Part shown: positions 1-64,000 of the stretch, piece by piece | Layout: each line of letters opens with the position of its first letter | How positions within the stretch are numbered: the first letter of the stretch is position 1 | DNA from: Faecalibacterium prausnitzii | GTDB lineage: Bacteria > Bacillota > Clostridia > Oscillospirales > Ruminococcaceae | NCBI RefSeq assembly: GCF_003324185.1 | Contig: NZ_PXUP01000003.1 | Coordinates: 124,001 to 188,000 of the forward strand | Reading direction: 5' to 3' | Length of the DNA: 64,000 nucleotides | The notes under the pieces: generated by a model | Databases searched by the model: none | What the model saw: only the letters and a program-made list of their open reading frames with translations | Told to the model about the DNA's origin: nothing | Program-made: the position numbers and the translations under genes

Positions 1-300
1 CACTCTGAGGATGTGCGCGGCGCGCTGCTGGAGTGTCTGGTCAAGATCACCACTGCCATCAAGGAGACGCTGGAGCGCACCCCGCCGGAGCTGAGTGCGG
101 ACATCATCGACCGCGGCATCACCCTGACCGGCGGCGGCGCTTTGCTGCGCGGCCTGGATCAGCTGATCCAGAGCGAGACCGGCATTGATGTGCATATTGC
201 GGAGGATCCGCTGGATTGCGTGGCCAAGGGTGCCGGTGCGGTGCTGGATCATGTGGATGTGCTGCATGACGTGCTGGACACCGATGGAGGACATATGTAA
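1..300 (+). CDS. mreB: Rod shape-determining protein MreB, C-terminal part
   Basis: This is the last 99 codons of an actin-like MreB; the 5' end lies outside the window. The visible part carries the typical MreB tail: a helix with [13 protein letters not shown], then the adenosine-side phosphate-binding motif [12 protein letters not shown], and the closing [13 protein letters not shown]. MreB forms membrane-associated filaments that steer lateral wall synthesis with MreC, MreD and PBP2, which follow here. A hairpin terminator after the stop separates it from mreC, so mreB may be transcribed apart from mreCD. Confidence 0.93.
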
Positions 301-390
301 GAGCGGCTCTCTGCGGAGAGTGCTGCTCAGAATGCGGAAAAGTTTCAGACACAGCAGCTGTGCGTTTTTCCGCTGCAAACACTGCATCTT

Positions 391-421
391 GCGCGGATGG
401 CACGGCTGTCCGCGCTTTTTT
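391..421 (+). terminator. Intrinsic terminator between mreB and mreC
   Basis: A GC stem (GCGCGGA at 391-397 with TCCGCGC at 409-415) is followed directly by six T. A second weaker hairpin (GCGGAAAA / TTTTCCGC) lies just upstream. Confidence 0.75.
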
Positions 422-474
422 CATGCAAAGGCCTGCGGTAGGGCGCGGGCATCCCGACAGGAGGGAAGCACCCT

Positions 475-1305
475 TTGAAAGATTTTTTTGATACCTGGAA
501 ATTCAAGATCCTTGTGGCCGTGGCGGTGTTTCTGGTGGGCATCATGGCCTATGCCGGTGCCAACGGACGCCTGACCGCTGCCCCGCAGGAACTGCTGGGC
601 GTGATCCTGACCCCATTCCAGAAGGCAGGGGCTGTGGTCAGCGGCGGTGTAGGCGCGATGTGGGAAAAATATGCCAGCATCGACAAGGTTATGGAACAGA
701 ACGAGCAGCTGACGGCGGAAAACGCCGAGCTGCGCCAGCAGATGGTGGATTATGACCGCATCAAGGCTGAAAACGAGGCCTACAAGGCACTGGCCAACAT
801 TCAGGAAAAGAACAGCAATGCCACCTATGTGTCCGGCTTTGTCATTGGCCGCGACCCGCTGGACGAGTTCGGCGGCTTCACGCTGGACAAGGGCACCGCA
901 GACGGCGTAGCGGTGAACGATGCGGTCATCAGTGACCGGGGCTATCTGCTGGGCATGGTGGTAGAGGCTGATCCGACCAGCTGCAAGGTGATGACCATTC
1001 TGCACCCCAGCTTCAACGCGGCGGGCGTGGTATCCCGCACCCGGGAAAACGGCATTCTGAACGGCAATACCACCTATGCAGCGGACGGCCTGTGCACCCT
1101 GACCAATCTGGAGCGCAGCACCGAGACCCATGCGGGGGATCAGGTCATCACCACCGGTCTGGGCGGGGTGTTCCCCCCGGATCTTCTGGTGGGTACGGTG
1201 CAGGACGTGGTGCCGGAGACCAGCGGCAAATCCTCCATTGCGGTGGTGCGCCCCGGTGCCGACCCCCGCACCGCCAAGCACGTTTTTATCGTTACTGCGT
1301 ACTAA
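475..1305 (+). CDS. mreC: Cell shape-determining protein MreC
   Basis: 276 residues, starting at TTG with an AGGAGG site about 10 nt upstream. There is a single N-terminal membrane segment (about residues 9-28), a coiled coil rich in E/Q (about 65-110), and the two-lobed beta domain with GFVIGRDP and GLGGVFPPDLLVGTV. MreC is an extracytoplasmic scaffold that links MreB/MreD to PBP2 in the elongation machinery. It sits between mreB and mreD, and its stop codon overlaps the ribosome site of mreD, which suggests coupled translation. Length and motifs are normal for the family. Confidence 0.95.
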   Translation: MKDFFDTWKFKILVAVAVFLVGIMAYAGANGRLTAAPQELLGVILTPFQKAGAVVSGGVGAMWEKYASIDKVMEQNEQLTAENAELRQQMVDYDRIKAENEAYKALANIQEKNSNATYVSGFVIGRDPLDEFGGFTLDKGTADGVAVNDAVISDRGYLLGMVVEADPTSCKVMTILHPSFNAAGVVSRTRENGILNGNTTYAADGLCTLTNLERSTETHAGDQVITTGLGGVFPPDLLVGTVQDVVPETSGKSSIAVVRPGADPRTAKHVFIVTAY

Positions 1306-1320
1306 GGAGGACACACTGCT

Positions 1321-1854
1321 ATGGAATCTCGCCGCAGGCGCAGCCGCAGCCAGCTGCTGAAGTGGGGCTGTTATGTGCTGGCGCTGTTTGTGTGCGCCGC
1401 TTTGCAGACCACGCCCGGGCTGTTTCAGCTGGGGGAGGCAAAGCCGCTGCTGGTGCTGCCGCTGTGTCTGGCGGTGGCGGTATTTGAAGGAGAATTTGCC
1501 GGAGCACTGCTGGGCACGGTGGGCGGCCTTTTGTGGGATTGCACAGCCGGACGCACGGTAGGTATGCTGGCGCTGGAGCTGCTGCTGCTCTGCTTTGCGG
1601 TATCGGTGCTGGTGCAGTTGTATCTGCAGGTGAACCCCGGCAATTTTGCCGCAGTAAGCACCGCAACGGCGCTGGTGGTGCTCTCGCTGGACTGGCTGTT
1701 TTTCTACTATATGCCGGGTTATACCGGCGCAGCGCTGCGGTATGTCACCTTTGTACTGCCCGGCGCGGCGCTGACCATCCCGGCGGCGCTGCTGGCCTTC
1801 TGGCTGGTGCAGCGCATCCATGACGGGTTCAGGATCGACAACGGTGTGGTCTAG
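1321..1854 (+). CDS. mreD: Rod shape-determining protein MreD
   Basis: 177 residues, very hydrophobic, with about five to six membrane segments starting near residue 15 and the acidic GEFAGALLGTVGGLLWD stretch typical of MreD. It is an integral membrane partner of MreC in the elongasome. The AAGGAGG site overlaps the mreC stop region (about 1303-1309). Identification rests on hydropathy, size and position between mreC and a PBP2, because MreD sequences diverge strongly. Confidence 0.88.
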   Translation: MESRRRRSRSQLLKWGCYVLALFVCAALQTTPGLFQLGEAKPLLVLPLCLAVAVFEGEFAGALLGTVGGLLWDCTAGRTVGMLALELLLLCFAVSVLVQLYLQVNPGNFAAVSTATALVVLSLDWLFFYYMPGYTGAALRYVTFVLPGAALTIPAALLAFWLVQRIHDGFRIDNGVV

Positions 1855-1873
1855 CCCATAAAAGGAGAACCAG

Positions 1874-4111
1874 ATGAACGAAAATGAACGCAAGGTCGTG
1901 GTGCGGCGGATGCTGCTGCTCATCGCAGTGGCCTGCACCATCATGGGGCTGTACACCTTCCGGCTGATCTTTTTGCAGCTGGTCAACGGGGACGACTTTA
2001 AGGCAAAAGCCACCAACACCACGGATTATAAGTTTACGGTCACCGCTGCGCGCGGCGATATCGTGGACAGCACCGGCAAGCACATCGCTACCACCAGCAC
2101 CGGTTATAATGTGGTGCTGAACAAGCTGCAGATGGGGGATCAGGATCTGGACACCATGCTGCAGCAGATCGTGGAGCTTTTGCGCCAGAACGATGAAAAA
2201 TGGCTGGACACCCTGCTCATCAGCGAGCCGGATGCCGCCGGAAACTATACCTTTACGGACAGCGCCGACAGTGCCAGCGACCAGAAAACGCTGGCAGACA
2301 TGAAGGAGACGCTGGGTCTACAGCAGTACGCCACCGCCAACGACGTGATGGAGATGCTGGTGGAGAAAAACCAGCTGGAAAGTTTCTCACTGCCGTGGCA
2401 GCGGGTGCTGGCGGGCATCCATTACGAGATGGACCGACAGGCCTTTTCCAACGTAAATAACTTTGTTATGGCTGAAAACGTCAGTCAGGTGACGGTGGCT
2501 ACCATCAAGGAGCATTCCCTCACGCTGCCGGGCGTGGAGATCGTGGAGACCAGCACCCGCAGCTATGAGCAGGGCGATATCCTGCCCGCTGTGCTGGGGC
2601 GCGTGGGCAAGATCACCGCCGAAAAGTGGAAGGTGACCGACGAAAACGGTCAGGTGACCTATCCGCTCAAGGAAAAAGGCTATAACATGAACGATGTGAT
2701 CGGCATCTCCGGCCTTGAGTCTGTGTACGAGGACGAGCTGCGCGGCAAGGATGGTGTGGAGACCATCACCCGTAATTCGGACGGCGTGATCGTGGACACC
2801 AAGATCACCACCGTGCCGGAGCCGGGGCATACCGTGCAGTTGACCATCAACAGCGACTTTCAGCGGGCGGTGGACAAGGCCCTTGCCAATAACATCGATA
2901 TGATCAACCGGGTGTACAACACCGGCGATATGAAAGCCGCTGCCGGTGCTGCGGTGGTGCTGGATGTGAAGGACGGCAGCGTGCTGGCGGCCTCCAACTA
3001 TCCCAGCTTTGACCAGAACCTGTACGCCACCAACTATTCGGAGTACAACGCCGACCCCAGCCTGCCCCTGTTCAACCGGGCGCTGCAGGGCCTGTACACC
3101 CCCGGCTCCACCTTTAAACCCGCGGTGGCAGTGGCGGCGCTGGACAGCGGCCTCATCAACCAGTACTCCACCGTCAACTGCACCGGCGTGTATACCTATT
3201 ATAAGGACTACCGCCCCCGCTGCACCCGCCACGGCCACAGCGGCAACATTGATGTGGTCACCGCCATCAAGTGGAGCTGCAACATCTTCTTCTACGATGT
3301 GGGACGCCGTCTGACCAGTGACGTCTACGATGCCTACGCCTACAAGCTGGGGCTTGGTCAGCGCACCGGCGTGGAGGTAAACGAGGCTCTGGGACGCCTG
3401 ACCAAAAAAACGGATAAAAACTACACCTCCTCGCTGGATATTCAGGCTGCTATCGGGCAGGGCAACACGGTGGTAAGCCCCATCCAGCTGGCTACCTACG
3501 CCGCTACACTGGCCAACAACGGCGTGCGCTACCGCACCCACTTTGTCAAGGCCATTCTGGATACCAACACCGGCGAGGTGCTCAGTGAGACCCAGCCGGA
3601 GGTGATGGATATCATCGAGGGCAACGGCAACACCTTTGAGCAGGTGCGGCAGGGCATGAAACAGGTGCCCAGCACCATCAGCGGCAAGATCTCCAGCTAC
3701 CCCATTGCCATCGCCTGCAAGACCGGTACCCCCCAGCGCAGCGAGACTTATGCCTCGGGCAAGCATTACCTGAACGCCATGATGATCGCTTACCTCCCGG
3801 CAGACGACCCGGAGATCGCCATCGGCATCACGGTGGAGTACGGCGGCTACGGTGCCCGCACCGGTGATCTGGTGGTGGATATCGCCAACGCCTACTTTGC
3901 CATGAAGGACGGCACGCTGGAGGTGGACCCCTATGTGGACCCGCGCACCGTGGCACAGGAGGACGCCGCAGCATCGGATACCGCCGCCCAGACCGCTCCG
4001 GATGCTGCAAATGATGCACAGACCGATACCACAGCCGCAGAACCGCAGCAGACGACCGCGCCCGTAGGGGTGACAGAGGAAGAAAACAACGATGCAATGC
4101 TTGCGCAGTAA
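1874..4111 (+). CDS. mrdA: Class B penicillin-binding protein 2 (elongation transpeptidase)
   Basis: 745 residues: a signal-anchor helix (about 12-35), a dimerisation/pedestal domain, then a DD-transpeptidase domain. The active-site motifs are clear: STFK at 412-415 (acylated serine), SCN at 468-470 and KTGT at 616-619. It crosslinks septal or lateral peptidoglycan outside the membrane. Its place directly after mreCD points to the elongation enzyme PBP2 rather than the division enzyme FtsI. A low-complexity tail rich in D, A, T and Q (about 690-745) extends past the catalytic domain. It follows mreD by 19 nt with its own AAAGGAG site and is probably in the same transcript. It could also be named pbp2. 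Confidence 0.92.
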   Translation: MNENERKVVVRRMLLLIAVACTIMGLYTFRLIFLQLVNGDDFKAKATNTTDYKFTVTAARGDIVDSTGKHIATTSTGYNVVLNKLQMGDQDLDTMLQQIVELLRQNDEKWLDTLLISEPDAAGNYTFTDSADSASDQKTLADMKETLGLQQYATANDVMEMLVEKNQLESFSLPWQRVLAGIHYEMDRQAFSNVNNFVMAENVSQVTVATIKEHSLTLPGVEIVETSTRSYEQGDILPAVLGRVGKITAEKWKVTDENGQVTYPLKEKGYNMNDVIGISGLESVYEDELRGKDGVETITRNSDGVIVDTKITTVPEPGHTVQLTINSDFQRAVDKALANNIDMINRVYNTGDMKAAAGAAVVLDVKDGSVLAASNYPSFDQNLYATNYSEYNADPSLPLFNRALQGLYTPGSTFKPAVAVAALDSGLINQYSTVNCTGVYTYYKDYRPRCTRHGHSGNIDVVTAIKWSCNIFFYDVGRRLTSDVYDAYAYKLGLGQRTGVEVNEALGRLTKKTDKNYTSSLDIQAAIGQGNTVVSPIQLATYAATLANNGVRYRTHFVKAILDTNTGEVLSETQPEVMDIIEGNGNTFEQVRQGMKQVPSTISGKISSYPIAIACKTGTPQRSETYASGKHYLNAMMIAYLPADDPEIAIGITVEYGGYGARTGDLVVDIANAYFAMKDGTLEVDPYVDPRTVAQEDAAASDTAAQTAPDAANDAQTDTTAAEPQQTTAPVGVTEEENNDAMLAQ

Positions 4112-4174
4112 GGCGCAGCTGCGTGCAAAGAAGTGAACTTGAACGAAAATTTGAATATTGTGTCCAAAAACCTG

Positions 4175-4203
4175 TTGTAAATGAGTTGCATTTGTGATAT
4201 CAT
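4175..4203 (+). promoter_or_regulatory. Promoter of mgsA
   Basis: TTGTAA, 17-bp spacer, then TATCAT preceded by TG (extended -10). Transcription would start near 4210, giving a leader of about 60 nt before the gene at 4269. Confidence 0.6.
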
Positions 4204-4268
4204 GTATAGCAAAGGAAATTTAGCAAGTGTTTTATATACAAATGTTTCAATAGAGGAGAGATCTACAG

Positions 4269-4673
4269 ATGACGATTGCCCTGATCGCGCATGACTCCAA
4301 AAAGGAGCTGATGGTTCAGTTCTGCACGGCGTACTGCCGCATTCTGAGCCAGCATAAATTGGTGGCGACCGGCACTACCGGCAAACTGATTTCCGAGGCC
4401 ACCGGCCTGCAGGTACAGCGTTTTCTGGCCGGGGTGCAGGGCGGCGACCAGCAGATCGCGTCCCGCATTGCCTGCAACGAGATCGACCTGCTGCTGTTCT
4501 TCCGCGACCCCATCAATGCAAAGCCCAGCGAGCCGAATGAGATGACTCTGCTGCGCCTGTGCGATGTGCACAACATCCCCATGGCCACCAACATCGCCAC
4601 CGCCGAGGTGCTGATCCACGGCCTCGAGCGCGGAGATCTGGACTGGCGCGATATCGTGCACCCCCAGAACTAA
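4269..4673 (+). CDS. mgsA: Methylglyoxal synthase
   Basis: 134 residues, full family length. It converts dihydroxyacetone phosphate to methylglyoxal and phosphate, bypassing lower glycolysis when phosphate is short. The phosphate-binding ATGTTGKL motif is near residues 35-42, and the catalytic-domain signatures GGDQQIA and FFRDP follow, ending with the conserved NIATAEVLI. The start follows GAGGAG. It has its own promoter and is followed at once by a strong terminator, so it looks monocistronic. In many Clostridia mgsA lies next to the mre/min cluster, as here. Confidence 0.95.
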
Positions 4674-4684
4674 AGTATGTAAAA

Positions 4685-4722
4685 AAGAAGCGCTGCATCG
4701 TACAGATGCGGCGCTTCTTTTT
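4685..4722 (+). terminator. Terminator after mgsA
   Basis: A 15-bp stem (AAGAAGCGCTGCATC / GATGCGGCGCTTCTT) with a 5-nt loop and a T tract. Its A-rich left flank could also stop minus-strand transcripts from rnhA. Confidence 0.85.
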
Positions 4723-4740
4723 GCGTAAAAAGCGGTTGGC

Positions 4741-5283
4741 TCAGACCGTTCCGTTCACTTTAAAATCCTGTGCCATCTCCTGCACATCGGCGGCGGTAAA
4801 CTCGCCCAAGGGCAGCAGCAGCCGGGCAAGGGTGTCCTGCGGCAGCGCCGCCAGTGCGGCGCTTTCGTCCAGCGCAGCGTCCACAGCGGGGCAGACGGTG
4901 TGCACACCATCGCGGCCCAGCTCCACCCGGGCGTGATGCCCGGTGGCAATGTACTGGATGCCCAGCTTGTCGGCAGCGGTCAGCAGGGCGGCAAACCGGG
5001 CGTCGTTGCCGCTGCCCAGCACCTCGGCGGGCTGGTCTGCCAATGCTTCTGCCTTGAGCACGATGCACTCAATGCCAAGAGCCTCGGCAGCCTGCCGTGC
5101 GGCTGCGGCCCACGCGCTTTGGTCAGCGGTCAGCTGCACCACAGCCCCGGCCACGCCGAAGCCCTGCTGCTGCAAAATGCGCACCACAACGCCGCAATCT
5201 ACGGAGCCGTCCATGCTGACAAGCACCTTGTCCTGTGTTTCGTAGGTGTCAAACCCGTTGCCGGGTAAAAATGCGTCGCTCAT
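4741..5283 (-). CDS. Truncated MnmA-like (tRNA 2-thiouridylase N-terminal) protein with degenerate PP-loop
   Basis: 180 residues that track the first half of MnmA. A PP-loop position reads SMDGSVDC (23-30) where MnmA has SGGVDSS. ATGHHAR (113-119) matches the MnmA ATGHYAR motif, and AVDAALDES plus [13 protein letters not shown] match the segments that follow in MnmA. The ATP-binding glycines and serine of the PP-loop are altered, and the central and C-terminal tRNA-binding and catalytic domains are absent, so 2-thiolation activity is unlikely. It may be a pseudoenzyme or a decaying paralogue. The start ATG overlaps the rnhA stop by four bases (ATGA), which shows translational coupling, with a GGGAGG site inside rnhA. 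Confidence 0.7.
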
Positions 5284-5744
5284 GTTCCTTGCCTCCCGCC
5301 ATGTGCTTTGCTTTGTGCTACGGCCAGCTGGTCGCAGCGTTCGTTTTCCGGGTGGCCTGCATGGCCCTTTACCCAGACATAGGTGATCTTGTGCCGTGCC
5401 TCCTGCTCCAGTGCCTGTGCCCATAAGTCCGGGTTCAGGGCAGGGGAGCCGTCGGCTTTTTTCCAGCCCCGGCGCTTCCAGCCCTTGGCCCAGCCTTTTT
5501 CCAGCCCGTTGATGACATACTGGCTATCGGAGCACAGCCGCACCTCGCAGGGCTCCTTGAGCTGGCGCAGCGCCTCGATAAAGGCCGTCAGCTCCATGCG
5601 GTTGTTGGTGGTGCTGGCGTCGCCGCCGCTCAGTTCCTTTTCGTACACCTTGCCGTCAAAGCGGTAGCGCAGCACCGCACCCCAGCCGCCCGGGCCGGGA
5701 TTGCCGCTGCAAGCGCCGTCTGTGTACACCTCTACCTGTTTCAT
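5280..5744 (-). CDS. rnhA: Ribonuclease HI
   Basis: 154 residues. It cleaves the RNA strand of RNA-DNA hybrids. The DEDD metal-binding set is visible as D9 ([14 protein letters not shown]), E51 (NNRMEL), D73 (CSDSQY) and D138 (ENERCDQL). The basic handle segment GWKRRGWKK (about 89-97) is also present, as in Escherichia coli RNase HI. I chose the ATG with AAGGAGAA about 7 nt upstream over longer in-frame extensions. It is the first gene of a two-gene minus-strand unit with the MnmA-like gene. Confidence 0.95.
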
Positions 5745-5845
5745 GGGGTTCTCCTTATAGAATAGAATACCTTTATTTAGCGCTATTTTGCCCGGGATGT
5801 CAAGAGCCAATGTATACGCCGGCCCAGTTTTGCCAAACCTTGGAA

Positions 5846-5874
5846 TTGACAAAACCGGTGCGAGATACTATACT
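5846..5874 (+). promoter_or_regulatory. Strong sigma-A promoter upstream of the rnj leader
   Basis: TTGACA, a 17-bp spacer and TATACT. The transcription start is expected near 5881, leaving a leader of about 265 nt before RNase J. Confidence 0.8.
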
Positions 5875-5886
5875 TAGCGTAACAAA

Positions 5887-6043
5887 ATGCGTATAGGGGT
5901 GCACCAAAGGTGTGCGCCCGGCTGTTCCGGCAGAAACGCCACGGTCGCATCGAACAGATGGACTTACCTGGCCAAGAACCTCTTGCGGAACCAACAGCGC
6001 TGCTGCAAAAAGCACGCTGAACGATAAATTCTATACGATGCAT
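5887..6043 (+). ncRNA. Candidate structured RNA (closed rod) in the rnj leader
   Basis: The region right after the promoter start can close on itself. ATGC-GTATAG at 5887-5896 pairs with CTATAC at 6031-6036 and GCAT at 6040-6043. Inside, a hairpin forms from GGTGCACC/GGTGTGC (near 5898-5918), GCTGTT can pair with AACAGC, and CAGCG/CGCTG closes a loop near 6000-6020. The outer GCAT can instead pair with GATGC near 6055-6060, so two states are possible. No good ORF covers it. It could be an autoregulatory leader of RNase J or a separate 6S-like RNA; I could not match it to a known family. Confidence 0.35.
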
Positions 6044-6146
6044 CAACCGGAAGCCGATGCAGTTTCAGGTGCTTCCCCTGTGCAAGGTGCGGCTGCTCTC
6101 CCCGGTGGGGCGCGGCCTGGCCTGCAATTGAATCTGGAGGTAAAGA

Positions 6147-7976
6147 ATGGCTCAAGCAAAAGAAAATAACCCCGCACCCCGCGCAAAAGCCCCGGCAGCG
6201 CCCAAGGCAGCCGCCGCAAACGGCACTGCTCCCGCAGGGGAAAAGCGCACCCGTCCCACCACCCGCCGCCCCTACTATAACCGCCGCCCGCGCCGTGCGC
6301 AGCAGCCCAAGGAGGCAGCGACCCCCATCCATATCTACCCGCTGGGCGGTCTGGGCGAGGTCGGCAAGAACATGACCGTCTACGAGTGCAACGGCGATAT
6401 GATCATCGTGGACTGCGGCCTGGTGTTCCCGGACAGCGAGATGTTCGGCGTGGACATGGTCATCCCGGACTTCACCTTTGTGGTGCAGAACAAGGATAAG
6501 ATCAAGGGCCTGCTCATCACCCACGGCCACGAGGATCACATTGGCAGCATTCCCTATCTGCTGCAAAAGATCAGCCTGCCGGTGTACGGCACCCGCCTGA
6601 CCTGCGGCCTGATCAAAAACAAGCTGGAGGAGTTCGGACTCGCCGGCAAGACCAAGTTTGTGGAGATCGTGCCCCGTCAGAAGATCAAACTGGGCTGCTT
6701 TACCGTGGAGCCTATCCATGTGAACCACTCCATCCCGGATGCTGTGGCTTTTGCTATCGACAGCCCCGCCGGTACCATCATCCAGACCGGCGACTTTAAA
6801 ATTGATTACACCCCGCTGGCCTGCGGCGTGACCGACCTGTCCACTCTGTCCGAGTACGGACAGCGCGGTGTGCTGGCTCTGCTGAGCGACTCCACCAACG
6901 CGGAGCGCCCGGGCTTTACTGCTACCGAGCAGAAGGTGGCCGCCGGTGTGCGCAGCCTGTTTGCCCGCGCCCGCAATAAGCGCATCATCATTGCGACCTT
7001 TGCGTCTAACATCTACCGCGTGCAGCAGATCATTGATCTGGCCGTGGAGGATGGCCGCAAGGTGGCCTTCAGTGGCCGCAGCATGGTCAACAACACCGCC
7101 ATGGCGCAGGAACTGGGCTATATGCACATCCCGGAGGGCACCCTGATCAGCGTAGACGAGCTGAACCAGTACCCGCCGGAGCAGGTAGTGCTGGTGACCA
7201 CCGGCAGTCAGGGCGAGCCCCTGAGCGCGCTGAGCCGTATGGCTTCCTGCAGCCACCGTCAGGTGCGGGTAGGCCCCGGCGACTTCATCATCATCTCCGC
7301 AAACCCCATCCCCGGCAACGAAAAGAGCGTGACCAAGATCGTCAACGGTCTGCTGCTGCTGGGCGCAGAGGTCATCTACGAGAGCATGTACGATGTGCAC
7401 GTTTCCGGCCACGCCTGTCAGGAGGAGCAGAAGCTGATGCTCACCCTGACCAAGCCCAAGTACTTCCTGCCCGTGCACGGCGAGTATAAGCAGCTGAAAA
7501 AGCACGCCCTCACCGCTGCAAGTCTGGGCATTCCCACCAGCAACATCCTCATTGCGGAAAACGGCTCCAACGTTATCCTGTCGCAGGACGAGATGAAGCT
7601 GGGCGAGCCGGTGACCGCCGGTGCCGTCATGGTGGACGGCCTCGGCGTGGGCGATGTGGGCAACGTGGTGCTGCGGGACCGCAAGCACCTCTCCGAGGAC
7701 GGTCTTGTCATCATCGTGGCTACCGTGGACAGCAAGACCGGCAAGGTGCTGGCCGGGCCGGATCTGGTAAGCCGGGGCTTCGTGTATGTGCGCGAGAACG
7801 AGAGCCTGATGGACGGTGCCCAGAGCATTGTGGAAAATGCACTGGAGCGCTGTGTGGACGAGCACGTCCGGGACTGGAACAGCGTAAAGACCCGTGTGCG
7901 TGAGGCACTGAGCAGCTATATCTACCGGCGCACCAAACGCAGCCCGATGATCCTGCCCATCCTGATGGAGGTCTGA
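6147..7976 (+). CDS. rnj: Ribonuclease J
   Basis: 609 residues: metallo-beta-lactamase/beta-CASP nuclease with both endonuclease and 5'-3' exonuclease activity in RNA decay and maturation. The zinc motif HGHEDH lies at 126-131, the beta-CASP signature and the second metal site (GHACQEEQKLMLTL, then PVHGEYKQLKKH) follow, and a C-terminal dimer domain closes it. An N-terminal extension of about 55 residues rich in A, P, K and R precedes the core and is probably disordered and RNA-contacting. The start has GGAGGTAAAG upstream. It has a consensus promoter and a long structured leader, and is followed by gdpP after 48 nt. Confidence 0.95.
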   Translation: MAQAKENNPAPRAKAPAAPKAAAANGTAPAGEKRTRPTTRRPYYNRRPRRAQQPKEAATPIHIYPLGGLGEVGKNMTVYECNGDMIIVDCGLVFPDSEMFGVDMVIPDFTFVVQNKDKIKGLLITHGHEDHIGSIPYLLQKISLPVYGTRLTCGLIKNKLEEFGLAGKTKFVEIVPRQKIKLGCFTVEPIHVNHSIPDAVAFAIDSPAGTIIQTGDFKIDYTPLACGVTDLSTLSEYGQRGVLALLSDSTNAERPGFTATEQKVAAGVRSLFARARNKRIIIATFASNIYRVQQIIDLAVEDGRKVAFSGRSMVNNTAMAQELGYMHIPEGTLISVDELNQYPPEQVVLVTTGSQGEPLSALSRMASCSHRQVRVGPGDFIIISANPIPGNEKSVTKIVNGLLLLGAEVIYESMYDVHVSGHACQEEQKLMLTLTKPKYFLPVHGEYKQLKKHALTAASLGIPTSNILIAENGSNVILSQDEMKLGEPVTAGAVMVDGLGVGDVGNVVLRDRKHLSEDGLVIIVATVDSKTGKVLAGPDLVSRGFVYVRENESLMDGAQSIVENALERCVDEHVRDWNSVKTRVREALSSYIYRRTKRSPMILPILMEV

Positions 7977-8024
7977 TCCGGGCGCACCGCAAGGCGGTGC
8001 AGCGTCTGAGGAGGCAAAAAACCA

Positions 8025-10022
8025 ATGAAACGTAAACCGAGATGGACACTGGAAATGCTCACGGCCAGTCTGGCGGTGCTGTGCGGCCTTTTGCTGCTGG
8101 TGCTGCTGGTGCAGCGCCCCACGGCATGGCTGCTGCTGGCCGTGCTGGTGGTGCTGTGGGGCATAGGGGCAACCTTGTTCCGCTGCAAGCTGCGCCGCTG
8201 GGTGGTGCGCTGGACAAGCGGCACCACCTTTGAAAAATCCAAGGTGCAGTTCAGTCTGGAGCCCCTTTCCCAGCCTGCGGCGCTGCTCTCCGGCGAGACG
8301 GTGCTGTGGTACAACAGCCAGTTCCGCACCCGCCTGCTGGGCGGGCAGGATGTGCTGGCCAGCCGGGTGCAGAAGCTGCTGCCCGGGCTGGATCTGCAGC
8401 TGTGCCGCAAGCGCGAGGGGCAGCTGCTGACCCTTGCCGACGGCTACTGGAGCGTGCACAGCTCCACCGTGCCCGGCGAAGCCGAAAGCGTGACCCTGCT
8501 GGTGCTGAACGAGGAGACCGAGCTGCGCCGCATCGAGGCAGAGTACAAGGCCAGCCGTCCGGGGTATCTTGCCTTCCAGCTGGACGGCTACGATGATGTG
8601 TTCGGGGATCTGATGGACAGCGAGCGCGCGCGCCTGCTGGAGGGCGTCAACCGCATTCTGGAGGATATGATCGGGCGCGGCAGCGGCTTTCTGCGCCGGG
8701 TAGGCAGCGGCGGCCGCTACATCGCAGTGGTGGAGGAGCGCCAGCTGGAGCAGTTCGCCAACCGCGGCTACGACGTGCTGGATAAGATCCGCGCACTGGA
8801 CCCCAGTGTGAGCCTTTCAATGTCCATTGGTATCGGACGCGGCGCGCGCACCCTGCGGGAGGCGCAGGATATGGCCGAGCACGCACTGGATATGGCGCAG
8901 GGACGCGGCGGCGATCAGGCCGCTGAGATGACGCTGGACGGCTTTACCTTCTATGGCGGCGTGAGCCACGGCGTGGAAAAGCGCAGCAAGGTGCGCAGCC
9001 GCCTTGTGGCCGACCAGCTGGTCAAGCTGATCAAGGAGGCCGACCATGTGGTCATCATGGGTCACCGCATGAGCGATCTGGATGCCATCGGCGCAGCCGA
9101 GGGTGTGCTGCGCATTTGTAAGATCTGCGATGTGCCGGCGGTCATCGCCGTCCGGCGAGATGCTACGCTGGCGGCCAGTCTGATCGATGCGCTGTGCAAG
9201 GCGGGGCAGAAGGATGACTTCATCGACCCCAAGGACGCCCTGCCCATCATTTCTAAGCGTACCCTGTGTATCGTGGTGGATACATATCAGGCGGGTCTTG
9301 TGGAAAGCAAGGACATTCTGGAAAAATGCGGCAAGGTGGCCGTCATCGACCACCACCGCAAGGGTGTGGGCTACATCGAAAACCCGGCGCTGGTCTGCCA
9401 CGAGCCCTATTCCTCCTCGGCCAGTGAGCTGGTCACCGAGCTGTTGCAGTATGTGGGCGAGCGGGACGACAAGCCCAACCGCGTGGAAGCCGAAGGTCTG
9501 CTTGCCGGCATTTTGCTGGATACGCAGGACTTTACCCTGCACACCGGTGTGCGTACTTTTGAAGCCGCTGCTGCCCTGCGCCGCTACGGCGCAGAGACCG
9601 AGCGGGTGCGCCGATTGTTCGATGTGACCATGGTGGAGTACAACGCCAAGGCCGATCTGGTGGAAAAGGCGCAGATGTACAAAAATTGTGCCATCTCCAT
9701 TGGCGGCGAGGTGGCCCCGGAGGCCCGGGTCGCCATTGCGCAGGCTGCCAACGACCTGCTGCGCATTCAGGGCGTGGACGCCAGCTTTGTGGCGGTGCAG
9801 GTGGGCAACGGGGTCAACGTCTCTGCCCGCAGCATGGGTGCCGTGAATGTGCAGGTGATCATGGAGTCGCTGGGCGGCGGCGGTCATCAGACCATGGCAG
9901 CAGCCCAGTTAAAGCATATCACCCCGCAGGCGGCTCGCAGCCGCATTCAGGATGCCATCGACCAATATTATCTCTCCCAGAAAAAGACTACGCCGGAAGC
10001 ACGACCGGCAAAAGGGGAATAA
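8025..10022 (+). CDS. gdpP: Cyclic-di-AMP phosphodiesterase GdpP (DHH family)
   Basis: 665 residues: two N-terminal membrane helices (about 11-50), a PAS-like region, a degenerate GGDEF domain (about 170-300), then DHH and DHHA1 domains. DHH signatures are GHRMSDLDAIG (from about residue 346), VVDTYQAG and IDHHRKG (about 441-448); the DHHA1 motif GGGGHQ is near 616. The enzyme hydrolyses c-di-AMP to pApA and so tunes potassium, turgor and beta-lactam tolerance. The Trk potassium system elsewhere in the window is a plausible downstream target, as inference only. The gdpP-rplI-dnaB order common in Firmicutes is kept, apart from glf and a repeat placed in between. Confidence 0.94.
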   Translation: MKRKPRWTLEMLTASLAVLCGLLLLVLLVQRPTAWLLLAVLVVLWGIGATLFRCKLRRWVVRWTSGTTFEKSKVQFSLEPLSQPAALLSGETVLWYNSQFRTRLLGGQDVLASRVQKLLPGLDLQLCRKREGQLLTLADGYWSVHSSTVPGEAESVTLLVLNEETELRRIEAEYKASRPGYLAFQLDGYDDVFGDLMDSERARLLEGVNRILEDMIGRGSGFLRRVGSGGRYIAVVEERQLEQFANRGYDVLDKIRALDPSVSLSMSIGIGRGARTLREAQDMAEHALDMAQGRGGDQAAEMTLDGFTFYGGVSHGVEKRSKVRSRLVADQLVKLIKEADHVVIMGHRMSDLDAIGAAEGVLRICKICDVPAVIAVRRDATLAASLIDALCKAGQKDDFIDPKDALPIISKRTLCIVVDTYQAGLVESKDILEKCGKVAVIDHHRKGVGYIENPALVCHEPYSSSASELVTELLQYVGERDDKPNRVEAEGLLAGILLDTQDFTLHTGVRTFEAAAALRRYGAETERVRRLFDVTMVEYNAKADLVEKAQMYKNCAISIGGEVAPEARVAIAQAANDLLRIQGVDASFVAVQVGNGVNVSARSMGAVNVQVIMESLGGGGHQTMAAAQLKHITPQAARSRIQDAIDQYYLSQKKTTPEARPAKGE

Positions 10023-10026
10023 AAGC

Positions 10027-11130
10027 ATGAAACAGTATGATTATCTTATCGTTGGTGCCGGTCTGTTCGGCGCCGTGTTTGCCCACGAGGCCAAAAAGGC
10101 AGGCAAAAAGTGTCTGGTCGTTGATAAGCGCGACCATATCGCGGGCAACATCTACACCGAAGCTGTGGAGGGCATCAATGTGCACCGCTACGGTGCGCAT
10201 ATCTTCCACACCAACAATAAGGCTGTGTGGCAGTATGTGAACCAGTTTGCAGAGTTCAACCGCTACACCAACAGCCCGGTGGCCAACTACCACGGTCAGA
10301 TCTACAACCTGCCCTTCAACATGAACACCTTCAACAAGATGTGGGGCGTTGTGACCCCTGCCGAAGCCAAGGCCAAAATCGAAGAGCAGAAGGCCGCTGC
10401 AGGCATCACCGACCCGCAGAACCTCGAGGAGCAGGCCATCAGCCTTGTGGGCACCGATATCTACGAAAAGCTCATCAAGGGCTACACCGGCAAGCAGTGG
10501 GGACGCCCCTGCACCGAACTGCCCGCCTTTATCATCAAGCGCCTGCCGGTGCGCTTTACCTACGACGACAACTACTTCAACGCCCTGTATCAGGGCATCC
10601 CCAATGGCGGATATACCGCCATGGTGGAAAAGATGCTGGCCGGTACCGAGGTGCGCCTGAACGTGGATTATCTGGCAGAAAAGGCTGCGCTGGACGCACT
10701 GGCTGAGAAGGTGGTCTACACCGGCCCGGTGGATGCCTACTTCGGCTACCGTCTGGGTGCGCTGCAGTACCGCAGCGTCCGCTTTGAGACCGAGGTGCTG
10801 GATACCGACAACTATCAGGGCAACGCGGTGGTCAACTACACCGATGCCGAGACCCCCTATACCCGCATCATCGAGCACAAGCACTTTGAGTTCGGCACCC
10901 AGCCCAAGACGGTCATCAGCCGGGAGTACAGCGCCGAGTGGAAAAAGGGCGACGAGCCCTACTATCCCGTCAACGACGAGAAGAACGGCGCGCTGTATGT
11001 GCAGTACAAGGCACTGGCCGATGCCGAGCCGGGTGTGATCTTCGGCGGTCGTCTGGGCGAGTACAAGTACTACGACATGGACAAGGTCATCGAGGTAGCG
11101 CTGGACGTTGCTGCAAAGGAGCTGGCATAA
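10027..11130 (+). CDS. glf: UDP-galactopyranose mutase
   Basis: 367 residues. This FAD enzyme interconverts UDP-galactopyranose and UDP-galactofuranose for cell-surface glycans. The dinucleotide-binding motif GAGLFG is at residues 10-15, followed by the family signatures RDHIAGNIYTE, RYGAHIFHTN, KGYTGKQWGR and GRLGEYKYYDMD. The start ATG follows AAAGGGGA and lies 4 nt after the gdpP stop, so it is cotranscribed with gdpP. The family length is standard. A gap with a palindromic repeat follows. Confidence 0.96.
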   Translation: MKQYDYLIVGAGLFGAVFAHEAKKAGKKCLVVDKRDHIAGNIYTEAVEGINVHRYGAHIFHTNNKAVWQYVNQFAEFNRYTNSPVANYHGQIYNLPFNMNTFNKMWGVVTPAEAKAKIEEQKAAAGITDPQNLEEQAISLVGTDIYEKLIKGYTGKQWGRPCTELPAFIIKRLPVRFTYDDNYFNALYQGIPNGGYTAMVEKMLAGTEVRLNVDYLAEKAALDALAEKVVYTGPVDAYFGYRLGALQYRSVRFETEVLDTDNYQGNAVVNYTDAETPYTRIIEHKHFEFGTQPKTVISREYSAEWKKGDEPYYPVNDEKNGALYVQYKALADAEPGVIFGGRLGEYKYYDMDKVIEVALDVAAKELA

Positions 11131-11143
11131 ACGGATTTCTCAT

Positions 11144-11325
11144 GGAAATCAACTTTCCGAATGAAGGCTTCCCCCGGTCGGGGGAAGCTGTCACCGAAGG
11201 TGACTGATGAGGGCGCAGGCAAGCAGCAGCTTCCGGGAAAATACCCCTCATCCGGCGCTATGCGCCACCTTCCCCCCAAGGGGTGAAGGCTTTTGCTCCG
11301 AGGTAAGCTGCAAAAGTTGATTTCC
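11144..11325. repeat. Palindromic MITE-like intergenic repeat
   Basis: This 182-bp segment ends in perfect 13-bp inverted repeats, GGAAATCAACTTT and AAAGTTGATTTCC. Inside, each arm carries a related block read inward: AAGGCTTCCCCC...GGGGGAAG, a small stem (CACCGAAGGTG or GGCGCTATGCGCC), then TGATGAGGG / CCCTCA. No ORF is present. The layout suits a non-autonomous mobile repeat between glf and rplI; a transposase source is not visible. Confidence 0.6.
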
Positions 11326-11346
11326 GTACCGTTTTCCCGCTTCCTC

Positions 11347-11375
11347 TTGCCCAAAAACGACAAATGCGCTATACT
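11347..11375 (+). promoter_or_regulatory. Promoter of rplI-dnaB
   Basis: TTGCCC, a 17-bp spacer and TATACT, about 50 bp before rplI and just outside the MITE-like repeat. Confidence 0.65.
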
Positions 11376-11425
11376 ATTACCATAAGACTGCACCGGTTTT
11401 CCGGTGAGAAGTGAGGGATACTATC

Positions 11426-11881
11426 ATGAAAGTGATTCTGAAGCAGGATATCAAGGGCATCGGCAAGAAGGACGAGATCCACGAGGTCTCCGACGGCTAC
11501 GCCCGCAACTACCTGTTCCCGCGCAAGTTGGCCGCTGTGGCAGATGCCAGCGCTGTGAACATGGCGCGCGGCAAGGAGGCCGCAGCCGATTTCCACGAAG
11601 CCGAGAATGTGGCAGCCGCCAAGGCTCTGGCTGCCAAGATCGAAGGCAAGACCGTGACCATCAAGGCCAAGGGCGGCGCATCCGGCCGTCTGCACGGCAA
11701 GGTGACCGGCAAGGAAGTTGCCGAGGCACTGGCTGCGCTGGCAGGTGCACCCATCGACAAAAAGAAGATCGAGCTGGAGACCAAGGACATCAAGGATGCC
11801 GGCGTGTTCAACGGCAAGGTCCGTCTGTACGTTGGCGTCGTGGCTTCCTTCAAGATCCAGGTGGAAGTGGAACAGGCCTGA
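11426..11881 (+). CDS. rplI: 50S ribosomal protein L9
   Basis: 151 residues, normal for L9, with the N-terminal globular signature [13 protein letters not shown] and [14 protein letters not shown], a long connecting helix and the C-terminal domain. L9 binds 23S rRNA near the L1 stalk and limits frameshifting. I chose the internal ATG that gives the canonical MKVILKQD start; a GTGAGGG element lies upstream. It has its own promoter and is followed by a good terminator before dnaB. Confidence 0.96.
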
Positions 11882-11895
11882 TCTGTGTGCCGTTT

Positions 11896-11924
11896 GCGCC
11901 CCCTCACAGCAGGGGGCGCTTTTT
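11896..11924 (+). terminator. Terminator or attenuator between rplI and dnaB
   Basis: A 9-bp GC stem (GCGCCCCCT / AGGGGGCGC), a 6-nt loop and a T tract. dnaB starts only 44 nt later with no clear new promoter, so readthrough is likely. Confidence 0.75.
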
Positions 11925-11967
11925 GGCTTTACAGGATGCTTTGGATTTTGGATAAGGACAAACTACT

Positions 11968-13368
11968 ATGCCGAACGAACGACGTTATTCCAATGAACTG
12001 AATCTGGAGAGCGTGGGCATCAATCTGCCCTACAATATGCAGGCGGAGCAGAGCGTGCTGGGCGCGGTGCTGCTCAAGCCAGACACTTTGACCGATCTGG
12101 TGGAGATCATCAAGCCGGAAATGTTCTACACCCGGCAGAACGCCCAGATCTGGACGGAGATGCTGCGCCTGTTCACCAACGACCAGACCATCGATTTTGT
12201 CACCCTGCTGGATGCGGTGGTGTCCGATGGTGTGTTCCCCAGTGCAGACGAAGCTAAGATTTACCTGACCGGTCTGGCAGAAACAGTGCCCAGCATCTCC
12301 AATGTAAAGGCCTACGCCCAGATCGTGCAGGAAAAATATCTGGTGCGTCAGCTGATGGGTGTCGCCAAGGACATCTTGCAGGACGCCGGGGACGAGCCGG
12401 ACGCCGACCTTCTGCTGGAAAACGCCGAGCAGCGCATCTACGAGATCCGCTCCGGCCGCGATTCCAGCGCCCTGACCCCGCTTTCATCCAGCATGGTGGA
12501 AACGCTGACCAACCTGCAAAAGATCAGCGGCCCGGATGCGGACAAGTACAAGGGCATCCCCACCGGCTTCCGTCTGCTGGACACCGTGCTTACCGGCCTT
12601 GGCCGCGGCGATCTGGTCATTCTGGCAGCCCGTCCCGGTATGGGCAAGACCAGCTTTGCGCTGAACATCGCCACCCGCGTGGCCATGCAGCAGAAGGTGC
12701 CGGTGGCTATCTTCAGTTTGGAAATGACCAAGGAGCAGCTGACTAACCGTATCCTCTCGTCGGAGGCCGGTATCGACAGTCAGGCCTTCCGTACCGGTGC
12801 GCTGCGCGCCGAGGACTGGGAGTACCTGGCGCTGGCGACTGAAAAACTGCACGATGCACCGATCTATATGGATGATACCTCCGGCATTACCATCACCGAG
12901 ATGAAGGCCAAGATCCGCCGGGTGAATCAGGATCCTGCCCGCCCCAACGTGGGCCTGATCGTCATCGACTATTTACAGCTGATGACCACCGGCCAGCGCA
13001 GCGAGAACCGCGTGCAGGAGATCAGCTCCATCACCCGAAACCTGAAGATCATGGCAAAGGAGCTGAATGTGCCCATCATCGCGCTGAGCCAGCTGTCCCG
13101 TGCGGTGGAAAAGCAGGGCAACAACTCCAGCCACCGCCCGCAGCTTTCTGACCTGCGCGACTCCGGTTCCATCGAGCAGGACGCAGACTGCGTTCTGTTT
13201 TTGTACCGCGATTCCTACTACGCCAGCCAGAACCCGGACGGCGCTGAGGTGGATGCCGATACCGCCGAGTGTATCGTGGCAAAGAACCGTCACGGCGAGA
13301 CCAGCACCGTGCCGCTGGGCTGGGATGGTGCCCACACCCGCTTTATGGATGTGGACTTCAAGCGCTGA
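11968..13368 (+). CDS. dnaB: Replicative DNA helicase DnaB
   Basis: 466 residues: N-terminal DnaB domain with LPYNMQAEQSVLGAVL, a linker, and the RecA-like helicase domain with Walker A ARPGMGKTSFALN (about 213-225), Walker B VGLIVIDYLQLM, and the DRDSGSIEQDAD-like C-terminal motif (LRDSGSIEQDADCVLFLYR). The hexamer unwinds DNA at the fork 5'-3' and recruits primase. It overlaps the tilS start by one base (TGATG), so translation is coupled. Confidence 0.96.
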   Translation: MPNERRYSNELNLESVGINLPYNMQAEQSVLGAVLLKPDTLTDLVEIIKPEMFYTRQNAQIWTEMLRLFTNDQTIDFVTLLDAVVSDGVFPSADEAKIYLTGLAETVPSISNVKAYAQIVQEKYLVRQLMGVAKDILQDAGDEPDADLLLENAEQRIYEIRSGRDSSALTPLSSSMVETLTNLQKISGPDADKYKGIPTGFRLLDTVLTGLGRGDLVILAARPGMGKTSFALNIATRVAMQQKVPVAIFSLEMTKEQLTNRILSSEAGIDSQAFRTGALRAEDWEYLALATEKLHDAPIYMDDTSGITITEMKAKIRRVNQDPARPNVGLIVIDYLQLMTTGQRSENRVQEISSITRNLKIMAKELNVPIIALSQLSRAVEKQGNNSSHRPQLSDLRDSGSIEQDADCVLFLYRDSYYASQNPDGAEVDADTAECIVAKNRHGETSTVPLGWDGAHTRFMDVDFKR

Positions 13369-15335
13369 TGGATACTGTGATTCTTGCCCGGGTGGAGGAT
13401 TTCTGCATCCGGGAGGGGCTTTTGCAGCCCGGTACACCGCTGCGGCTGGCGGCGGCGGTCTCCGGTGGGGCGGACAGCATGGCGCTGCTGCTCTTGCTGC
13501 GGCAGCTGCAGCCGAGGTTCGGCTATACGCTCTCTGCCTGCCATGTGAACCACGGTCTGCGCGGGCAGAGCGCCGACCGAGATGAAGCCTTTGTGCGGGC
13601 AGAGTGCGCCCGCTTGGGTGTGCCGCTGCGGGTGTTCCATGCCGCAGAGCTTGCCCCGCCCCCAGCGCACGCCGGGGAGGACTGGGCGCGCCGTCTGCGC
13701 TACACGGCCTTTGTGCAGCTGCAAGGGCAGGGGATAGATGCCATCGCCACGGCCCATACTGCAAATGACCAAGCCGAAACGCTGCTGCTGCGGCTGGCGC
13801 GCGGCACCGGGCTGCACGGGGCTGGCGGCATCCGGCCAAGACGCGGGTGCTACCTGCGCCCGCTGCTTTGCCTGAGCCGCGCCGAGACCGAGGCCGTCTG
13901 CCGGGCAGCGGGGCAGCCGTGGGTCACCGACGAGACCAACGATACCAATGCCTACGCCCGCAACCGGCTGCGCCACAGCGCCCTGCCTGCGCTGGAAAGC
14001 ACCAACGCAGCGGCGGTGCAGAATCTGGCACGGTTCTGTGAAAAGGCCGCGCGGGTGGATGCCTACCTTGCCGCCGGGGCTGCAAAGCTTCTGGCGGCGG
14101 CACGCCTGCCCGGCGCAGAACCGGCGTGGCAACTGGCGCTTTTGCAGGCGGCAGATCCGCTGCTGCTGGAGACCGCGCTGCACAGCCTTGTGGCTCCGGT
14201 GCGGGACGCAGAGGAAAAATATGTGCAGCTGCTGTGTGCCGTGGTGCGGCAGGGCAGCGGCGCAGTACAGCTGACCGGACAGGTGCGCTTTTGCGCCGGG
14301 AACGGCTGTCTGCGGCAGGAAACGCTGCCGCAAGCGCTGCCCCAACAGCCGGAGAACCTGCCGCCGCAGCTGCCCTTTTTGCCCGAAAAACAGCCGGAAT
14401 TCCGGCTGCGCGGGGGCTGGAAGGGGACTGCGGAGCTGTTAAGAGCCGATTTTGAAGAAAAAATACAAGTCGTTCATAAAAAAGACTTAAAAAATCGGGC
14501 GGATTATGCTAGAATAACTACGTTGTACACTAGTCTTGTTCTGCGTGCCCGACAGCCGGGAGACCGCTTCCGGCCTGCGGGGCGGGGGTTGAGCAAACCG
14601 CTGCGCAAGTGGATGAACGAGGCCGGTGTCCCGAACGAACTGCGGGATACGCTGCCGCTGCTGGCCAGCGGAAGCGAAATTTTATGGGTGTGTGGAGAAG
14701 GCTTTGCCGATGGACTTGCACCGGACACGGAAAGCAGATGGATCCTGCACTTGGATGCAGAGATCGAAACACAGGAGGAAAAACAAATGAGTATGCACGA
14801 TGATATCAAGACCGTTCTGGTCAGCGAAGAGCAGCTGAAGGCCAAGGTGGCAGAGCTGGGCGCTCAGATCAGCCGGGATTATGCCGGTAAAAATCTGGTG
14901 CTGGTGTCCATCCTCAAGGGCTCGGTGGTCTTTATGGCCGATCTGATGCGGGCTGTGAGCATCCCCTGCAATATCGACTTTATGGTGGTCTCCAGCTACG
15001 GCGGCAGCAACACCATCACCAGCGGTCTGGTCAAGATCATCAAAGATCTGGACGGTGATCTGTCCGGCAAGGATGTGCTGATCGTGGAGGACATTCTGGA
15101 CACCGGCGTCACCCTGTCCAACCTTGTGCCCATGCTCAAGATGCGCAACCCGAACTCCGTTAAGATCTGCACCATCCTTGATAAGCCCAGCCGCCGCAAG
15201 GCCGACATCCAGCCGGATTACGAGGGTTTCCAGGTGCCGGACGAGTTCGTGGTGGGCTACGGTCTGGACTACGATGAAAAATACCGCAACCTGCCCTATG
15301 TCGGCGTGCTGAAGCCCGAGGTCTACACGAAGTAA
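13368..15335 (+). CDS. tilS-hpt: Fused TilS-HPRT: tRNA(Ile)-lysidine synthetase joined to hypoxanthine phosphoribosyltransferase
   Basis: One uninterrupted frame of 655 residues. Residues 1-473 are TilS, which makes lysidine at C34 of tRNA-Ile(CAU). The PP-loop SGGADS is at 32-37, CHVNHGLR follows, the central domain has TDETNDTNAYARNRLRH, and the C-terminal TilS domain follows. Residues 474-655 are HPRT, which salvages hypoxanthine/guanine, with the PRPP loop VLIVEDILDTGVTL. In Bacillus the two are separate neighbours before ftsH; Listeria has a TilS/HprT fusion. Here a strong internal AGGAGG sits 8 nt before the HPRT methionine, so HPRT may also be made alone. The start ATG overlaps the dnaB stop. 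Confidence 0.88.
   Translation: MDTVILARVEDFCIREGLLQPGTPLRLAAAVSGGADSMALLLLLRQLQPRFGYTLSACHVNHGLRGQSADRDEAFVRAECARLGVPLRVFHAAELAPPPAHAGEDWARRLRYTAFVQLQGQGIDAIATAHTANDQAETLLLRLARGTGLHGAGGIRPRRGCYLRPLLCLSRAETEAVCRAAGQPWVTDETNDTNAYARNRLRHSALPALESTNAAAVQNLARFCEKAARVDAYLAAGAAKLLAAARLPGAEPAWQLALLQAADPLLLETALHSLVAPVRDAEEKYVQLLCAVVRQGSGAVQLTGQVRFCAGNGCLRQETLPQALPQQPENLPPQLPFLPEKQPEFRLRGGWKGTAELLRADFEEKIQVVHKKDLKNRADYARITTLYTSLVLRARQPGDRFRPAGRGLSKPLRKWMNEAGVPNELRDTLPLLASGSEILWVCGEGFADGLAPDTESRWILHLDAEIETQEEKQMSMHDDIKTVLVSEEQLKAKVAELGAQISRDYAGKNLVLVSILKGSVVFMADLMRAVSIPCNIDFMVVSSYGGSNTITSGLVKIIKDLDGDLSGKDVLIVEDILDTGVTLSNLVPMLKMRNPNSVKICTILDKPSRRKADIQPDYEGFQVPDEFVVGYGLDYDEKYRNLPYVGVLKPEVYTK
14487..14515 (+). 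promoter_or_regulatory. Possible internal promoter within tilS for hpt-ftsH
   Basis: An AT-rich patch (about 14455-14530) in an otherwise GC-rich gene contains an extended -10 (TGCTAGAAT) with a poor -35 (TTAAAA) 17 bp upstream. It would drive hpt and ftsH independently of dnaB-tilS. Confidence 0.35.
14787..15335 (+). CDS. hpt: Hypoxanthine phosphoribosyltransferase, alternative internal start
   Basis: 182 residues from an ATG inside the tilS-hpt frame. The AGGAGG at 14773-14778 is better than most ribosome sites in this window and is ideally spaced. The product MSMHDDIKTVLVSEEQL onward is a complete HPRT of normal length, with SILKGSVVFMADL, DFMVVSSYGGS and the PRPP loop. This suggests a dual output: fused TilS-HPRT plus free HPRT. 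An alternative reading is that a lost tilS stop codon fused two formerly separate genes without functional consequence. Confidence 0.6.
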   Translation: MSMHDDIKTVLVSEEQLKAKVAELGAQISRDYAGKNLVLVSILKGSVVFMADLMRAVSIPCNIDFMVVSSYGGSNTITSGLVKIIKDLDGDLSGKDVLIVEDILDTGVTLSNLVPMLKMRNPNSVKICTILDKPSRRKADIQPDYEGFQVPDEFVVGYGLDYDEKYRNLPYVGVLKPEVYTK

Positions 15336-15374
15336 CCTGTCCATTATAAAAATCCAGAACTGGAGTTGATTTTT

Positions 15375-17510
15375 TTGCAACCGAAGAAACCCCGTTTCAA
15401 TCCGCTGGTGATCGCCATTGTGCTGGCAGCCGTGCTGATGGTGTGGTCGGTGCTGGGCGGCACCGGCGGCAGCGCCAGCGGCTCTTCCATGGCTTATTCC
15501 ACGGTGGTACACTATTTTGAAAGCAATCAGGTCACCAAATTCTCGCTGGATCTGAATACCGGCGTGATCACCATGACCCTGAAGGAGGGTGCACAGGAGC
15601 TGCCCAACGCTGCCGAGCAGACCACCACCCAGTCCACGGGCGGGCTGCTTTCCGGCCTGCTGTCCTCCTCTTCCTCTGCCCCCACCGGGGTAAAGAAGAA
15701 CGATGACGGCACCGAGACGGTCAGCTATAAGCTGCCCTACGCCCGGATGTTCGTGGATCATGTGTCGGACTACATCGCCCAGTACGATGCAGCCAACCCC
15801 GATGCGCCCATGGTGTACGACTATGTACCTGCCAAGGAAACCATCCCCTGGATGGAGATTTTGTTCTATCTGGCTATGCTGGGTTGCACCGGCTTTTTGC
15901 TGTTCTCCATGATGCGCGGCGGTGCTGGTGGCGGCGGCATCATGAACGTAGGCAAGGCCAAGGTAAAGGACGAGCACGAGAACAAAAAGACTGCCACCTT
16001 TGCCGATGTGGCCGGTGAGGACGAGGAAAAAGAGGAGCTCAAGGAAGTTGTGGAGTTCCTCAAGAGCCCGGATAAGTTCAATACGCTGGGTGCCCGCATC
16101 CCTCACGGCGTGCTGCTGGTGGGCCCTCCGGGTACCGGTAAGACCCTGCTGGCGCGTGCTTGTGCTGGTGAAGCCGGGGTGCCCTTCTACTCCATCTCCG
16201 GCTCTGACTTTGTGGAGATGTACGTTGGCGTGGGTGCATCCCGCGTGCGCGATCTGTTCGATAAGGCCAAAAAGACCATGCCCTGCATCATCTTTATTGA
16301 TGAGATCGACGCTGTGGGTCGTCAGCGCGGCGCAGGTCTGGGCGGCGGTCACGATGAGCGCGAGCAGACCCTGAACCAGCTGCTGGTGGAGATGGACGGT
16401 TTCGAGGCCAACGACGGCATCATCGTCATGGCCGCTACCAACCGCGCCGACATTCTGGATAAGGCGCTGCTGCGCCCCGGCCGCTTTGACCGTCAGGTCT
16501 ATGTGGGTCTGCCGGATGTCAAGGGACGCGAAGAGATCCTGAAGGTGCACACCCGCAACAAGCCCCTTGCACCGGACGTCTCCCTGAAGGTCATTGCCCA
16601 GCGCACCGCCGGTTTTGCCGGTGCAGACCTTGAGAACCTTGTCAACGAGGCCGCGCTGCTGGCAGCCCGCCGCAACCGCAAGGCCATTACCATGGAGGAC
16701 ATCGAGGAAGCTTCCATGAAGGTGATGGCTGGCCCCGAGAAGAAGAGCCGCGTGGTCACCCCGGAGGAGAAAAAGCTCACCGCCTACCACGAGGCTGGTC
16801 ACGCTGTGGCAGGCTTCTACTGCAAGCACCACTCCCGCGTGCACGAGATCACCATCATCCCGCGCGGTCAGGCCGGCGGCTACACCATGTATCTGCCCGA
16901 GAAGGATCGCAGCTATGTGACCAAGGGTGAAATGTTTGAGGACATCGTGTCCAGCTTGGGTGGCCGCGTGGCCGAGCAGCTGATCTTGGAGGACATCTCC
17001 ACCGGTGCTTCCAACGACCTGCAGCAGGCCACCAACATCGCCCGCCAGATGATCACCCGCTACGGCTTCTCCGAGCGTCTGGGCCCCGTGGTCTACGGCA
17101 CCTCGCAGGAGGAGACCTTCCTTGGCCGCGACTTGGGTCAGGGCAAGGGTTACAGCGAGACCACCGCTGCCGAGATCGACAGCGAGACCCGTGATATCAT
17201 CGATGAGGCTTACGAGACCTGCCGCCGCACCCTGACGGAGCACATCGACCAGCTCCATGCGCTGGCCAAGGCTCTGATGGAGCGCGAAAAGCTCAACGAG
17301 GAGCAGTTCAACACCATTATGGCCGGCGGCACCCTGCCCCCCTGCGAGGACGCAAAACCCGAGCAGGCGCAGCCCGACCAGACCGTGCAGCCTGCCCCGG
17401 TGCAGCCCGCAGAGCCTGCCCAGACCGCTGAGCGCGCCGAACCCGCCGAGCAGGCCGAGCCTGCCCAGCCGGAAGTGCCGCAGCCGGATGCCCCGGAGCA
17501 GCAGGACTAA
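15375..17510 (+). CDS. ftsH: ATP-dependent zinc metalloprotease FtsH
   Basis: 711 residues. The TTG at 15375 is preferred because GGAG lies 9 nt upstream; a TTG at 15366 is too close. Two membrane helices (about 9-27 and 155-178) flank an external domain. An AAA domain follows with Walker A GPPGTGKT (250-257), Walker [12 protein letters not shown] and the second region of homology, then the zinc site HEAGH (472-476). The hexamer degrades unfolded and regulatory membrane proteins. A tail of about 60 residues rich in P, A, E and Q (from about 650) is longer than usual. Gene order tilS-hpt-ftsH is as in Bacillus. Confidence 0.95.
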
Positions 17511-17536
17511 GCTTTTTTAGGAAAGGAGCGAGCATC

Positions 17537-18592
17537 GTGGAGGAAAATTTTAACCCGGTCGCCCAGACCCGTGCAAACTATTATACCCCCGGCAGCCCGG
17601 TGCAGTTCGTCTGCGTGGAACTGCTCAAGGGGGATGTCAGCGGCGAGCACGCTGTCTGCCTGACCTTCAAGAATATTTCCCGCGTGACCCTGACCGCACT
17701 GGAGATCCACTTCAAGTGCAAGGGCGTGGACGGTGTGATCCTGTGCGAGGACAAGTTCGAGTACCGGGATCTTCAGGTAAAGCCCGGCGAGCTGTTCGGG
17801 CAGGACGATGCCGTGTTCATCACGGCAAAGGCAATCACCAGCGTGGATGTTTCGCTGTGCAATGTGTACAACGGCAAGCGTGTGGTGCATCTGGACGGCA
17901 TCAAGCGTGTGCGTCTGCCTGCGCCCCGCCGTCTGGCCCCAGAGCTGCAAAAGGCGCTGGAAGCCCGCATGAACCGCACCGGGCTCAAGTATCAGCCGCA
18001 GGTGTTCGAGAACGGCTGGTACTGCGCCTGCGGTGCCTTCCACCCCACCGAGGAGGATACCGTTTACTGCTCGGAGTGCGGCTGTGACCGCATTCTGCTG
18101 CAGAACGCGCTGAACACCCTGCTGCAGCCCGCCGCCCCGGCAGACGAGATGGAAATGCCCCTCAGCGCCCCGGCGGCTCCCGCAGCGTCCGCTGCGGTGG
18201 AGGAGCCTACCCGCATCGTGGGTACAGCTCCTGCCGCCCCGGCAGCGCCCGCAGAGGAGCCCACCCGGGTCATGGGCGCAACGGTTTACCAGCCGAAGGC
18301 AGCCCCCGTCCAGCCCATCTCGGAGCCTACCCGGGTGCTGGATGCCCCCGCCCGCGCACCGTATTCCGGCGCTGCTGTGGCAGACGAGGGCACCCGCGTG
18401 ATGCCCGCCGCCGCCCGCCGTCCGGCTCCGGCTCCGGTGCGTCAGCCCGCGCCTGTGGAAGAGGACGAGGAGTACGAGGACAGCCGGGACAGCGTGGCAG
18501 AAGCGCTGATCCGCTGGGTGCCGCCCATTACGGCCATCCTGTGTGCAGCCATTGCGCTGTGCGGTTTTGTGTACTACCAGTTCGTGCTGTAA
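17537..18592 (+). CDS. Uncharacterised membrane-anchored protein with zinc ribbon and EPTR repeats
   Basis: 351 residues, GTG start with AAAGGAG upstream. I do not recognise a named family. The N-terminal half (1-145) looks like a beta-rich fold with no known catalytic motif. A CxC...CxxC zinc-ribbon-like segment (WYCACGAFHP..YCSECGCD) follows near 155-180. Then comes a low-complexity P/A linker carrying four spaced copies of a threonine motif: EEPTRIV, EEPTRVM, SEPTRVL and DEGTRVM. It ends in an acidic stretch and one membrane helix (about 325-349), so most of the protein is probably cytoplasmic. The regular TR motifs resemble sites for Ser/Thr kinases and FHA readers, which is inference. 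It follows ftsH by 26 nt. Confidence 0.7.
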   Translation: MEENFNPVAQTRANYYTPGSPVQFVCVELLKGDVSGEHAVCLTFKNISRVTLTALEIHFKCKGVDGVILCEDKFEYRDLQVKPGELFGQDDAVFITAKAITSVDVSLCNVYNGKRVVHLDGIKRVRLPAPRRLAPELQKALEARMNRTGLKYQPQVFENGWYCACGAFHPTEEDTVYCSECGCDRILLQNALNTLLQPAAPADEMEMPLSAPAAPAASAAVEEPTRIVGTAPAAPAAPAEEPTRVMGATVYQPKAAPVQPISEPTRVLDAPARAPYSGAAVADEGTRVMPAAARRPAPAPVRQPAPVEEDEEYEDSRDSVAEALIRWVPPITAILCAAIALCGFVYYQFVL

Positions 18593-18605
18593 AATAAACT
18601 ATCCC

Positions 18606-18638
18606 GGCGGAGGGGGCAGCGTGCCTTCTCCGCCTTTT
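18606..18638 (+). terminator. Terminator after the EPTR-repeat gene
   Basis: A 12-bp stem (GGCGGAGGGGGC / GCCTTCTCCGCC, with two G-T pairs), a 5-nt loop and TTTT. Confidence 0.75.
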
Positions 18639-18665
18639 GTGTGCATTGCACAGAAAGGAAATACC

Positions 18666-19463
18666 ATGCCGGAACAAGCTTTACAAGTGGCTTTTGAGAT
18701 CAAAACCGCCTGCGATGAGATCAGCCGCCGCCTGCTGCGCTGGCACTGGGAGCGCAAGCCCGGGGCACACAGTCTGGATGCACTGCTGGAGCATATTGCC
18801 GCCCGCAAGCAGGAAAGCCCGGATTACTACGACCGTATGCCGGACCTTACCGGCAAGACCAGCTGGCAGCAGCTGGACACCACCCTGTGTATGCGGGTGC
18901 TGCTGGACCCGGAGACCGATGCCGCCCGCCCGCTGGATCTGCTGGGCAACACGGCACACCCCTCTGCCGCACGCCATGCCTGCAACGCCATCCGCACCGC
19001 CCGCAACGAAGCTGCCCACGCGGCGGTTGCAGCGGACGGCGCACAGGCGGCGCTGCTGTTCAACGAAGCCATCGAGGCGCTGGAGGAGGGCTACGCCGGT
19101 ACCGCCTTTAAAGAAAACGAGCTGGCGCAGTATTACCGCGAAGCCGAGGACTACCTGAGCCGCTGCAGCGAGGGAAAACCCCTCAAAGCGCGTCAGAGCA
19201 GCCCGCAGAACGCACAGCAGGGAAAAGCCGCCGCCCGCAGCAAGCCCCGCAATACCCAGACTGTCCGCAGCACCAAAAGCACTGGCGGGCGGCAGAACAC
19301 CTCTGCCCGCAGCCGCAGCACCGGTACAAAACAGAGCCACAGCACGGCATCCCGCAGCAAAAAGCAGCAGACCGGCGGCGAGAGCAGGGTGGCGCTGGGC
19401 ATTATTCTGGCGGCGCTGGTGCTGGGACTTATCGCACGCGCCATCAGCATGGGACTTGTGTAA
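18666..19463 (+). CDS. Uncharacterised tail-anchored protein, possibly HEPN-like
   Basis: 265 residues from an ATG with AAAGGAAA upstream. The N-terminal 170 residues are helical and contain AIRTARNEAAHA, which recalls the Rx4-6H motif of HEPN domains, but I cannot prove membership. The next about 75 residues are a basic, low-complexity linker rich in S, R, K, T and Q. A single membrane helix (about 241-262) ends the protein, so it looks tail-anchored with a cytoplasmic domain. Together with the preceding gene it forms a pair of cytoplasmic-domain, C-terminally anchored proteins downstream of ftsH. Confidence 0.65.
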   Translation: MPEQALQVAFEIKTACDEISRRLLRWHWERKPGAHSLDALLEHIAARKQESPDYYDRMPDLTGKTSWQQLDTTLCMRVLLDPETDAARPLDLLGNTAHPSAARHACNAIRTARNEAAHAAVAADGAQAALLFNEAIEALEEGYAGTAFKENELAQYYREAEDYLSRCSEGKPLKARQSSPQNAQQGKAAARSKPRNTQTVRSTKSTGGRQNTSARSRSTGTKQSHSTASRSKKQQTGGESRVALGIILAALVLGLIARAISMGLV

Positions 19464-19499
19464 TTGCAGTGTTTTGCGATTCTGGCAGTAAATTGGAAA

Positions 19500-19515
19500 G
19501 CAAAAACGTTTGTGC
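19500..19515. promoter_or_regulatory. Upstream LacI-family operator candidate
   Basis: GCAAAAACGTTTGTGC is a near-palindrome centred on CG at 19507-19508, similar in core (AAAACGTTT) to the second site 108 bp downstream. Confidence 0.5.
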
Positions 19516-19574
19516 TGTACAAAACAACCAAAAAAACTGCAGACTGTCCCGCAGAAAAACGGTCATTGCACCTC

Positions 19575-19603
19575 TTGCGGGAAATGTGAAACGGATTTAT
19601 AAT
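19575..19603 (+). promoter_or_regulatory. Promoter of the LacI-family regulator
   Basis: TTGCGG, a 17-bp spacer and a perfect TATAAT, ending 5 bp before the operator at 19609. Confidence 0.65.
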
Positions 19604-19608
19604 AAGCA

Positions 19609-19622
19609 TGAAAACGTTTACA
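19609..19622. promoter_or_regulatory. LacI/CcpA-type operator at the regulator's own start site
   Basis: TGAAAACGTTTACA matches the cre / LacI-family palindrome pattern and covers the predicted transcription start, so autorepression is likely. With the copy at 19500 (108 bp centre to centre) it could support looping. Confidence 0.6.
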
Positions 19623-19657
19623 CATTGCCACCGAAGAGGGAACGGAGAAAATATCCC

Positions 19658-20650
19658 ATGACCATCAGTGATATTGCAAAGCTGGCAGGTGTTTCCAGCG
19701 CTGCGGTCAGCCGCTATTTGAACGGCGGCCCCCTCAGCGAACAGAAACGTGCCGTGATACAAGCCGTAGTGGAAAAGACCGGTTACAGCCCGGACACTGC
19801 CGCCCAGACCCTGCGCACCGGCAAGGTGCGTCAGGTGGGGGTCATCGTGCCCAGCATCAGCTCCCAGTCGGTGGGGCAGATCACCAGCGGCATTGCAGCC
19901 GAACTGGGCGCAAGCCGCTACCTGATGCTGCTGGCAGACACCGAACTGGACGAGCAGATGGAACTGGAATATCTTACAGCATTGCAGCGCAACCATGTAG
20001 CCGGTATCATTCTGCTGGGCTATGATTCCAGCCCACAGCTGTGCAAGGCACTGAAGGACTGCCGTGTGCCCGTGGTGGTAACAGGACAGCGCTTTGCAGA
20101 CCTGCCCTGCGTTTATAACGACGACCGCGCTGCCGCCCGCGACCTGACCCGGAAGATGCTGGAGCATGGCCGCAAAAATATCGTGTATATCGGCGGTAGC
20201 GAGCAGGACGCCGCCACCGGCATAGCCCGCCGTCAGGGTGTGCAGGATGCACTGCGGGAGGTGGGACTGAACGCAGATGGTCTGCCCCGCGCTTACTGCG
20301 CCGCCTTTTCCATGGAAGAAGGGCACCGCTGCATGGAAGAGCTGCTGGCACGCTGCCCGCAGTTGGACGGTGTAGTCTGCGTGACAGACACCGTGGCCTT
20401 TGGCGCTTTGCAGGTGCTGCGCGCTGCCGGGCGCAAAGTAGGGCAGGATGTCGGCCTTGCCGGTATCGGAGACAACTGGGCGGGCAAGGTGGTGGAGCCC
20501 GGACTGACCACCATCCGCTTCTACCAGCGGCAGGTAGGGCAGGAAGCTGCCCGGATGCTGCTGCAAAGCTTAGAACATACTGAGCCGGACGCTGCACCGG
20601 TGCGCCAGACCACGCTGGGCTATACGCTGGTAGAGCGCGGCTCACTGTAA
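19658..20650 (+). CDS. LacI-family transcriptional regulator
   Basis: 330 residues. The N-terminal helix-turn-helix begins MTISDIAKLAGVSSAAVSRYLN with a hinge helix near 45-57, followed by a periplasmic-binding-protein-like sugar sensor (about 60-328, VGVIVPSISSQSVGQI, then CVTDTVAFGALQVL). The start is the ATG with CGGAG upstream; longer in-frame extensions lack a ribosome site and would cover the promoter. The ligand is unknown. It is followed after 13 nt by a HAD phosphatase, so the pair is probably cotranscribed. Two palindromes in its own promoter region suggest autoregulation. Confidence 0.9.
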   Translation: MTISDIAKLAGVSSAAVSRYLNGGPLSEQKRAVIQAVVEKTGYSPDTAAQTLRTGKVRQVGVIVPSISSQSVGQITSGIAAELGASRYLMLLADTELDEQMELEYLTALQRNHVAGIILLGYDSSPQLCKALKDCRVPVVVTGQRFADLPCVYNDDRAAARDLTRKMLEHGRKNIVYIGGSEQDAATGIARRQGVQDALREVGLNADGLPRAYCAAFSMEEGHRCMEELLARCPQLDGVVCVTDTVAFGALQVLRAAGRKVGQDVGLAGIGDNWAGKVVEPGLTTIRFYQRQVGQEAARMLLQSLEHTEPDAAPVRQTTLGYTLVERGSL

Positions 20651-20663
20651 AAAAGAGGAACGA

Positions 20664-21506
20664 ATGAAACAAAAGCTGATTTTTTTAGATATCGACGGCA
20701 CTCTGCTGCCCCCGGGCGAGATGCTGATCCCCCAAAGCACGGTCGGGGCGCTGCACAAGGCGCACGCCAACGGCCACAAGCTGTTTCTGTGCACCGGGCG
20801 CAACCGGCGCATGACCCAGCCGCTGCTGGACTATGGCTTTGACGGCGCAGTGTGCAGCGCCGGCGGCTATGTGTTCTGCGGGGACAAGGTACTGGTAGAC
20901 CTGCCTATGGAGCCGCAGCTGGCACAGGATGTGCGCAGCGCCATGGAGCGCCACGGCGTGGAGTGCACACTGGAAGCGCGGGATGCCACCTACGGCAGCC
21001 TGAAGATGATAGAGCGCTGGAGCTTTACCCACCGGGATGCAGGCGATCTGAACAGCGAAGCCGCCCGTTGGCGCAAGGCCATGGAGGACGGCATGACCAT
21101 CAGCCCGCTGGCCGATTATAAGGGCGAGCCGCTGTATAAGATTGTGTATATCGCGGAGCACAGCGAGGACTTGGACGAGGCGAAGCGCCTGTACGAGGAC
21201 AGATTCGTGTTCTGTGAGAGCAAGCTGGACGGTCTGGATGGCGGCTATGTGAACGGAGAGCTTATCAACCGTAAATTTGACAAGGGACGCGGCATCAAGG
21301 CTGTCTGCGACTATTTGGGCGTGCCCCTGCAGGACAGCATCGGCTTTGGCGACAGCGACAACGACCTGCAAATGACCGATGTGGTCGGCATCAGTGTCTG
21401 TATGGCCAACGGCTCTGCAAGCCTGAAGCAGCGCTGCGACCGCATTGCCCCCTCGGTGTACGAGGACGGCATTTCTAAGGAATTTGCAGCCTTGGGGCTG
21501 ATTTGA
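20664..21506 (+). CDS. HAD-superfamily hydrolase, Cof type
   Basis: 280 residues with the four HAD motifs: FLDIDGTLL (nucleophile and acid/base aspartates, about 6-14), LCTGRN (motif II), a lysine in NRKFDKGRGIKAV (motif III) and GFGDSDNDLQM (motif IV). The large C2 cap between motifs II and III marks the Cof subfamily, which dephosphorylates sugar phosphates or cofactor intermediates. The substrate cannot be read from sequence; being coupled to a sugar-type LacI regulator hints at a sugar phosphate. GAGGAA precedes the start. Confidence 0.9.
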   Translation: MKQKLIFLDIDGTLLPPGEMLIPQSTVGALHKAHANGHKLFLCTGRNRRMTQPLLDYGFDGAVCSAGGYVFCGDKVLVDLPMEPQLAQDVRSAMERHGVECTLEARDATYGSLKMIERWSFTHRDAGDLNSEAARWRKAMEDGMTISPLADYKGEPLYKIVYIAEHSEDLDEAKRLYEDRFVFCESKLDGLDGGYVNGELINRKFDKGRGIKAVCDYLGVPLQDSIGFGDSDNDLQMTDVVGISVCMANGSASLKQRCDRIAPSVYEDGISKEFAALGLI

Positions 21507-21524
21507 GATTTCTTTTAGTAAAAA

Positions 21525-21562
21525 CAGGGCAGGGGAACATCCGCAGACGTTCCCCTGCCCTG
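21525..21562 (-). terminator. Long hairpin terminator, mainly for the minus strand
   Basis: A 14-bp stem (CAGGGCAGGGGAAC / GTTCCCCTGCCCTG). On the minus strand it is followed by TTTTTA, and it may also stop the HAD transcript on the plus strand. Confidence 0.6.
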
Positions 21563-21597
21563 AAATTATAAATAATACTTTCGCATCATTTTGTAAC

Positions 21598-21637
21598 AAA
21601 AAGAGCGCTGCACGGTATTTTGTGCGGCGCTCTCTTT
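21598..21637 (-). terminator. Terminator after luxS
   Basis: An AGAGCGCTGCAC / GTGCGGCGCTCT stem lies 12 nt after the luxS stop, with CTTTTTG following on the minus strand. Confidence 0.75.
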
Positions 21638-21648
21638 ATATTGACAGA

Positions 21649-22101
21649 TCAGTAGTGCAGATCCTCTGCGGTCAGCGCTTCCAGCACGGGCAGCATGGCA
21701 GCGGCTTCAGCCTTGGCGGCAGGCAGATCCATATCGCGGTAGTTGCCGCACTCCACCTCGCTGGCACCGGGCACAGTGCCCTCAAAGCCAGCCATAAAGC
21801 GGTAGGCATCCACCGTCAGCTGCAGCGCCTGTGCCGGGGTCAGCCCCCGGGTGAGCAGGTAAAAGCCGGTGCGACAGCCCATGGGGCCAACATAGATCAC
21901 CCCATCCTTCACGGCGCTGTTGCGCGCGTAGGTGGCAAACAGGTGCTCCAGCGTGTGGGCGGCAGCAGTGGTCAGATAATCGCCTTGATTGGGCTTTTTC
22001 ATGCGGATGTCCCAGGTGAGCACATCGCCGTCCTGACGGCTCAGGTACATCCCGCGCTCCAGCCGGGTGTGATCCACGCAAAAACTTGCGATACGTTCCA
22101 T
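21649..22101 (-). CDS. luxS: S-ribosylhomocysteine lyase LuxS
   Basis: 150 residues, normal length. It splits S-ribosylhomocysteine into homocysteine and DPD, the autoinducer-2 precursor, in the activated methyl cycle. The zinc ligands are H49 and H53 (HTLEH) and C118 (EVECGNY); the catalytic cysteine is C76 in GPMGCRTGFY. AAAGGAGAA precedes the ATG. It follows pyk by 22 nt on the same strand and is probably cotranscribed with it, an unusual pairing. Two terminators follow. Confidence 0.97.
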   Translation of the reverse strand: MERIASFCVDHTRLERGMYLSRQDGDVLTWDIRMKKPNQGDYLTTAAAHTLEHLFATYARNSAVKDGVIYVGPMGCRTGFYLLTRGLTPAQALQLTVDAYRFMAGFEGTVPGASEVECGNYRDMDLPAAKAEAAAMLPVLEALTAEDLHY

Positions 22102-22123
22102 ACTACGGTTCTCCTTTTATGTC

Positions 22124-23875
22124 TTAGCCCTGCAGGCGCTGCACACTGCCGTGTGCGCAGTCCACAGCCACCATCAGGCCATCGCGGATGTGGCTGGTAG
22201 CACCGGCGGCACCCACAACGGTGGGCTTCAGCAGTGCCTTGCCGGCAATGGCGGCGTGGCTGTTCAGGCCGGGCTCCTCTACCACCAGAGCGGCAGCGTC
22301 GCGCACAAAGCTCAGCATCTCGTTGCTGGTGGAGGGCACTACAAGCACCATGCCGGGCTTGAACTTGGCGCGCACCTCGTCCATGGTGCGGCAGACGCAG
22401 GCCTTGCCGCTGGCAACATCGTTGTTCTCAGGGCCGACGCCCACGCCGGTAGCCAGACAGTTGCCCACCATGTGGATCTTGATCATGTTGGTGGTGCCGG
22501 AAACGCCCACGGGCACGCCTGCGGTCACAACAGCCAGCTCGCCGTTGTGCAGGTATCCGTTCTCCTTGGCCAGAGCAGTGGACATCTCAATCAGCTCATC
22601 GGTGCTGTGTGCCAGAGACATCATCAGCGGGGTGATGCCCCAGCTCAGGGACAGCTGACGCTGCACCTGCTCGCGCATGACGCAGGCAATGATGGGCTGC
22701 TGCGGGCGGTACTTGCTCAGCAGGCGGGCAGTGGTGCCGGACTCAGACACGGTAACGATGGCGGCGGCGTTCACATCCCGTGCGGTCAGGCAGGCGGCAT
22801 GGGCGGTAGCGTCAGAGACGCTGATCTTGCCGGGGTTGGAATCCATCATGCGGCCGCGCAGATGGAAACCCTCCTGCTCGGTGCGCTCAGCAATGGCGGA
22901 CATGGTCTTGAGCGCCTCCACAGGGTAGGCACCGGCAGCGGTCTCACCGGACAGCATAATGGCAGAGGTACCGTCGTAGATGGCGTTTGCCACGTCCGAG
23001 ATCTCGGCGCGGGTGGGGCGGGGGTTCACGATCATGCTGTCCAGCATCTGGGTAGCGGTGACGATGGGCTTGCCGAAGGAGAAGGAGCGGTCGATGATGG
23101 TTTTCTGAATGCCGGGCAGCTCGGTGAAGTCGATCTCCACGCCCAGATCGCCACGGGCCACCATCACGGCATCGGCAGCAGCCAGAATGCTGTCGATGTT
23201 GTTCACGCCCTCGCGGTTCTCGATCTTTGCAATGATGCGGATGTTGGAATCGTACTGGTTCAGCAGGTTGCGGATATCGTACACGTCCTGTGCGGTGCGC
23301 ACAAAGGAAGCGGCGATGAAATCATAGCCCTGCTGGATGCCGAAGATGATATCGTCCTTATCGCGCTGGCTCATATACGGCATAGACAGGTGCACGCCGG
23401 GCACGTTGACGCCCTTCTTGTTCTTGATCTTGCCGTTGTTCAGCACGGTGCAGACGATGTCGGTGTCGTTCACGGTCTGGATCTGCAGCTTGATCAGGCC
23501 GTCGTCCAGCATGATGGTGCCGTTCGGCTCCACGTCCATGGGCAGATCTTTGTAGGTGATGGAGCAGATCTCGTTGGTGCCCTCCACATCGCGGGTGGTC
23601 AGGGTAAAGGTCTGGCCTGCAACCAGGTTCTCTACGCCGTTCTTGAAGTCCTTCAGGCGGATCTCGGGGCCCTTGGTGTCCAGCAGTGCGGCCACGGGCT
23701 TGCCCAGCTCCTCGCGCAGAGCCTTCAGCTTTTCAAGGCGTCCCAGATGCTCCTCGTGGGAACCGTGGGAAAAATTGAAACGAGCCACGTTCATGCCGTT
23801 GGCGATCAGCTCGCGCAGAACGCCTTCCTTATCGGTGGAAGGGCCAAGGGTGCAAATAATTTTCGTCTTTCTCAT
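22124..23875 (-). CDS. pyk: Pyruvate kinase with C-terminal PEP-utiliser domain
   Basis: 583 residues. The core matches pyruvate kinase: KIICTLGPSTD, FNFSHGSHEEH, the active-site IAKIENREGVNNID and the MVARGDLGVEI signature. After about residue 475 comes an extra domain resembling the mobile histidine domain of PEP synthase (VEEPGLNSHAAIAGKALLKP), as in Bacillus and Geobacillus enzymes. The reaction is PEP + ADP to pyruvate + ATP. I chose the ATG with GGAGG 8 nt upstream; the in-frame extension upstream runs through the promoter. It leads the pyk-luxS unit. Confidence 0.96.
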   Translation of the reverse strand: MRKTKIICTLGPSTDKEGVLRELIANGMNVARFNFSHGSHEEHLGRLEKLKALREELGKPVAALLDTKGPEIRLKDFKNGVENLVAGQTFTLTTRDVEGTNEICSITYKDLPMDVEPNGTIMLDDGLIKLQIQTVNDTDIVCTVLNNGKIKNKKGVNVPGVHLSMPYMSQRDKDDIIFGIQQGYDFIAASFVRTAQDVYDIRNLLNQYDSNIRIIAKIENREGVNNIDSILAAADAVMVARGDLGVEIDFTELPGIQKTIIDRSFSFGKPIVTATQMLDSMIVNPRPTRAEISDVANAIYDGTSAIMLSGETAAGAYPVEALKTMSAIAERTEQEGFHLRGRMMDSNPGKISVSDATAHAACLTARDVNAAAIVTVSESGTTARLLSKYRPQQPIIACVMREQVQRQLSLSWGITPLMMSLAHSTDELIEMSTALAKENGYLHNGELAVVTAGVPVGVSGTTNMIKIHMVGNCLATGVGVGPENNDVASGKACVCRTMDEVRAKFKPGMVLVVPSTSNEMLSFVRDAAALVVEEPGLNSHAAIAGKALLKPTVVGAAGATSHIRDGLMVAVDCAHGSVQRLQG

Positions 23876-24023
23876 GCAATATACCTCCGTCAACTCTCTC
23901 TTACCTATATCCGGCACAGCATCCCTGCAGGCTGCTGTGTATGACCAATGGGAGTAAAAGCTCCCGGTACAGCGGGTCGGTTTATATGGCAGAGCGGGAA
24001 AACCCAAAACTCTACCACCTATT

Positions 24024-24052
24024 ATTATAATCATTCCGGCGCAAGAGAGCAA
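24024..24052 (-). promoter_or_regulatory. Promoter of pyk-luxS
   Basis: On the minus strand, TTGCTC, a 17-bp spacer and TATAAT, about 150 bp upstream of the pyk start. The rest of 23876-24212 shows no ORF. Confidence 0.65.
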
Positions 24053-24212
24053 GAGGAATTTTTGCTTGAATACAAGTTTTTGCATCTGTTGATGCCCAAA
24101 GGAAAGATTGCAAAACTTTTAACGATGCGCCGCAGCTTTCTGCGTGCTGTCTGACAGGGGAAAACTGCTGCAAAACGTGAAAACTGATAAGAACATACAA
24201 GACTGCTTCCTC

Positions 24213-24241
24213 TTGCATCGGAGGGGGTTTTTGCTTATAAT
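24213..24241 (+). promoter_or_regulatory. Promoter of deoB-deoA
   Basis: TTGCAT, a 17-bp spacer and TATAAT followed by AGGGG. Transcription would start about 50 nt before deoB. Confidence 0.7.
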
Positions 24242-24296
24242 AGGGGTAATAAAGTAGTACTGTTCCGGGGAACGCCCGGAGAATGGAGTGACCATT

Positions 24297-25475
24297 ATGG
24301 AAAAACGTGTTTTTCTGATCGTGCTGGACAGCTTTGGCATCGGCGCAGAGCCGGACGCCGCTGCCTTTGGCGATGCAGGCACCAACACCCTGGGTGCCAT
24401 TGCGAACCACCCCAATTTCAATTGCCCCAACCTGCGCAAGCTGGGCTTGTTCAACATTGACGGTGTGACCGCAGGGGAGAAAACGGATGCCCCGGCGGCT
24501 GCCTTTGCCCGCCTGCAGGAGCAGAGCATGGGCAAGGATACCACCATCGGCCACTGGGAAATCGCCGGTGTGGTCAGCCCGGAGCCGCTGCCCACCTTCC
24601 CCGAGGGCTTCCCGGAGGAGCTGATCCGGGAGTATGAGCAAAAGACCGGCCACAAGGTACTGTGCAACAAGCCCTATTCCGGCACGCAGGTGCTGAAGGA
24701 CTACGGCGAGCAGGCCATGCGGGAAAATGCCCTCATCGTCTATACCAGCGCCGACAGCGTTTTTCAGGTGGCTGCCAACGAGGAGCTTGTACCGGTGCAG
24801 GAGCTGTACCGCTACTGCGAGATTGCCCGGGAAATGCTCAAGGGCAAGTACGGCGTGGGCCGTGTGATCGCCCGCCCCTTCCTTGGCAACAGCGCGGATA
24901 CCTTCTACCGCACCACCAACCGCCACGACCTGAGCCTGAAGCCGCCCCGCGCCACCATGCTGGATCTGCTGAAGGATGCCGGTAAGGACGTGATCGCTGT
25001 GGGCAAGATCTACGATATTTTTGACGGCGAGGGCGTGACCGAAAAGATCAAGACCACCGGCAACACCAACGGCATCGCCTTTACCAAGGCCTTGCAGACC
25101 CGGGATTTTGAAGGCCTTGCTTTCGTAAATCTGGTAGACTTTGATATGCTCTATGGCCACCGCCGCGATGTGGCAGGCTACGCTGCCGCCGCTACCGAGT
25201 TCGACCGTTTTCTGGCTGATTTCCTCCCGGGAATGCGGGAGGGTGACCTGCTCATGATCACTGCCGACCACGGCTGTGATCCCTCTTACACCAAGACCAC
25301 CGACCATACCCGCGAGTATGTGCCGTATCTGGTCTGCGGCAAGGGTGTGAAGGCGGGGACGGATCTGGGCACCAAGCTGTGCTTCGGCACCATCGCCCAG
25401 ACCATCTGCGAATATCTGGAAGTGGACGCCTCCACGCTGGACGGCAAGAGCGTATGGCAGGAAATCCGGGCATAA
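24297..25475 (+). CDS. deoB: Phosphopentomutase
   Basis: 392 residues, an alkaline-phosphatase superfamily mutase that interconverts ribose/deoxyribose 1- and 5-phosphates in nucleoside salvage. Metal-site signatures are visible: VLDSFGIGAEPDA at the N-terminus, GKDTTIGHWEI, and TADHGCDPSYTKTTDHTREYVP near the C-terminus. ATG at 24297 fits the GGAG spacing better than the GTG three codons upstream. It is followed 38 nt later by the pyrimidine nucleoside phosphorylase gene, which supplies its substrate. Confidence 0.97.
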   Translation: MEKRVFLIVLDSFGIGAEPDAAAFGDAGTNTLGAIANHPNFNCPNLRKLGLFNIDGVTAGEKTDAPAAAFARLQEQSMGKDTTIGHWEIAGVVSPEPLPTFPEGFPEELIREYEQKTGHKVLCNKPYSGTQVLKDYGEQAMRENALIVYTSADSVFQVAANEELVPVQELYRYCEIAREMLKGKYGVGRVIARPFLGNSADTFYRTTNRHDLSLKPPRATMLDLLKDAGKDVIAVGKIYDIFDGEGVTEKIKTTGNTNGIAFTKALQTRDFEGLAFVNLVDFDMLYGHRRDVAGYAAAATEFDRFLADFLPGMREGDLLMITADHGCDPSYTKTTDHTREYVPYLVCGKGVKAGTDLGTKLCFGTIAQTICEYLEVDASTLDGKSVWQEIRA

Positions 25476-25513
25476 AACGCCCCCAAAAACAGTAAGAACA
25501 GGAGCGTGAAACG

Positions 25514-26833
25514 ATGCGTATTTATGATCTGATCGCAAAAAAGCGGGATGGCGGCACCCACACCCGGGAAGAGCTGGAAGCTATTGTCAACGGCTTTGTC
25601 AGCGGGGAAGTGGCCGACTATCAGATGGCTGCATGGATGATGGCGGTGTATCTGCGCGGCATGACCAATGAGGAGACCGCCGAACTGACTGATGTGATGG
25701 CGCACAGCGGTGTGATGGTAGACCTTTCGCCCATTCCGGGCATCAAGGTGGACAAGCACTCCACCGGCGGCGTGGGCGATAAGACCACGCTGGTCATTGC
25801 GCCCATCGTGGCAGCCTGCGGGGTGAAGATCGCCAAAATGAGCGGCCGGGGCTTAGGCCACACCGGCGGCACCATCGACAAGATGGAGAGCGTGCCCGGC
25901 ACAAAAACTGCCCTCTCGCAGGAGGAGTTTTTTGCACAGGTGAACCAGATCGGTCTGTCGGTCATCGGCCAGAGCGAGGGCATTGCCGTGGCAGATAAAA
26001 AGATGTACGCCCTGCGGGACGTTACCGCTACTGTCAGCTGCATCCCGCTGATTGCGTCCAGCATCATGTCCAAAAAGCTGGCCTCCGGTTCAGACGCCAT
26101 CCTGCTGGACGTCACCACCGGCACCGGTGCTTTTATGAAAACTGTTGACCAGAGCATTGAGCTGGCACAGCTGATGGTCGCCATTGGTACCCACCATGGC
26201 CGCCGGGTAGCCGCCATGATCACCGATATGGACACCCCGCTGGGGCACAACATCGGCAACAGTCTGGAAGTGATGGAGAGCATGGACGTGCTCAAAGGCC
26301 ACGGCCCGGCAGACCTGACCGAGGTGTGTCTGCAATTGGCGGCCAATATGCTGGTGCTGGCAGGCAAGGGCGATGCCGCCCACTGCCGCGCTATGGCCGA
26401 GGCTGTCATTGCGGACGGCTCTGCCTTTGCCAAGTGCAAGGAAATGTTTGCCGCGCAGGGCGGCGACATCCGGGTGCTGGATGATTACAGCCTGTTTGCA
26501 CAGCCCGCCGCCAGATACGAGCTGCTGGCCGAGCAGGACGGCTACATCACGGCCAACGATGCGGAAAAGATCGGTTCTGCCAGCGTGCTGCTGGGCGCGG
26601 GCCGCCAGAAAAAAGGCGACCCGCTGGACTTTGCCGCCGGTATCACCCTGCACAAAAAGCGCGGTGACTACGTCCATAAGGGCGAAAGCCTTGCCACCTT
26701 CTACGGCGCTGCGGACAAGTTTGAAGCTGCCGCAGCCGAGTACCGCAGCGGCCTTGTGTACGGCGCTGAAAAGCCGGAGGAAGCCCCGCTGGTGTACGCC
26801 CTTGTCACCAAAGACGGCGTAGAGCGGTACTGA
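25514..26833 (+). CDS. deoA: Pyrimidine-nucleoside / thymidine phosphorylase
   Basis: 439 residues, full length. It splits uridine or thymidine with phosphate to free base and (deoxy)ribose 1-phosphate, which DeoB then converts. The family signature SGRGLGHTGGTIDKMES (about 115-131) is exact, and the phosphate-binding KHSTGGVGDK lies at about 80-89. Lacking direct evidence on specificity, it may equally be called pdp. AACAGGAGCG precedes the start, and it is in an operon with deoB. Confidence 0.95.
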   Translation: MRIYDLIAKKRDGGTHTREELEAIVNGFVSGEVADYQMAAWMMAVYLRGMTNEETAELTDVMAHSGVMVDLSPIPGIKVDKHSTGGVGDKTTLVIAPIVAACGVKIAKMSGRGLGHTGGTIDKMESVPGTKTALSQEEFFAQVNQIGLSVIGQSEGIAVADKKMYALRDVTATVSCIPLIASSIMSKKLASGSDAILLDVTTGTGAFMKTVDQSIELAQLMVAIGTHHGRRVAAMITDMDTPLGHNIGNSLEVMESMDVLKGHGPADLTEVCLQLAANMLVLAGKGDAAHCRAMAEAVIADGSAFAKCKEMFAAQGGDIRVLDDYSLFAQPAARYELLAEQDGYITANDAEKIGSASVLLGAGRQKKGDPLDFAAGITLHKKRGDYVHKGESLATFYGAADKFEAAAAEYRSGLVYGAEKPEEAPLVYALVTKDGVERY

Positions 26834-26872
26834 GACCGGACAGCAGGGGAGAACCCTGTTTTCCGCGAAAAT

Positions 26873-26908
26873 GCAAGGTCGGGCAGCCCGCAGGCTGACC
26901 GACCTTGC
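26873..26908 (+). terminator. Terminator after deoA
   Basis: A hairpin with a 10-bp outer stem (GCAAGGTCGG / CCGACCTTGC) and an inner CAGCC/GGCTG, followed by TCTTAT. Confidence 0.65.
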
Positions 26909-26984
26909 TCTTATAACAATATTTTTTCCGCTGAGGATGCCCAAAGCGTACGCGGTGGGCATTCTAAATCGTTTCGTCCCAAGG

Positions 26985-27020
26985 GGACTGCTGCACAAAG
27001 CTGTGTGGCAGTCCCTTTTT
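26985..27020 (+). terminator. Second terminator between deoA and trkA
   Basis: GGGACTGCTGCACA pairs with TGTGTGGCAGTCCC and is followed by five T. The 75 nt between this and the previous terminator contain no convincing gene, only a pairing of ATGCCC with GGGCAT. Confidence 0.7.
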
Positions 27021-27103
27021 GCGCTTTCACGCTGAGAACAGGCCATCTTGCACAAAAGAACTGTCGCTTTTTAAGCAATTCGCTGTATTTGCGGGACAAA
27101 CGG

Positions 27104-27132
27104 TAGAACTTTGCATCGGGATATGGTATACT
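27104..27132 (+). promoter_or_regulatory. Promoter of trkA-trkH
   Basis: Extended -10 (TGGTATACT) with a poor -35 (TAGAAC) 17 bp upstream, about 50 bp before trkA. Confidence 0.5.
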
Positions 27133-27187
27133 ACACTGTACTTGTATGCCCCGGGAAAAGGGGCTGCCAAAGGAGAAAGGACTTGTT

Positions 27188-28540
27188 ATGAAGATCATTC
27201 TGGTGGGCGGCGGCAAGGTCGGTACGGCTCTGGCACGCCAGCTCAGCGAGGAAGGCCACAACGTGACTGTGGTGGACACCAACAAAGCGCGCGTGGAACA
27301 CCTGACCGAAAGCTACGACGTGCTGGGCATCGTGGGCAATGGCTCGTCCATCACCACCCTGTCCGAGGCGGGCATTGAGGATGCGGACGTGTTCATTGCG
27401 GTCACCGGCTCGGACGAACTGAACCTGCTTTGCTGCATGTTCGCCAAAAAGGCGGGCCACTGCCACGGCATTGCCCGCGTGCGCAACCCATCCTACAGCC
27501 ACGAGCTGGACTTTATCAAAAAGCAGATCGGCATTTCCGCCATCATCAACCCGGAAATGGCAGCGGCAAAGGAGATCTCTCATCTGCTGCGTTTCCCCGG
27601 TGCCAGCAAGATCGATACCTTTGCGGACGGCCGTGTGCGGCTGATCAAGTTTGCGCTGCCCGATGCACTGGACGGCGTAGCCATTCGAGAGATCCCCACC
27701 CGGCTCAAGAGCGATATTCTGGTGTGCGCGGTGGAGCGTGAGGGCGGGGTCATCATCCCCAACGGTAACTTTGTGCTGCAAAAGGGCGATCAGGTCACTT
27801 TCCTTGCTACGCAGGAAAAAGCTCACGCCTTCTTCCAGCAGCTGCATCTGCCGGTGCAGCCGGTACGCAACGCCCTCATCGTGGGCGGCGGTGCCATTGC
27901 TTACTACCTCAGTCAGGAACTGCTGGAAAACCATGTGCGGGTGCGCATTGTGGAGCGGGACGCTGCCCGCTGCGTAGAACTGGCTGAGCAGCTGCCCGGT
28001 GCCCAGATCCTGAACGAGGACGGCTCCAACCGCGAGTTTTTGCTTTCCGAGGGTCTGGAATCCACCGAAGCCTTTGTGGCGCTGACCAACATCGACGAGG
28101 AGAACGTGCTGCTGACCCTGTTTGCCAAAAAGCACTCCAACGGCAAGCTGGTGACCAAGGTCAACCGTCTGGAATTTGACGATATTCTGGCCGGGCTGGA
28201 TCTGGGCAGCGTGGTCTACCCCAAGTACATGACCTGTGACTACATCGTGCAGTACGTCCGCGCCCTGCAAAACGAGGCAGGCAACAACATCAAGACTCTG
28301 TACCGCATACTGGATGACCGCGTGGAGGCACTGGAATTTACAGTGCACGAGGAGAGCGCCGCTACCGGTGTGCCCCTGAGCCAGCTGCACCTGAAAAAGA
28401 ACCTGCTGCTGTGCTGTATTACCCGCGGCAGCAAGATCCTGATTCCCCGCGGCGGCGACCAGATCCAAGTGGGCGATAACGTCATCGTGGTCACGCTGGA
28501 GCATGGTCTGCACGATCTGCGCGATATCGTGGAGCACTGA
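27188..28540 (+). CDS. trkA: Trk potassium uptake regulatory protein TrkA
   Basis: 450 residues from the ATG with AAAGGAGAAAGG upstream. There are two tandem RCK units, each a Rossmann NAD-binding domain plus a TrkA-C domain. The first nucleotide motif is GGGKVG (residues 7-12) with VVDTN, and the second is GGGAIAYYL near 237. It is the peripheral cytoplasmic gate regulator of TrkH; ligands are NAD(H)/ATP and, in some Firmicute RCK proteins, c-di-AMP. It is separated from trkH by 12 nt. A full double-RCK TrkA, rather than a single-RCK KtrA, is notable for a Firmicute but not rare in Clostridia. Confidence 0.95.
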   Translation: MKIILVGGGKVGTALARQLSEEGHNVTVVDTNKARVEHLTESYDVLGIVGNGSSITTLSEAGIEDADVFIAVTGSDELNLLCCMFAKKAGHCHGIARVRNPSYSHELDFIKKQIGISAIINPEMAAAKEISHLLRFPGASKIDTFADGRVRLIKFALPDALDGVAIREIPTRLKSDILVCAVEREGGVIIPNGNFVLQKGDQVTFLATQEKAHAFFQQLHLPVQPVRNALIVGGGAIAYYLSQELLENHVRVRIVERDAARCVELAEQLPGAQILNEDGSNREFLLSEGLESTEAFVALTNIDEENVLLTLFAKKHSNGKLVTKVNRLEFDDILAGLDLGSVVYPKYMTCDYIVQYVRALQNEAGNNIKTLYRILDDRVEALEFTVHEESAATGVPLSQLHLKKNLLLCCITRGSKILIPRGGDQIQVGDNVIVVTLEHGLHDLRDIVEH

Positions 28541-28552
28541 CGGAGGCGGACT

Positions 28553-29995
28553 ATGAATTATGCGATCGTTTTCCGTCTGCTGGGCTATGTGCTAATGATC
28601 GAGGGCGCGTTGTTGCTGCTGCCCGCCGCCGCCAGCTTAGTGTATGGCGAGTGGATGGTGCTGGGCGTGTTTCTGCTCACAGCTGCCGTCAGCGCCGGTA
28701 TCGGCTACGCCCTGCACACCATCAAACCCCGCAGTAAGGTGTTCTATATGCGCGAAGGCTTTGCGGCTACCTCGCTGTGCTGGGTGTTCATCTCGGTGAT
28801 GGGCGCGGTGCCCTTTGTGCTCACCGGCTGCATCCCGAACCCTGTGGATGCCCTGTTTGAGACGGTCTCCGGCTTTACCACCACCGGTGCCAGCATTCTG
28901 CCCGCCGTGGAGGGGCTGCCCAACGGCATTCTGTTCTGGCGCAGCTTCACCCACTGGATTGGCGGCATGGGTGTTCTGGTGTTTCTGCTCTCGCTGCTGC
29001 CGCTGACCGGCGGCTCCCACGTCAACCTGATGAAGGCGGAAAGCCCCGGCCCGCAGGTGGATAAGCTGGTGCCTAAGGTACAGTCCACCGCTAAGATCCT
29101 GTACGGCATCTACTTTGCCCTTACCATGCTGGAGCTGGTGTTCCTGCTGATTGGCCGAATGCCTCTGTTCGAAGCCATGCTCACCGCCTTTGGTACGGCG
29201 GGTACCGGCGGCTTCGGCTTCCGCAACGACAGCTTTGCCAGTTTTTCGCCCTACATCCAGTGGGTCGTGACCATCTTCATGATCCTGTTCGGCGTCAACT
29301 TCAACGCCTATTTCCTGCTGCTCATGCGCAAGTTCCGCCGCGCTGCTGCCAGCGAGGAGGTGCGGGGCTACTTTGTGGTCATCGCAGTGGCAGTGGGTAT
29401 CATCACCGCCAACATTTATAGTATGTACAACAGCTTTGGCGAGGCGCTGCGGCAGGCCGCTTTTCAGGTGGGCTCCATCATCACCACCACCGGCTTTTCC
29501 AGCTGCGATTTTGACCTGTGGCCAACCCTCTCTAAAGAGATTCTGGTCATGCTCATGTTCATTGGTGCCTGCGCGGGCAGCACCGGCGGCGGCATCAAAG
29601 TGAGCCGTTTCCTCATTCTGGGTAAGACCCTGGCCAAGGAGCTCAAGACCGCCCTGCACCCGCAGGTGGTAGCGCCCGCCCGCATGGACGGCAAGCTGTT
29701 GAACCACGAGACCATCCGCACCACCAACGTGTTCATTGCGGCCTATATCTTTATTTTTGCGGCCTCCTTCTTCCTCATCAGCCTGAACGGCTTTGATATG
29801 GTGACGAACTTTACCGCCGTGGCTGCTACCCTGAACAACATCGGCCCGGGCTTGGAAATGGCAGGCCCAATGCAGAACTTCGGCTGCTTTGCAGACCCCG
29901 CAAAGCTGGTGCTCATCTTCGATATGCTGGCCGGCCGTCTGGAGATCTTCCCCATGCTGGTGCTGTTTATGCCGGATACATGGCGGCGGTTCTAA
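28553..29995 (+). CDS. trkH: Potassium uptake protein TrkH
   Basis: 480 residues, a membrane ion channel of the SKT family with four M1-P-M2 repeats. Selectivity-filter segments are visible in order: TTTGAS, GTAGTGGFG, TTTGFSS and LNNIGPG. It forms the potassium path, gated by TrkA, which is the preceding gene. CGGAGG lies 9 nt before the ATG. The length is standard, and a strong terminator ends the operon. Confidence 0.96.
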   Translation: MNYAIVFRLLGYVLMIEGALLLLPAAASLVYGEWMVLGVFLLTAAVSAGIGYALHTIKPRSKVFYMREGFAATSLCWVFISVMGAVPFVLTGCIPNPVDALFETVSGFTTTGASILPAVEGLPNGILFWRSFTHWIGGMGVLVFLLSLLPLTGGSHVNLMKAESPGPQVDKLVPKVQSTAKILYGIYFALTMLELVFLLIGRMPLFEAMLTAFGTAGTGGFGFRNDSFASFSPYIQWVVTIFMILFGVNFNAYFLLLMRKFRRAAASEEVRGYFVVIAVAVGIITANIYSMYNSFGEALRQAAFQVGSIITTTGFSSCDFDLWPTLSKEILVMLMFIGACAGSTGGGIKVSRFLILGKTLAKELKTALHPQVVAPARMDGKLLNHETIRTTNVFIAAYIFIFAASFFLISLNGFDMVTNFTAVAATLNNIGPGLEMAGPMQNFGCFADPAKLVLIFDMLAGRLEIFPMLVLFMPDTWRRF

Positions 29996-30034
29996 GCCTT
30001 TTTGGCGCGAAACAAGAAAGAAAATTATTATTTC

Positions 30035-30076
30035 AGAACACCGGAGTCTCTATGGACGCTCCGGTGTTCTTTTTTG
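30035..30076 (+). terminator. Terminator of trkAH
   Basis: A perfect 12-bp stem AGAACACCGGAG / CTCCGGTGTTCT with a 12-nt loop and six T. Confidence 0.9.
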
Positions 30077-30118
30077 TGAAAGAAGCTGCAAAGGCAGGTG
30101 GCAACGGTTAGAAATGCC

Positions 30119-30153
30119 TTGCGTTCAGCGCCGCATTGCAGTATGATTATAAT
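30119..30153 (+). promoter_or_regulatory. Promoter region of the SPFH module
   Basis: TTGCGT, 17 bp and TATGAT, with a perfect TATAAT six bases further on (30148-30153). Either could serve; a leader of about 105 nt would follow. Confidence 0.45.
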
Positions 30154-30265
30154 ATCAATTATCTGACCCTTACCCCTGAGCAGGCAGAACCATTTTTGCA
30201 AATGAAATCGTTCTGCATGATAAAGAAGAGAGCAAAAACAATAAAACATACAGGAGGAAATTATT

Positions 30266-31663
30266 ATGGGTTTGATCAAAGCAGGTATGGGCGCACTGGG
30301 CGGAACTCTTGCAGACCAGTGGAAGGAATTTTTCTACTGCGATTCTCTGGATAAGGATGTGCTGATGGTCAAGGGCCAGAAGCGCACTTCCCGCCGCAGC
30401 TCCAACCACGGCGAGGATAATATCATCACCAACGGCAGCGGCGTTGCCGTGGCCGATGGTCAGTGTATGCTCATCGTGGAGCAGGGCAAGGTGGTGGAAG
30501 TGTGCGCCGAGCCGGGCGAGTATACCTTCAATTCCTCCACCGAGCCCAGCATGTTCACCGGCAACTTCGGCGATAGTCTGGCAGCAACCTTCCAGACCGT
30601 AGCCAAGCGCTTTACCTACGGTGGCGACACCGGCAAGGATCAGCGGGTGTACTACATCAACACCAAGGAACTGGGCGAGATCCTGTACGGCACCGCAACG
30701 CCCATCCCGTTCCGCGTGGTGGTCAGCGAGGAGCGGGGCTACAAGCTCTCGGTGAACATCCGCTGCAACGGCAGCTTTACTTACCGCATCTGCGACCCGC
30801 TGCTGTTCTACACCAACGTGTGCAGCAACGTCTCCACCCAGTACGATGCCTCGGAGCTGGCTCCTCGCCTGAAGAGCGAGCTGATGAACGCTCTGCAGCC
30901 TGCGCTGGCCACCCTTTCGGCCAACAAGGTGCAGTATTACGAGATCCCCGCCCACACGCTGGAGATCTCCGAGGCGCTCAACGAGCAACTGTCCAACGTC
31001 TGGCGCAAAAAGCGCGGCATTGAGGTATTCTCCTTCAACATCAACTCCCTGTCCATCCCGGAGGAGCAGCAGAAGAAGATCACCGAGTGGGAAGAAAACG
31101 CCATGACCACCGATCCCACCACCGCCGCTGCCCGTCTGGTGGGCGGTCAGATCGACGCCATGAAGACCGCCGCCGGGAACACTGCCGGTGCCATGACCGG
31201 CTTTATGGGCATGGGCATGGCGGCCGGTGCCAACGGCATGAACGCCCAGAACCTGTTCGCCATGGGGCAGCAGCCCGCAGCACCCCAGCAGCAGACTTCT
31301 GCCGCCGACAGCTGGAAGTGCAGTTGCGGCGCTATCGCCACCGGCAAGTTCTGCCCGGAATGCGGCAGCAAAAAGCCGGAGCCGAAGCCCGCGGACAGCT
31401 GGACTTGCAGCTGCGGTGCCACCGTCACCGGCAAATTCTGCCCGGAGTGCGGCAAGCCCCGCTCGGCGGCAGCAGAGGGCTGGACTTGCAGCTGCGGCGC
31501 GGTGAACAAGGGCAAGTTCTGCTCCGAGTGTGGCAAACCTAAGCCCGCCGGTACCCCCAAGTATAAGTGCGACAAGTGCGGCTGGGAACCGGCAGACCCC
31601 GCACACCCGCCTAAGTTCTGCCCGGAGTGCGGCGACCCCTTTGACGAGAACGACCGCAGCTAA
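30266..31663 (+). CDS. SPFH-domain protein with C-terminal zinc ribbons (YdjI-like)
   Basis: 465 residues. Residues 1-300 form an SPFH/virion-core-like domain (start MGLIKAGMGALGGTLADQW, then RRSSNHGEDNIITNGSGVAV and long helices with LSIPEEQQKKITEWEE). The C-terminal 120 residues hold four zinc-ribbon units with CxC...CPEC or CxxC pairs (CSCGAIATGKFCPECG and relatives). Bacillus subtilis YdjI is the closest described relative; it acts with YdjG and YdjH as a membrane complex linked to PspA. The next two genes here are the matching zinc-ribbon membrane protein and TPM-domain protein, though in a different order. AGGAGG precedes the start. Confidence 0.85.
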   Translation: MGLIKAGMGALGGTLADQWKEFFYCDSLDKDVLMVKGQKRTSRRSSNHGEDNIITNGSGVAVADGQCMLIVEQGKVVEVCAEPGEYTFNSSTEPSMFTGNFGDSLAATFQTVAKRFTYGGDTGKDQRVYYINTKELGEILYGTATPIPFRVVVSEERGYKLSVNIRCNGSFTYRICDPLLFYTNVCSNVSTQYDASELAPRLKSELMNALQPALATLSANKVQYYEIPAHTLEISEALNEQLSNVWRKKRGIEVFSFNINSLSIPEEQQKKITEWEENAMTTDPTTAAARLVGGQIDAMKTAAGNTAGAMTGFMGMGMAAGANGMNAQNLFAMGQQPAAPQQQTSAADSWKCSCGAIATGKFCPECGSKKPEPKPADSWTCSCGATVTGKFCPECGKPRSAAAEGWTCSCGAVNKGKFCSECGKPKPAGTPKYKCDKCGWEPADPAHPPKFCPECGDPFDENDRS

Positions 31664-31690
31664 GCCCGCTGCACAATAACTGAACACACT

Positions 31691-31730
31691 GCGGGGCAGG
31701 GAAGGAAAGTCAATAAGTCCCTGCCCCGCA
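31691..31730 (+). other. Hairpin between the SPFH gene and the zinc-ribbon gene
   Basis: A strong 12-bp stem (GCGGGGCAGGGA / TCCCTGCCCCGC) without a T tract. It may set mRNA stability or processing between the two cistrons rather than stop transcription. Confidence 0.5.
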
Positions 31731-31752
31731 GATTATAATAGGAGGAAACGCT

Positions 31753-32844
31753 ATGGCAGGAATGCTGGAATATAAGTGCCCCTGCTGCGATGGTGCAATC
31801 CAGTTCGACAGCACCACCCAGAAGATGAAATGCCCCTACTGCGACACCGAGTTTGAGGTGGACGCACTGAAGGGCTACGATGAGGACCTGAAAGACCAAA
31901 AGCCCAGCAAGATGAACTGGGCCACCCCCGGCGGCAGCTGGGCAGAGGGCGAGACCGCCGGTCTGCATACTTATGTCTGCAAGAGCTGCGGCGGCGAGAT
32001 CGTGGGCGACGACACCATGGCAGCCTCGGCCTGCCCTTTCTGCGGCAACCCCATCGTCCTCACCGGACAGTTTGCCGGAGACCTGCGCCCCGACCTCATC
32101 ATCCCCTTCAAGCTGGATAAAAAAGCGGCGAAGGAAAAGCTGCAGGAGCACCTCAAGGGCAAGACCCTGCTGCCCAAGGTGTTCCGCAGCCAGAACCACA
32201 TCGACGAGATCAAGGGCGTGTATGTGCCCTTCTGGCTGTACGACAGCGATGCCGACGCCCAGCTGCGCTTTACCGCCACCCGCACCCGCTTTTGGTCGGA
32301 TGACGACTACGATTATACCGAGACCAGCTACTATTCCGTGCGCCGGGACGGCGTGCTGGGCTTTGACGCGGTTCCGGTGGACGGCTCCTCCAAGATGGCA
32401 GACGACCTGATGGAATCCATCGAGCCGTTTACCATGAGCGATGCCGTGCCCTTCAAGACCGCGTATCTGGCAGGCTATGTGGCCGATAAGTACGATGTGG
32501 ACGCCCAAAAGAGCATCCAGCGCGCCAACGAGCGTATCCGTCAGTCCACCGAGGACGCCTTTACCCAGACCGTTACCGGCTACGACTCCGTGAAAATGGA
32601 AAACAGCAGCATCCAGCTGCACGGCGGCAAGGCAAAGTATGCCCTGTTCCCAGTGTGGGTGCTGAGCACCAGCTGGCAGGGCAACAACTACATTTTTGCC
32701 ATGAACGGCCAGACCGGCAAGTTTGTGGGCAACCTGCCGGTGGATAAGGCCGCCGCCCGCAAGTGGACGCTGGGACTTACGGCAGCCGTCGGTGCTGCAT
32801 CCTATGCGGTCATGTGGCTGCTGTGGCTGGCCGGGATTCTGTAA
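31753..32844 (+). CDS. Zinc-ribbon membrane protein (YdjG-like)
   Basis: 363 residues. Two CxxC...CxxC zinc ribbons sit at the N-terminus (KCPCCDGAIQF..KCPYCDTEF and VCKSCGGEI..ACPFCGNPI), followed by a beta-rich middle (about 100-320, IPFKLDKKAAKEKL, then VYVPFWLYD) and one C-terminal membrane helix (about 338-360). This is the build of Bacillus YdjG. In Bacillus, YdjG and YdjH form a membrane module that interacts with PspA and SPFH proteins in envelope stress. The specific role here is inferred from its neighbours. AGGAGG precedes the start. Confidence 0.82.
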   Translation: MAGMLEYKCPCCDGAIQFDSTTQKMKCPYCDTEFEVDALKGYDEDLKDQKPSKMNWATPGGSWAEGETAGLHTYVCKSCGGEIVGDDTMAASACPFCGNPIVLTGQFAGDLRPDLIIPFKLDKKAAKEKLQEHLKGKTLLPKVFRSQNHIDEIKGVYVPFWLYDSDADAQLRFTATRTRFWSDDDYDYTETSYYSVRRDGVLGFDAVPVDGSSKMADDLMESIEPFTMSDAVPFKTAYLAGYVADKYDVDAQKSIQRANERIRQSTEDAFTQTVTGYDSVKMENSSIQLHGGKAKYALFPVWVLSTSWQGNNYIFAMNGQTGKFVGNLPVDKAAARKWTLGLTAAVGAASYAVMWLLWLAGIL

Positions 32845-32858
32845 AGGAGGGACGGAAG

Positions 32859-33704
32859 ATGAAAAAGACTGTTACCCCACTGCGCTCCCTCTGTGCCGCG
32901 CTGGCAGCACTGGTGCTGCTGGTCGCGCTGGCCGCACCGGCCTTTGCCGCAGACGGCTTTGCCGACCTGTATTACCGCATGAACGACAGCGCAGAAGTTC
33001 TGACCGAGGACGAGGACGGCGAGCTGGAAGCTTCACTGGAGGAACTGAGCGTCCGTCAGAGCTTTGATGTGATCATTGCTACCATCGACTCGCTGGAAAA
33101 CGAGGGCTGCACCAGCATGGAGGAATATGCCGATGACCTGTATGATTACTGCCAGTTCGGCTACGGCGAAAACCGGGACGGCGTGCTGCTGCTGGTGAGC
33201 ATAGGCGACCGCAAATGGCATATCTCAACCTGCGGCTACGGCATTACCGCCTTTACGGATGCCGGCATCCAGTACCTTGGCGAGCAGATGACCCCCGATA
33301 TGGCAGACGGTGATTACGCCGCCGCCTTCCGCACCTTTATCCAGTGGACGGATGCGTATGTTACCGCCGCCCGCGAAGGCCACCCCTACGATGTGGACAA
33401 TATGCCGCATGAGCCCCTCTCCATCCTGTATCTGTGTCTGGCGCTGGTCATTGGTCTGGTGACGGCACTGATTGTGACCGGCGTGATGAAGAGCCGGCTC
33501 AAGAGCGTGGCACCGCAGCGGGACGCAACCAGCTATGTGCGGCAGGGCAGCATGAAGCTGACCAACCAACGGGATCTGTATCTGTACCGTGAGGTCCACC
33601 GCACCGAGCGGCCGAAGGAGTCCAGCTCCAGCGACTCCGGTGACAGCTCCACCCACACCTCCTCCAGCGGCTCCACCCACGGCGGCGGAGGCGGTTCGTT
33701 CTGA
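32859..33704 (+). CDS. TPM-domain membrane protein (YdjH-like)
   Basis: 281 residues. A signal peptide ends at APAFA-A (about residue 31). An extracytoplasmic TPM domain (about 35-165, GFADLYYRMNDSAEVLT, then GYGENRDGVLLLVSIGDRKWHISTCGYG) precedes one membrane helix (about 187-208) and a cytoplasmic tail. The tail ends in a Ser/Gly/His-rich segment, GGGGGSF. Such Gly-rich endings are usual for this family. AAAGGAGG lies about 8 nt before the ATG and 14 nt after the previous stop. It is the last gene of the three-gene module. Confidence 0.85.
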   Translation: MKKTVTPLRSLCAALAALVLLVALAAPAFAADGFADLYYRMNDSAEVLTEDEDGELEASLEELSVRQSFDVIIATIDSLENEGCTSMEEYADDLYDYCQFGYGENRDGVLLLVSIGDRKWHISTCGYGITAFTDAGIQYLGEQMTPDMADGDYAAAFRTFIQWTDAYVTAAREGHPYDVDNMPHEPLSILYLCLALVIGLVTALIVTGVMKSRLKSVAPQRDATSYVRQGSMKLTNQRDLYLYREVHRTERPKESSSSDSGDSSTHTSSSGSTHGGGGGSF

Positions 33705-33730
33705 AAACGTTCCCCGCAAGATAAAATCTC

Positions 33731-33797
33731 AAAAACCGATCCGCAGCAGCCGGTCGCACCCGCGTCCCGGCAACCGCTGCGGATCGGTTTTTACTTT
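33731..33797 (+). terminator. Terminator of the SPFH/zinc-ribbon/TPM operon
   Basis: A 17-bp stem (AAAAACCGATCCGCAGC / GCTGCGGATCGGTTTTT) around a loop of about 28 nt that can fold further. Confidence 0.8.
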
Positions 33798-33889
33798 TCT
33801 GCCGCCCGACACAAACGACTGATTTTTTCTGCGCCTTTGGGGCTATACTTCCAGTGCAGACGATTTTATATGCAGCAAGGAGCAGACAC

Positions 33890-36187
33890 ATGGGCATTTG
33901 GGAAAATCTGGGCATGGGCGGTTACCGGGGCTTTTCGCGCCCGGCGGCGCGGCTGTTGCAGCAGGCGGTGCAGCTGGCGGGGGATCTGGGCTGTGAACAG
34001 GCGGATACCAGCCATCTTTTGTTGGCAATGCTGCAGCAGCAGGGCGCTGCGGCGCAGTTCCTCACCCGGAAAAACATTACCGAGCCGGAGGTGCGCCGCC
34101 AGCTGGCGCAGCAGCGCAGCGGCCCGGCACAGCGGCTGGACCGGCAGTCCATGGCACCGGACCTGCGCCGCACCATGGACTATGCGCTCATTGGGGCGCA
34201 GAATGCCCATGTCAGCCGGGCAGAGCCGGAACATCTTCTCTGTGCCATGCTGGAAGATGACGGCTGCGCCGCCGGGCTGCTGCTGGCGGAGATGGGGCTT
34301 TCGCTCACCGAGGCGGTGCGGGAGTGCCGCCAGCTGAGCGGACAGTTTGTGCTGCCCGCCCAGCCCCGGGTGTCGGCCAGCATCCCCCGGGGCAGCCGCG
34401 CCAGCGATAAATACTGCCGCGATCTGACCCGCCGCGCCGCCGAAGGGGAGCTGGACCCGGTGTTCTGCCGGGAAGCCGAGCTTGACCGCATGGTGGAGAT
34501 CCTGTGCCGCCGCCAGAAAAACGACCCCTGTCTGATCGGCGAGCCGGGCGTGGGCAAAACAGCGCTGGCTGAGGGTCTGGCGCTGCGCATTGCCGCCGGG
34601 CAGGTGCCCAGAGCGCTGCAAGGGCGGCGGCTGCTGGCACTGGATATGGCCAGCTTGGTGGCGGGCACCAAGTACCGGGGCGATTTTGAAGAGCGGCTGA
34701 AAAACCTGCTGGAAGAGCTGGTGCGGGACGGCACTGCCATCCTGTTCATCGACGAGTTCCACACCATCGTGGGAGCCGGTGCCGCCGAGGGTGCTATTGA
34801 CGCTGCCAGCATCTTAAAGCCGGTGCTTGCCCGGGGCGAGTTGCAGCTTATCGGCGCCACTACCAATCAGGAGTTCCGTACCCACATCCAGAAGGACGCC
34901 GCACTGGAACGCCGCTTTGGCCGGGTGCAGGTGGAGGAGCCTACCCCTGCGCAGGCGGTGGAGATCCTCAACGGCCTTGCGCCCCGCTACGAGCGATACC
35001 ATAACGTGCGTCTGCCGCCCCAGACCTTGCAGGCGGCAGTGGAGCTTTCGGTGCGGTACCTGCCCGGCCGCTGTCTGCCGGATAAGGCCATCGACCTTGT
35101 GGACGAAGCCTGTGCGGCGGCGCGTATCCTTGCCGAAAAGGAGCAGCGCACCCAGCCGGTGCTCACCCCGGAGGATATCGCCCGGGTGGTGGCGGCCGCC
35201 AGCGGCGTGCCCGCCCAGCGGGTGGGCGAGCAGGAGCGGGAGCGTCTGGACAAGCTGGAAAGCCGCCTGAATGCCGAGATCGTCGGTCAGCAGCGTGCGG
35301 TGGCTGCCGTGGCGGGAGCCATCCGGCGCAGCCGCACCGGTTTGGGAGAGCCGGGACGTCCCATCGGTGCTATGCTGTTTTTGGGGCCTACCGGCGTGGG
35401 CAAGACCGCACTGGCGCGGGCGCTTGCGGTCAGCTGGTTCGGCAGCGAGAAGGCGCTGCTCAAATTTGATATGTCGGAGTATCAGGAGCAGCACACCGCC
35501 GCCCGGCTGCTGGGTGCGCCGCCGGGCTACCTCGGCCATGACGAGGGCGGGCAGCTGACCGAGGCTGTGCGCCGCCGCCCGTACAGCGTGGTGCTGTTTG
35601 ACGAGATCGAAAAGGCGCACCCGGATATCCAGAATATCCTGTTGCAGATCTTGGAGGACGGTCAGCTGACCGATGCCATGGGGCGCAAGGCAGATTTCCG
35701 CAATACCATCGTGCTGCTTACGTCAAATTTGGGCGCACGGTTTCTGGCGGGGCAGAACGCGCCGCTGGGTTTTGCTGCCGGGGCAGAGGCAGTGTTTGAA
35801 AAGCAGTCCGCGCAGGCTGTGGAGGAAGCTAAAAAGTGGTTCCGCCCGGAGCTGCTCGGGCGGCTGGACGAGGTGATCGTATTCCGCCCGCTGGCAGAGG
35901 AAAACCTCTGCGCCATTGCAGAAAAAATGCTCTGCCAGCTGGAGCAGCGCGCCGCCCGCAGCGGCTACCGGCTGCGCCACACCCCGCAGGTGGGGGCGGC
36001 ACTGGCTGCCCGGGCGCAATCGGCCTATGGTGCGCGGGAACTGCGCCGTCAGGTGGACAGGGCGGTGGAGCAGGCACTTGCAAACCGCATTGCTGCCGGA
36101 ACTGCCTGCGTAGGGCAGCACTGGACAGCAGACTGCGCCGCCGATGGCAGCATCGTTTTGCGGGAGGATGAAACCATAACTCTATAA
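33890..36187 (+). CDS. Clp family ATPase/unfoldase, ClpA/ClpC-like without middle domain
   Basis: 765 residues: Clp N-domain repeats (1-140), AAA-1 with GEPGVGKTALAEG, Walker B AILFIDEFHT and the sensor ATTNQE, then AAA-2 with GPTGVGKTALARAL, VVLFDEIEKAHPDIQN and LLTSNLGARF. The connector after AAA-1 is short and lacks both the long ClpB coiled coil and the UVR-containing ClpC middle domain, so overall size is like ClpA. An LGF tripeptide (APLGFAAG) after the AAA-2 sensor region is the expected ClpP-docking loop. No ctsR or mcsAB genes accompany it. It probably feeds ClpP, with a different adaptor from classical ClpC. AAGGAG precedes the start. Confidence 0.85.
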   Translation: MGIWENLGMGGYRGFSRPAARLLQQAVQLAGDLGCEQADTSHLLLAMLQQQGAAAQFLTRKNITEPEVRRQLAQQRSGPAQRLDRQSMAPDLRRTMDYALIGAQNAHVSRAEPEHLLCAMLEDDGCAAGLLLAEMGLSLTEAVRECRQLSGQFVLPAQPRVSASIPRGSRASDKYCRDLTRRAAEGELDPVFCREAELDRMVEILCRRQKNDPCLIGEPGVGKTALAEGLALRIAAGQVPRALQGRRLLALDMASLVAGTKYRGDFEERLKNLLEELVRDGTAILFIDEFHTIVGAGAAEGAIDAASILKPVLARGELQLIGATTNQEFRTHIQKDAALERRFGRVQVEEPTPAQAVEILNGLAPRYERYHNVRLPPQTLQAAVELSVRYLPGRCLPDKAIDLVDEACAAARILAEKEQRTQPVLTPEDIARVVAAASGVPAQRVGEQERERLDKLESRLNAEIVGQQRAVAAVAGAIRRSRTGLGEPGRPIGAMLFLGPTGVGKTALARALAVSWFGSEKALLKFDMSEYQEQHTAARLLGAPPGYLGHDEGGQLTEAVRRRPYSVVLFDEIEKAHPDIQNILLQILEDGQLTDAMGRKADFRNTIVLLTSNLGARFLAGQNAPLGFAAGAEAVFEKQSAQAVEEAKKWFRPELLGRLDEVIVFRPLAEENLCAIAEKMLCQLEQRAARSGYRLRHTPQVGAALAARAQSAYGARELRRQVDRAVEQALANRIAAGTACVGQHWTADCAADGSIVLREDETITL

Positions 36188-36212
36188 GAAAATAGCAAAA
36201 TAGCGTTTTTGC

Positions 36213-36241
36213 TTGCAACCGGCACGGTTTTCGACTATTAT
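36213..36241 (+). promoter_or_regulatory. Promoter of the lipid kinase gene
   Basis: TTGCAA, a 17-bp spacer and TATTAT followed by AGGGG, closely resembling the deoB promoter. Confidence 0.6.
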
Positions 36242-36274
36242 AGGGGAAATAGAGTTACAACAGGGAGGACCCCG

Positions 36275-37258
36275 ATGCACACGCTGTTTCTTCTGAACCC
36301 CGCAGCCGGAAAGGCCGACTGTACCCGCACCCTGCCGCAGCAGATCGCGGCAGCTGCTGCCGGTGCCGGGCTTGCCCCGGAGGACTACACCATCCGCGTC
36401 ACCACCCACGCAGGCCACGCCCGGGAACTGTCCCGCGCAGCCGCCGCTGCCGCCCAGAAGGCCGGGGTGGAGCTTCACATTTTTACCGCCGGTGGTGACG
36501 GCACCTTCAACGAGGCGCTCACCGGCGCTCACGGCTTTGACAAGACCGCCGTGGGCTGCCTGCCCTATGGCAGCGGCAACGACTTTCTGCGCACCTACGG
36601 TACAAAGGAAGAGTTTCTGGATCTGGACGCCCAGTTGGCCGGCGGGGTGGTGCCCATCGACCTGATGCGCACCAGTCTGGGGCTTTCTGCTACCATCTGT
36701 GCCGCCGGTCTGGACGCACAGGTGGCCTACGGCATCCCCAAGTTCCGGCGCATCCCGCTGTGCGGCGGCGAGGCAGCCTATGCGCTGTCCATTGTTCAGC
36801 AGCTGTGCGGGCATATCGGCCGCAGGGTGGAGTACGTCATTGACGGCGAGGTGCTGACCGTGGACTGCCTGATGTGCGCAGTGTGCAATGGCCGCGCCTA
36901 CGGCGGCGGTTTTATGGCCGGGCCGGAGGCACAGCCGGATGACGGCTGGCTGGATGTGTTCATCGTGCGCAAGGTCAGCCGCCGGGTCATTGCAAAACTG
37001 CTGATGTTGTACAAAAACGGCCAGCACTTTCAAAACGGCCAGCTGACCGAGGCCGCAAAGCCCTACTTTATCTACCGCCGCGCAAAATCGGTCAGTCTGC
37101 GGGCAGCAGATGGCCGCGGACCCATCATTGCCACAGTGGACGGCGAGTGCGCCCCCTGCAAGCAGGTGTCGGTGCAGGTGCAGCCGCTGGCAGGCCGCGT
37201 GCTGCTGCCGCTGCCCGCCTACCAGCGCTTTACCACCAAAAAGGCGGGCGTGAAGTAA
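36275..37258 (+). CDS. Diacylglycerol/lipid kinase family protein
   Basis: 327 residues with the DAGK catalytic fold: FLLNPAAGK at the N-terminus, the ATP-binding GGDGTFNEAL (about 73-82) and GSGNDFLR (about 98-105), and the C-terminal beta domain with VDGE. DgkB-type enzymes phosphorylate diacylglycerol released by lipoteichoic acid synthesis; YegS-type enzymes phosphorylate phosphatidylglycerol. The substrate here is not determined. GGGAGG lies before the ATG at 36275; it has its own promoter and terminator. Confidence 0.88.
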   Translation: MHTLFLLNPAAGKADCTRTLPQQIAAAAAGAGLAPEDYTIRVTTHAGHARELSRAAAAAAQKAGVELHIFTAGGDGTFNEALTGAHGFDKTAVGCLPYGSGNDFLRTYGTKEEFLDLDAQLAGGVVPIDLMRTSLGLSATICAAGLDAQVAYGIPKFRRIPLCGGEAAYALSIVQQLCGHIGRRVEYVIDGEVLTVDCLMCAVCNGRAYGGGFMAGPEAQPDDGWLDVFIVRKVSRRVIAKLLMLYKNGQHFQNGQLTEAAKPYFIYRRAKSVSLRAADGRGPIIATVDGECAPCKQVSVQVQPLAGRVLLPLPAYQRFTTKKAGVK

Positions 37259-37280
37259 AAAATAAATCATCAGACCCAAA

Positions 37281-37322
37281 CAAGGCCGCTGCACATTGTT
37301 CCGTGCAGCGGCCTTGTGTTTT
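37281..37322. terminator. Bidirectional terminator between lipid kinase and acyltransferase
   Basis: A perfect 14-bp stem CAAGGCCGCTGCAC / GTGCAGCGGCCTTG, with TGTTTTG on the plus strand and TTTGGG on the minus strand, between convergent genes. Confidence 0.75.
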
Positions 37323-37324
37323 GC

Positions 37325-38401
37325 TTATTGTTTTGCAAGGCGCTGCCGTACCCTGTGCTCCAGCGCCTTGTAAAAGCTGCTCAGGTAGAGCGTGAGCAGA
37401 TATACGGTCAGGGTCCAGACCACAGGATGTACCGTAAGGCTGAACTTGTCCGCAGTCCACTCCATATACCGGATCAGCACCTGATGGATCAGAAAACCGT
37501 AAGGGGACAGCCCGGCCAGCCACAAAAACGGCTTTGCGGAAAGCAGCCGGGAAATGATTCCCTTGCCCACGGCAAGCAGCCAGACCAGCAGCACCGCAGA
37601 GGGTGTGAACAGCACGTTGTACCGGAAGGCCACCGCGCCCAGAACCCCCACCTGCTTGGCGGCGATAAACAGGCAGCCGCCCGCAAGCAGCACAGCGGCA
37701 AGCTCCAGCAGGGAGAAAGCACCGCCTGGCAGGCCGCTCTCCTGTTTGCGGCTGTGGTAAAGGCAGCCCATGCAGCAGCTGATGGTAAAATCTCCCGCCC
37801 GGAACACAGGGCACAGATAGGTCAGGTAAAAGGCGGCCTTTCCGCTGAGCCCGGCTTTCCAGAAAACAAAGGACGCAAGGCACTGTGCGCAGAAGATCAC
37901 GACGGCAATGCAACGCAGCCTGCGGACATCGGCCTTTTTCAGTACGGCGAGAAGCGGGGGAAAGATGGCATACAGAAAAGCCTGTACCGAAAGATACCAC
38001 GCCACTCCGTTCAGGCAGAACCAGAAACGGCTGGAGGGGATCCATGTTTGCAGCAGGAAAATGCTCACCACAAGCTGCGCCGCACAGGAGAGCACCCCGC
38101 GGGCAGAGGGCTGCGCCAGAAGCCACTTCAGCACAAATAACAACGCGGCAGCCATCATTATAAGGTGCAGCGGGTACAGCTTTCGTATTTTTTTAAGAGA
38201 GAAAGCTATGGCAGACCGCAGTCCCGGTGCTGTGCGGGGACGGTCGTAATAGTTGCAGGTCATCAAAAAACCGGACAGCGCCACGAATACCGTGATCGCC
38301 CACGGCCCCAGCCACGGTGCCCCGCAATGGGAGAGCACCACGCTCAGAAATGCGACTGCCCGCAGCCCCTGCAAAGATGAGATCAGCTTTTTGTCTGTCA
38401 A
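37325..38401 (-). CDS. Membrane acyltransferase, acyltransferase-3 (OafA) family
   Basis: 358 residues from a TTG that has GGAGG 5 nt upstream; the open frame extends further 5' but crosses the promoter. About ten membrane helices are predicted. Family motifs are present: LQGLRAVAFLSVVLSHCG with the catalytic-type histidine in helix 1, FVALSGFLMTCNYY, and KIRKLYPLHL. Such enzymes O-acetylate or succinylate surface polysaccharides, teichoic acids or peptidoglycan; the acceptor is not predictable. It stands alone on the minus strand between terminators. Confidence 0.87.
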   Translation of the reverse strand: MTDKKLISSLQGLRAVAFLSVVLSHCGAPWLGPWAITVFVALSGFLMTCNYYDRPRTAPGLRSAIAFSLKKIRKLYPLHLIMMAAALLFVLKWLLAQPSARGVLSCAAQLVVSIFLLQTWIPSSRFWFCLNGVAWYLSVQAFLYAIFPPLLAVLKKADVRRLRCIAVVIFCAQCLASFVFWKAGLSGKAAFYLTYLCPVFRAGDFTISCCMGCLYHSRKQESGLPGGAFSLLELAAVLLAGGCLFIAAKQVGVLGAVAFRYNVLFTPSAVLLVWLLAVGKGIISRLLSAKPFLWLAGLSPYGFLIHQVLIRYMEWTADKFSLTVHPVVWTLTVYLLTLYLSSFYKALEHRVRQRLAKQ

Positions 38402-38456
38402 AGTATCCTCCGTTCTGCCGCAAAGCGCGTCAGCTGTGTTTTTGTAATGCGTTATA

Positions 38457-38485
38457 AGTATAAAAAAGGCGGCGCGTCCTGTCAA
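38457..38485 (-). promoter_or_regulatory. Consensus promoter of the acyltransferase, embedded in a terminator-like hairpin
   Basis: On the minus strand, TTGACA, exactly 17 bp and TATACT. The same DNA (38463-38500) can form a hairpin, GGCGG.G.GTCC / GGAC.C.CCGC, flanked by A6 and T6, i.e. a terminator-like shape on both strands. Confidence 0.7.
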
Positions 38486-38564
38486 GGACACACCGCTTTT
38501 TTGCGTAGTAGGGTGCGATTTTTGGGCGTCATAAATTCTTAACAAAGAAAAATTGCAAAACCCC

Positions 38565-38593
38565 TTGATTTTTCAGAGCAAGATGAGTACAAT
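38565..38593 (+). promoter_or_regulatory. Promoter of groES-groEL
   Basis: TTGATT, a 17-bp spacer and TACAAT, immediately upstream of the CIRCE operator. Confidence 0.75.
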
Positions 38594-38597
38594 ACAA

Positions 38598-38624
38598 TTA
38601 GCACTCAGAGAAATGGAGTGCTAA
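38598..38624. promoter_or_regulatory. CIRCE operator (HrcA binding site)
   Basis: TTAGCACTC, 9 nt, GAGTGCTAA: a perfect match to the CIRCE inverted repeat bound by the heat-shock repressor HrcA. It covers the predicted transcription start of groES. hrcA itself is outside the window. Confidence 0.97.
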
Positions 38625-38705
38625 ACCACTGCGGAGCACACACGAAGCCCCCGCAGGACACAACAAAGTTTCAAATAAATTCAATATAATTGGAGGGCAA
38701 GAATT

Positions 38706-38993
38706 ATGAAAATCATTCCTCTTGCAGACCGTGTTGTCATCAAGACTGTTGAAGTTGAGGAGACCACCAAGGGCGGCCTGATCCTGACCGGCAGCGCAAA
38801 AGAGAAGCCGCAGGTCGCACAGGTCATTGCTGTCGGCCCCGGCGGTGTCGTGGACGGCAAGGAAGTCAAGATGACCGTCAAGGTCGGCGACAAGGTCCTC
38901 ACCAGCAAGTACTCTGGCACTGAGGTCAAGGTGGACGGCGAAGAGTGCACCATCGTGCGTCAGAGTGATATTCTGGCTGTTGTGGAAGACTGA
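38706..38993 (+). CDS. groES: Co-chaperonin GroES
   Basis: 95 residues, the standard size. The N-terminal IIPLADRVVIKTVEVEETTKGG, the mobile loop GGLILTGSAKEKPQ and VKVGDKVLTSKYSGTEVK are all typical. A heptamer caps GroEL and closes the folding chamber. GGAGG lies about 10 nt before the ATG. It is the first gene of the CIRCE-controlled groESL operon, 52 nt before groEL. Confidence 0.97.
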   Translation: MKIIPLADRVVIKTVEVEETTKGGLILTGSAKEKPQVAQVIAVGPGGVVDGKEVKMTVKVGDKVLTSKYSGTEVKVDGEECTIVRQSDILAVVED

Positions 38994-39018
38994 AACTGAA
39001 TTTTCCCTTTTCAATTGA

Positions 39019-40680
<1,662 letters not shown>

Positions 40681-40734
40681 TAGCTGCCAAAAAACCGCAT
40701 GAATCCTTGATTTTTGGAGCGCGCAAAAGCGGAT

Positions 40735-40761
40735 TTACGCCAAACTTACGCCACTTACGCC
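40735..40761. repeat. Left-end TTACGCC iterons (putative integrase arm sites)
   Basis: Three copies of TTACGCC start at 40735, 40746 and 40755, 55-81 bp inside attL. The same word is repeated five times near the right end. Confidence 0.6.
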
Positions 40762-40790
40762 AAAAATCAAAGCGCACTATAGGGTAACAG

Positions 40791-40826
40791 AATCGGCACC
40801 CGCTGAAAAGCGGGTGCCGATTTTTT
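40791..40826 (+). terminator. Terminator inside the left end of the element
   Basis: A 13-bp stem ATCGGCACCCGCT / AGCGGGTGCCGAT followed by T6. It replaces the chromosomal terminator that insertion has moved away from groEL. Confidence 0.85.
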
Positions 40827-40953
40827 GTGTCTAGGGGATTTGAAGACTCATGAAACCCACTGATGGATTCTGCGAGCGGCAGACTGTCAGCGGCTTTATT
40901 GTTGACGAAAAACAAAGGTAGGGATACAATAATAAAAAAGAAAGAAATACACT

Positions 40954-41067
40954 TTTGAGATCACGGCTGCTTTCTGCAACGAATGCGGCGGCGAAATGGG
41001 GATTCCCGGTCTGATGGACTATAACATAAAGGAGATCGACGAGCAGTACCATGCTATGCAGACATAA
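40954..41067 (+). pseudogene. Remnant of an MqsA/Panacea-type antitoxin zinc domain
   Basis: A 37-codon open stretch without a start codon reads FCNECGGEM followed by MDYNIKEIDEQYHAMQT and a stop. This resembles the zinc-ribbon and DYN...Y segment that begins the MqsA-like antitoxins, but the DNA-binding part is missing. A stop lies upstream in frame. The region 40827-41182 has no other gene that I can support. Confidence 0.4.
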
Positions 41068-41182
41068 AACCACACCAGAAAACTGCCAAATGCTTTGTCG
41101 TGATTGTAATCTCAAAAAAGGTGCGCAGGAATAGATACCAATAGGTATTTGGAAAAATATAGCACTTACGAGGAGGAACTAA

Positions 41183-42055
41183 TTGAAGAATATGTTTAAT
41201 ATCTACTATATCAATAACGAGAAAGCATCAGAAATTTCAATGTTATTTGATAATCAAATAGTAGAAAAAATCACTCGAATCAAGAATACAGAATTAGCAA
41301 TGGCTGGCGATGGCGATGTTACCACGAGTGCTGCTTCCAAAATTCCTGTTATCGGACAGTATTTACCAAGCATAGATCTGAATGGAAATTTATCTCATAA
41401 CAGGTCTAATCGAGTGGAAGATACTGTAAAAGTGGTAAGTTCTAAATCGACAATTCTTAAGCCCATTTATGAGAAAGCTAAAGAGGTACGTCGTTTAGAT
41501 GATAGCAAGGTTGGTAACTTGGTGAAAATTAAGGACGTTTACCTTACCGTTGTAAATTCCGATGATGTGATGGCTACCAAAGCACTGATGAGTGGCTTGG
41601 TAAATCAGGTTCCTGTTGAGGGAATTGGTAATATGAACTTCACATCTCTTATGGAAGTTATGTTTAAGGGATCTGCATATGTTCTTTGTGGTGAACTTCC
41701 ACATAGATTCGGTACTAATGAGCATATGATGCTCAAAATCCCTATGAGCGCTGAAAATGAGATGGAAAGCCAGTACAGTATTTCAGATATTGAGATTGGT
41801 AAAGTCACAGTGCTCGGTATTTATCGTGGAGAATTTGATCGTCGTGATGTTGAACGAAAAATCAATCGTATGATGGCACTGAATGATAGTGGAAAGAAGA
41901 ACCAGCAGGAGACAAACGATATTCAAGATAGCGGTATGGATATTGAGGATGGCGTTCGAGAAGAAGATAAAAATGGTATTCGAAATATTTCTCTTGCGCA
42001 AGGAAAAGTTCATTACATTGATGTCATTGCCATTATTCAAGACATCAATATTTAG
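41183..42055 (+). CDS. Uncharacterised protein, DUF6414-like
   Basis: 290 residues, TTG start with AGGAGG 6 nt upstream. The build suggests the DUF6414 type: an N-terminal INNEKASEISMLFDNQ segment, a Gly/Ala-poor linker containing KIPVIGQYLPSIDLNGNLSHN, a helical centre with SLMEVMFKGSAYVLCGELP, and a C-terminal beta region with VLGIYRGEFDRRDVE plus an acidic insertion. I am not certain of the family. Base composition is far lower in GC than groEL, so it was acquired separately. It ends 8 nt before an AAA+ gene and probably works with it. Confidence 0.65.
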   Translation: MKNMFNIYYINNEKASEISMLFDNQIVEKITRIKNTELAMAGDGDVTTSAASKIPVIGQYLPSIDLNGNLSHNRSNRVEDTVKVVSSKSTILKPIYEKAKEVRRLDDSKVGNLVKIKDVYLTVVNSDDVMATKALMSGLVNQVPVEGIGNMNFTSLMEVMFKGSAYVLCGELPHRFGTNEHMMLKIPMSAENEMESQYSISDIEIGKVTVLGIYRGEFDRRDVERKINRMMALNDSGKKNQQETNDIQDSGMDIEDGVREEDKNGIRNISLAQGKVHYIDVIAIIQDINI

Positions 42056-42063
42056 GTGATATC

Positions 42064-42621
42064 ATGGACAGAGTAAGCATTTACGAATATGACAGAAAGA
42101 ACAGAGAGCGTGTAGTTAAAGCGATTGAGGAAGCAGGTGGACAAATATTAAGTTGGTCTTTTTTTGCTAAGGATCAATCGAAATTTGAACTTCCACCAGG
42201 TACTCTTTCAGTCTTTATTGACTTATCTTCTTTGTTTTATAATGAAGATCGTGCAGACGCTCTCATCGCTCCAGCTGAACTCTTGTTGAATATAATTCAA
42301 CAAGAGCAATCCGTTGCACTGTATGTTATCATTGAACGCCAATACAGCAAACAAGTACGAGATTTACTGTATTATAAGATTGATGAAGTTCTTGACCTTG
42401 AGGATTTTCTTGAAATTGAAAAAGACCCAATTCAAAATATCGTTGATATTGATCAATCTGATTTTGAAAATGTTTTGGCCTATCTAAATCAAAATCTTTT
42501 TGGAAATGAGCTTTTCAAAAAACGTCTGAAAGAGGAATTGACGAAATATAGACTGTTTAACCGGATTGGGCAACAGCCGATTTTTTTCCGTATTGATATG
42601 TGGTGCTTCCGGTATCGGTAA
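42064..42621 (+). CDS. N-terminal part of a frameshifted AAA+ ATPase
   Basis: 185 residues, with TAGGTGAT before the ATG. Residues 1-165 form an alpha/beta domain (VFIDLSSLFYNEDRADALIAPAELLLNIIQQE, given here only as a landmark near residues 50-80) without an obvious catalytic motif. It then continues into LFGNELFKKRLKEEL, the segment that normally precedes an AAA module. The last residues (after about 172) are out of frame. The natural continuation, SVLICGASGIGKTEV, is in the next frame, starting at a T7 run near 42580. The gene and the next ORF are therefore probably one 388-residue protein broken by a one-base indel, or joined by frameshifting. Confidence 0.6.
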   Translation: MDRVSIYEYDRKNRERVVKAIEEAGGQILSWSFFAKDQSKFELPPGTLSVFIDLSSLFYNEDRADALIAPAELLLNIIQQEQSVALYVIIERQYSKQVRDLLYYKIDEVLDLEDFLEIEKDPIQNIVDIDQSDFENVLAYLNQNLFGNELFKKRLKEELTKYRLFNRIGQQPIFFRIDMWCFRYR

Positions 42622-43228
42622 AACAGAAGTTGCAAGATTGCTTCATCAAAAGTTAGCCGCAGATGAACCTATGATAAAGATCAATTTCGGCAATTACAGT
42701 GCTCAAGATGCTCTTAACAGTTTGATTGGTAGCCCACGAGGTTATATAGGCAGTAATAAAGGTGAATTGCCCGACAAGCTTATGCGTAGCCGAAGCAAGG
42801 TAATTCTTATAGATGAGTTTGAAAAAGCAAGTAAGGCTGTTTATAACTTTTTCTTACAGTTGCTTGAAGAAGGAAAATTCACAGATTCTTTGGGACGTGA
42901 ATATGACTTAGAAAAATACATCATAATTTTTACTTCCAATATGCCTAAAGAACGAATAGGTGAATTTTTGCCACCGGAACTGCGTTCAAGATTTAGTTAT
43001 AAATGTGCATTTTGGCCGCTTTCCACACAAGAAAAAGAACAATATGTAGCTTTTAAGAGCGAGCACTATTTAGAAAAAATCAAACATGAGTGTCCTGGGC
43101 TTGACAGCACGTTACAGGCTTCAGATATAATAGATATTGATGTTTCACGCTATTCTAATATGCGTGATATCAATAGTGAAATAATGCGTCAAATTACCGA
43201 CGCATTGTATGCGCAGATCGTTAAGTAG
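42566..43228 (+). CDS. AAA+ ATPase module (ClpB/ClpX-like), C-terminal part of the split gene
   Basis: 220 residues in the +1 frame relative to the preceding ORF. Walker A is GASGIGKT, the pore/linker region reads IGSPRGYIGSNKGELPDKL, Walker B is KVILIDEFEKAS, and sensor 1 is IIFTSNMP. An arginine finger candidate lies in LPPELRSRFSYK. This is the fold of Clp AAA-2 modules but a single ring with a short C-terminal domain. No independent ribosome site is evident at the TTG, which supports the frameshift view. Low GC and position after the DUF6414-like gene suggest a two-protein module, perhaps defensive. Confidence 0.65.
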   Translation: MGNSRFFSVLICGASGIGKTEVARLLHQKLAADEPMIKINFGNYSAQDALNSLIGSPRGYIGSNKGELPDKLMRSRSKVILIDEFEKASKAVYNFFLQLLEEGKFTDSLGREYDLEKYIIIFTSNMPKERIGEFLPPELRSRFSYKCAFWPLSTQEKEQYVAFKSEHYLEKIKHECPGLDSTLQASDIIDIDVSRYSNMRDINSEIMRQITDALYAQIVK

Positions 43229-43276
43229 AAACAAAATATCAGCCGAGCAGCTAACCACTGCCCGGCTGATGCTAAA

Positions 43277-43655
43277 TTATGCGAAAATCAATTCTGCGTT
43301 GATGAATTCCTCCGCACGGTTGCGGATGTTGTTCATGGCTCCGATCCATGCAAGTTGATTCTGTGCTTTCAGAGACTCGTTGATTCCCTCTTTCTCTGCC
43401 AGATGCGTTACAAGCAAGTCGAGCTTATTTCGAGCCTGAGTATCAATGTCAGAGAGATAGCCGTACAGCTTGCCGCTGAGAAGCAGATCAGAGTAGGATA
43501 ATAGGACGGTATTCTCTGAGGTACTGCTGGTGCTTTCTGCCCCAGATACCGATGGTGTGTACTTCTTCCTCTGGGATGACCAGACACGGCAGATAGTATT
43601 CTCCATGTAGCTCATACCAAAGACCGTTGCTGTTATCGTAAATGTATTTTTCCAT
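43277..43655 (-). pseudogene. tnpV: TnpV-type transposon protein, frameshifted
   Basis: The minus strand starts with ATG at 43655 and reads MEKYIYDNSNGLWYEL onward to EYRPIILL, then stops. The rest of the protein (YSDLLLSGKLYGYLSDID, then LAWIGAMNNIRNRAEEFI) lies in a different frame, with the shift near 43490-43510. Both halves match the TnpV family found on clostridial mobilisable transposons. It marks an older transposon footprint in the island. Confidence 0.7.
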
Positions 43656-43892
43656 ATTGCAAACCTCTATGTATCATTTATTTACAGTAGTACCGAGTGG
43701 CTTTGAGGTGAATCAGCTAGCGGAGGTTGCGTTGTAGCCAGTGGCTACAAAATGGCTACAGAATTCTTAGAGACGCTGCGGATAGCTTAAAATGCGTGGA
43801 ATATGTGGATGAAAAGCGCACTATCAGTGCATATTATCATGAGAAATTAAGGTCTGGCGCTCGAATGGCAATGATGTAATGATTGTCGAAAA

Positions 43893-44234
43893 ATGAGAAG
43901 CCATATTACGACGATTAACAGACTATATGTCCAATTGGAACGTATTATTCATGGGAATCATAGCGAAGATGCGCAGAAATGCTTTAGAGAAGTAACAAAA
44001 GCCGCAGATTGTGCGATAAATTTGTGCTATTTCTTTGAAAACTGGAAAGAAAAAGATATCACAGACAATAAGTATGTTACTGACTACTATAAGAAATATA
44101 AGTCTGCGCTTTGGGCAAGAGCAATGTTTTTAAACATTCAAGAAAGTAAATTAAACATGATTCTATATAAAAATATGAGTTTAGATGAAATTCGCAAAGA
44201 GTTGAATCCGGAGAAAAAAGATAACGTGAACTAA
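43893..44234 (+). CDS. Hypothetical protein
   Basis: 113 residues, mainly helical and charged, with low GC like the other acquired parts. No family recognised: RLYVQLERIIHGN and a C-terminal MSLDEIRKELNPEKK stand out only as helices. No strong ribosome site precedes the ATG, so the start is uncertain. The 237 bp before it hold no intact gene, only a 35-codon open tail ending at 43879 and a small inverted repeat (TAGCCA / TGGCTA). Confidence 0.45.
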   Translation: MRSHITTINRLYVQLERIIHGNHSEDAQKCFREVTKAADCAINLCYFFENWKEKDITDNKYVTDYYKKYKSALWARAMFLNIQESKLNMILYKNMSLDEIRKELNPEKKDNVN

Positions 44235-44250
44235 CGGATAATAGACGGCA

Positions 44251-44297
44251 AACAGCCGCCCAGCAAGACCATAGCGGTCAACTGTTGGGCGGCTGTT
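44251..44297. terminator. Terminator between the hypothetical gene and hicB
   Basis: A stem AACAGCCGCCCA / TGGGCGGCTGTT around a 23-nt loop between convergent genes; it can serve both. Confidence 0.65.
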
Positions 44298-44310
44298 GTT
44301 GTACTTATAC

Positions 44311-44688
44311 TTATGCCAGATGGAGTTTCTCTTTCAGCGCATCCTGAAGGACGCCGGAAAAGTTGATGTGTGCCGATTCGGCGGCATCGTTGAGCCAGCC
44401 GGGAATGGAAAGGGTTTTCTTTACGGGTCTGTACCGCTTTTCGTACTCTTCCATATCGAAAGGCACCATCACTACAAAATCTTCCGGGTCAACGTGGAGC
44501 GCAGAAGGGACAGAAGGCTCCGGGCAGACTTTGCAATCTTCCAGCATAAGGCCGATGGCATCCTGTGCCATGCGGACAGCTTCGTCCATGGTATCGCCTT
44601 GGGTGAAGCAGCCCTCAATATCGGGGATCTCAACAGAGTACCCGGTTTCTTCCGGGTGAAAAATTGCAGGATAGAAAATAGCGTTCAT
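44311..44688 (-). CDS. hicB: Antitoxin HicB
   Basis: 125 residues. The N-terminal HicB fold reads YPAIFHPEETGYSVEIPDIEGCFTQGDT with the usual degenerate RNase-H-like core. The C-terminal 45 residues (SIPGWLNDAAESAHINFSGVLQDAL) form a ribbon-helix-helix-type DNA-binding domain that lets it repress the operon. It neutralises HicA. It lies 140 nt downstream of hicA on the same strand, a wider gap than usual for this pair, with AAAGGTGAGG before the start. Confidence 0.9.
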   Translation of the reverse strand: MNAIFYPAIFHPEETGYSVEIPDIEGCFTQGDTMDEAVRMAQDAIGLMLEDCKVCPEPSVPSALHVDPEDFVVMVPFDMEEYEKRYRPVKKTLSIPGWLNDAAESAHINFSGVLQDALKEKLHLA

Positions 44689-44828
44689 AATGTGACCTCA
44701 CCTTTTATAATTCAACAAACAATCAATGTACCTTCACTTAACAGGCCTACATTATTGGTTGGAAATTGTAGAATAGTCTATGCAGTGCTTCGCAGTTTCA
44801 GAATATGAAGTCTACAATCATCATATTC

Positions 44829-45020
44829 TTACTTTTTGAGTCCGGCTAATTTGAGAATGTTTTTCTCGGTACCGGGCTTCAGATCCTTTGCGTGAAATGG
44901 AACGACAGTGGTTTTGTTGGTAGTTGGGTTATGGTACTTGTAGTGTGACCCATTTGCACTGACTAAAACAAAGCCGTTCTGCTCCAGCAAGCGAATCATT
45001 TGCTTGGGAGTCATCGGCAT
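44829..45020 (-). CDS. hicA: mRNA interferase toxin HicA
   Basis: 63 residues with the double-stranded-RNA-binding-like fold of HicA. The conserved catalytic histidine lies in NGSHYKYHN, and the family start MTPKQMIRLLEQNGF is present. It cleaves mRNA when HicB is lost. AAGGAGG precedes the ATG at 45020; an ATG three codons in is possible. The promoter just upstream has two TACGTA palindromes, probably the HicB operator. Confidence 0.9.
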   Translation of the reverse strand: MPMTPKQMIRLLEQNGFVLVSANGSHYKYHNPTTNKTTVVPFHAKDLKPGTEKNILKLAGLKK

Positions 45021-45057
45021 GGCGGGTGCCCCTCCTTTCTTTCAGGATTACAGTTTT

Positions 45058-45086
45058 ATTGTATACGTATTTTACGTATTTGTCAA
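45058..45086 (-). promoter_or_regulatory. Promoter and probable HicB operator of hicAB
   Basis: On the minus strand, TTGACA, 17 bp and TACAAT. Two TACGTA palindromes (45064-45069 and 45073-45078) fill the spacer 9 bp apart, well placed for autorepression. Confidence 0.75.
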
Positions 45087-45096
45087 GAGGGCAAAT

Positions 45097-45140
45097 AAGC
45101 CGCCCAGCGACCTTTACGGTCTCGCTGGGCGGCTTATTTT
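45097..45140. terminator. Terminator downstream of the XRE regulator
   Basis: A stem AAGCCGCCCAGCG / CGCTGGGCGGCTT that includes the stop codon of the regulator gene, with T-rich flanks on both sides. Confidence 0.65.
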
Positions 45141-45436
45141 TTGCGTTTCCAGAGCAAATATTCTTCGTAGCGGTGCATCTCGTTTTGTTCTTCTTCGGTC
45201 AGGCGCTGGCGCTGTTTGCGGGCTTCGTCCGAGGGGTCGATGTCGGTCAGACCCAGCAGGTAGTCGGCGGAGGTGCCGTAGTACCTGCAAATGGCAATCA
45301 ACATCTCGTGGTTTGGGGAACTCTTTTCATGCTCCCAACTGCGGATGGTAGATGTTGCAACATTAAGGGCTTTGGCGAGTTCTTCCTGCGTTTGGTTATT
45401 CCAATCTCGCAGGTCGGCTAATCGTGCTCCAATCAT
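45134..45436 (-). CDS. XRE-family transcriptional regulator, divergent from the R-M-like operon
   Basis: 100 residues from the ATG with AAGGCGGG upstream; an ATG eight codons earlier lacks a ribosome site. The helix-turn-helix covers residues 4-60 (RLADLRDWNNQTQEELAKALN, a landmark of the first helices, then STIRSWEHEKSSPN), followed by a charged helical tail. Four copies of an AAAGTGATA-like half-site lie between it and the restriction-modification genes. Small XRE proteins often act as controller proteins of such systems, so this is the likely timer or repressor of the neighbouring operon and of itself. Confidence 0.85.
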   Translation of the reverse strand: MIGARLADLRDWNNQTQEELAKALNVATSTIRSWEHEKSSPNHEMLIAICRYYGTSADYLLGLTDIDPSDEARKQRQRLTEEEQNEMHRYEEYLLWKRKK

Positions 45437-45476
45437 CTTTTTCCCGCCTTTCTTTGCCATAAGTATAGGTGTTTCA

Positions 45477-45577
45477 TATCACTTTTGGTAAAAAACGCCG
45501 AGAATCTTGTTAATTTGCCTTGAAAGTGATAAGATACTTGTTAGTATAGGCTGAAAGTGCTAAGAATATTATCACTT
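45477..45577. promoter_or_regulatory. Operator array for the XRE regulator
   Basis: Half-sites: TATCACTTT (45477-45485), AAAGTGATA (45523-45531), AAAGTGCTA (45554-45562) and TATCACTT (45570-45577). The first overlaps the regulator's own TATACT -10 region; the last two form an inverted pair with a 7-bp gap just before the methylase gene. Confidence 0.6.
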
Positions 45578-45613
45578 CCGCCGCAACGCTAAGGCAAAGC
45601 GAGGAAATCCCCG

Positions 45614-47557
45614 TTGGAACAACTGATCGACTTTCACGCACCGGAAGTGCAGGCGGTGCTGGATACACTTCTAAAAGACCGCTCCACCGGCAAAAACATC
45701 ATCTGGGCAACCGACCCGCCGGAGGAGCTGCAAACGGTAATGTACGAGCCTGTCACGGATAGATCCCAGATCACCACCCAGCAGCTCGGGCTGACCCACT
45801 ACGAGGTGGTGCTACCCCGGATGATGAAGCAGACCGACACCCAGCAGCAGCGCACCCGCAAAAAAGGCGAAGTGTTCAGCCCCGCATGGGTCTGCAACAA
45901 GATGAACAACGCACTGGATGCTGACTGGTTCGGTGCGCTGGGGGCAGGGGAGAGCGCCGGGCAGTTCACGGTGGAACTGCCCCAAGGCTGGCAGACGGTG
46001 GAAACGCCGGTGCAGTTCCCGGCCTGCAAGGGCAGGACCCCGGCATGGGTGCAGTATGTACAGAGCCGCCGCTTGGAGGTGACCTGCGGTGAAGCCCCCT
46101 TTCTGGCGTCTCGGTACGATGCCGCCACCGGCGAGATGATCCCGGTAGCCCGGCGCATTGGTATTCTGGACCGCAAGCTGCGGGTAGTAAGCGAGAACGC
46201 CGCCACAGAGGACGAGTGGCGCAAATATGCCACCCATGCGGTGCAGTCCACCTACGGCTATGAGTATCAGGGCGATAACCTTTTGCTGGCGAGGGTTAAC
46301 CTGCTGCTGACCTATGCAGAGCATCTGCAAGCCCGCTGGCAGCGCAAACCCACAAAAGAAGAGTTACAGCCTATCGCCACCATCATCAGCTGGAACCTGT
46401 GGCAAATGGACGGCTTGCACCTGTCTGTGCCCGGCGGCAAGCCCCAGCCGGAGGCAGAACAGCTTGACCTCTTTTCCATGTTCGGGGCGGCAGAGCCGCA
46501 GCCGCCCACGGTATCCTGCAAAGTGAAAAACTGGCGCAAGGGCAGCCATGGAGCTGCCCAGAACTTTGAAACCATTCAGGAAGGGAGTACCAGCATGAAG
46601 TTTGATTATGTCATCGGAAACCCGCCGTATCAGATAAGTGATGGCGGTGCCGGCGTAAGTGCAACGCCTATCTATAATCGTTTTATCGAAGCAATCAAAA
46701 CTACACATCCCGGCGCAATTTGCTTGATTATTCCTGCAAAATGGTACTCCGGCGGTAAAGGACTAGATAAGTTCAGAGAGGAAATGCTAGGAGATAGACA
46801 TATTTCAACATTGGTTGATTATTCTAATTCGCTAGATGTTTTTCCGAATGTAGATGTTGCAGGTGGCGTTTGCTATTTTGTCTGGAAAGAAGCATATAAC
46901 GGTAAGTGTAAGTATACAAACTATCGTAATGGAAAAGCTACAACAGCATACAGAGATTTGAATGAGTTTCAAACATTTATTCGCTATCCAGTTGCATCCG
47001 AAATAGTCAAAAAAGTAAAAGAAGATGGAGAATTAACACTGGATAAAGTGGTTTCCAGCAGAAAACCATTTGGACTTGCAACAACAGCAAAGCCAATGAA
47101 AACCGGTGATATCACACTACGATACAATGGAGGATGTGGCCCATATAAAAGAACCGAAATAAGGGCTGGAGCAGAAATGATTGACCAATGGAAAATTATC
47201 ATTTCTCGTCTTACGGCAGAACACGCAGGACAACCAGCCAAGGATGGAAAGTACCGTGTACTTTCAACGATGGAACTTTTGAAGCCGGGCGAAATATGTT
47301 CCGAAACGTATCTTGTGGCGGGAGCATTTGATTCAAAAGAAGAAGCAACCAACTATATGGATTACTTAAAGACGCAATTTGTTCGATTTCTTATCCTACA
47401 AATTGCAATGACGCAGCAGTTAAGCAAAGCGTCATTCGCATTTGTTCCTTGTCAGGATTTTACAAGAAAATGGACAGACAAACAACTGTTTGAAAAATAT
47501 GATTTGTCTAGTGAAGAAGTAAACTATATTCAAGGAATGATAAAGGAGATGGCATAA
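45614..47557 (+). CDS. Eco57I-type N6-adenine DNA methylase / specificity protein
   Basis: 647 residues, TTG start with GAGG about 10 nt upstream. A motif-X-like GEVFSPAWVCNKMN (about 85-98) and a motif-I-like EVTCGEAPFLASRYD (about 155-169) precede the catalytic motif IV NPPY (336-339). The C-terminal half looks like a target-recognition region. GC content drops sharply close to NPPY: codons before about 328 are chromosome-like, those after are AT-rich. An in-frame ATG at 46595 with an AGGAAGGGAG site marks that boundary and might start a shorter product. The stop overlaps the next gene by one base. It would modify adenine in a specific site, protecting host DNA from the partner gene. Confidence 0.82.
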   Translation: MEQLIDFHAPEVQAVLDTLLKDRSTGKNIIWATDPPEELQTVMYEPVTDRSQITTQQLGLTHYEVVLPRMMKQTDTQQQRTRKKGEVFSPAWVCNKMNNALDADWFGALGAGESAGQFTVELPQGWQTVETPVQFPACKGRTPAWVQYVQSRRLEVTCGEAPFLASRYDAATGEMIPVARRIGILDRKLRVVSENAATEDEWRKYATHAVQSTYGYEYQGDNLLLARVNLLLTYAEHLQARWQRKPTKEELQPIATIISWNLWQMDGLHLSVPGGKPQPEAEQLDLFSMFGAAEPQPPTVSCKVKNWRKGSHGAAQNFETIQEGSTSMKFDYVIGNPPYQISDGGAGVSATPIYNRFIEAIKTTHPGAICLIIPAKWYSGGKGLDKFREEMLGDRHISTLVDYSNSLDVFPNVDVAGGVCYFVWKEAYNGKCKYTNYRNGKATTAYRDLNEFQTFIRYPVASEIVKKVKEDGELTLDKVVSSRKPFGLATTAKPMKTGDITLRYNGGCGPYKRTEIRAGAEMIDQWKIIISRLTAEHAGQPAKDGKYRVLSTMELLKPGEICSETYLVAGAFDSKEEATNYMDYLKTQFVRFLILQIAMTQQLSKASFAFVPCQDFTRKWTDKQLFEKYDLSSEEVNYIQGMIKEMA

Positions 47558-50500
47558 TGGCTGGCATAACCCTGCGCACTGCCCGGCAGGTGGTGCCCAT
47601 GATCTACGCCTATACCACCCCGGAAATTGCCCGGCACAACGGCTGGACAAAGATCGGCTACACCGAGCAATCGGTGGACAAACGCCTGAAACAGCAGACC
47701 CACACCGCCGATGTGCTGTTCCACGAGGAGTGGCGGGGCAATGCCGTCTACGATGACGGCAGCGGCGAGGTGTTCACCGACCACGATTTCCACGCTTACC
47801 TCCGCAAGCTGAACGTGGAGAACGACCGCAAAAACGAGTGGTTCCATCTGGATGGGCAGCAGTCCCGGCGATATTTTCAGGATTTCCGCATGAACCGGGG
47901 CCGGGTGCAGCTGGATGCCGCCATCGCCTACACCCTGCGGGAAGAACAGGCAAGGGCTGTCCGCAACACCAAGACCTATTACCAGAGTCACCCCGGCGGG
48001 GAATACCTCTGGAACGCCAAGCCCCGCTTTGGCAAGACCCTTTCTGTCTACGATTTCTGCAAGCAGGTCGATGCACAGACGGTGCTCATCGTTACCAACC
48101 GCCCAGCCATCGCCAATAGCTGGTACAGCGACTATGTGCGCTTTCTGGGCAGGGAGTCCGGCTATCTGTTCGTCAGTCATGTGGATGCCCTTGCCGGGCA
48201 ACCCCATGTGCTGGACGAGCAAGGCTATCTGGATGCCGCCGCACAGGGCGAGGAGCTGTATAAGCGCATTGAGTTCGTCAGCCTGCAGGACATGAAAGGC
48301 TCCAAGTATTTCGGCGGCGAGTATGACAAGCTGCGCCACCTGACTGAGCTGAACTGGGATGTGCTGGTCATCGACGAAGCCCACGAGGGCGTGGACACCT
48401 ACAAGACCGACCTTGCCTTTGACCGCATCCGCCGCCGCTTCACGCTGCACCTGTCCGGCACGCCCTTCAAGGCACTGGCGAACGACAAGTTTGCCGGGGA
48501 TGCCATCTTCAACTGGACCTACGCCGACGAGCAGGCCGCCAAGCGGAACTGGCAGGGCGCACCGGGGCAGCAGAACCCCTACGCAAACCTCCCCATGCTC
48601 AACCTCTATACCTACCAGATGTCCGAAATCATCCGGGACGAGATCCAGCAGGGCGTGGAGATCGATGGCGAAACGCAGGAATTTGCCTTTGACCTGAACG
48701 AGTTCTTCAAGGTAAAGCCCAGCGGCAGCTTTGAGCACGAGGCCGAGGTAGACCGCTTTCTGGATGCCATGACCACCCAGAACAAATTTCCGTTTTCCAC
48801 CCCGGAACTGCGTGCCGAGCTGAAGCATACCTTCTGGCTGCTGAACCGGGTGGACAGTGCCAGAGCGCTGGCGAAAAAGCTGCAGGCGCACCCGGTATTC
48901 CGGGACTATGAGGTGATCCTTGCCGCCGGTGACGGCAAGCTGGACGACACGGATGAGAACCAGAAGAGCTTTGACCGGGTAAAAGCTGCCATCGCCCACC
49001 ACGAAAAGACCATCACCCTGTCGGTGGGGCAGCTGACCACCGGTGTCACCATCCCGGAGTGGTCGGCGGTGCTGATGCTCTCCAACCTGAAAAGCCCGGC
49101 GCTGTATATGCAGGCGGCGTTCCGTGCCCAGAACCCCTGCCTTTTCCACAAAAACGGCACCTTCCGCCGCAAAGAGAACGCCTATGTGTTCGATTTTGAC
49201 CCCGCCCGCACCCTGCTGATCTACGAGCAGTTCGCCAACGATCTTTCACAGGACACCGCCAGCGGCAAGGGCGACACCGAGGAGCGCAAGGCGCACATCC
49301 AGAATCTGCTCAACTTCTTCCCGGTCATCGGCGAGGACGAGGAAGGGGAGATGATCCCGCTGGATGCAGAAAAAGTCCTCAGCATCCCCCGGAAGATCAA
49401 GTCCAAAGAAGTGGTGCGGATGGGTTTCCAGAGCAATTTTTTGTTCCAGAACATTTCCAACGTGTTCAGTGCCCCGCAGGAGGTGCTGGACATTCTGCAA
49501 AACTTCCAGCCCATCAGCGAGGCAAAGGCAAAGCCCATCCAGATCACCCCGGACACCGGCGCAGACCTCTCCCTGAACGACAAGGGCGAGGTGGATTTGG
49601 ATGAGGGCTACGTCATCGGCAAGGCGGCAGATGTATTCGGGGCGAAAATTTACGAGAGCACCCCCGCACTGGACACCGCCCTGCAAGACCTGACCGATGC
49701 CCCGGCTCCTGCCAAAGAAGAGCATCTGGAACCCCTGAAAAAGAGTATCACCAAGGAGATCATCACCCCCATGGTGGAGCAGGCAAAGCAGGAGTATGGT
49801 CGGGACCTGAAGCTGTCCGACCAGAAGCGGTTTGAGAGCACCGCCAAAGCCAAGATGGACGTGGCGGTGAACAAGGTGGTGGACAACTACCGCATCGACC
49901 AGAGCCAGCTGGAGACCCAGCGCACCCAGCAGCTGCAAAGCTGCACCACTGCCCAGCAGCGCCAGCAGGTGAACCGGGAGTTCGACGCAAAGCAGCAGCA
50001 GAGCACCGCCGCCCTGATGGAGACGTTGCAATCCACCATCCAGCAGACGGCGCAGGAAATGCAGCAGACCATCGTGCGCACCGTGGAGACCAACCAGAAG
50101 GAGCAGGAGAAAAAGGGCTACGAGGACACCGTCCGTGGCCATCTCCGGGGCTTTTCCCGCACCATCCCGTCCTTTCTCATGGCCTACGGCGACGAGACCG
50201 TGACACTGGCAAACTTTGACCGGATCATCCCGGACAAGGTCTTTCAGGAGGTCACCAGCATCACGCTGGAGCAGTTCCGCTTTTTGCGGGACGGCGGACC
50301 GTACATCAACCAAGCCACCGGACAGGAGGAACACTTTGCAGGCCACCTGTTTGACCCGGTGGTGTTTGACGATTCGGTGAAGGAATTCCTGAACCTGAAG
50401 GTCAAGCTGGCGGATTACTTTGACGAGAGCCGCACCGAGGATATCTTCGATTACATCCCACCCCAGAAAACCAACCAGATCTTTACCCCTAAGTGGGTGG

Positions 50501-50865
50501 TGAAAAAGATGGTGGACCTGCTGGAACAGGAAAACCCCGGCTGCTTCGATGACCCCGGAAAAACCTTCCTGGACCCCTACATGAAGTCCGGCCTGTACAT
50601 TACGGAAATCGTCAAGCGCCTTTACCGCAGCGAGAAGATGCGGCAAGCCTTCCCGGACGATAACGCCCGGCTGGAACATATCTTTGCCAAGCAGGTCTAT
50701 GGGCTTGCCCCGACCGAGATCATCTACCGCATTGCCATCAGCTACATTCTGGGCTTTGCAAAGGATCACGGCATTACCGCCCACCATATCCGTCAGGCGG
50801 ATACGCTGGAATTCGCCAAGGCGGGCACCATGGAAAGGGAACTGGATAAGATTTTCAGAGATTGA
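47557..50865 (+). CDS. GIY-YIG nuclease / SF2 helicase / partial methylase fusion (restriction subunit)
   Basis: 1102 residues. Residues 15-100 form a GIY-YIG domain of the T5orf172/MUG113 type (IYAYTTPEIARHNGWTKIGYT). Residues 145-560 form an SF2 translocase: Walker A-like NAKPRFGKT (about 152-160), DEAHEG (about 273-278) and SGTPFKA. A helical Q-rich coiled coil runs about 740-850. The C-terminus has methylase motifs X (FTPKWVVKKMVDLL) and I (FLDPYMKSGL, about 1003-1012) but no NPPY. It probably translocates and cuts unmodified DNA with the upstream methylase as its partner. The start overlaps that gene's stop. GC is chromosome-like, unlike the methylase tail. Confidence 0.8.
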   Translation: MAGITLRTARQVVPMIYAYTTPEIARHNGWTKIGYTEQSVDKRLKQQTHTADVLFHEEWRGNAVYDDGSGEVFTDHDFHAYLRKLNVENDRKNEWFHLDGQQSRRYFQDFRMNRGRVQLDAAIAYTLREEQARAVRNTKTYYQSHPGGEYLWNAKPRFGKTLSVYDFCKQVDAQTVLIVTNRPAIANSWYSDYVRFLGRESGYLFVSHVDALAGQPHVLDEQGYLDAAAQGEELYKRIEFVSLQDMKGSKYFGGEYDKLRHLTELNWDVLVIDEAHEGVDTYKTDLAFDRIRRRFTLHLSGTPFKALANDKFAGDAIFNWTYADEQAAKRNWQGAPGQQNPYANLPMLNLYTYQMSEIIRDEIQQGVEIDGETQEFAFDLNEFFKVKPSGSFEHEAEVDRFLDAMTTQNKFPFSTPELRAELKHTFWLLNRVDSARALAKKLQAHPVFRDYEVILAAGDGKLDDTDENQKSFDRVKAAIAHHEKTITLSVGQLTTGVTIPEWSAVLMLSNLKSPALYMQAAFRAQNPCLFHKNGTFRRKENAYVFDFDPARTLLIYEQFANDLSQDTASGKGDTEERKAHIQNLLNFFPVIGEDEEGEMIPLDAEKVLSIPRKIKSKEVVRMGFQSNFLFQNISNVFSAPQEVLDILQNFQPISEAKAKPIQITPDTGADLSLNDKGEVDLDEGYVIGKAADVFGAKIYESTPALDTALQDLTDAPAPAKEEHLEPLKKSITKEIITPMVEQAKQEYGRDLKLSDQKRFESTAKAKMDVAVNKVVDNYRIDQSQLETQRTQQLQSCTTAQQRQQVNREFDAKQQQSTAALMETLQSTIQQTAQEMQQTIVRTVETNQKEQEKKGYEDTVRGHLRGFSRTIPSFLMAYGDETVTLANFDRIIPDKVFQEVTSITLEQFRFLRDGGPYINQATGQEEHFAGHLFDPVVFDDSVKEFLNLKVKLADYFDESRTEDIFDYIPPQKTNQIFTPKWVVKKMVDLLEQENPGCFDDPGKTFLDPYMKSGLYITEIVKRLYRSEKMRQAFPDDNARLEHIFAKQVYGLAPTEIIYRIAISYILGFAKDHGITAHHIRQADTLEFAKAGTMERELDKIFRD

Positions 50866-50888
50866 CCAATAGAATACGGCATAAAACC

Positions 50889-50928
50889 AAAGGCGGCTGT
50901 CTGCATGGGTGCAGATGGCCGCCTTTTT
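50889..50928 (+). terminator. Terminator of the R-M-like operon
   Basis: AAAGGCGGC...TCTGC / GCAGA...GCCGCCTTT hairpin followed by T5. Confidence 0.85.
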
Positions 50929-50955
50929 GCTATTTAAAAATATTTTGAAATAGCC

Positions 50956-50984
50956 TTGTATAAAGAGTACATGTGTGATACAAT
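50956..50984 (+). promoter_or_regulatory. Promoter of sdpR-sdpI
   Basis: TTGTAT, a 17-bp spacer and TACAAT, overlapping the operator palindrome. Confidence 0.7.
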
Positions 50985-51012
50985 CTATTTAAAGATTGTT
51001 TGAAATAGATTG
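50981..51012. promoter_or_regulatory. SdpR-type operator
   Basis: A perfect 10-bp inverted repeat CAATCTATTT / AAATAGATTG separated by 12 bp, covering the -10 region and start site; expected autorepression site of the following ArsR-type regulator. Confidence 0.6.
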
Positions 51013-51024
51013 GAGCGTGACCGC

Positions 51025-51294
51025 TTGGCTATAAATGAAGTGTTAGCTGCTTTAGCAGACGATACACGTCGAAAAATTCTGCTAAAGTTACAGGAAGGTA
51101 AAATAAGTTCAGGAGATTTAGCAATCTCATTGGATATGACACCACAGGCGTTGTCATACCATTTATCGAAGCTAAAAAAGGCAGACTTGATTTATGAAAC
51201 TCGATACAAAAATTATATTTATTACGAATTGAATTTATCTATCCTTGATGAAACAATTATGTGGATCAGTAATTTGCGTGGAGGTCAACAATGA
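51025..51294 (+). CDS. sdpR: ArsR-family autorepressor, SdpR-like
   Basis: 89 residues from TTG at 51025, which has GGAG 9 nt upstream and aligns with the usual MNxVFKAL-type start; a TTG at 51010 is less well placed. Winged helix: ALADDTRRKILLKLQEGKIS, then the recognition helix TPQALSYHLSKLKKADLI. No metal-binding cysteines are present, which fits SdpR rather than ArsR/SmtB sensors. In Bacillus, SdpR represses its operon until SdpI sequesters it at the membrane. The stop overlaps the sdpI start (ATGA). Confidence 0.87.
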   Translation: MAINEVLAALADDTRRKILLKLQEGKISSGDLAISLDMTPQALSYHLSKLKKADLIYETRYKNYIYYELNLSILDETIMWISNLRGGQQ

Positions 51295-51947
51295 AAAAGA
51301 AAATGGTCGCTTTTTACAGTCTCATGTTTTTACCATTGGTAGTTGTCCTGATTGCCTTACAGTTCTTGCCAGAGCAAATCCCGGCTCATTATGATATGAA
51401 TAATCAAGTGACACGTTGGGGTAGCAAATATGAAACACTAATTTTCCCTGTAATTACAGTTTTATTTGGTTATTTTATGCTTGCCATGGCTAAGTTGTCC
51501 TCAAAACAAGAAGAAAATGGAAGTAATAACAAAAATGTATGTATTGTGACTGGAATAGCATCTCTTGCACTTTTCAACGCTATGACAGTCTATTTTTTGT
51601 ATGCTGATTTCAATTCGATTGAAAATCTGTCTTCCATTGCACTTGATTTGAATCAACTTGTATTTGGACTGCTTGGCGTTGCAATGATTATATTAGGTAA
51701 CATTATGCCAAAACTACGAATGAACTCAGTTGTAGGACTGAGAAGCGTATGGAGTATGAAAAATGAAACAACATGGAAAAAAGGCCAACGCTTTGGAGGT
51801 ATTTCATTTATCGTAAGTGGTATTATTATAATCATGGTATGCTTTTTGACGAAAGGCATTTCTTGTTTTTGGTGGACAATGAGCATCGTAGCAATTCTTT
51901 TGATTGTTGACACCTATTATACCTACACATTATCAAAAAAATACTAA
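51291..51947 (+). CDS. sdpI: SdpI-family immunity membrane protein
   Basis: 218 residues with about six membrane helices. The family landmarks are FLPEQIPAHYDMNNQVTRWG near the N-terminus and MPKLRMNSVVGLRSVWSMKN after the fourth helix. In Bacillus, SdpI protects against the SdpC killing peptide and signals through SdpR. No sdpABC toxin genes are in the window, so here it is probably orphan immunity against a rival's toxin. Coupled to sdpR; AT-rich, hence acquired. Confidence 0.9.
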   Translation: MKKKMVAFYSLMFLPLVVVLIALQFLPEQIPAHYDMNNQVTRWGSKYETLIFPVITVLFGYFMLAMAKLSSKQEENGSNNKNVCIVTGIASLALFNAMTVYFLYADFNSIENLSSIALDLNQLVFGLLGVAMIILGNIMPKLRMNSVVGLRSVWSMKNETTWKKGQRFGGISFIVSGIIIIMVCFLTKGISCFWWTMSIVAILLIVDTYYTYTLSKKY

Positions 51948-51987
51948 TGCTGTAATCCGTGCCTCGTGAGATACTTTGTATCTATGA

Positions 51988-52026
51988 ACACTCTGCAAGA
52001 CTGAAAAATCTTGCAGGGTGTTTTCT
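51988..52026 (+). terminator. Terminator of sdpRI
   Basis: ACACTCTGCAAGA / TCTTGCAGGGTGT stem (one bulge or mismatch) followed by a T-rich tract. Confidence 0.75.
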
Positions 52027-52123
52027 TATGCTCTGATATATATGTAACCAGCCCCGAAACCGGGGCTGAAGATTTCTCCGAAATAACGGATGCGGAAGCC
52101 CAGCAGCTGGGCTTTCCCTTCTG

Positions 52124-52903
52124 ATGGACAGCGGTTTCAAGCAAAACACCATAGGAATCCTGCAAAGCGTTGTCAGACCGGCGTTTGAGATGGCGGTAGA
52201 GGATGACATCATCCGCAAGAATCCATTTAAGTTCAAGCTGTCGGACGTTGTGCCAAAGGACGCTTATGTGCGCAATGCCCTGACCAGAGAACAGCAGGAG
52301 AAATATCTGCAATTCGTTCAGGACTATGGCGGCAACTATTATGATGATATCGTCATTCTTATGGGAACCGGCTTGCGTGTGAGTGAGTTGTATGGCCTGA
52401 CACGAGCAGATATCGACTTTGAACGGCACTGTATCCATGTCCGGCGGCAGCTTTGCCGGACGGCTGAAAAGCCCTACTTTGTCACACCGCCGAAAACAAA
52501 AAGCGGTATCCGCAATGTTCCCATGACAGATACCGTTTGTGCAGCGTTGCGGCGTGTAGTAAAAGCTAGAGCGTCCACGAAAGTGGAAGCGCTGGTAGAT
52601 GGTTGCAGCGGATTTCTCTTTCTGGACAAATCCGGGATGCCGAAGGTGGCAATGCACTTGGAAAACTATATGCGTGGCGTGCAGGGAAAGTTTGAGAAGG
52701 CGTACAGCAAACCTGTTCCGCGCATTACACCTCATGTGCTGCGACACACCTTCTGCACCAATGTTCAGCAGGCCGGGCTGGATGTAAAAAGCCTGCAATA
52801 CCTGGTGGGACACTCCAATGCCAGTGTGACGCTGGATGTCTACACGCACAGCAGCTTTGAATCGGTTGAAAGAGCCTTTGAACAGATCGCCGGCAACCTG
52901 TGA
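52124..52903 (+). CDS. int: Tyrosine integrase, truncated at the N-terminus
   Basis: 259 residues. The catalytic set is complete: R85 (GTGLRVSELY), a lysine in PPKTKSG, H204 and R207 (HVLRHTF), H230 (GHSN) and the nucleophile Y240. Only the end of the core-binding domain is present (NTIGILQSVVRPAFEMAVEDD); full-length Tn916-type integrases have about 130-150 more residues carrying the arm-binding domain. No in-frame continuation exists upstream. A foreign open tail ending EAQQLGFPF with a stop at about 52118-52123 abuts it, so a deletion or recombination removed the 5' part. The enzyme is probably unable to bind arm sites, freezing the element. Confidence 0.82.
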   Translation: MDSGFKQNTIGILQSVVRPAFEMAVEDDIIRKNPFKFKLSDVVPKDAYVRNALTREQQEKYLQFVQDYGGNYYDDIVILMGTGLRVSELYGLTRADIDFERHCIHVRRQLCRTAEKPYFVTPPKTKSGIRNVPMTDTVCAALRRVVKARASTKVEALVDGCSGFLFLDKSGMPKVAMHLENYMRGVQGKFEKAYSKPVPRITPHVLRHTFCTNVQQAGLDVKSLQYLVGHSNASVTLDVYTHSSFESVERAFEQIAGNL

Positions 52904-52928
52904 TTTTCGACGCATGAAGCGGAATTGC

Positions 52929-52983
52929 TTACGCCGAAACTTACGCCGAAACTTACGCCAAAACTTACGCCAAAACTTACGCC
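52929..52983. repeat. Right-end TTACGCC iterons (putative integrase arm sites)
   Basis: Five copies of TTACGCC at exact 12-bp intervals (52929, 52941, 52953, 52965, 52977), separated by AAAC-type spacers. The same word is iterated at the left end, which supports a role in integration or excision. Confidence 0.65.
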
Positions 52984-53134
52984 AATCACCCGGTAAGTGG
53001 CGTAGATTTGTGTAGAAAAGCGTGGATCGTGCAAAAACGGAGAATCTGGAAAAATCGGCTTGTGGCCTTGATAATTCTACAAAAGTCTACGTTTCCCGAT
53101 ATTCGTGATTCGGCTCCAAAAGTGTGGTTTGGAA

Positions 53135-53150
53135 GGGCGGCATGTACTAA
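53135..53150. other. attR core of the groEL-3'-end element
   Basis: GGGCGGCATGTACTAA, identical to the last 16 bases of groEL. It lies 232 bp after the integrase stop, and normal chromosomal sequence follows. Confidence 0.8.
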
Positions 53151-53178
53151 GCCGTACCAAGCTTAATAAGATATGCCA

Positions 53179-53219
53179 GAGAGGCGGAACTTCTCTTCGG
53201 AGAGGTTCCGCCTCTTTTT
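53179..53219 (+). terminator. Displaced groEL terminator
   Basis: AGAGGCGGAAC.TTCTC / GAGA.GTTCCGCCTCT hairpin and T5, 29 bp beyond attR. Before insertion it would have stood about 30 bp after the groEL stop codon. Confidence 0.75.
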
Positions 53220-53275
53220 ATGTATACCCCACGCCCTTACTGCCCACCCTAACCACAGGGAAAGGGGGTGCGGAG

Positions 53276-54871
53276 ATGTCCGGCAAACGGGTGCTGGCGG
53301 TGTATGCCGCCTTGCTGCTGGGATTTGCGGTGGTGCTGTGCCGGTTGTATCTGCTGGCGCTGCACCCCGCCTATGCTGCACGGGCGGCAGCGCAGAGCAC
53401 AGTCACATTACAGCTGCCCGCCCGGCGGGGAAACTTTTACGATGCGCAGGGGCAGCTGCTCACTGGTCTCGAGGAGCGCTGGCAGGTGGTGTGCTTTCCC
53501 GGGCAGGGCAATTACGACCGCCTGTATGCCTGTACCGATGCCACCGGGCAGGCGCTTTTGTACCGCAGCCGCAGCCGCGCTGCGCCGTTTTTGCTGGAGG
53601 TAAGCTGCGACCCCGCCCGCCTTGGGCTGACCGGTTATCCCGCCGCTCGGCGGTATGCGGCGGTGCCGCTGTGTCAGCATTTACTGGGCTATCTGGATGG
53701 TACAGACCACGGCGCTGCCGGGCTGGAAAAGGCGCTGGACGCCGTGCTTTCCGGCACAGGGGAGAACAGCAGCCTTGTCTGCGCCGTGACGGCGCAGGGT
53801 ACGCTGCGAACCGGAGAAACGGCTAGACTTTTGCAAGCCGACAGCGGGGCGCTGGGCGTGCAGCTGACCATCTCCCGCCCGGTGCAGCGGGCAGTGGAAG
53901 CAGTGGCGGCAAGTACCATGACGAGCGGCTGCATTCTGGTGCTGGATACCGCCACAGCGGCGGTGCGCGCCAGTGTCAGTGTGCCGTGCTACGACCCGGA
54001 GAACCTTGCCGACAGCCTGCAGGCGGAGAACAGTCCCTTTCTAAACCGGGCGCTACAAAGCTACGCGGTGGGCTCAGTGTTCAAGCCGGTGCTGGCTGCG
54101 GCTGCGCTGGAAGCGGGCTTGCAGCCGGTTTTCGAGTGCACTGGCGCGGTGGTAGTGGATGGGCAAATCTTCCGCTGCGCGGGCGGGGTGCCGCATGGAC
54201 AGGTGGACCTTGCCGCCGCGCTGGAAAAAAGCTGCAACGGCTATTTTATCCGTCTGGGACAGCAGCTGGGCGCGGAAAGCTTGCTGGATGCCGCCAAAGA
54301 CTTTGGCTTTGGGTGTAGCCTGCCGCTGGCAGAGGGGCTTGCCGCCGAGGCAGGGCAGCTGCCCACCCCGCAGGAGCTGGCGCAAAGCGGGCAGCTTGCC
54401 AATTTCAGCTTTGGGCAGGGCAGCCTGCTGGCAGCGCCTATGCAGGTGGCGGCACTGTTCAACACCATTGCAGCGGACGGCGTATACCGCAGCCCTTATG
54501 TGCTGCAAGCCACGCTGGACGAGACCACCGGACAACCGGTGGAGACCCTCAGCCACCCCCGGGGGCGGCGGGTGATCTCAGCACAGAACGCAGCGCTTTT
54601 GCGCGCCATGCTGGTACAGGTGGTGCAGCAGGGCACCGCGCAGGATGCCGCCGGGCTTTCCGGCGGGGCGGGCGGCAAGACCGGTACTGCCCAGACCGGG
54701 CAGTTCACCCCGGAGGGCACCGAGCGCTGCAACCTGTGGTTTGCGGGGTTCTGGCCGGCAGAAAAGCCCCGCTACACCATTGTGGTATTGCAGGACGGTG
54801 CGGTGCACACGGCGTACTCCGGTGCAGCCATCTTTGCGCAGGTCTGCAACGCGCTGGAAGCAGCGGGTTAA
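53276..54871 (+). CDS. Class B penicillin-binding protein (transpeptidase, PbpA/SpoVD-like)
   Basis: 531 residues. An N-terminal anchor helix (about 5-24) is followed by a short dimerisation region starting LPARRGNFYDAQGQLL, then the transpeptidase domain: SVFK (serine nucleophile, GSVFKPVLAAA), SCN (EKSCNGYF) and KTGTAQ. It is shorter than the PBP2 at 1.9 kb, so it could serve sporulation, division or a specialised wall site; sequence alone does not decide. AAAGGGGG precedes the chosen ATG; the open frame extends upstream through attR but without a ribosome site. Confidence 0.88.
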   Translation: MSGKRVLAVYAALLLGFAVVLCRLYLLALHPAYAARAAAQSTVTLQLPARRGNFYDAQGQLLTGLEERWQVVCFPGQGNYDRLYACTDATGQALLYRSRSRAAPFLLEVSCDPARLGLTGYPAARRYAAVPLCQHLLGYLDGTDHGAAGLEKALDAVLSGTGENSSLVCAVTAQGTLRTGETARLLQADSGALGVQLTISRPVQRAVEAVAASTMTSGCILVLDTATAAVRASVSVPCYDPENLADSLQAENSPFLNRALQSYAVGSVFKPVLAAAALEAGLQPVFECTGAVVVDGQIFRCAGGVPHGQVDLAAALEKSCNGYFIRLGQQLGAESLLDAAKDFGFGCSLPLAEGLAAEAGQLPTPQELAQSGQLANFSFGQGSLLAAPMQVAALFNTIAADGVYRSPYVLQATLDETTGQPVETLSHPRGRRVISAQNAALLRAMLVQVVQQGTAQDAAGLSGGAGGKTGTAQTGQFTPEGTERCNLWFAGFWPAEKPRYTIVVLQDGAVHTAYSGAAIFAQVCNALEAAG

Positions 54872-54886
54872 ATGCGCGGATTCTAC

Positions 54887-54915
54887 TTGCAATTTTGGCT
54901 TTGTTATGCTACTAT
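54887..54915 (+). promoter_or_regulatory. Promoter of secG
   Basis: TTGCAA, a 17-bp spacer and TACTAT with TGC before it (extended -10), just after the PBP stop. Confidence 0.65.
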
Positions 54916-54972
54916 ATAGTTGTATTTTTGCGTAGTTTTCCGTATTTACAAATAAAAGGAGCGTTACGATTC

Positions 54973-55224
54973 ATGTCTGTTATCGAAATTGTTGGCGGTG
55001 CCATTCTGCTGGTGGCTTCGTTGGTCATCGTTTTCCTCACCCTCATGCAGCACACCCACGGTCAGGGCCTGTCCGGTGCCATCAACGGCAGTGTGGGCGG
55101 TGCCAATAATGCACGTCTGACCCCGGCAGATCAGATGCTGGCTAAGGTCACCCGCATTGCAGGCGTGGTGTTCTTTGTGGTTGCTATTCTGGCCTGCCTG
55201 TTTGCAGGCCGTCTGGCAGGCTGA
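54973..55224 (+). CDS. secG: Preprotein translocase subunit SecG
   Basis: 83 residues with two membrane helices (about 4-25 and 59-80) and the SecG signature LMQHTHGQGLSGAINGSVG in the loop. It assists SecA-driven export at the SecYE channel. AAAGGAG lies upstream. As in many Firmicutes, secG is followed by rnr, but a terminator stands between them. Confidence 0.94.
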   Translation: MSVIEIVGGAILLVASLVIVFLTLMQHTHGQGLSGAINGSVGGANNARLTPADQMLAKVTRIAGVVFFVVAILACLFAGRLAG

Positions 55225-55234
55225 GAAGGCGTTG

Positions 55235-55263
55235 CAGCCCCGTGAACGGACGGGGCTGTTTTT
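55235..55263 (+). terminator. Terminator of secG
   Basis: A 9-bp stem CAGCCCCGT / ACGGGGCTG with a 6-nt loop and T5. Between here and rnr (55264-55397) two further hairpins can form (GGCAGCC/GGCTGCC and GGGAC/GTCCC) but no gene is seen. Confidence 0.85.
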
Positions 55264-55397
55264 CTGTGCAGAAAAAAGTGTGGGCAGCCAGTTCTGCGGG
55301 CTGCCGCAAAGAGGGGACAGGGGAAAGTGCCCGTCCCAAGGCAGGGCTGTGCTCCGCAGGAGATGCACGGCCACGGAAGTGAAGGAGAAAATATTTT

Positions 55398-57521
55398 ATG
55401 GCAATGCGCGATAAAATTGAGCACGCGATCCAGAATCAGCCGTGCACCGTAAAAGATCTGAAAAATAAGTTCGGCGGGGATCGCGGCGCAGACCGCAAGG
55501 TGATGGAGGCTGTGGACCAGCTGGTGCACGAGGCTGTCATCTGCCAGCGCCAGGGCGTGTTCTTCACCGTGCGCAGCGGCCGTGCCGATAAGGCACTGCT
55601 GTGCAAGGTGGTAAAGCTGGGCAAAAACTTTGCCTTTGTCATGCTGGAGGACGGCACCAGCGATATCTTTATCCCCGGCCGGTTCACCCGCGGCGCAATG
55701 CCCGGCGACAAGGTGCTGGTGGAAAAGTTTGCACACCCCCGGGTAGAGGGCAGCGATGAGGGCGAGATCCTTGCTGTTCTGGAAGAGAAAAATTCTCTGG
55801 TGGGCACCATGCACCGCATGGAGGGCCGCCTGAAGTTTGTGCCGGACGATTGCCCCGCCATCTCCATGCAGGTCATGCGGGACTGCGAAGGCAGCGCCAA
55901 GGACGGCGACAAGGTGGCAGTGGAGATCCTGCTGCGCGGCAGCCGTCAGGAGGATCACCGCGTAGGTGTGGCCATGCGCTTTGGCAGCTGCGATGAGGCC
56001 AAGCGCTGCGCAAAGGCACTGCTCTACGCGCAGGATATCCGCAACCGCTTCCCGGACAAGGTGCGGGACGAGGCCAAAAAGCTGGACAACGCCGAGGTGT
56101 CTGCTGCGGACTGCGAGGGCCGCATGGATCTGCGCGCCCTGCCCATTTTTACCATCGACAGCGCCGAGACCAAGGATATCGACGATGCCATCAGCCTGAC
56201 CAAGACTCCGGACGGCGGCTTTGAGCTGGGCGTGCACATCGCGGATGTTTCCAACTACGTCAAGCCCGGTACCGAGCTGGACAACGAGGCCTTCAGCCGC
56301 GCTACCAGCGTCTACTATGCCGATCAGGTGGTGCCCATGCTGCCCAAGCAGCTGTCCAACGGCATTTGCAGCCTGAACGAGGGCGTGCTGCGTCTGGCTT
56401 TCTCCTGCCTGATGCGGCTGGATAAGGACGGCAACCTGACCGACTACCGCTTTGTCAAGTCCGTCATCCGCAGCCGGGTCAAGGGCGTGTACTCCGAGAT
56501 CAACGCCCTGCTGGCCGGCAGCACCGATGACGAACTGACCGGCAAGTACCATGAAGTACTGGCGCAGCTGCCTGCTATGAAGGAGCTGTACGGTCACCGT
56601 GCCCGCCTGCGCAAGGAGCGCGGCTGCATGGATATCGAGAGCGGCGAGGTGAAGCTGATCCTGGACGAGGATGGTCACTGCATCGACGTGAAAAAGCGCA
56701 CCTCCGGCGAGAGCGAGGCCATGATCGAGGAGTTCATGCTGCTGGCCAACCAGTGCGCCGCCCACTTTGCCCGCGTGAAGCAGATCCCCTTTGTGTACCG
56801 CGTGCACGAGGAGCCCAACGCCGAAAAGCTGGAGCGTCTGCACGGCCTGCTGCAGGCCTGCGGCGTCAACGACCACTTTGCCAAGGACGTGCCCACCCCC
56901 AAGGAGCTGAGCGCCATTCTGGAGGGCGTGCGCGGCACTGCCTACGAGCAGATCATCAATGTTGGTATGCTGCGCTGCATGTCCAAGGCTGTGTACGAGG
57001 AAAAACCCAAGGGACACTACGGTCTGGTGTTGCAGGACTATGCCCACTTCACCAGCCCCATCCGCCGCTACCCGGACTTGGCTATCCACCGTATCATGAC
57101 CGCCCAGCTCAAGGGCACGGACAAGGACACCATGATCCTGCGTTACAGCGAGTTTGCCGAGGACGTCAGCAAGCAGGCCAGCGAGCGCGAAGTTATCGCC
57201 ATGCAGATCGAGCGCAAGGCTGAGGACTGCTACAAGGCCGAGTATGCCCGCCGCCATCTGGGCGAATGCTACGAGGGCCGCATCTCCGGCGTGACCCAGC
57301 GCGGCCTGTTCATCGAGTTGGAAAACGGCGTGGAAGGCTTTGTACCTGCTTCCAGCCTGACCGCCACCGGTACCATGCTTACCGAGGGCGTGCGCCTTTC
57401 TGACCCCGTTTCCGGCAAGAACTGGAATCTGGGCGATACCATGATGATCACCATCGTGCGTGCGGACGTCAATCTGGGCAAGATCGACTTTGAGGTCGCC
57501 CCGGAAAGTGCAAAGCAGTAA
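55398..57521 (+). CDS. rnr: Ribonuclease R (3'-5' exoribonuclease, RNB family)
   Basis: 707 residues: N-terminal winged helix and cold-shock domains (1-200), the RNB catalytic domain with the acidic cluster in FTIDSAETKDIDDAISL (about 251-267) and HIADVSNYVKPG, and a C-terminal S1 domain (about 625-700). It degrades structured RNA, including rRNA and tmRNA-tagged messages. GAAGGAG precedes the ATG. The family length is typical. smpB and ssrA, often neighbours, do not follow here. Confidence 0.96.
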   Translation: MAMRDKIEHAIQNQPCTVKDLKNKFGGDRGADRKVMEAVDQLVHEAVICQRQGVFFTVRSGRADKALLCKVVKLGKNFAFVMLEDGTSDIFIPGRFTRGAMPGDKVLVEKFAHPRVEGSDEGEILAVLEEKNSLVGTMHRMEGRLKFVPDDCPAISMQVMRDCEGSAKDGDKVAVEILLRGSRQEDHRVGVAMRFGSCDEAKRCAKALLYAQDIRNRFPDKVRDEAKKLDNAEVSAADCEGRMDLRALPIFTIDSAETKDIDDAISLTKTPDGGFELGVHIADVSNYVKPGTELDNEAFSRATSVYYADQVVPMLPKQLSNGICSLNEGVLRLAFSCLMRLDKDGNLTDYRFVKSVIRSRVKGVYSEINALLAGSTDDELTGKYHEVLAQLPAMKELYGHRARLRKERGCMDIESGEVKLILDEDGHCIDVKKRTSGESEAMIEEFMLLANQCAAHFARVKQIPFVYRVHEEPNAEKLERLHGLLQACGVNDHFAKDVPTPKELSAILEGVRGTAYEQIINVGMLRCMSKAVYEEKPKGHYGLVLQDYAHFTSPIRRYPDLAIHRIMTAQLKGTDKDTMILRYSEFAEDVSKQASEREVIAMQIERKAEDCYKAEYARRHLGECYEGRISGVTQRGLFIELENGVEGFVPASSLTATGTMLTEGVRLSDPVSGKNWNLGDTMMITIVRADVNLGKIDFEVAPESAKQ

Positions 57522-57544
57522 CTTTATAATTGAATAAATAACAG

Positions 57545-57592
57545 ACTGCCCCCGAAGCAGCGCGCCAGATCGTGCTGTTTCGGGGGCAGTTT
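57545..57592 (+). terminator. Terminator of rnr
   Basis: A stem ACTGCCCCCGAA.CAGC / GCTG.TTCGGGGGCAGT, then TTTATC. Confidence 0.75.
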
Positions 57593-57623
57593 ATCGTAGT
57601 TCTCAAAATCCTGGCAAAGTAAA

Positions 57624-57651
57624 ATGCCCGCCTGAAAATCAGACAGGCGGG
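57624..57651 (-). terminator. Minus-strand terminator overlapping the small gene's end
   Basis: CCCGCCTG / CAGGCGGG hairpin followed on the minus strand by CATTTTAC; the stop codon of the 52-residue protein lies in its loop. Confidence 0.6.
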
Positions 57652-57797
57652 TTTGCCGTCATGTAGTCGAAATACAGTCCCTTGTGCAGAGCGTGGGCAA
57701 AGCGGGAATCGTTGGTCTCGCCAAGATTATGGCTGATGCCGCGCAGTGTAAGGCTCAGTTTTGCAAGGCGGTAGGCAGCAGCTTCCTTTTTTGCCAT
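57639..57797 (-). CDS. Small protein of unknown function, 52 residues
   Basis: The ORF has a good ribosome site (GGAGGAAC 5 nt before ATG), a consensus-like promoter and its own terminator, so it is probably real. The sequence starts MAKKEAAAYRLAKLSLTLRG and is basic and helical at the N-terminus; the C-terminal half has GLYFDYMTANPPV. No membrane segment and no family recognised. Confidence 0.6.
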   Translation of the reverse strand: MAKKEAAAYRLAKLSLTLRGISHNLGETNDSRFAHALHKGLYFDYMTANPPV

Positions 57798-57834
57798 TGT
57801 AAAGTTCCTCCGAGTGAAATATGGTCTTGTCGCG

Positions 57835-57863
57835 ATCTTATCATTGGCAGGTAGAAATATCAA
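57835..57863 (-). promoter_or_regulatory. Promoter of the 52-residue protein gene
   Basis: Minus strand: TTGATA, 17 bp, TAAGAT, about 40 bp before the start codon. Confidence 0.55.
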
Positions 57864-57988
57864 TTTTGTTATCGGATCATAAACAGTACTATGCGCAGCT
57901 TTACGGATACCATTCCGGCTGCCGCGTTTTGAGATATGGCATTCTGCTGTGATTCTTCTCGGGTTCTTCGTCAGAACGCAGAAAATGC

Positions 57989-58054
57989 GGAAACTGCTTG
58001 ATTTAACTTGGTTTCCGTACTAGAATGGAAACTGGAAAGCTAAATACGGTTTCC
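57989..58054. promoter_or_regulatory. Promoter and double palindromic operator of the TetR glycan operon
   Basis: Promoter: TTGATT at 57998, 17 bp, TAGAAT at 58021-58026. Around it lie four half-sites: GGAAAC (57989), GTTTCC (58011), GGAAAC (58027), GTTTCC (58049). They form two 28-bp palindromes (16-bp gaps) repeated at 38 bp, so a TetR dimer on each would cover the promoter. Confidence 0.65.
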
Positions 58055-58069
58055 ACAAGGAGGACGCTC

Positions 58070-58633
58070 ATGCAGGAAAAGCTCGATGCGCTGGTGCGCA
58101 CGCAGGCGATGCAGTTATTCCGTCAACAGGGGCTGCATTTCACCATGCAGCAGGTGGCAGAGCCGCTGCATATCAGCAAAAAGACCATCTACACCGTTTA
58201 TCCTTCCAAGGAGACGCTTTTGCTGGACATGGTAGACCACGCCTTTGCAGACATCCACCGCTGCAAGCAGGAGATTCTGACGGGCAGCGGTACTTTGCAG
58301 GAAAAGCTGCGGGCAGTTATCATTGCTATGCCGGCAGAATACGCCGCTTTGGATCTGCGACAGATGAAGGAACTGGACGAGAAATACCCGGTGGTGGCGG
58401 CGCGGGTGCGCAGTCAGCTGGAAAACGGGTGGGAGCCCACCATGGTGCTGCTGGAGCAGGCTGTGGCTGAAGGGGTCATGCGTCCGGTATCCCTGCCAGT
58501 GCTGCGGCAGATGATCACCGCATCCATCGAGAGTTTTCTGGCAGACCGCAGTCTGGCAGAAAGCGGGGTGCAGTATGTGGCTGTGCTGGAAGAAATGATC
58601 TCGATTTTACTGGAAGGAGTGCTGCCGCGATGA
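58070..58633 (+). CDS. TetR-family transcriptional regulator
   Basis: 187 residues from the ATG with AAGGAGG 8 nt upstream. The helix-turn-helix reads FTMQQVAEPLHISKKTIYTVYPSKETLL (landmark, about residues 24-51), followed by the all-helical ligand domain. It lies first in the operon and its stop overlaps the GH2 gene start (ATGA). Four half-sites in the promoter suggest it represses the whole operon including itself; the inducer is probably a sugar or host metabolite and is not known. Confidence 0.87.
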   Translation: MQEKLDALVRTQAMQLFRQQGLHFTMQQVAEPLHISKKTIYTVYPSKETLLLDMVDHAFADIHRCKQEILTGSGTLQEKLRAVIIAMPAEYAALDLRQMKELDEKYPVVAARVRSQLENGWEPTMVLLEQAVAEGVMRPVSLPVLRQMITASIESFLADRSLAESGVQYVAVLEEMISILLEGVLPR

Positions 58634-61011
58634 AACACAGTTTTTGCGATGGATGGGAGTTTACACGACACTGGACAGAGGCCTTTGGCAAGGGACTGCC
58701 GGTGCCAAAACAGGAAGTCGTCCGCCTGCCCCATACCTGCCGGGAGGTGCCGCTGCATTATGCCTCCCCGGCCGATTACGAGATGGTCTGCGGCTACCGC
58801 AAACGGTTCCGGGTGCCGCCGGTACAGGCTGCGCCCCGGCTGTTTGTCCGCTTTGACGGCGCTGCTCATCAGGCAGTGGTGCGGGTCAACGGCAGGGTTG
58901 CCGGGCAGCACCGGGGCGGCTACACCGGCTTTACGGTGGAGATCACCGATCTTGTTGACCGGGAAGGCGAAAACCTGCTCACCGTGCAGCTGGACACCCG
59001 GGAAGACCCGGCTATCCCGCCCTTTGGCTTTGTCATCGACTACCTGACCTACGGCGGGCTGTACCGGGAGGTCTGGCTGGAGGCTGCGGCAGAAAGCCGC
59101 CTGACTGATTTGTTCGTCTACACGCCCACCCTGCATGACGCCGTGGTGCAGTGGACGGCAGAGCTTGCGCCCGCAGCCGTGGCGGTCCGCATCCGGCTGG
59201 AGACCGCAGACGGTACCCTGCTGGCCCAGCAGACCGCACAGGCGGCAGAAACCGGGAAGATGCAGCTTTCTGTGCCGGACGCACAGCCGTGGGATACAGA
59301 GCACCCGGTTTTGCATCATGCCATTGCAGAGCTTTTGAATGCAGCCGGACAGCCCATCGACCGCAAACAGGTGACGTTTGGCTTCCGCACCGCAGAGTTC
59401 CGGGCGGACGGCTTCTACCTCAACGGAAAAAAGACCTTTCTGCGCGGCTTGAACCGGCACCAGAGCTACCCTTACATCGGCTACGCCGCACCGGAAAGCC
59501 TGCAGCGGGAGGATGCCCGCATTTTGCAGGAGGAGCTGCACTGCACCGCCGTGCGCACCAGCCACTACCCCCAAAGCCAATATTTTCTGGATGAGTGCGA
59601 TCGGCGGGGTCTGCTGGTGTTCACTGAATTGCCGGGCTGGCAGCACATCGGGGACGACAACTGGAAGGACGCCGCCTGTGAAATGCTGCGGGAGATGCTC
59701 CTGCAAAACCGCAGTCATCCCAGCATCATCCTGTGGGGTGTGCGCATCAACGAAAGCGTGGATGACGATACCTTCTACACCCGCACCAACAAAATTGCCC
59801 ATCAGCTGGACCCCAGCCGTGCCACTTCTGGCGTGCGGTATCTGGAAAAGAGCCATCTGCTGGAGGACGTCTACGCCTACAACGATTTTTCCCACAACGG
59901 CGTAACGCCCGGCGCTAAGCCCAAAAAGGACGTGACCCCGGATATGGGCAAGGCGCTGCTCATATCGGAATGCAATGGTCATATGTACCCCACCAAAGCC
60001 TTTGACGATGGCCCGCACCGGCAGGAGCACGCCCTGCGGCACGTCCGGGTACAGAACGCCGCCTATGCCAGCGGGGAACACGCCGGGTGTTTTGGCTGGT
60101 GTATGTTCGACTACCAGACTCACAAGGATTTCGGCTCTGGCGACCGCATCTGCTACCACGGCGTGCTGGACAGCTTCCGCAACCCCAAATTGGCGGCGGC
60201 GGTCTATGCCAGTCAGGGTGACGCTGACCCGGTTCTGGCGGTCAGTTCCTCCATGGACATCGGCGATAACCCCGCCGGGCAGCTGGGCACGGCATACGTT
60301 TTCAGCAATGCCCAGCAGGTCAAGTTGTACAAAAACGATGTGTTCGTTACCGTCCTGCGCCAAAGCGAGTGGACGGCGCTGCCCCACCCGCCTTTTGTGA
60401 TGGACGATACCATCGGTGAGCTGCTGGAAACGCAGGAGCACTTTTCCCCCTCCAAGGCAGCCGCTGTGCGGGACTGCCTGCTGGCCGCCGGAAAATATGG
60501 CTTAGCGGGACTGCCGCTGGCTTACAAGGTCAAATTCGGCTGGTGTATGCTGCACTACAAAATGACCTTTGAGGATGGCGTGGCGCTTTACGGCAAATAT
60601 GTGGGCAACTGGGGCGGCGAAGCCACCCGCTGGCGGTTCGATGCCGTGCAGGACGGCAACGTGGTGCGCAGCGTGACCCTTTGCCCCAGTGCAAAGCTGC
60701 ACTTGGAGGTCAAGGCCAGCCGGACGGCCCTGCGGGAGCAGGACACCTACGATATGGCCGCTGTGCGGGTACGGATTCTGGACGAGAACGGCATTCCCGC
60801 CCCTTACGCACAGTTCCCGGTGCAGTTTGCGGTGGAGGGCAGCGCCGCCCTTGTCGGCCCGCAGACCGCCGTGGCAGAGGGCGGCATGACCGGTACTTAT
60901 CTGCGCACCGTGGGCACTGCCGGAGAATCCGTGCTGACCGTTTCTGCACCGCAGACCCAGCCCGTTGTGCTGCGGTTCACCATCGAAAAGGAGGATGCTG
61001 TATGGAACTGA
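58630..61011 (+). CDS. Glycoside hydrolase family 2 enzyme (beta-galactosidase or beta-glucuronidase type)
   Basis: 793 residues: jelly-roll sugar-binding domain (1-165), immunoglobulin-like domain (about 165-265), TIM barrel (about 270-560) and C-terminal Ig-like domains. The acid/base is E375 in VRINES and the nucleophile E447 in ISECNGH, both in family positions. NGKKTFLRGLNRHQSYP marks the barrel entry. The sugar specificity is not certain; lactose-like or glucuronide substrates are both possible. No signal peptide, so it acts inside the cell on imported sugars, consistent with the symporter gene that overlaps its end by 10 bases. Confidence 0.9.
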   Translation: MKHSFCDGWEFTRHWTEAFGKGLPVPKQEVVRLPHTCREVPLHYASPADYEMVCGYRKRFRVPPVQAAPRLFVRFDGAAHQAVVRVNGRVAGQHRGGYTGFTVEITDLVDREGENLLTVQLDTREDPAIPPFGFVIDYLTYGGLYREVWLEAAAESRLTDLFVYTPTLHDAVVQWTAELAPAAVAVRIRLETADGTLLAQQTAQAAETGKMQLSVPDAQPWDTEHPVLHHAIAELLNAAGQPIDRKQVTFGFRTAEFRADGFYLNGKKTFLRGLNRHQSYPYIGYAAPESLQREDARILQEELHCTAVRTSHYPQSQYFLDECDRRGLLVFTELPGWQHIGDDNWKDAACEMLREMLLQNRSHPSIILWGVRINESVDDDTFYTRTNKIAHQLDPSRATSGVRYLEKSHLLEDVYAYNDFSHNGVTPGAKPKKDVTPDMGKALLISECNGHMYPTKAFDDGPHRQEHALRHVRVQNAAYASGEHAGCFGWCMFDYQTHKDFGSGDRICYHGVLDSFRNPKLAAAVYASQGDADPVLAVSSSMDIGDNPAGQLGTAYVFSNAQQVKLYKNDVFVTVLRQSEWTALPHPPFVMDDTIGELLETQEHFSPSKAAAVRDCLLAAGKYGLAGLPLAYKVKFGWCMLHYKMTFEDGVALYGKYVGNWGGEATRWRFDAVQDGNVVRSVTLCPSAKLHLEVKASRTALREQDTYDMAAVRVRILDENGIPAPYAQFPVQFAVEGSAALVGPQTAVAEGGMTGTYLRTVGTAGESVLTVSAPQTQPVVLRFTIEKEDAVWN

Positions 61012-62387
61012 CCCTGAAACAGAAAACCGCATTCGGTATTGGTGCCGTGGGCAAGGATATGGTATATGCCCTGTCGGCTTCCTACGTCATGTATTATTAT
61101 CAGGATGTGCTGGGGCTTTCGGCCAGCTTTGTGGGCGTTGTTCTCATGGCAGCCCGGTTCTTTGATGCCTTCAACGACCCCTTTATGGGCGTTCTGGTGG
61201 CAAAGACCCGCACTCGCTGGGGGCGTTTCCGGCCGTGGATTTTTTCCGGTACGCTGCTCAATGCGCTGGTGCTCTACGCCCTGTTTGCCGCCCCGGTGCT
61301 GGACGAGGCAGCGCTGATGGTCTATTTCAGCGTGGTGTACATCCTGTGGGGCGTCACCTACACCATGATGGATATCCCATACTGGTCCATGATCCCTGCC
61401 GTGACTCGTACCCCAAAAGACCGGGAGAATCTTTCCATGGTAGGGCGCACCTGTGCAGGCGTTGGCTCTGCCCTCATCGCCATGTTCACCATGCTGCTGG
61501 TGGGAGCCCTTGGCGGCGACAGCGAGCGTGCAGGCTTCCGCTGGGTGGCGCTGATCGTATCAGTGCTCTTTGTGGTGACGGAATTGGTCTGCTGCGCCGC
61601 CATGCAGGAGACCACCCCCAGCGAGATGAAGACCGCCACCGTAAAGGAGATGTTCTCCGCCCTGTTCCGCAACGATCAGGCTATGGTAGTGGTGGGCAGC
61701 ATCGTGCTGATCAACTCGGCGCTGTACCTTACCTCCAACTTCATCATCTATTTCTTCAAGTACGACCTTGGCGGTGCAGGCTGGAAAGCCACCTACACCC
61801 TGTTTTCCACCGTGGGAGGTGCAGCGCAGATCCTTGGTATGATGGTGCTTTACCCCTTGCTGCGCAAAAAGTTCAGCAGTACGCAGGTATTCCATCTGAG
61901 CCTTGTGCTGGCGCTGTGCGGCTACGGCACGCTGCTGGTGTTCTGCCTGACCGGCCTTTCCCGAAGCCTTGCCCTGCTGTGCATCCCGGGCGTTGTCGTG
62001 TTCGCCTGCAACGGGATGCTGAGCGTGCTGACGACCCTGTTCCTTTCCAACAGTGTGGATTACGGCCAGCTCAAGACTGGACGCCGGGAGGAGAGCGTTA
62101 TTTTCTCCATGCAGACCTTTGTGGTCAAGGCAGCCTCCGGCGTGGCGGTATTCCTGACCGGTATCGGGCTGGACCTCATCGGTCTTGTGGGCAACACAGA
62201 GGAGACCGGCCCGGTGGCAGTACAAAGCGCCGGCACCCTGCTGGGTCTGCGCCTGATGATGACCGTTCTGCCCATGCTGGTGCTGGCAGGTGTGCTGGTG
62301 CTGTTCCGCCGCAAGTTTGTTTTGACGGATGAGCGTGCTGCCGAGATCAGCGCACAGCTCCATGGGGAGGAAACGCACCATGACTGA
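61002..62387 (+). CDS. GPH-family glycoside:cation symporter (MelB-like)
   Basis: 461 residues with twelve predicted membrane helices. The family start KQKTAFGIGAVGKDMVYAL and the cation-site region ARFFDAFNDPFMGVLVAKT (acidic residues in helix 2) are present, with TRWGRFRPWI in the first cytoplasmic loop. It imports a glycoside with Na+ or H+. AAAGGAGG lies inside the end of the GH2 gene. Given the flanking GH2 and GH36 enzymes, substrates such as galactosides are likely; this is inference. Confidence 0.91.
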   Translation: MELTLKQKTAFGIGAVGKDMVYALSASYVMYYYQDVLGLSASFVGVVLMAARFFDAFNDPFMGVLVAKTRTRWGRFRPWIFSGTLLNALVLYALFAAPVLDEAALMVYFSVVYILWGVTYTMMDIPYWSMIPAVTRTPKDRENLSMVGRTCAGVGSALIAMFTMLLVGALGGDSERAGFRWVALIVSVLFVVTELVCCAAMQETTPSEMKTATVKEMFSALFRNDQAMVVVGSIVLINSALYLTSNFIIYFFKYDLGGAGWKATYTLFSTVGGAAQILGMMVLYPLLRKKFSSTQVFHLSLVLALCGYGTLLVFCLTGLSRSLALLCIPGVVVFACNGMLSVLTTLFLSNSVDYGQLKTGRREESVIFSMQTFVVKAASGVAVFLTGIGLDLIGLVGNTEETGPVAVQSAGTLLGLRLMMTVLPMLVLAGVLVLFRRKFVLTDERAAEISAQLHGEETHHD

Positions 62388-63990
62388 AACGCTGCACTGG
62401 TACGCGGAAACCTCCGGCGGCACGCGAAAGGGCAGCTGCGCGGTCACGGAGAATGGCAGTGTGCTGCATCTTTCCGCTGACCTGCCCGCCGGGACGCTGA
62501 AAACGGTGCGTGCCGCGCTGCCGTGGACGATGGAAGCAGACGAGCGTCTGTTCATGAACGGCTACCAGACATGGACCTACAGCCCGGAGCTGGACCGGAA
62601 CGGCAAGCTGCGCGGCACCGACCACATTCCGGGATTTCTACTGAAGAAATATGCCTTTGATCGCTACGGTGATTATCATTTTGTGCCCTATGGGCATCAT
62701 AACGGTCAGAGTCACGGCTTTTCCTACTGCTATTTCCGCAAGGGCAAGCAGTTCCGGTTGGTGGCATCGCTGGACGAGACCCCGGGCTACACCATCCTCC
62801 GCTACGACAGCGGCAAAGCCCTGCTGACATTGGAGCGGGACTGCGCCGGGGTGGAGCATCCCGGCGGCAGTTTCCCACTCTTCGACCTGTTTTTTGCCGA
62901 GGGCAGCGAGGTCGAGGTGTTCGACGGCTGGTTTCAGGCGATGGGCATACGCCCTCGGACGGAGAAAAAGCTGGCAGGCTATTCCAGTTGGTACAACCGT
63001 TATCAAAACATCACCGAGGACACCATCCGGGAGGACATGACCGGCTGCCGCAGCCTGCTTTGCCCGGGAGACCTGTTCCAGATCGATGATGGCTGGGAGC
63101 CGAAGGTGGGGGATTGGCTGGAAACGGATACGCAGAAATTCCCCCACGGGCTGAAAGGCATGGTGCAGGAAATTCACGCCTCTGGCTTTCAGGCTGGGCT
63201 ATGGCTTGCACCCTTTGTGTGCGAAAAGGACTCTGTCCTTTTCCGGCAGCACCCGGACTGGCTGCTGAAAGTGGACGGCAAACCGTGGTGCTGCGGCAGC
63301 AACTGGAGCAGTTTCTATGCGCTGGATATCGACAACCCGGCCGTGCTGGACTATCTGCGCCGGGTGTTTGACCGGGTGCTGAACGATTGGGGCTTCGACC
63401 TTGTCAAGCTGGATTTTCTGTACGGCGCTGCTCCCTTTGGCAACACCCGCGAGAGCCGGGCAGCCAGGATGTACCGTGCCATGGAGCTTTTGCGCACATG
63501 GTGCGGGCAAAAGCAGATTCTCGGCTGCGGCGTACCGGTGATGCCGGCTTTCGGGCTGGTGGATTACTGCCGTGTCAGCTGTGACGTAGGGCTGGACTGG
63601 GACGATGTGTGGTATATGCGCCTGTTCCATCGGGAGCGGGTATCCACAAAGCAGGCCATCAACAACACTGTATTCCGGCGGCAACTCAATGACCGCGCCT
63701 ACGGAAGCGACCCGGATGTGTTCTTCCTCCGGGAGGAAAACTGCAAGCTGACGGCAGAGCAAAAGCGCACCCTTGCCACAGTCAATGCCCTGTTGGGCAA
63801 TGTGTTCCTTACCTCGGATATGCCTTCCCACTACACGGATGCGCAGCGGGACGAGTACCGCCGCCTGCGCAGGTTGTTTGAACATGCAAAACAGGTAGAA
63901 GTAGAGACAGAAAATGGTGTGATTACGATCCGGTATTCTCTGGATGAGAAACGTCAAGAGTTGCGGTGCAGTGCTATTTATAGAGAATAA
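62380..63990 (+). CDS. Alpha-galactosidase, GH36 family
   Basis: 536 residues, a short GH36 type. The catalytic nucleophile is D345 in VKLDFLYGA and the acid/base D402 in SCDVGLDWDD. QIDDGWEPKVGDW and GLWLAPFVCEKDS are typical barrel motifs. It removes alpha-linked galactose from raffinose-family or melibiose-type sugars; some relatives act on other alpha-linked sugars. GGGGAGG precedes the ATG, which overlaps the symporter stop by 8 bases. It is the last gene that fits in the window; the operon may go on. Confidence 0.9.
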   Translation: MTETLHWYAETSGGTRKGSCAVTENGSVLHLSADLPAGTLKTVRAALPWTMEADERLFMNGYQTWTYSPELDRNGKLRGTDHIPGFLLKKYAFDRYGDYHFVPYGHHNGQSHGFSYCYFRKGKQFRLVASLDETPGYTILRYDSGKALLTLERDCAGVEHPGGSFPLFDLFFAEGSEVEVFDGWFQAMGIRPRTEKKLAGYSSWYNRYQNITEDTIREDMTGCRSLLCPGDLFQIDDGWEPKVGDWLETDTQKFPHGLKGMVQEIHASGFQAGLWLAPFVCEKDSVLFRQHPDWLLKVDGKPWCCGSNWSSFYALDIDNPAVLDYLRRVFDRVLNDWGFDLVKLDFLYGAAPFGNTRESRAARMYRAMELLRTWCGQKQILGCGVPVMPAFGLVDYCRVSCDVGLDWDDVWYMRLFHRERVSTKQAINNTVFRRQLNDRAYGSDPDVFFLREENCKLTAEQKRTLATVNALLGNVFLTSDMPSHYTDAQRDEYRRLRRLFEHAKQVEVETENGVITIRYSLDEKRQELRCSAIYRE

Positions 63991-64000
63991 TGAGGGCATA

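Follow-up and report, generated by a model that had tools for sequence, protein, structure and literature searches.

A DrdVI-like split restriction-modification operon in Faecalibacterium prausnitzii with an extra methylase half on its motor-nuclease protein

Introduction

Two adjacent genes of the gut bacterium Faecalibacterium prausnitzii, here called A and B, together encode a methylase, a GIY-YIG-type nuclease, an SF2 translocase and a second, partial methylase. They lie in a stretch of 64,000 nucleotides from contig NZ_PXUP01000003.1 (the window, to which all positions refer). The locus raises the questions of whether the pair is a defence system of a new kind or a known one joined in another order, and of which methylase part works with which. 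The original prediction, made from the DNA sequence alone, had favoured an undescribed defence system with its methylase motifs divided between the two proteins, so that these would modify DNA as a complex or the second site would recognise methylation state.

Type ISP enzymes are single chains that carry an Mrr-like PD-(D/E)XK nuclease, a motor, a methylase and a target recognition domain (TRD), with no separate N-half. Type I restriction-modification (R-M) systems have a separate HsdS specificity subunit, Type III systems pair a beta-class Mod with Res, and in BREX and DISARM the methylase is adjoined by PglZ, BrxC or DISARM core genes. The motif I glycine and the motif II acidic residue of methylases are their SAM residues. 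M1-2.DrdVI is listed as a 6mA, Type IIG enzyme with the motif GCAGCC, and has been cloned and expressed in E. coli ER2796 (PMC6430315). The accessible part of the description of M1-M2.MaeIV (Methanococcus aeolicus) presents a cloned, DrdVI-like split methylase/RM assigned to m6A in GCACY, and the accessible part of a 2016 survey notes Type IIG-like permutations of endonuclease, methylase and translocase (PMC4752239).

The operon and its modules

An ORF check of the window confirmed that A (647 aa) and B (1102 aa) are both open on the plus strand (Table 1). They overlap by one base, in the TAATG at 47555-47559, and A starts with a TTG preceded by GAGG. We divided the system into the modules N (long N1 or short N2), C (NPPY and TRD), GIY, HEL, CC (the linker) and XI. 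The divergent HTH_3 gene is a possible controller of the operon, a role that we only infer; phmmer matched it strongly only in copies of the window (L001, L032 and L112) and weakly in five places elsewhere. Scans of the window with Rfam, at the gathering threshold, and for tRNAs returned no match.

Table 1. Features of the operon and of the element around it, with positions in the window
Feature	Position	Strand	Evidence
Left 16-bp direct repeat (att-like), groEL 3' end	40665..40680		sequence comparison
Divergent HTH_3 regulator, upstream of A	45134..45460	-	Pfam HTH_3 2.3e-12
Gene A, predicted complete m6A methyltransferase and target recognition domain	45614..47557	+	Pfam, PADLOC, AF2, VIA
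N module of A (residues 1-315; motif X, motif I variant, motif II); M1.DrdVI counterpart	45614..46558	+	
Motif IV GNPPY of A (residues 335-339)	46616..46630	+	translation, alignment
Exchanged specificity module of A (residues 341-641)	46634..47536	+	DNA and protein comparison, close copies
Gene B, restriction/translocation subunit with extra methylase N-half	47557..50865	+	Pfam, DrdVI homology
GIY-YIG-type (T5orf172/MUG113) nuclease domain of B	47557..47916	+	Pfam
SF2 translocase domain of B (AKPRFGKT, DEAHEG, SGTPF, AFRAQ)	47917..49506	+	Pfam ResIII
Linker of B: Q-rich stretch and conserved RGFSRTIPSFLMAYGD segment	49507..50406	+	coiled coil by eye
XI, extra methylase N-half of B; counterpart of M2.DrdVI N-terminus	50407..50862	+	blastp, alignment
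Tyrosine integrase, right end of element	52124..52903	+	Pfam Phage_integrase 4e-28
Right 16-bp direct repeat (att-like)	53135..53150		sequence comparison

Gene A is predicted to encode a complete methylase

Pfam identified A as an Eco57I methylase (PF07669, E 1.1e-21), and with its GNPPY this agrees with what had been read in the first gene. PADLOC models matched residues 13-310 (PDLC03390), 327-646 (PDLC03375) and 318-646 (PDLC03626), with MTase_II models matching both halves of the protein. The PADLOC model REase_MTase_IIG, 1359 positions long, matched the end of A with its positions 1000-1359 and the motor of B with its positions 537-629, which gave the first hint that A and B are parts of a single larger layout. 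In addition to NPPY, A has motif X (KKGEVFSP), a motif I variant (LEVTCGEAPFL, residues 154-164) and motif II (YGYE). The claim that one set of methylase motifs is split across the two proteins did not hold, since all four of these motifs stand in A itself and XI is an extra N-half.

An AlphaFold (AF2) model of A, made with an alignment of 84 natural rows (A2; 83 of the 114 listed rows and the window), reached pLDDT 89.8 and pTM 0.90. Its best Foldseek match was CamA (E 3.4e-13). VIA-align 2 placed the model on CamA (Z 22.6, 419 aligned, 6.0 A, model residues 67-631), on MmeI (Z 21.0, 435 aligned, 6.6 A, model residues 6-643) and on the Type ISP enzymes LlaGI (Z 18.8) and LlaBIII (Z 18.6). The alignment of most of A with CamA and MmeI, both complete m6A methylases, points to N and C forming, in one chain, a complete methylase with its TRD; A is predicted to be one complete methylase fold, not half a methylase. 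By sequence, A found only unrelated, chance-level matches in the PDB, and NCBIfam gave only matches below cut-off, including A against the BREX methylase (12.4 bits, cut-off 500).

Gene B carries a nuclease, a motor and an extra methylase half

B matched T5orf172 (2.1e-5), MUG113 (7.6e-6) and ResIII (1.8e-10), all of which pass the Pfam cut-off. With a Q-rich stretch seen by eye in the linker and with XI, which has motif X and DxxxKSG and no NPPY, this bears out the earlier reading of gene two as GIY-YIG nuclease, SF2 motor and methylase segment. Across the 13 sequences of alignment A1, the nuclease residues Y17, K32, G34, R43, H79 and E94 are invariant, and the translocase motif residues are invariant or almost so. 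No match to B alone was found in the PDB by sequence, and a B profile gave a weak match to UvrB in the motor region (1e-4). At least 570 relatives of B were found in genome contigs: among the matches listed, 570 of 591 pattern-matched stretches encode such relatives, so the domain combination of B is not due to chance.

Two loci (L082 and L092) encode a B that extends C-terminally past XI by roughly 110-130 aa, the extensions being alike by eye. Other relatives are in contigs labelled Methanocorpusculum and Methanosphaera (L066 and L109), through either archaeal transfer or misbinning of the contigs.

Linkage and rearrangement of the modules among relatives

We searched all frames of 121 loci for the modules, with profiles refined on the same loci. 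A motor or nuclease frame was present in 113 loci, 35 of which had the commonest layout, the three-gene N1 + C + B. The layout of the window, fused N1-C followed by B, was present in 24 of the 113, plus seven cut at an edge, and N2 + C + B in four. The numbers refer to loci and do not count separate events, because several loci (L001, L008, L032 and L112, for instance) overlap or are nearly the same and many run into contig ends. Pediococcus and Enterococcus have N + B-C, with C fused to XI; the DrdVI clade has M1 / XI-C / R, and Arthrobacter has N + B + C. The C module hence occurs separately, fused to N or fused to XI.

N, C and B were all present in 59 of 61 loci with enough flank (those of L032-L121 with at least 2.5 kb on each side of B, including the window copies L032 and L112). 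The co-occurrence proposed earlier as a check of the two genes was therefore found. The two exceptions were L060, with a shortened B and no C, and L109, with no N found and C in pieces. Where the C gene lies upstream of B, the gap between them has a median of 0 and is at most 60 bp in 78 of 80 loci. A midpoint-rooted FastTree tree of motor domains, in which 51 of 117 sequences are drawn and support values are omitted, groups the loci of DrdVI order with four frames from truncated contigs. The single-chain layouts and those of the window type make up another group, with L023 outside both.

Individual loci vary further. Two tandem C genes, 94% identical, stand ahead of B in L105 (6973-9139), and in L087 the GIY-YIG domain is apart from the motor.

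Comparison with DrdVI and other systems

The plasmid pDrdVI of Deinococcus wulumuqiensis carries a homologue of the system. In blastp comparisons, C matched M2.DrdVI (40%, E 1e-85), N matched M1.DrdVI (30%, E 9e-9), B matched R.DrdVI over residues 14-672 (31%, E 3e-80) and XI matched the N-terminus of M2.DrdVI (30%, E 6e-13). Every module therefore has a homologue, with M1 corresponding to N, M2 to XI-C, and R to GIY-YIG, SF2 and linker. The two systems share the order of their genes, methylase genes first and motor-nuclease last, and the fusion of translocase to GIY-YIG nuclease (Pfam; HMM matches to R.DrdVI). They differ in where the chain is divided: DrdVI is split M1 / XI-C / R, whereas the window system is split N-C / R-XI. 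Its N is also longer, with GEA in motif I where M1.DrdVI has GSG. The accessible parts of the DrdVI literature do not define the family by such split points. Since each module is homologous and the order differs, the window system is a known type of system in rearranged form: it belongs to the DrdVI-like family, with a different joining order that puts XI on the motor-nuclease protein. The linkage, the module fusions in several orders and the DrdVI homology give good support to the idea that the pair is R-M-like and works as a complex. The label of an undescribed defence system finds no support, as a DrdVI-like family has been reported (PMC6430315) and permutations had been noted in 2016 (PMC4752239, accessible part). 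The exact layout, N-C with GIY-SF2-XI, was not found described in the accessible parts of the literature searched, PMC1564403, PMC10853773 and PMC4618763 among them; REBASE, outside this search, probably lists many such genes.

MaeIV resembles the window system through the accessible account of it as a DrdVI-like split methylase/RM. The OspHL35III type, as described in the accessible part of the 2016 survey (PMC4752239), likewise combines a methylase/TRD protein, a translocase and a GIY-YIG nuclease around one recognition module; however, its translocase and GIY-YIG nuclease are separate proteins, and that part of the survey makes no mention of a second methylase half. The single-chain relatives share with LlaGI and LlaBIII of Type ISP the order of nuclease, SF2 motor, methylase and TRD, but the window system consists of two genes with a GIY-YIG-type domain, and Pfam found no Mrr/PD-(D/E)XK nuclease in A or B at E up to 1. 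A Res-like motor as in Type III is present in B, but A is Eco57I/CamA/MmeI-like with a C-terminal TRD. Methylase_S (HsdS) had no Pfam match in A, B or the ten neighbouring ORFs scanned, and no BREX or DISARM core gene was found by Pfam among those ten.

SAM residues and the pairing of the halves

We compared the two kinds of N-half at the SAM residues. N1 rows read LE(I/V)TCGEAP(Y/F) at motif I. The first glycine (G159 of A) is present in all 75 N rows with a letter there, and the second is replaced by alanine in 73 of the 75, a departure from the textbook GxG. The motif II acid is kept in 81 of 81 rows, as glutamate in 80 (E217 of A) and aspartate in one. XI has lysine for the first glycine (K1010) in 108 of 109 rows and alanine (A1051) at the usual acid position in 107 of 109, and keeps motif X (TP) and Asp1006 in all 109. 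Lacking the usual SAM residues, this extra half is apparently inactive, as far as sequence can tell; Lys1010 is nevertheless near-universal, and is conserved beyond the need of a mere relic. The division is alike in DrdVI, where motif I is EPACGSG in M1 and DPCTKSG in M2. Each NPPY residue of C is kept in 95 of 96 rows with a letter; searched as a whole motif, GNPPY was present in 91 of 109 matches to C, and 16 were without any such pattern.

Covariation between modules was measured over 67 loci, excluding the window copies L032 and L112, with 12 permutations. The z scores, uncontrolled for phylogeny, were 5.4 for N-C, 10.3 for XI-C, 3.7 for HEL-C, 21.4 for N-XI, 13.4 for N-HEL and 13.1 for XI-HEL, so that, with phylogeny included in the signal, an N-C contact was not favoured over XI-C. 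The fusion of XI to C in DrdVI, Enterococcus and Pediococcus suggests that XI may pair with C and not merely dock. A model of XI-C from L116, of low confidence in its XI part, was dropped, as its alignment (A3; 76 rows: 46 of 89 listed XI rows and the window, together with 29 of 47 C rows) had set XI rows over the C region. The genome of the window encodes a second strong Eco57I-type methylase domain in a 1252-aa frame (L002; G000:C52:38970-39623).

Exchange of the recognition module between close strains

Eight close copies were compared: the window, L032, L112 (a viral-collection contig) and L131-L135, of which L032 and L133 are the same in sequence. B is 97-100% identical among them, and A up to NPPY 95-100%, or 80-84% in pairs with the shorter frame of L134. 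After NPPY, identity of A fell to 30-38% in 16 of the 28 pairs and 56-69% in nine, and was 98-100% in three. DNA similarity to the window ends at 46633, the codon after NPPY, and returns at 47537 in L112, L131, L132 and L134, a span reaching to six residues short of the end of A; L133 and L135 align to the window right through this span. Low identity after NPPY with a constant B is the pattern of specificity module exchange, and by these comparisons close strains have exchanged the putative specificity module with little change in N or B. The position of the junction, directly after NPPY, suggests a route to enzymes of new specificity.

Proposed function and its alternatives

We have high confidence that the system is a DrdVI-like R-M system, and consider it probable that A and B are a split Type IIG pair of this family in which A modifies, B restricts and XI docks. 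With moderate confidence, A alone would be the modification enzyme: its N-half would bind SAM, and its C-half would supply NPPY and read the target sequence, so that A would add m6A to one short motif. The C-terminal methylase-like half of B would be its point of attachment to A. On meeting an unmethylated site, the complex would translocate DNA with the SF2 motor and cut it with the GIY-YIG domain, cleavage probably being driven by ATP. XI, which would have lost the usual mode of SAM binding, may dock the methylase/recognition part onto the motor, a role to which we give low confidence.

The pairing of the halves can be read otherwise. XI of B and the C-half of A might form the catalytic methylase, with N accessory and modification needing both proteins. 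Pediococcus, Enterococcus and the DrdVI clade do have XI and C on a single chain, the two covary more strongly than N and C (phylogeny uncontrolled), and N has the alanine in motif I; however, XI is without both the first glycine and the motif II acid, N keeps the acid throughout, and A models as a methylase on its own (pTM 0.90), and we judge this arrangement unlikely. We think it quite unlikely that C is shared by the two halves, modifying with N and, with the lysine-bearing XI, forming a reader blind to SAM that would license translocation and cutting; if true, partner switching would decide between modification and restriction. Methylation-independent or abortive defence, with the methylase parts as DNA sensors only, is very improbable: one of the two methylase N-halves is degenerate, and GIY-YIG and SF2 domains are generally known from other defence systems, but NPPY is kept in nearly all C rows, recognition modules are exchanged as in R-M systems, and m6A motifs are assigned to DrdVI (PMC6430315) and, in the accessible account, to MaeIV. 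An orphan methylase beside a decayed restriction gene would fit the decayed copy in one genome of the genus (G318); it is very improbable for the window, since neither frame is broken there, the eight close copies share 97-100% identity in B, and the motor and nuclease motifs are intact.

On the preferred reading of a split R-M system, the natural rearrangements are experiments that tell which pieces are separable, which travel together and where specificity swaps. The family is common, with its at least 570 relatives, yet in the literature found it is known from few methylome papers. What remains most interesting is the conserved, lysine-bearing pseudo-methylase half and the lineage-specific cutting and rejoining of the enzyme.

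An integrative element and its distribution

The operon lies inside an integrative element of about 12.5 kb (40665-53150) that begins at the stop codon of groEL (Cpn60). Five of the 2-kb bins between 40 and 53 kb have a G+C content of 39-50%, compared with about 55-67% to the left of the element and 58-61% to its right; at 59%, the bin that holds most of the B motor is not low. Empty sites were found in other genomes of the genus, where the flanks meet with an overlap of 16 bases in G309 and 17 in G303; the flank overlap is 21 bases in G306 and one in G318. The integrase, the repeats and the empty sites are signs of mobility. B matches occur in 12 of the 31 genomes of the genus, that of the window included, and take in the DrdVI-order branch (G306 and G312) and the remnant in G318. 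B also has relatives among plasmids (83 records, 32 of them with a coverage of B of at least 80%), phages (five records, one at that coverage) and viral contigs (10).

The groEL site has a wider spacing with B inside in G297, G308, G319 and G321, and about 9 kb without a B match in G296. The decayed copy in G318 (L138) has N and the start of a different C that runs into the tail of XI, most of B being lost. Within the island of the window, a HicB-like antitoxin gene lies on the minus strand at 44311-44688. An AAA_2 (ClpB-like) gene at 42064-43228 is spread over two overlapping frames. Seven consecutive T (42581-42587) lie near the apparent break, which may come from mutation, sequencing error or a programmed shift; a homologue in G426 is a single frame of 395 aa.
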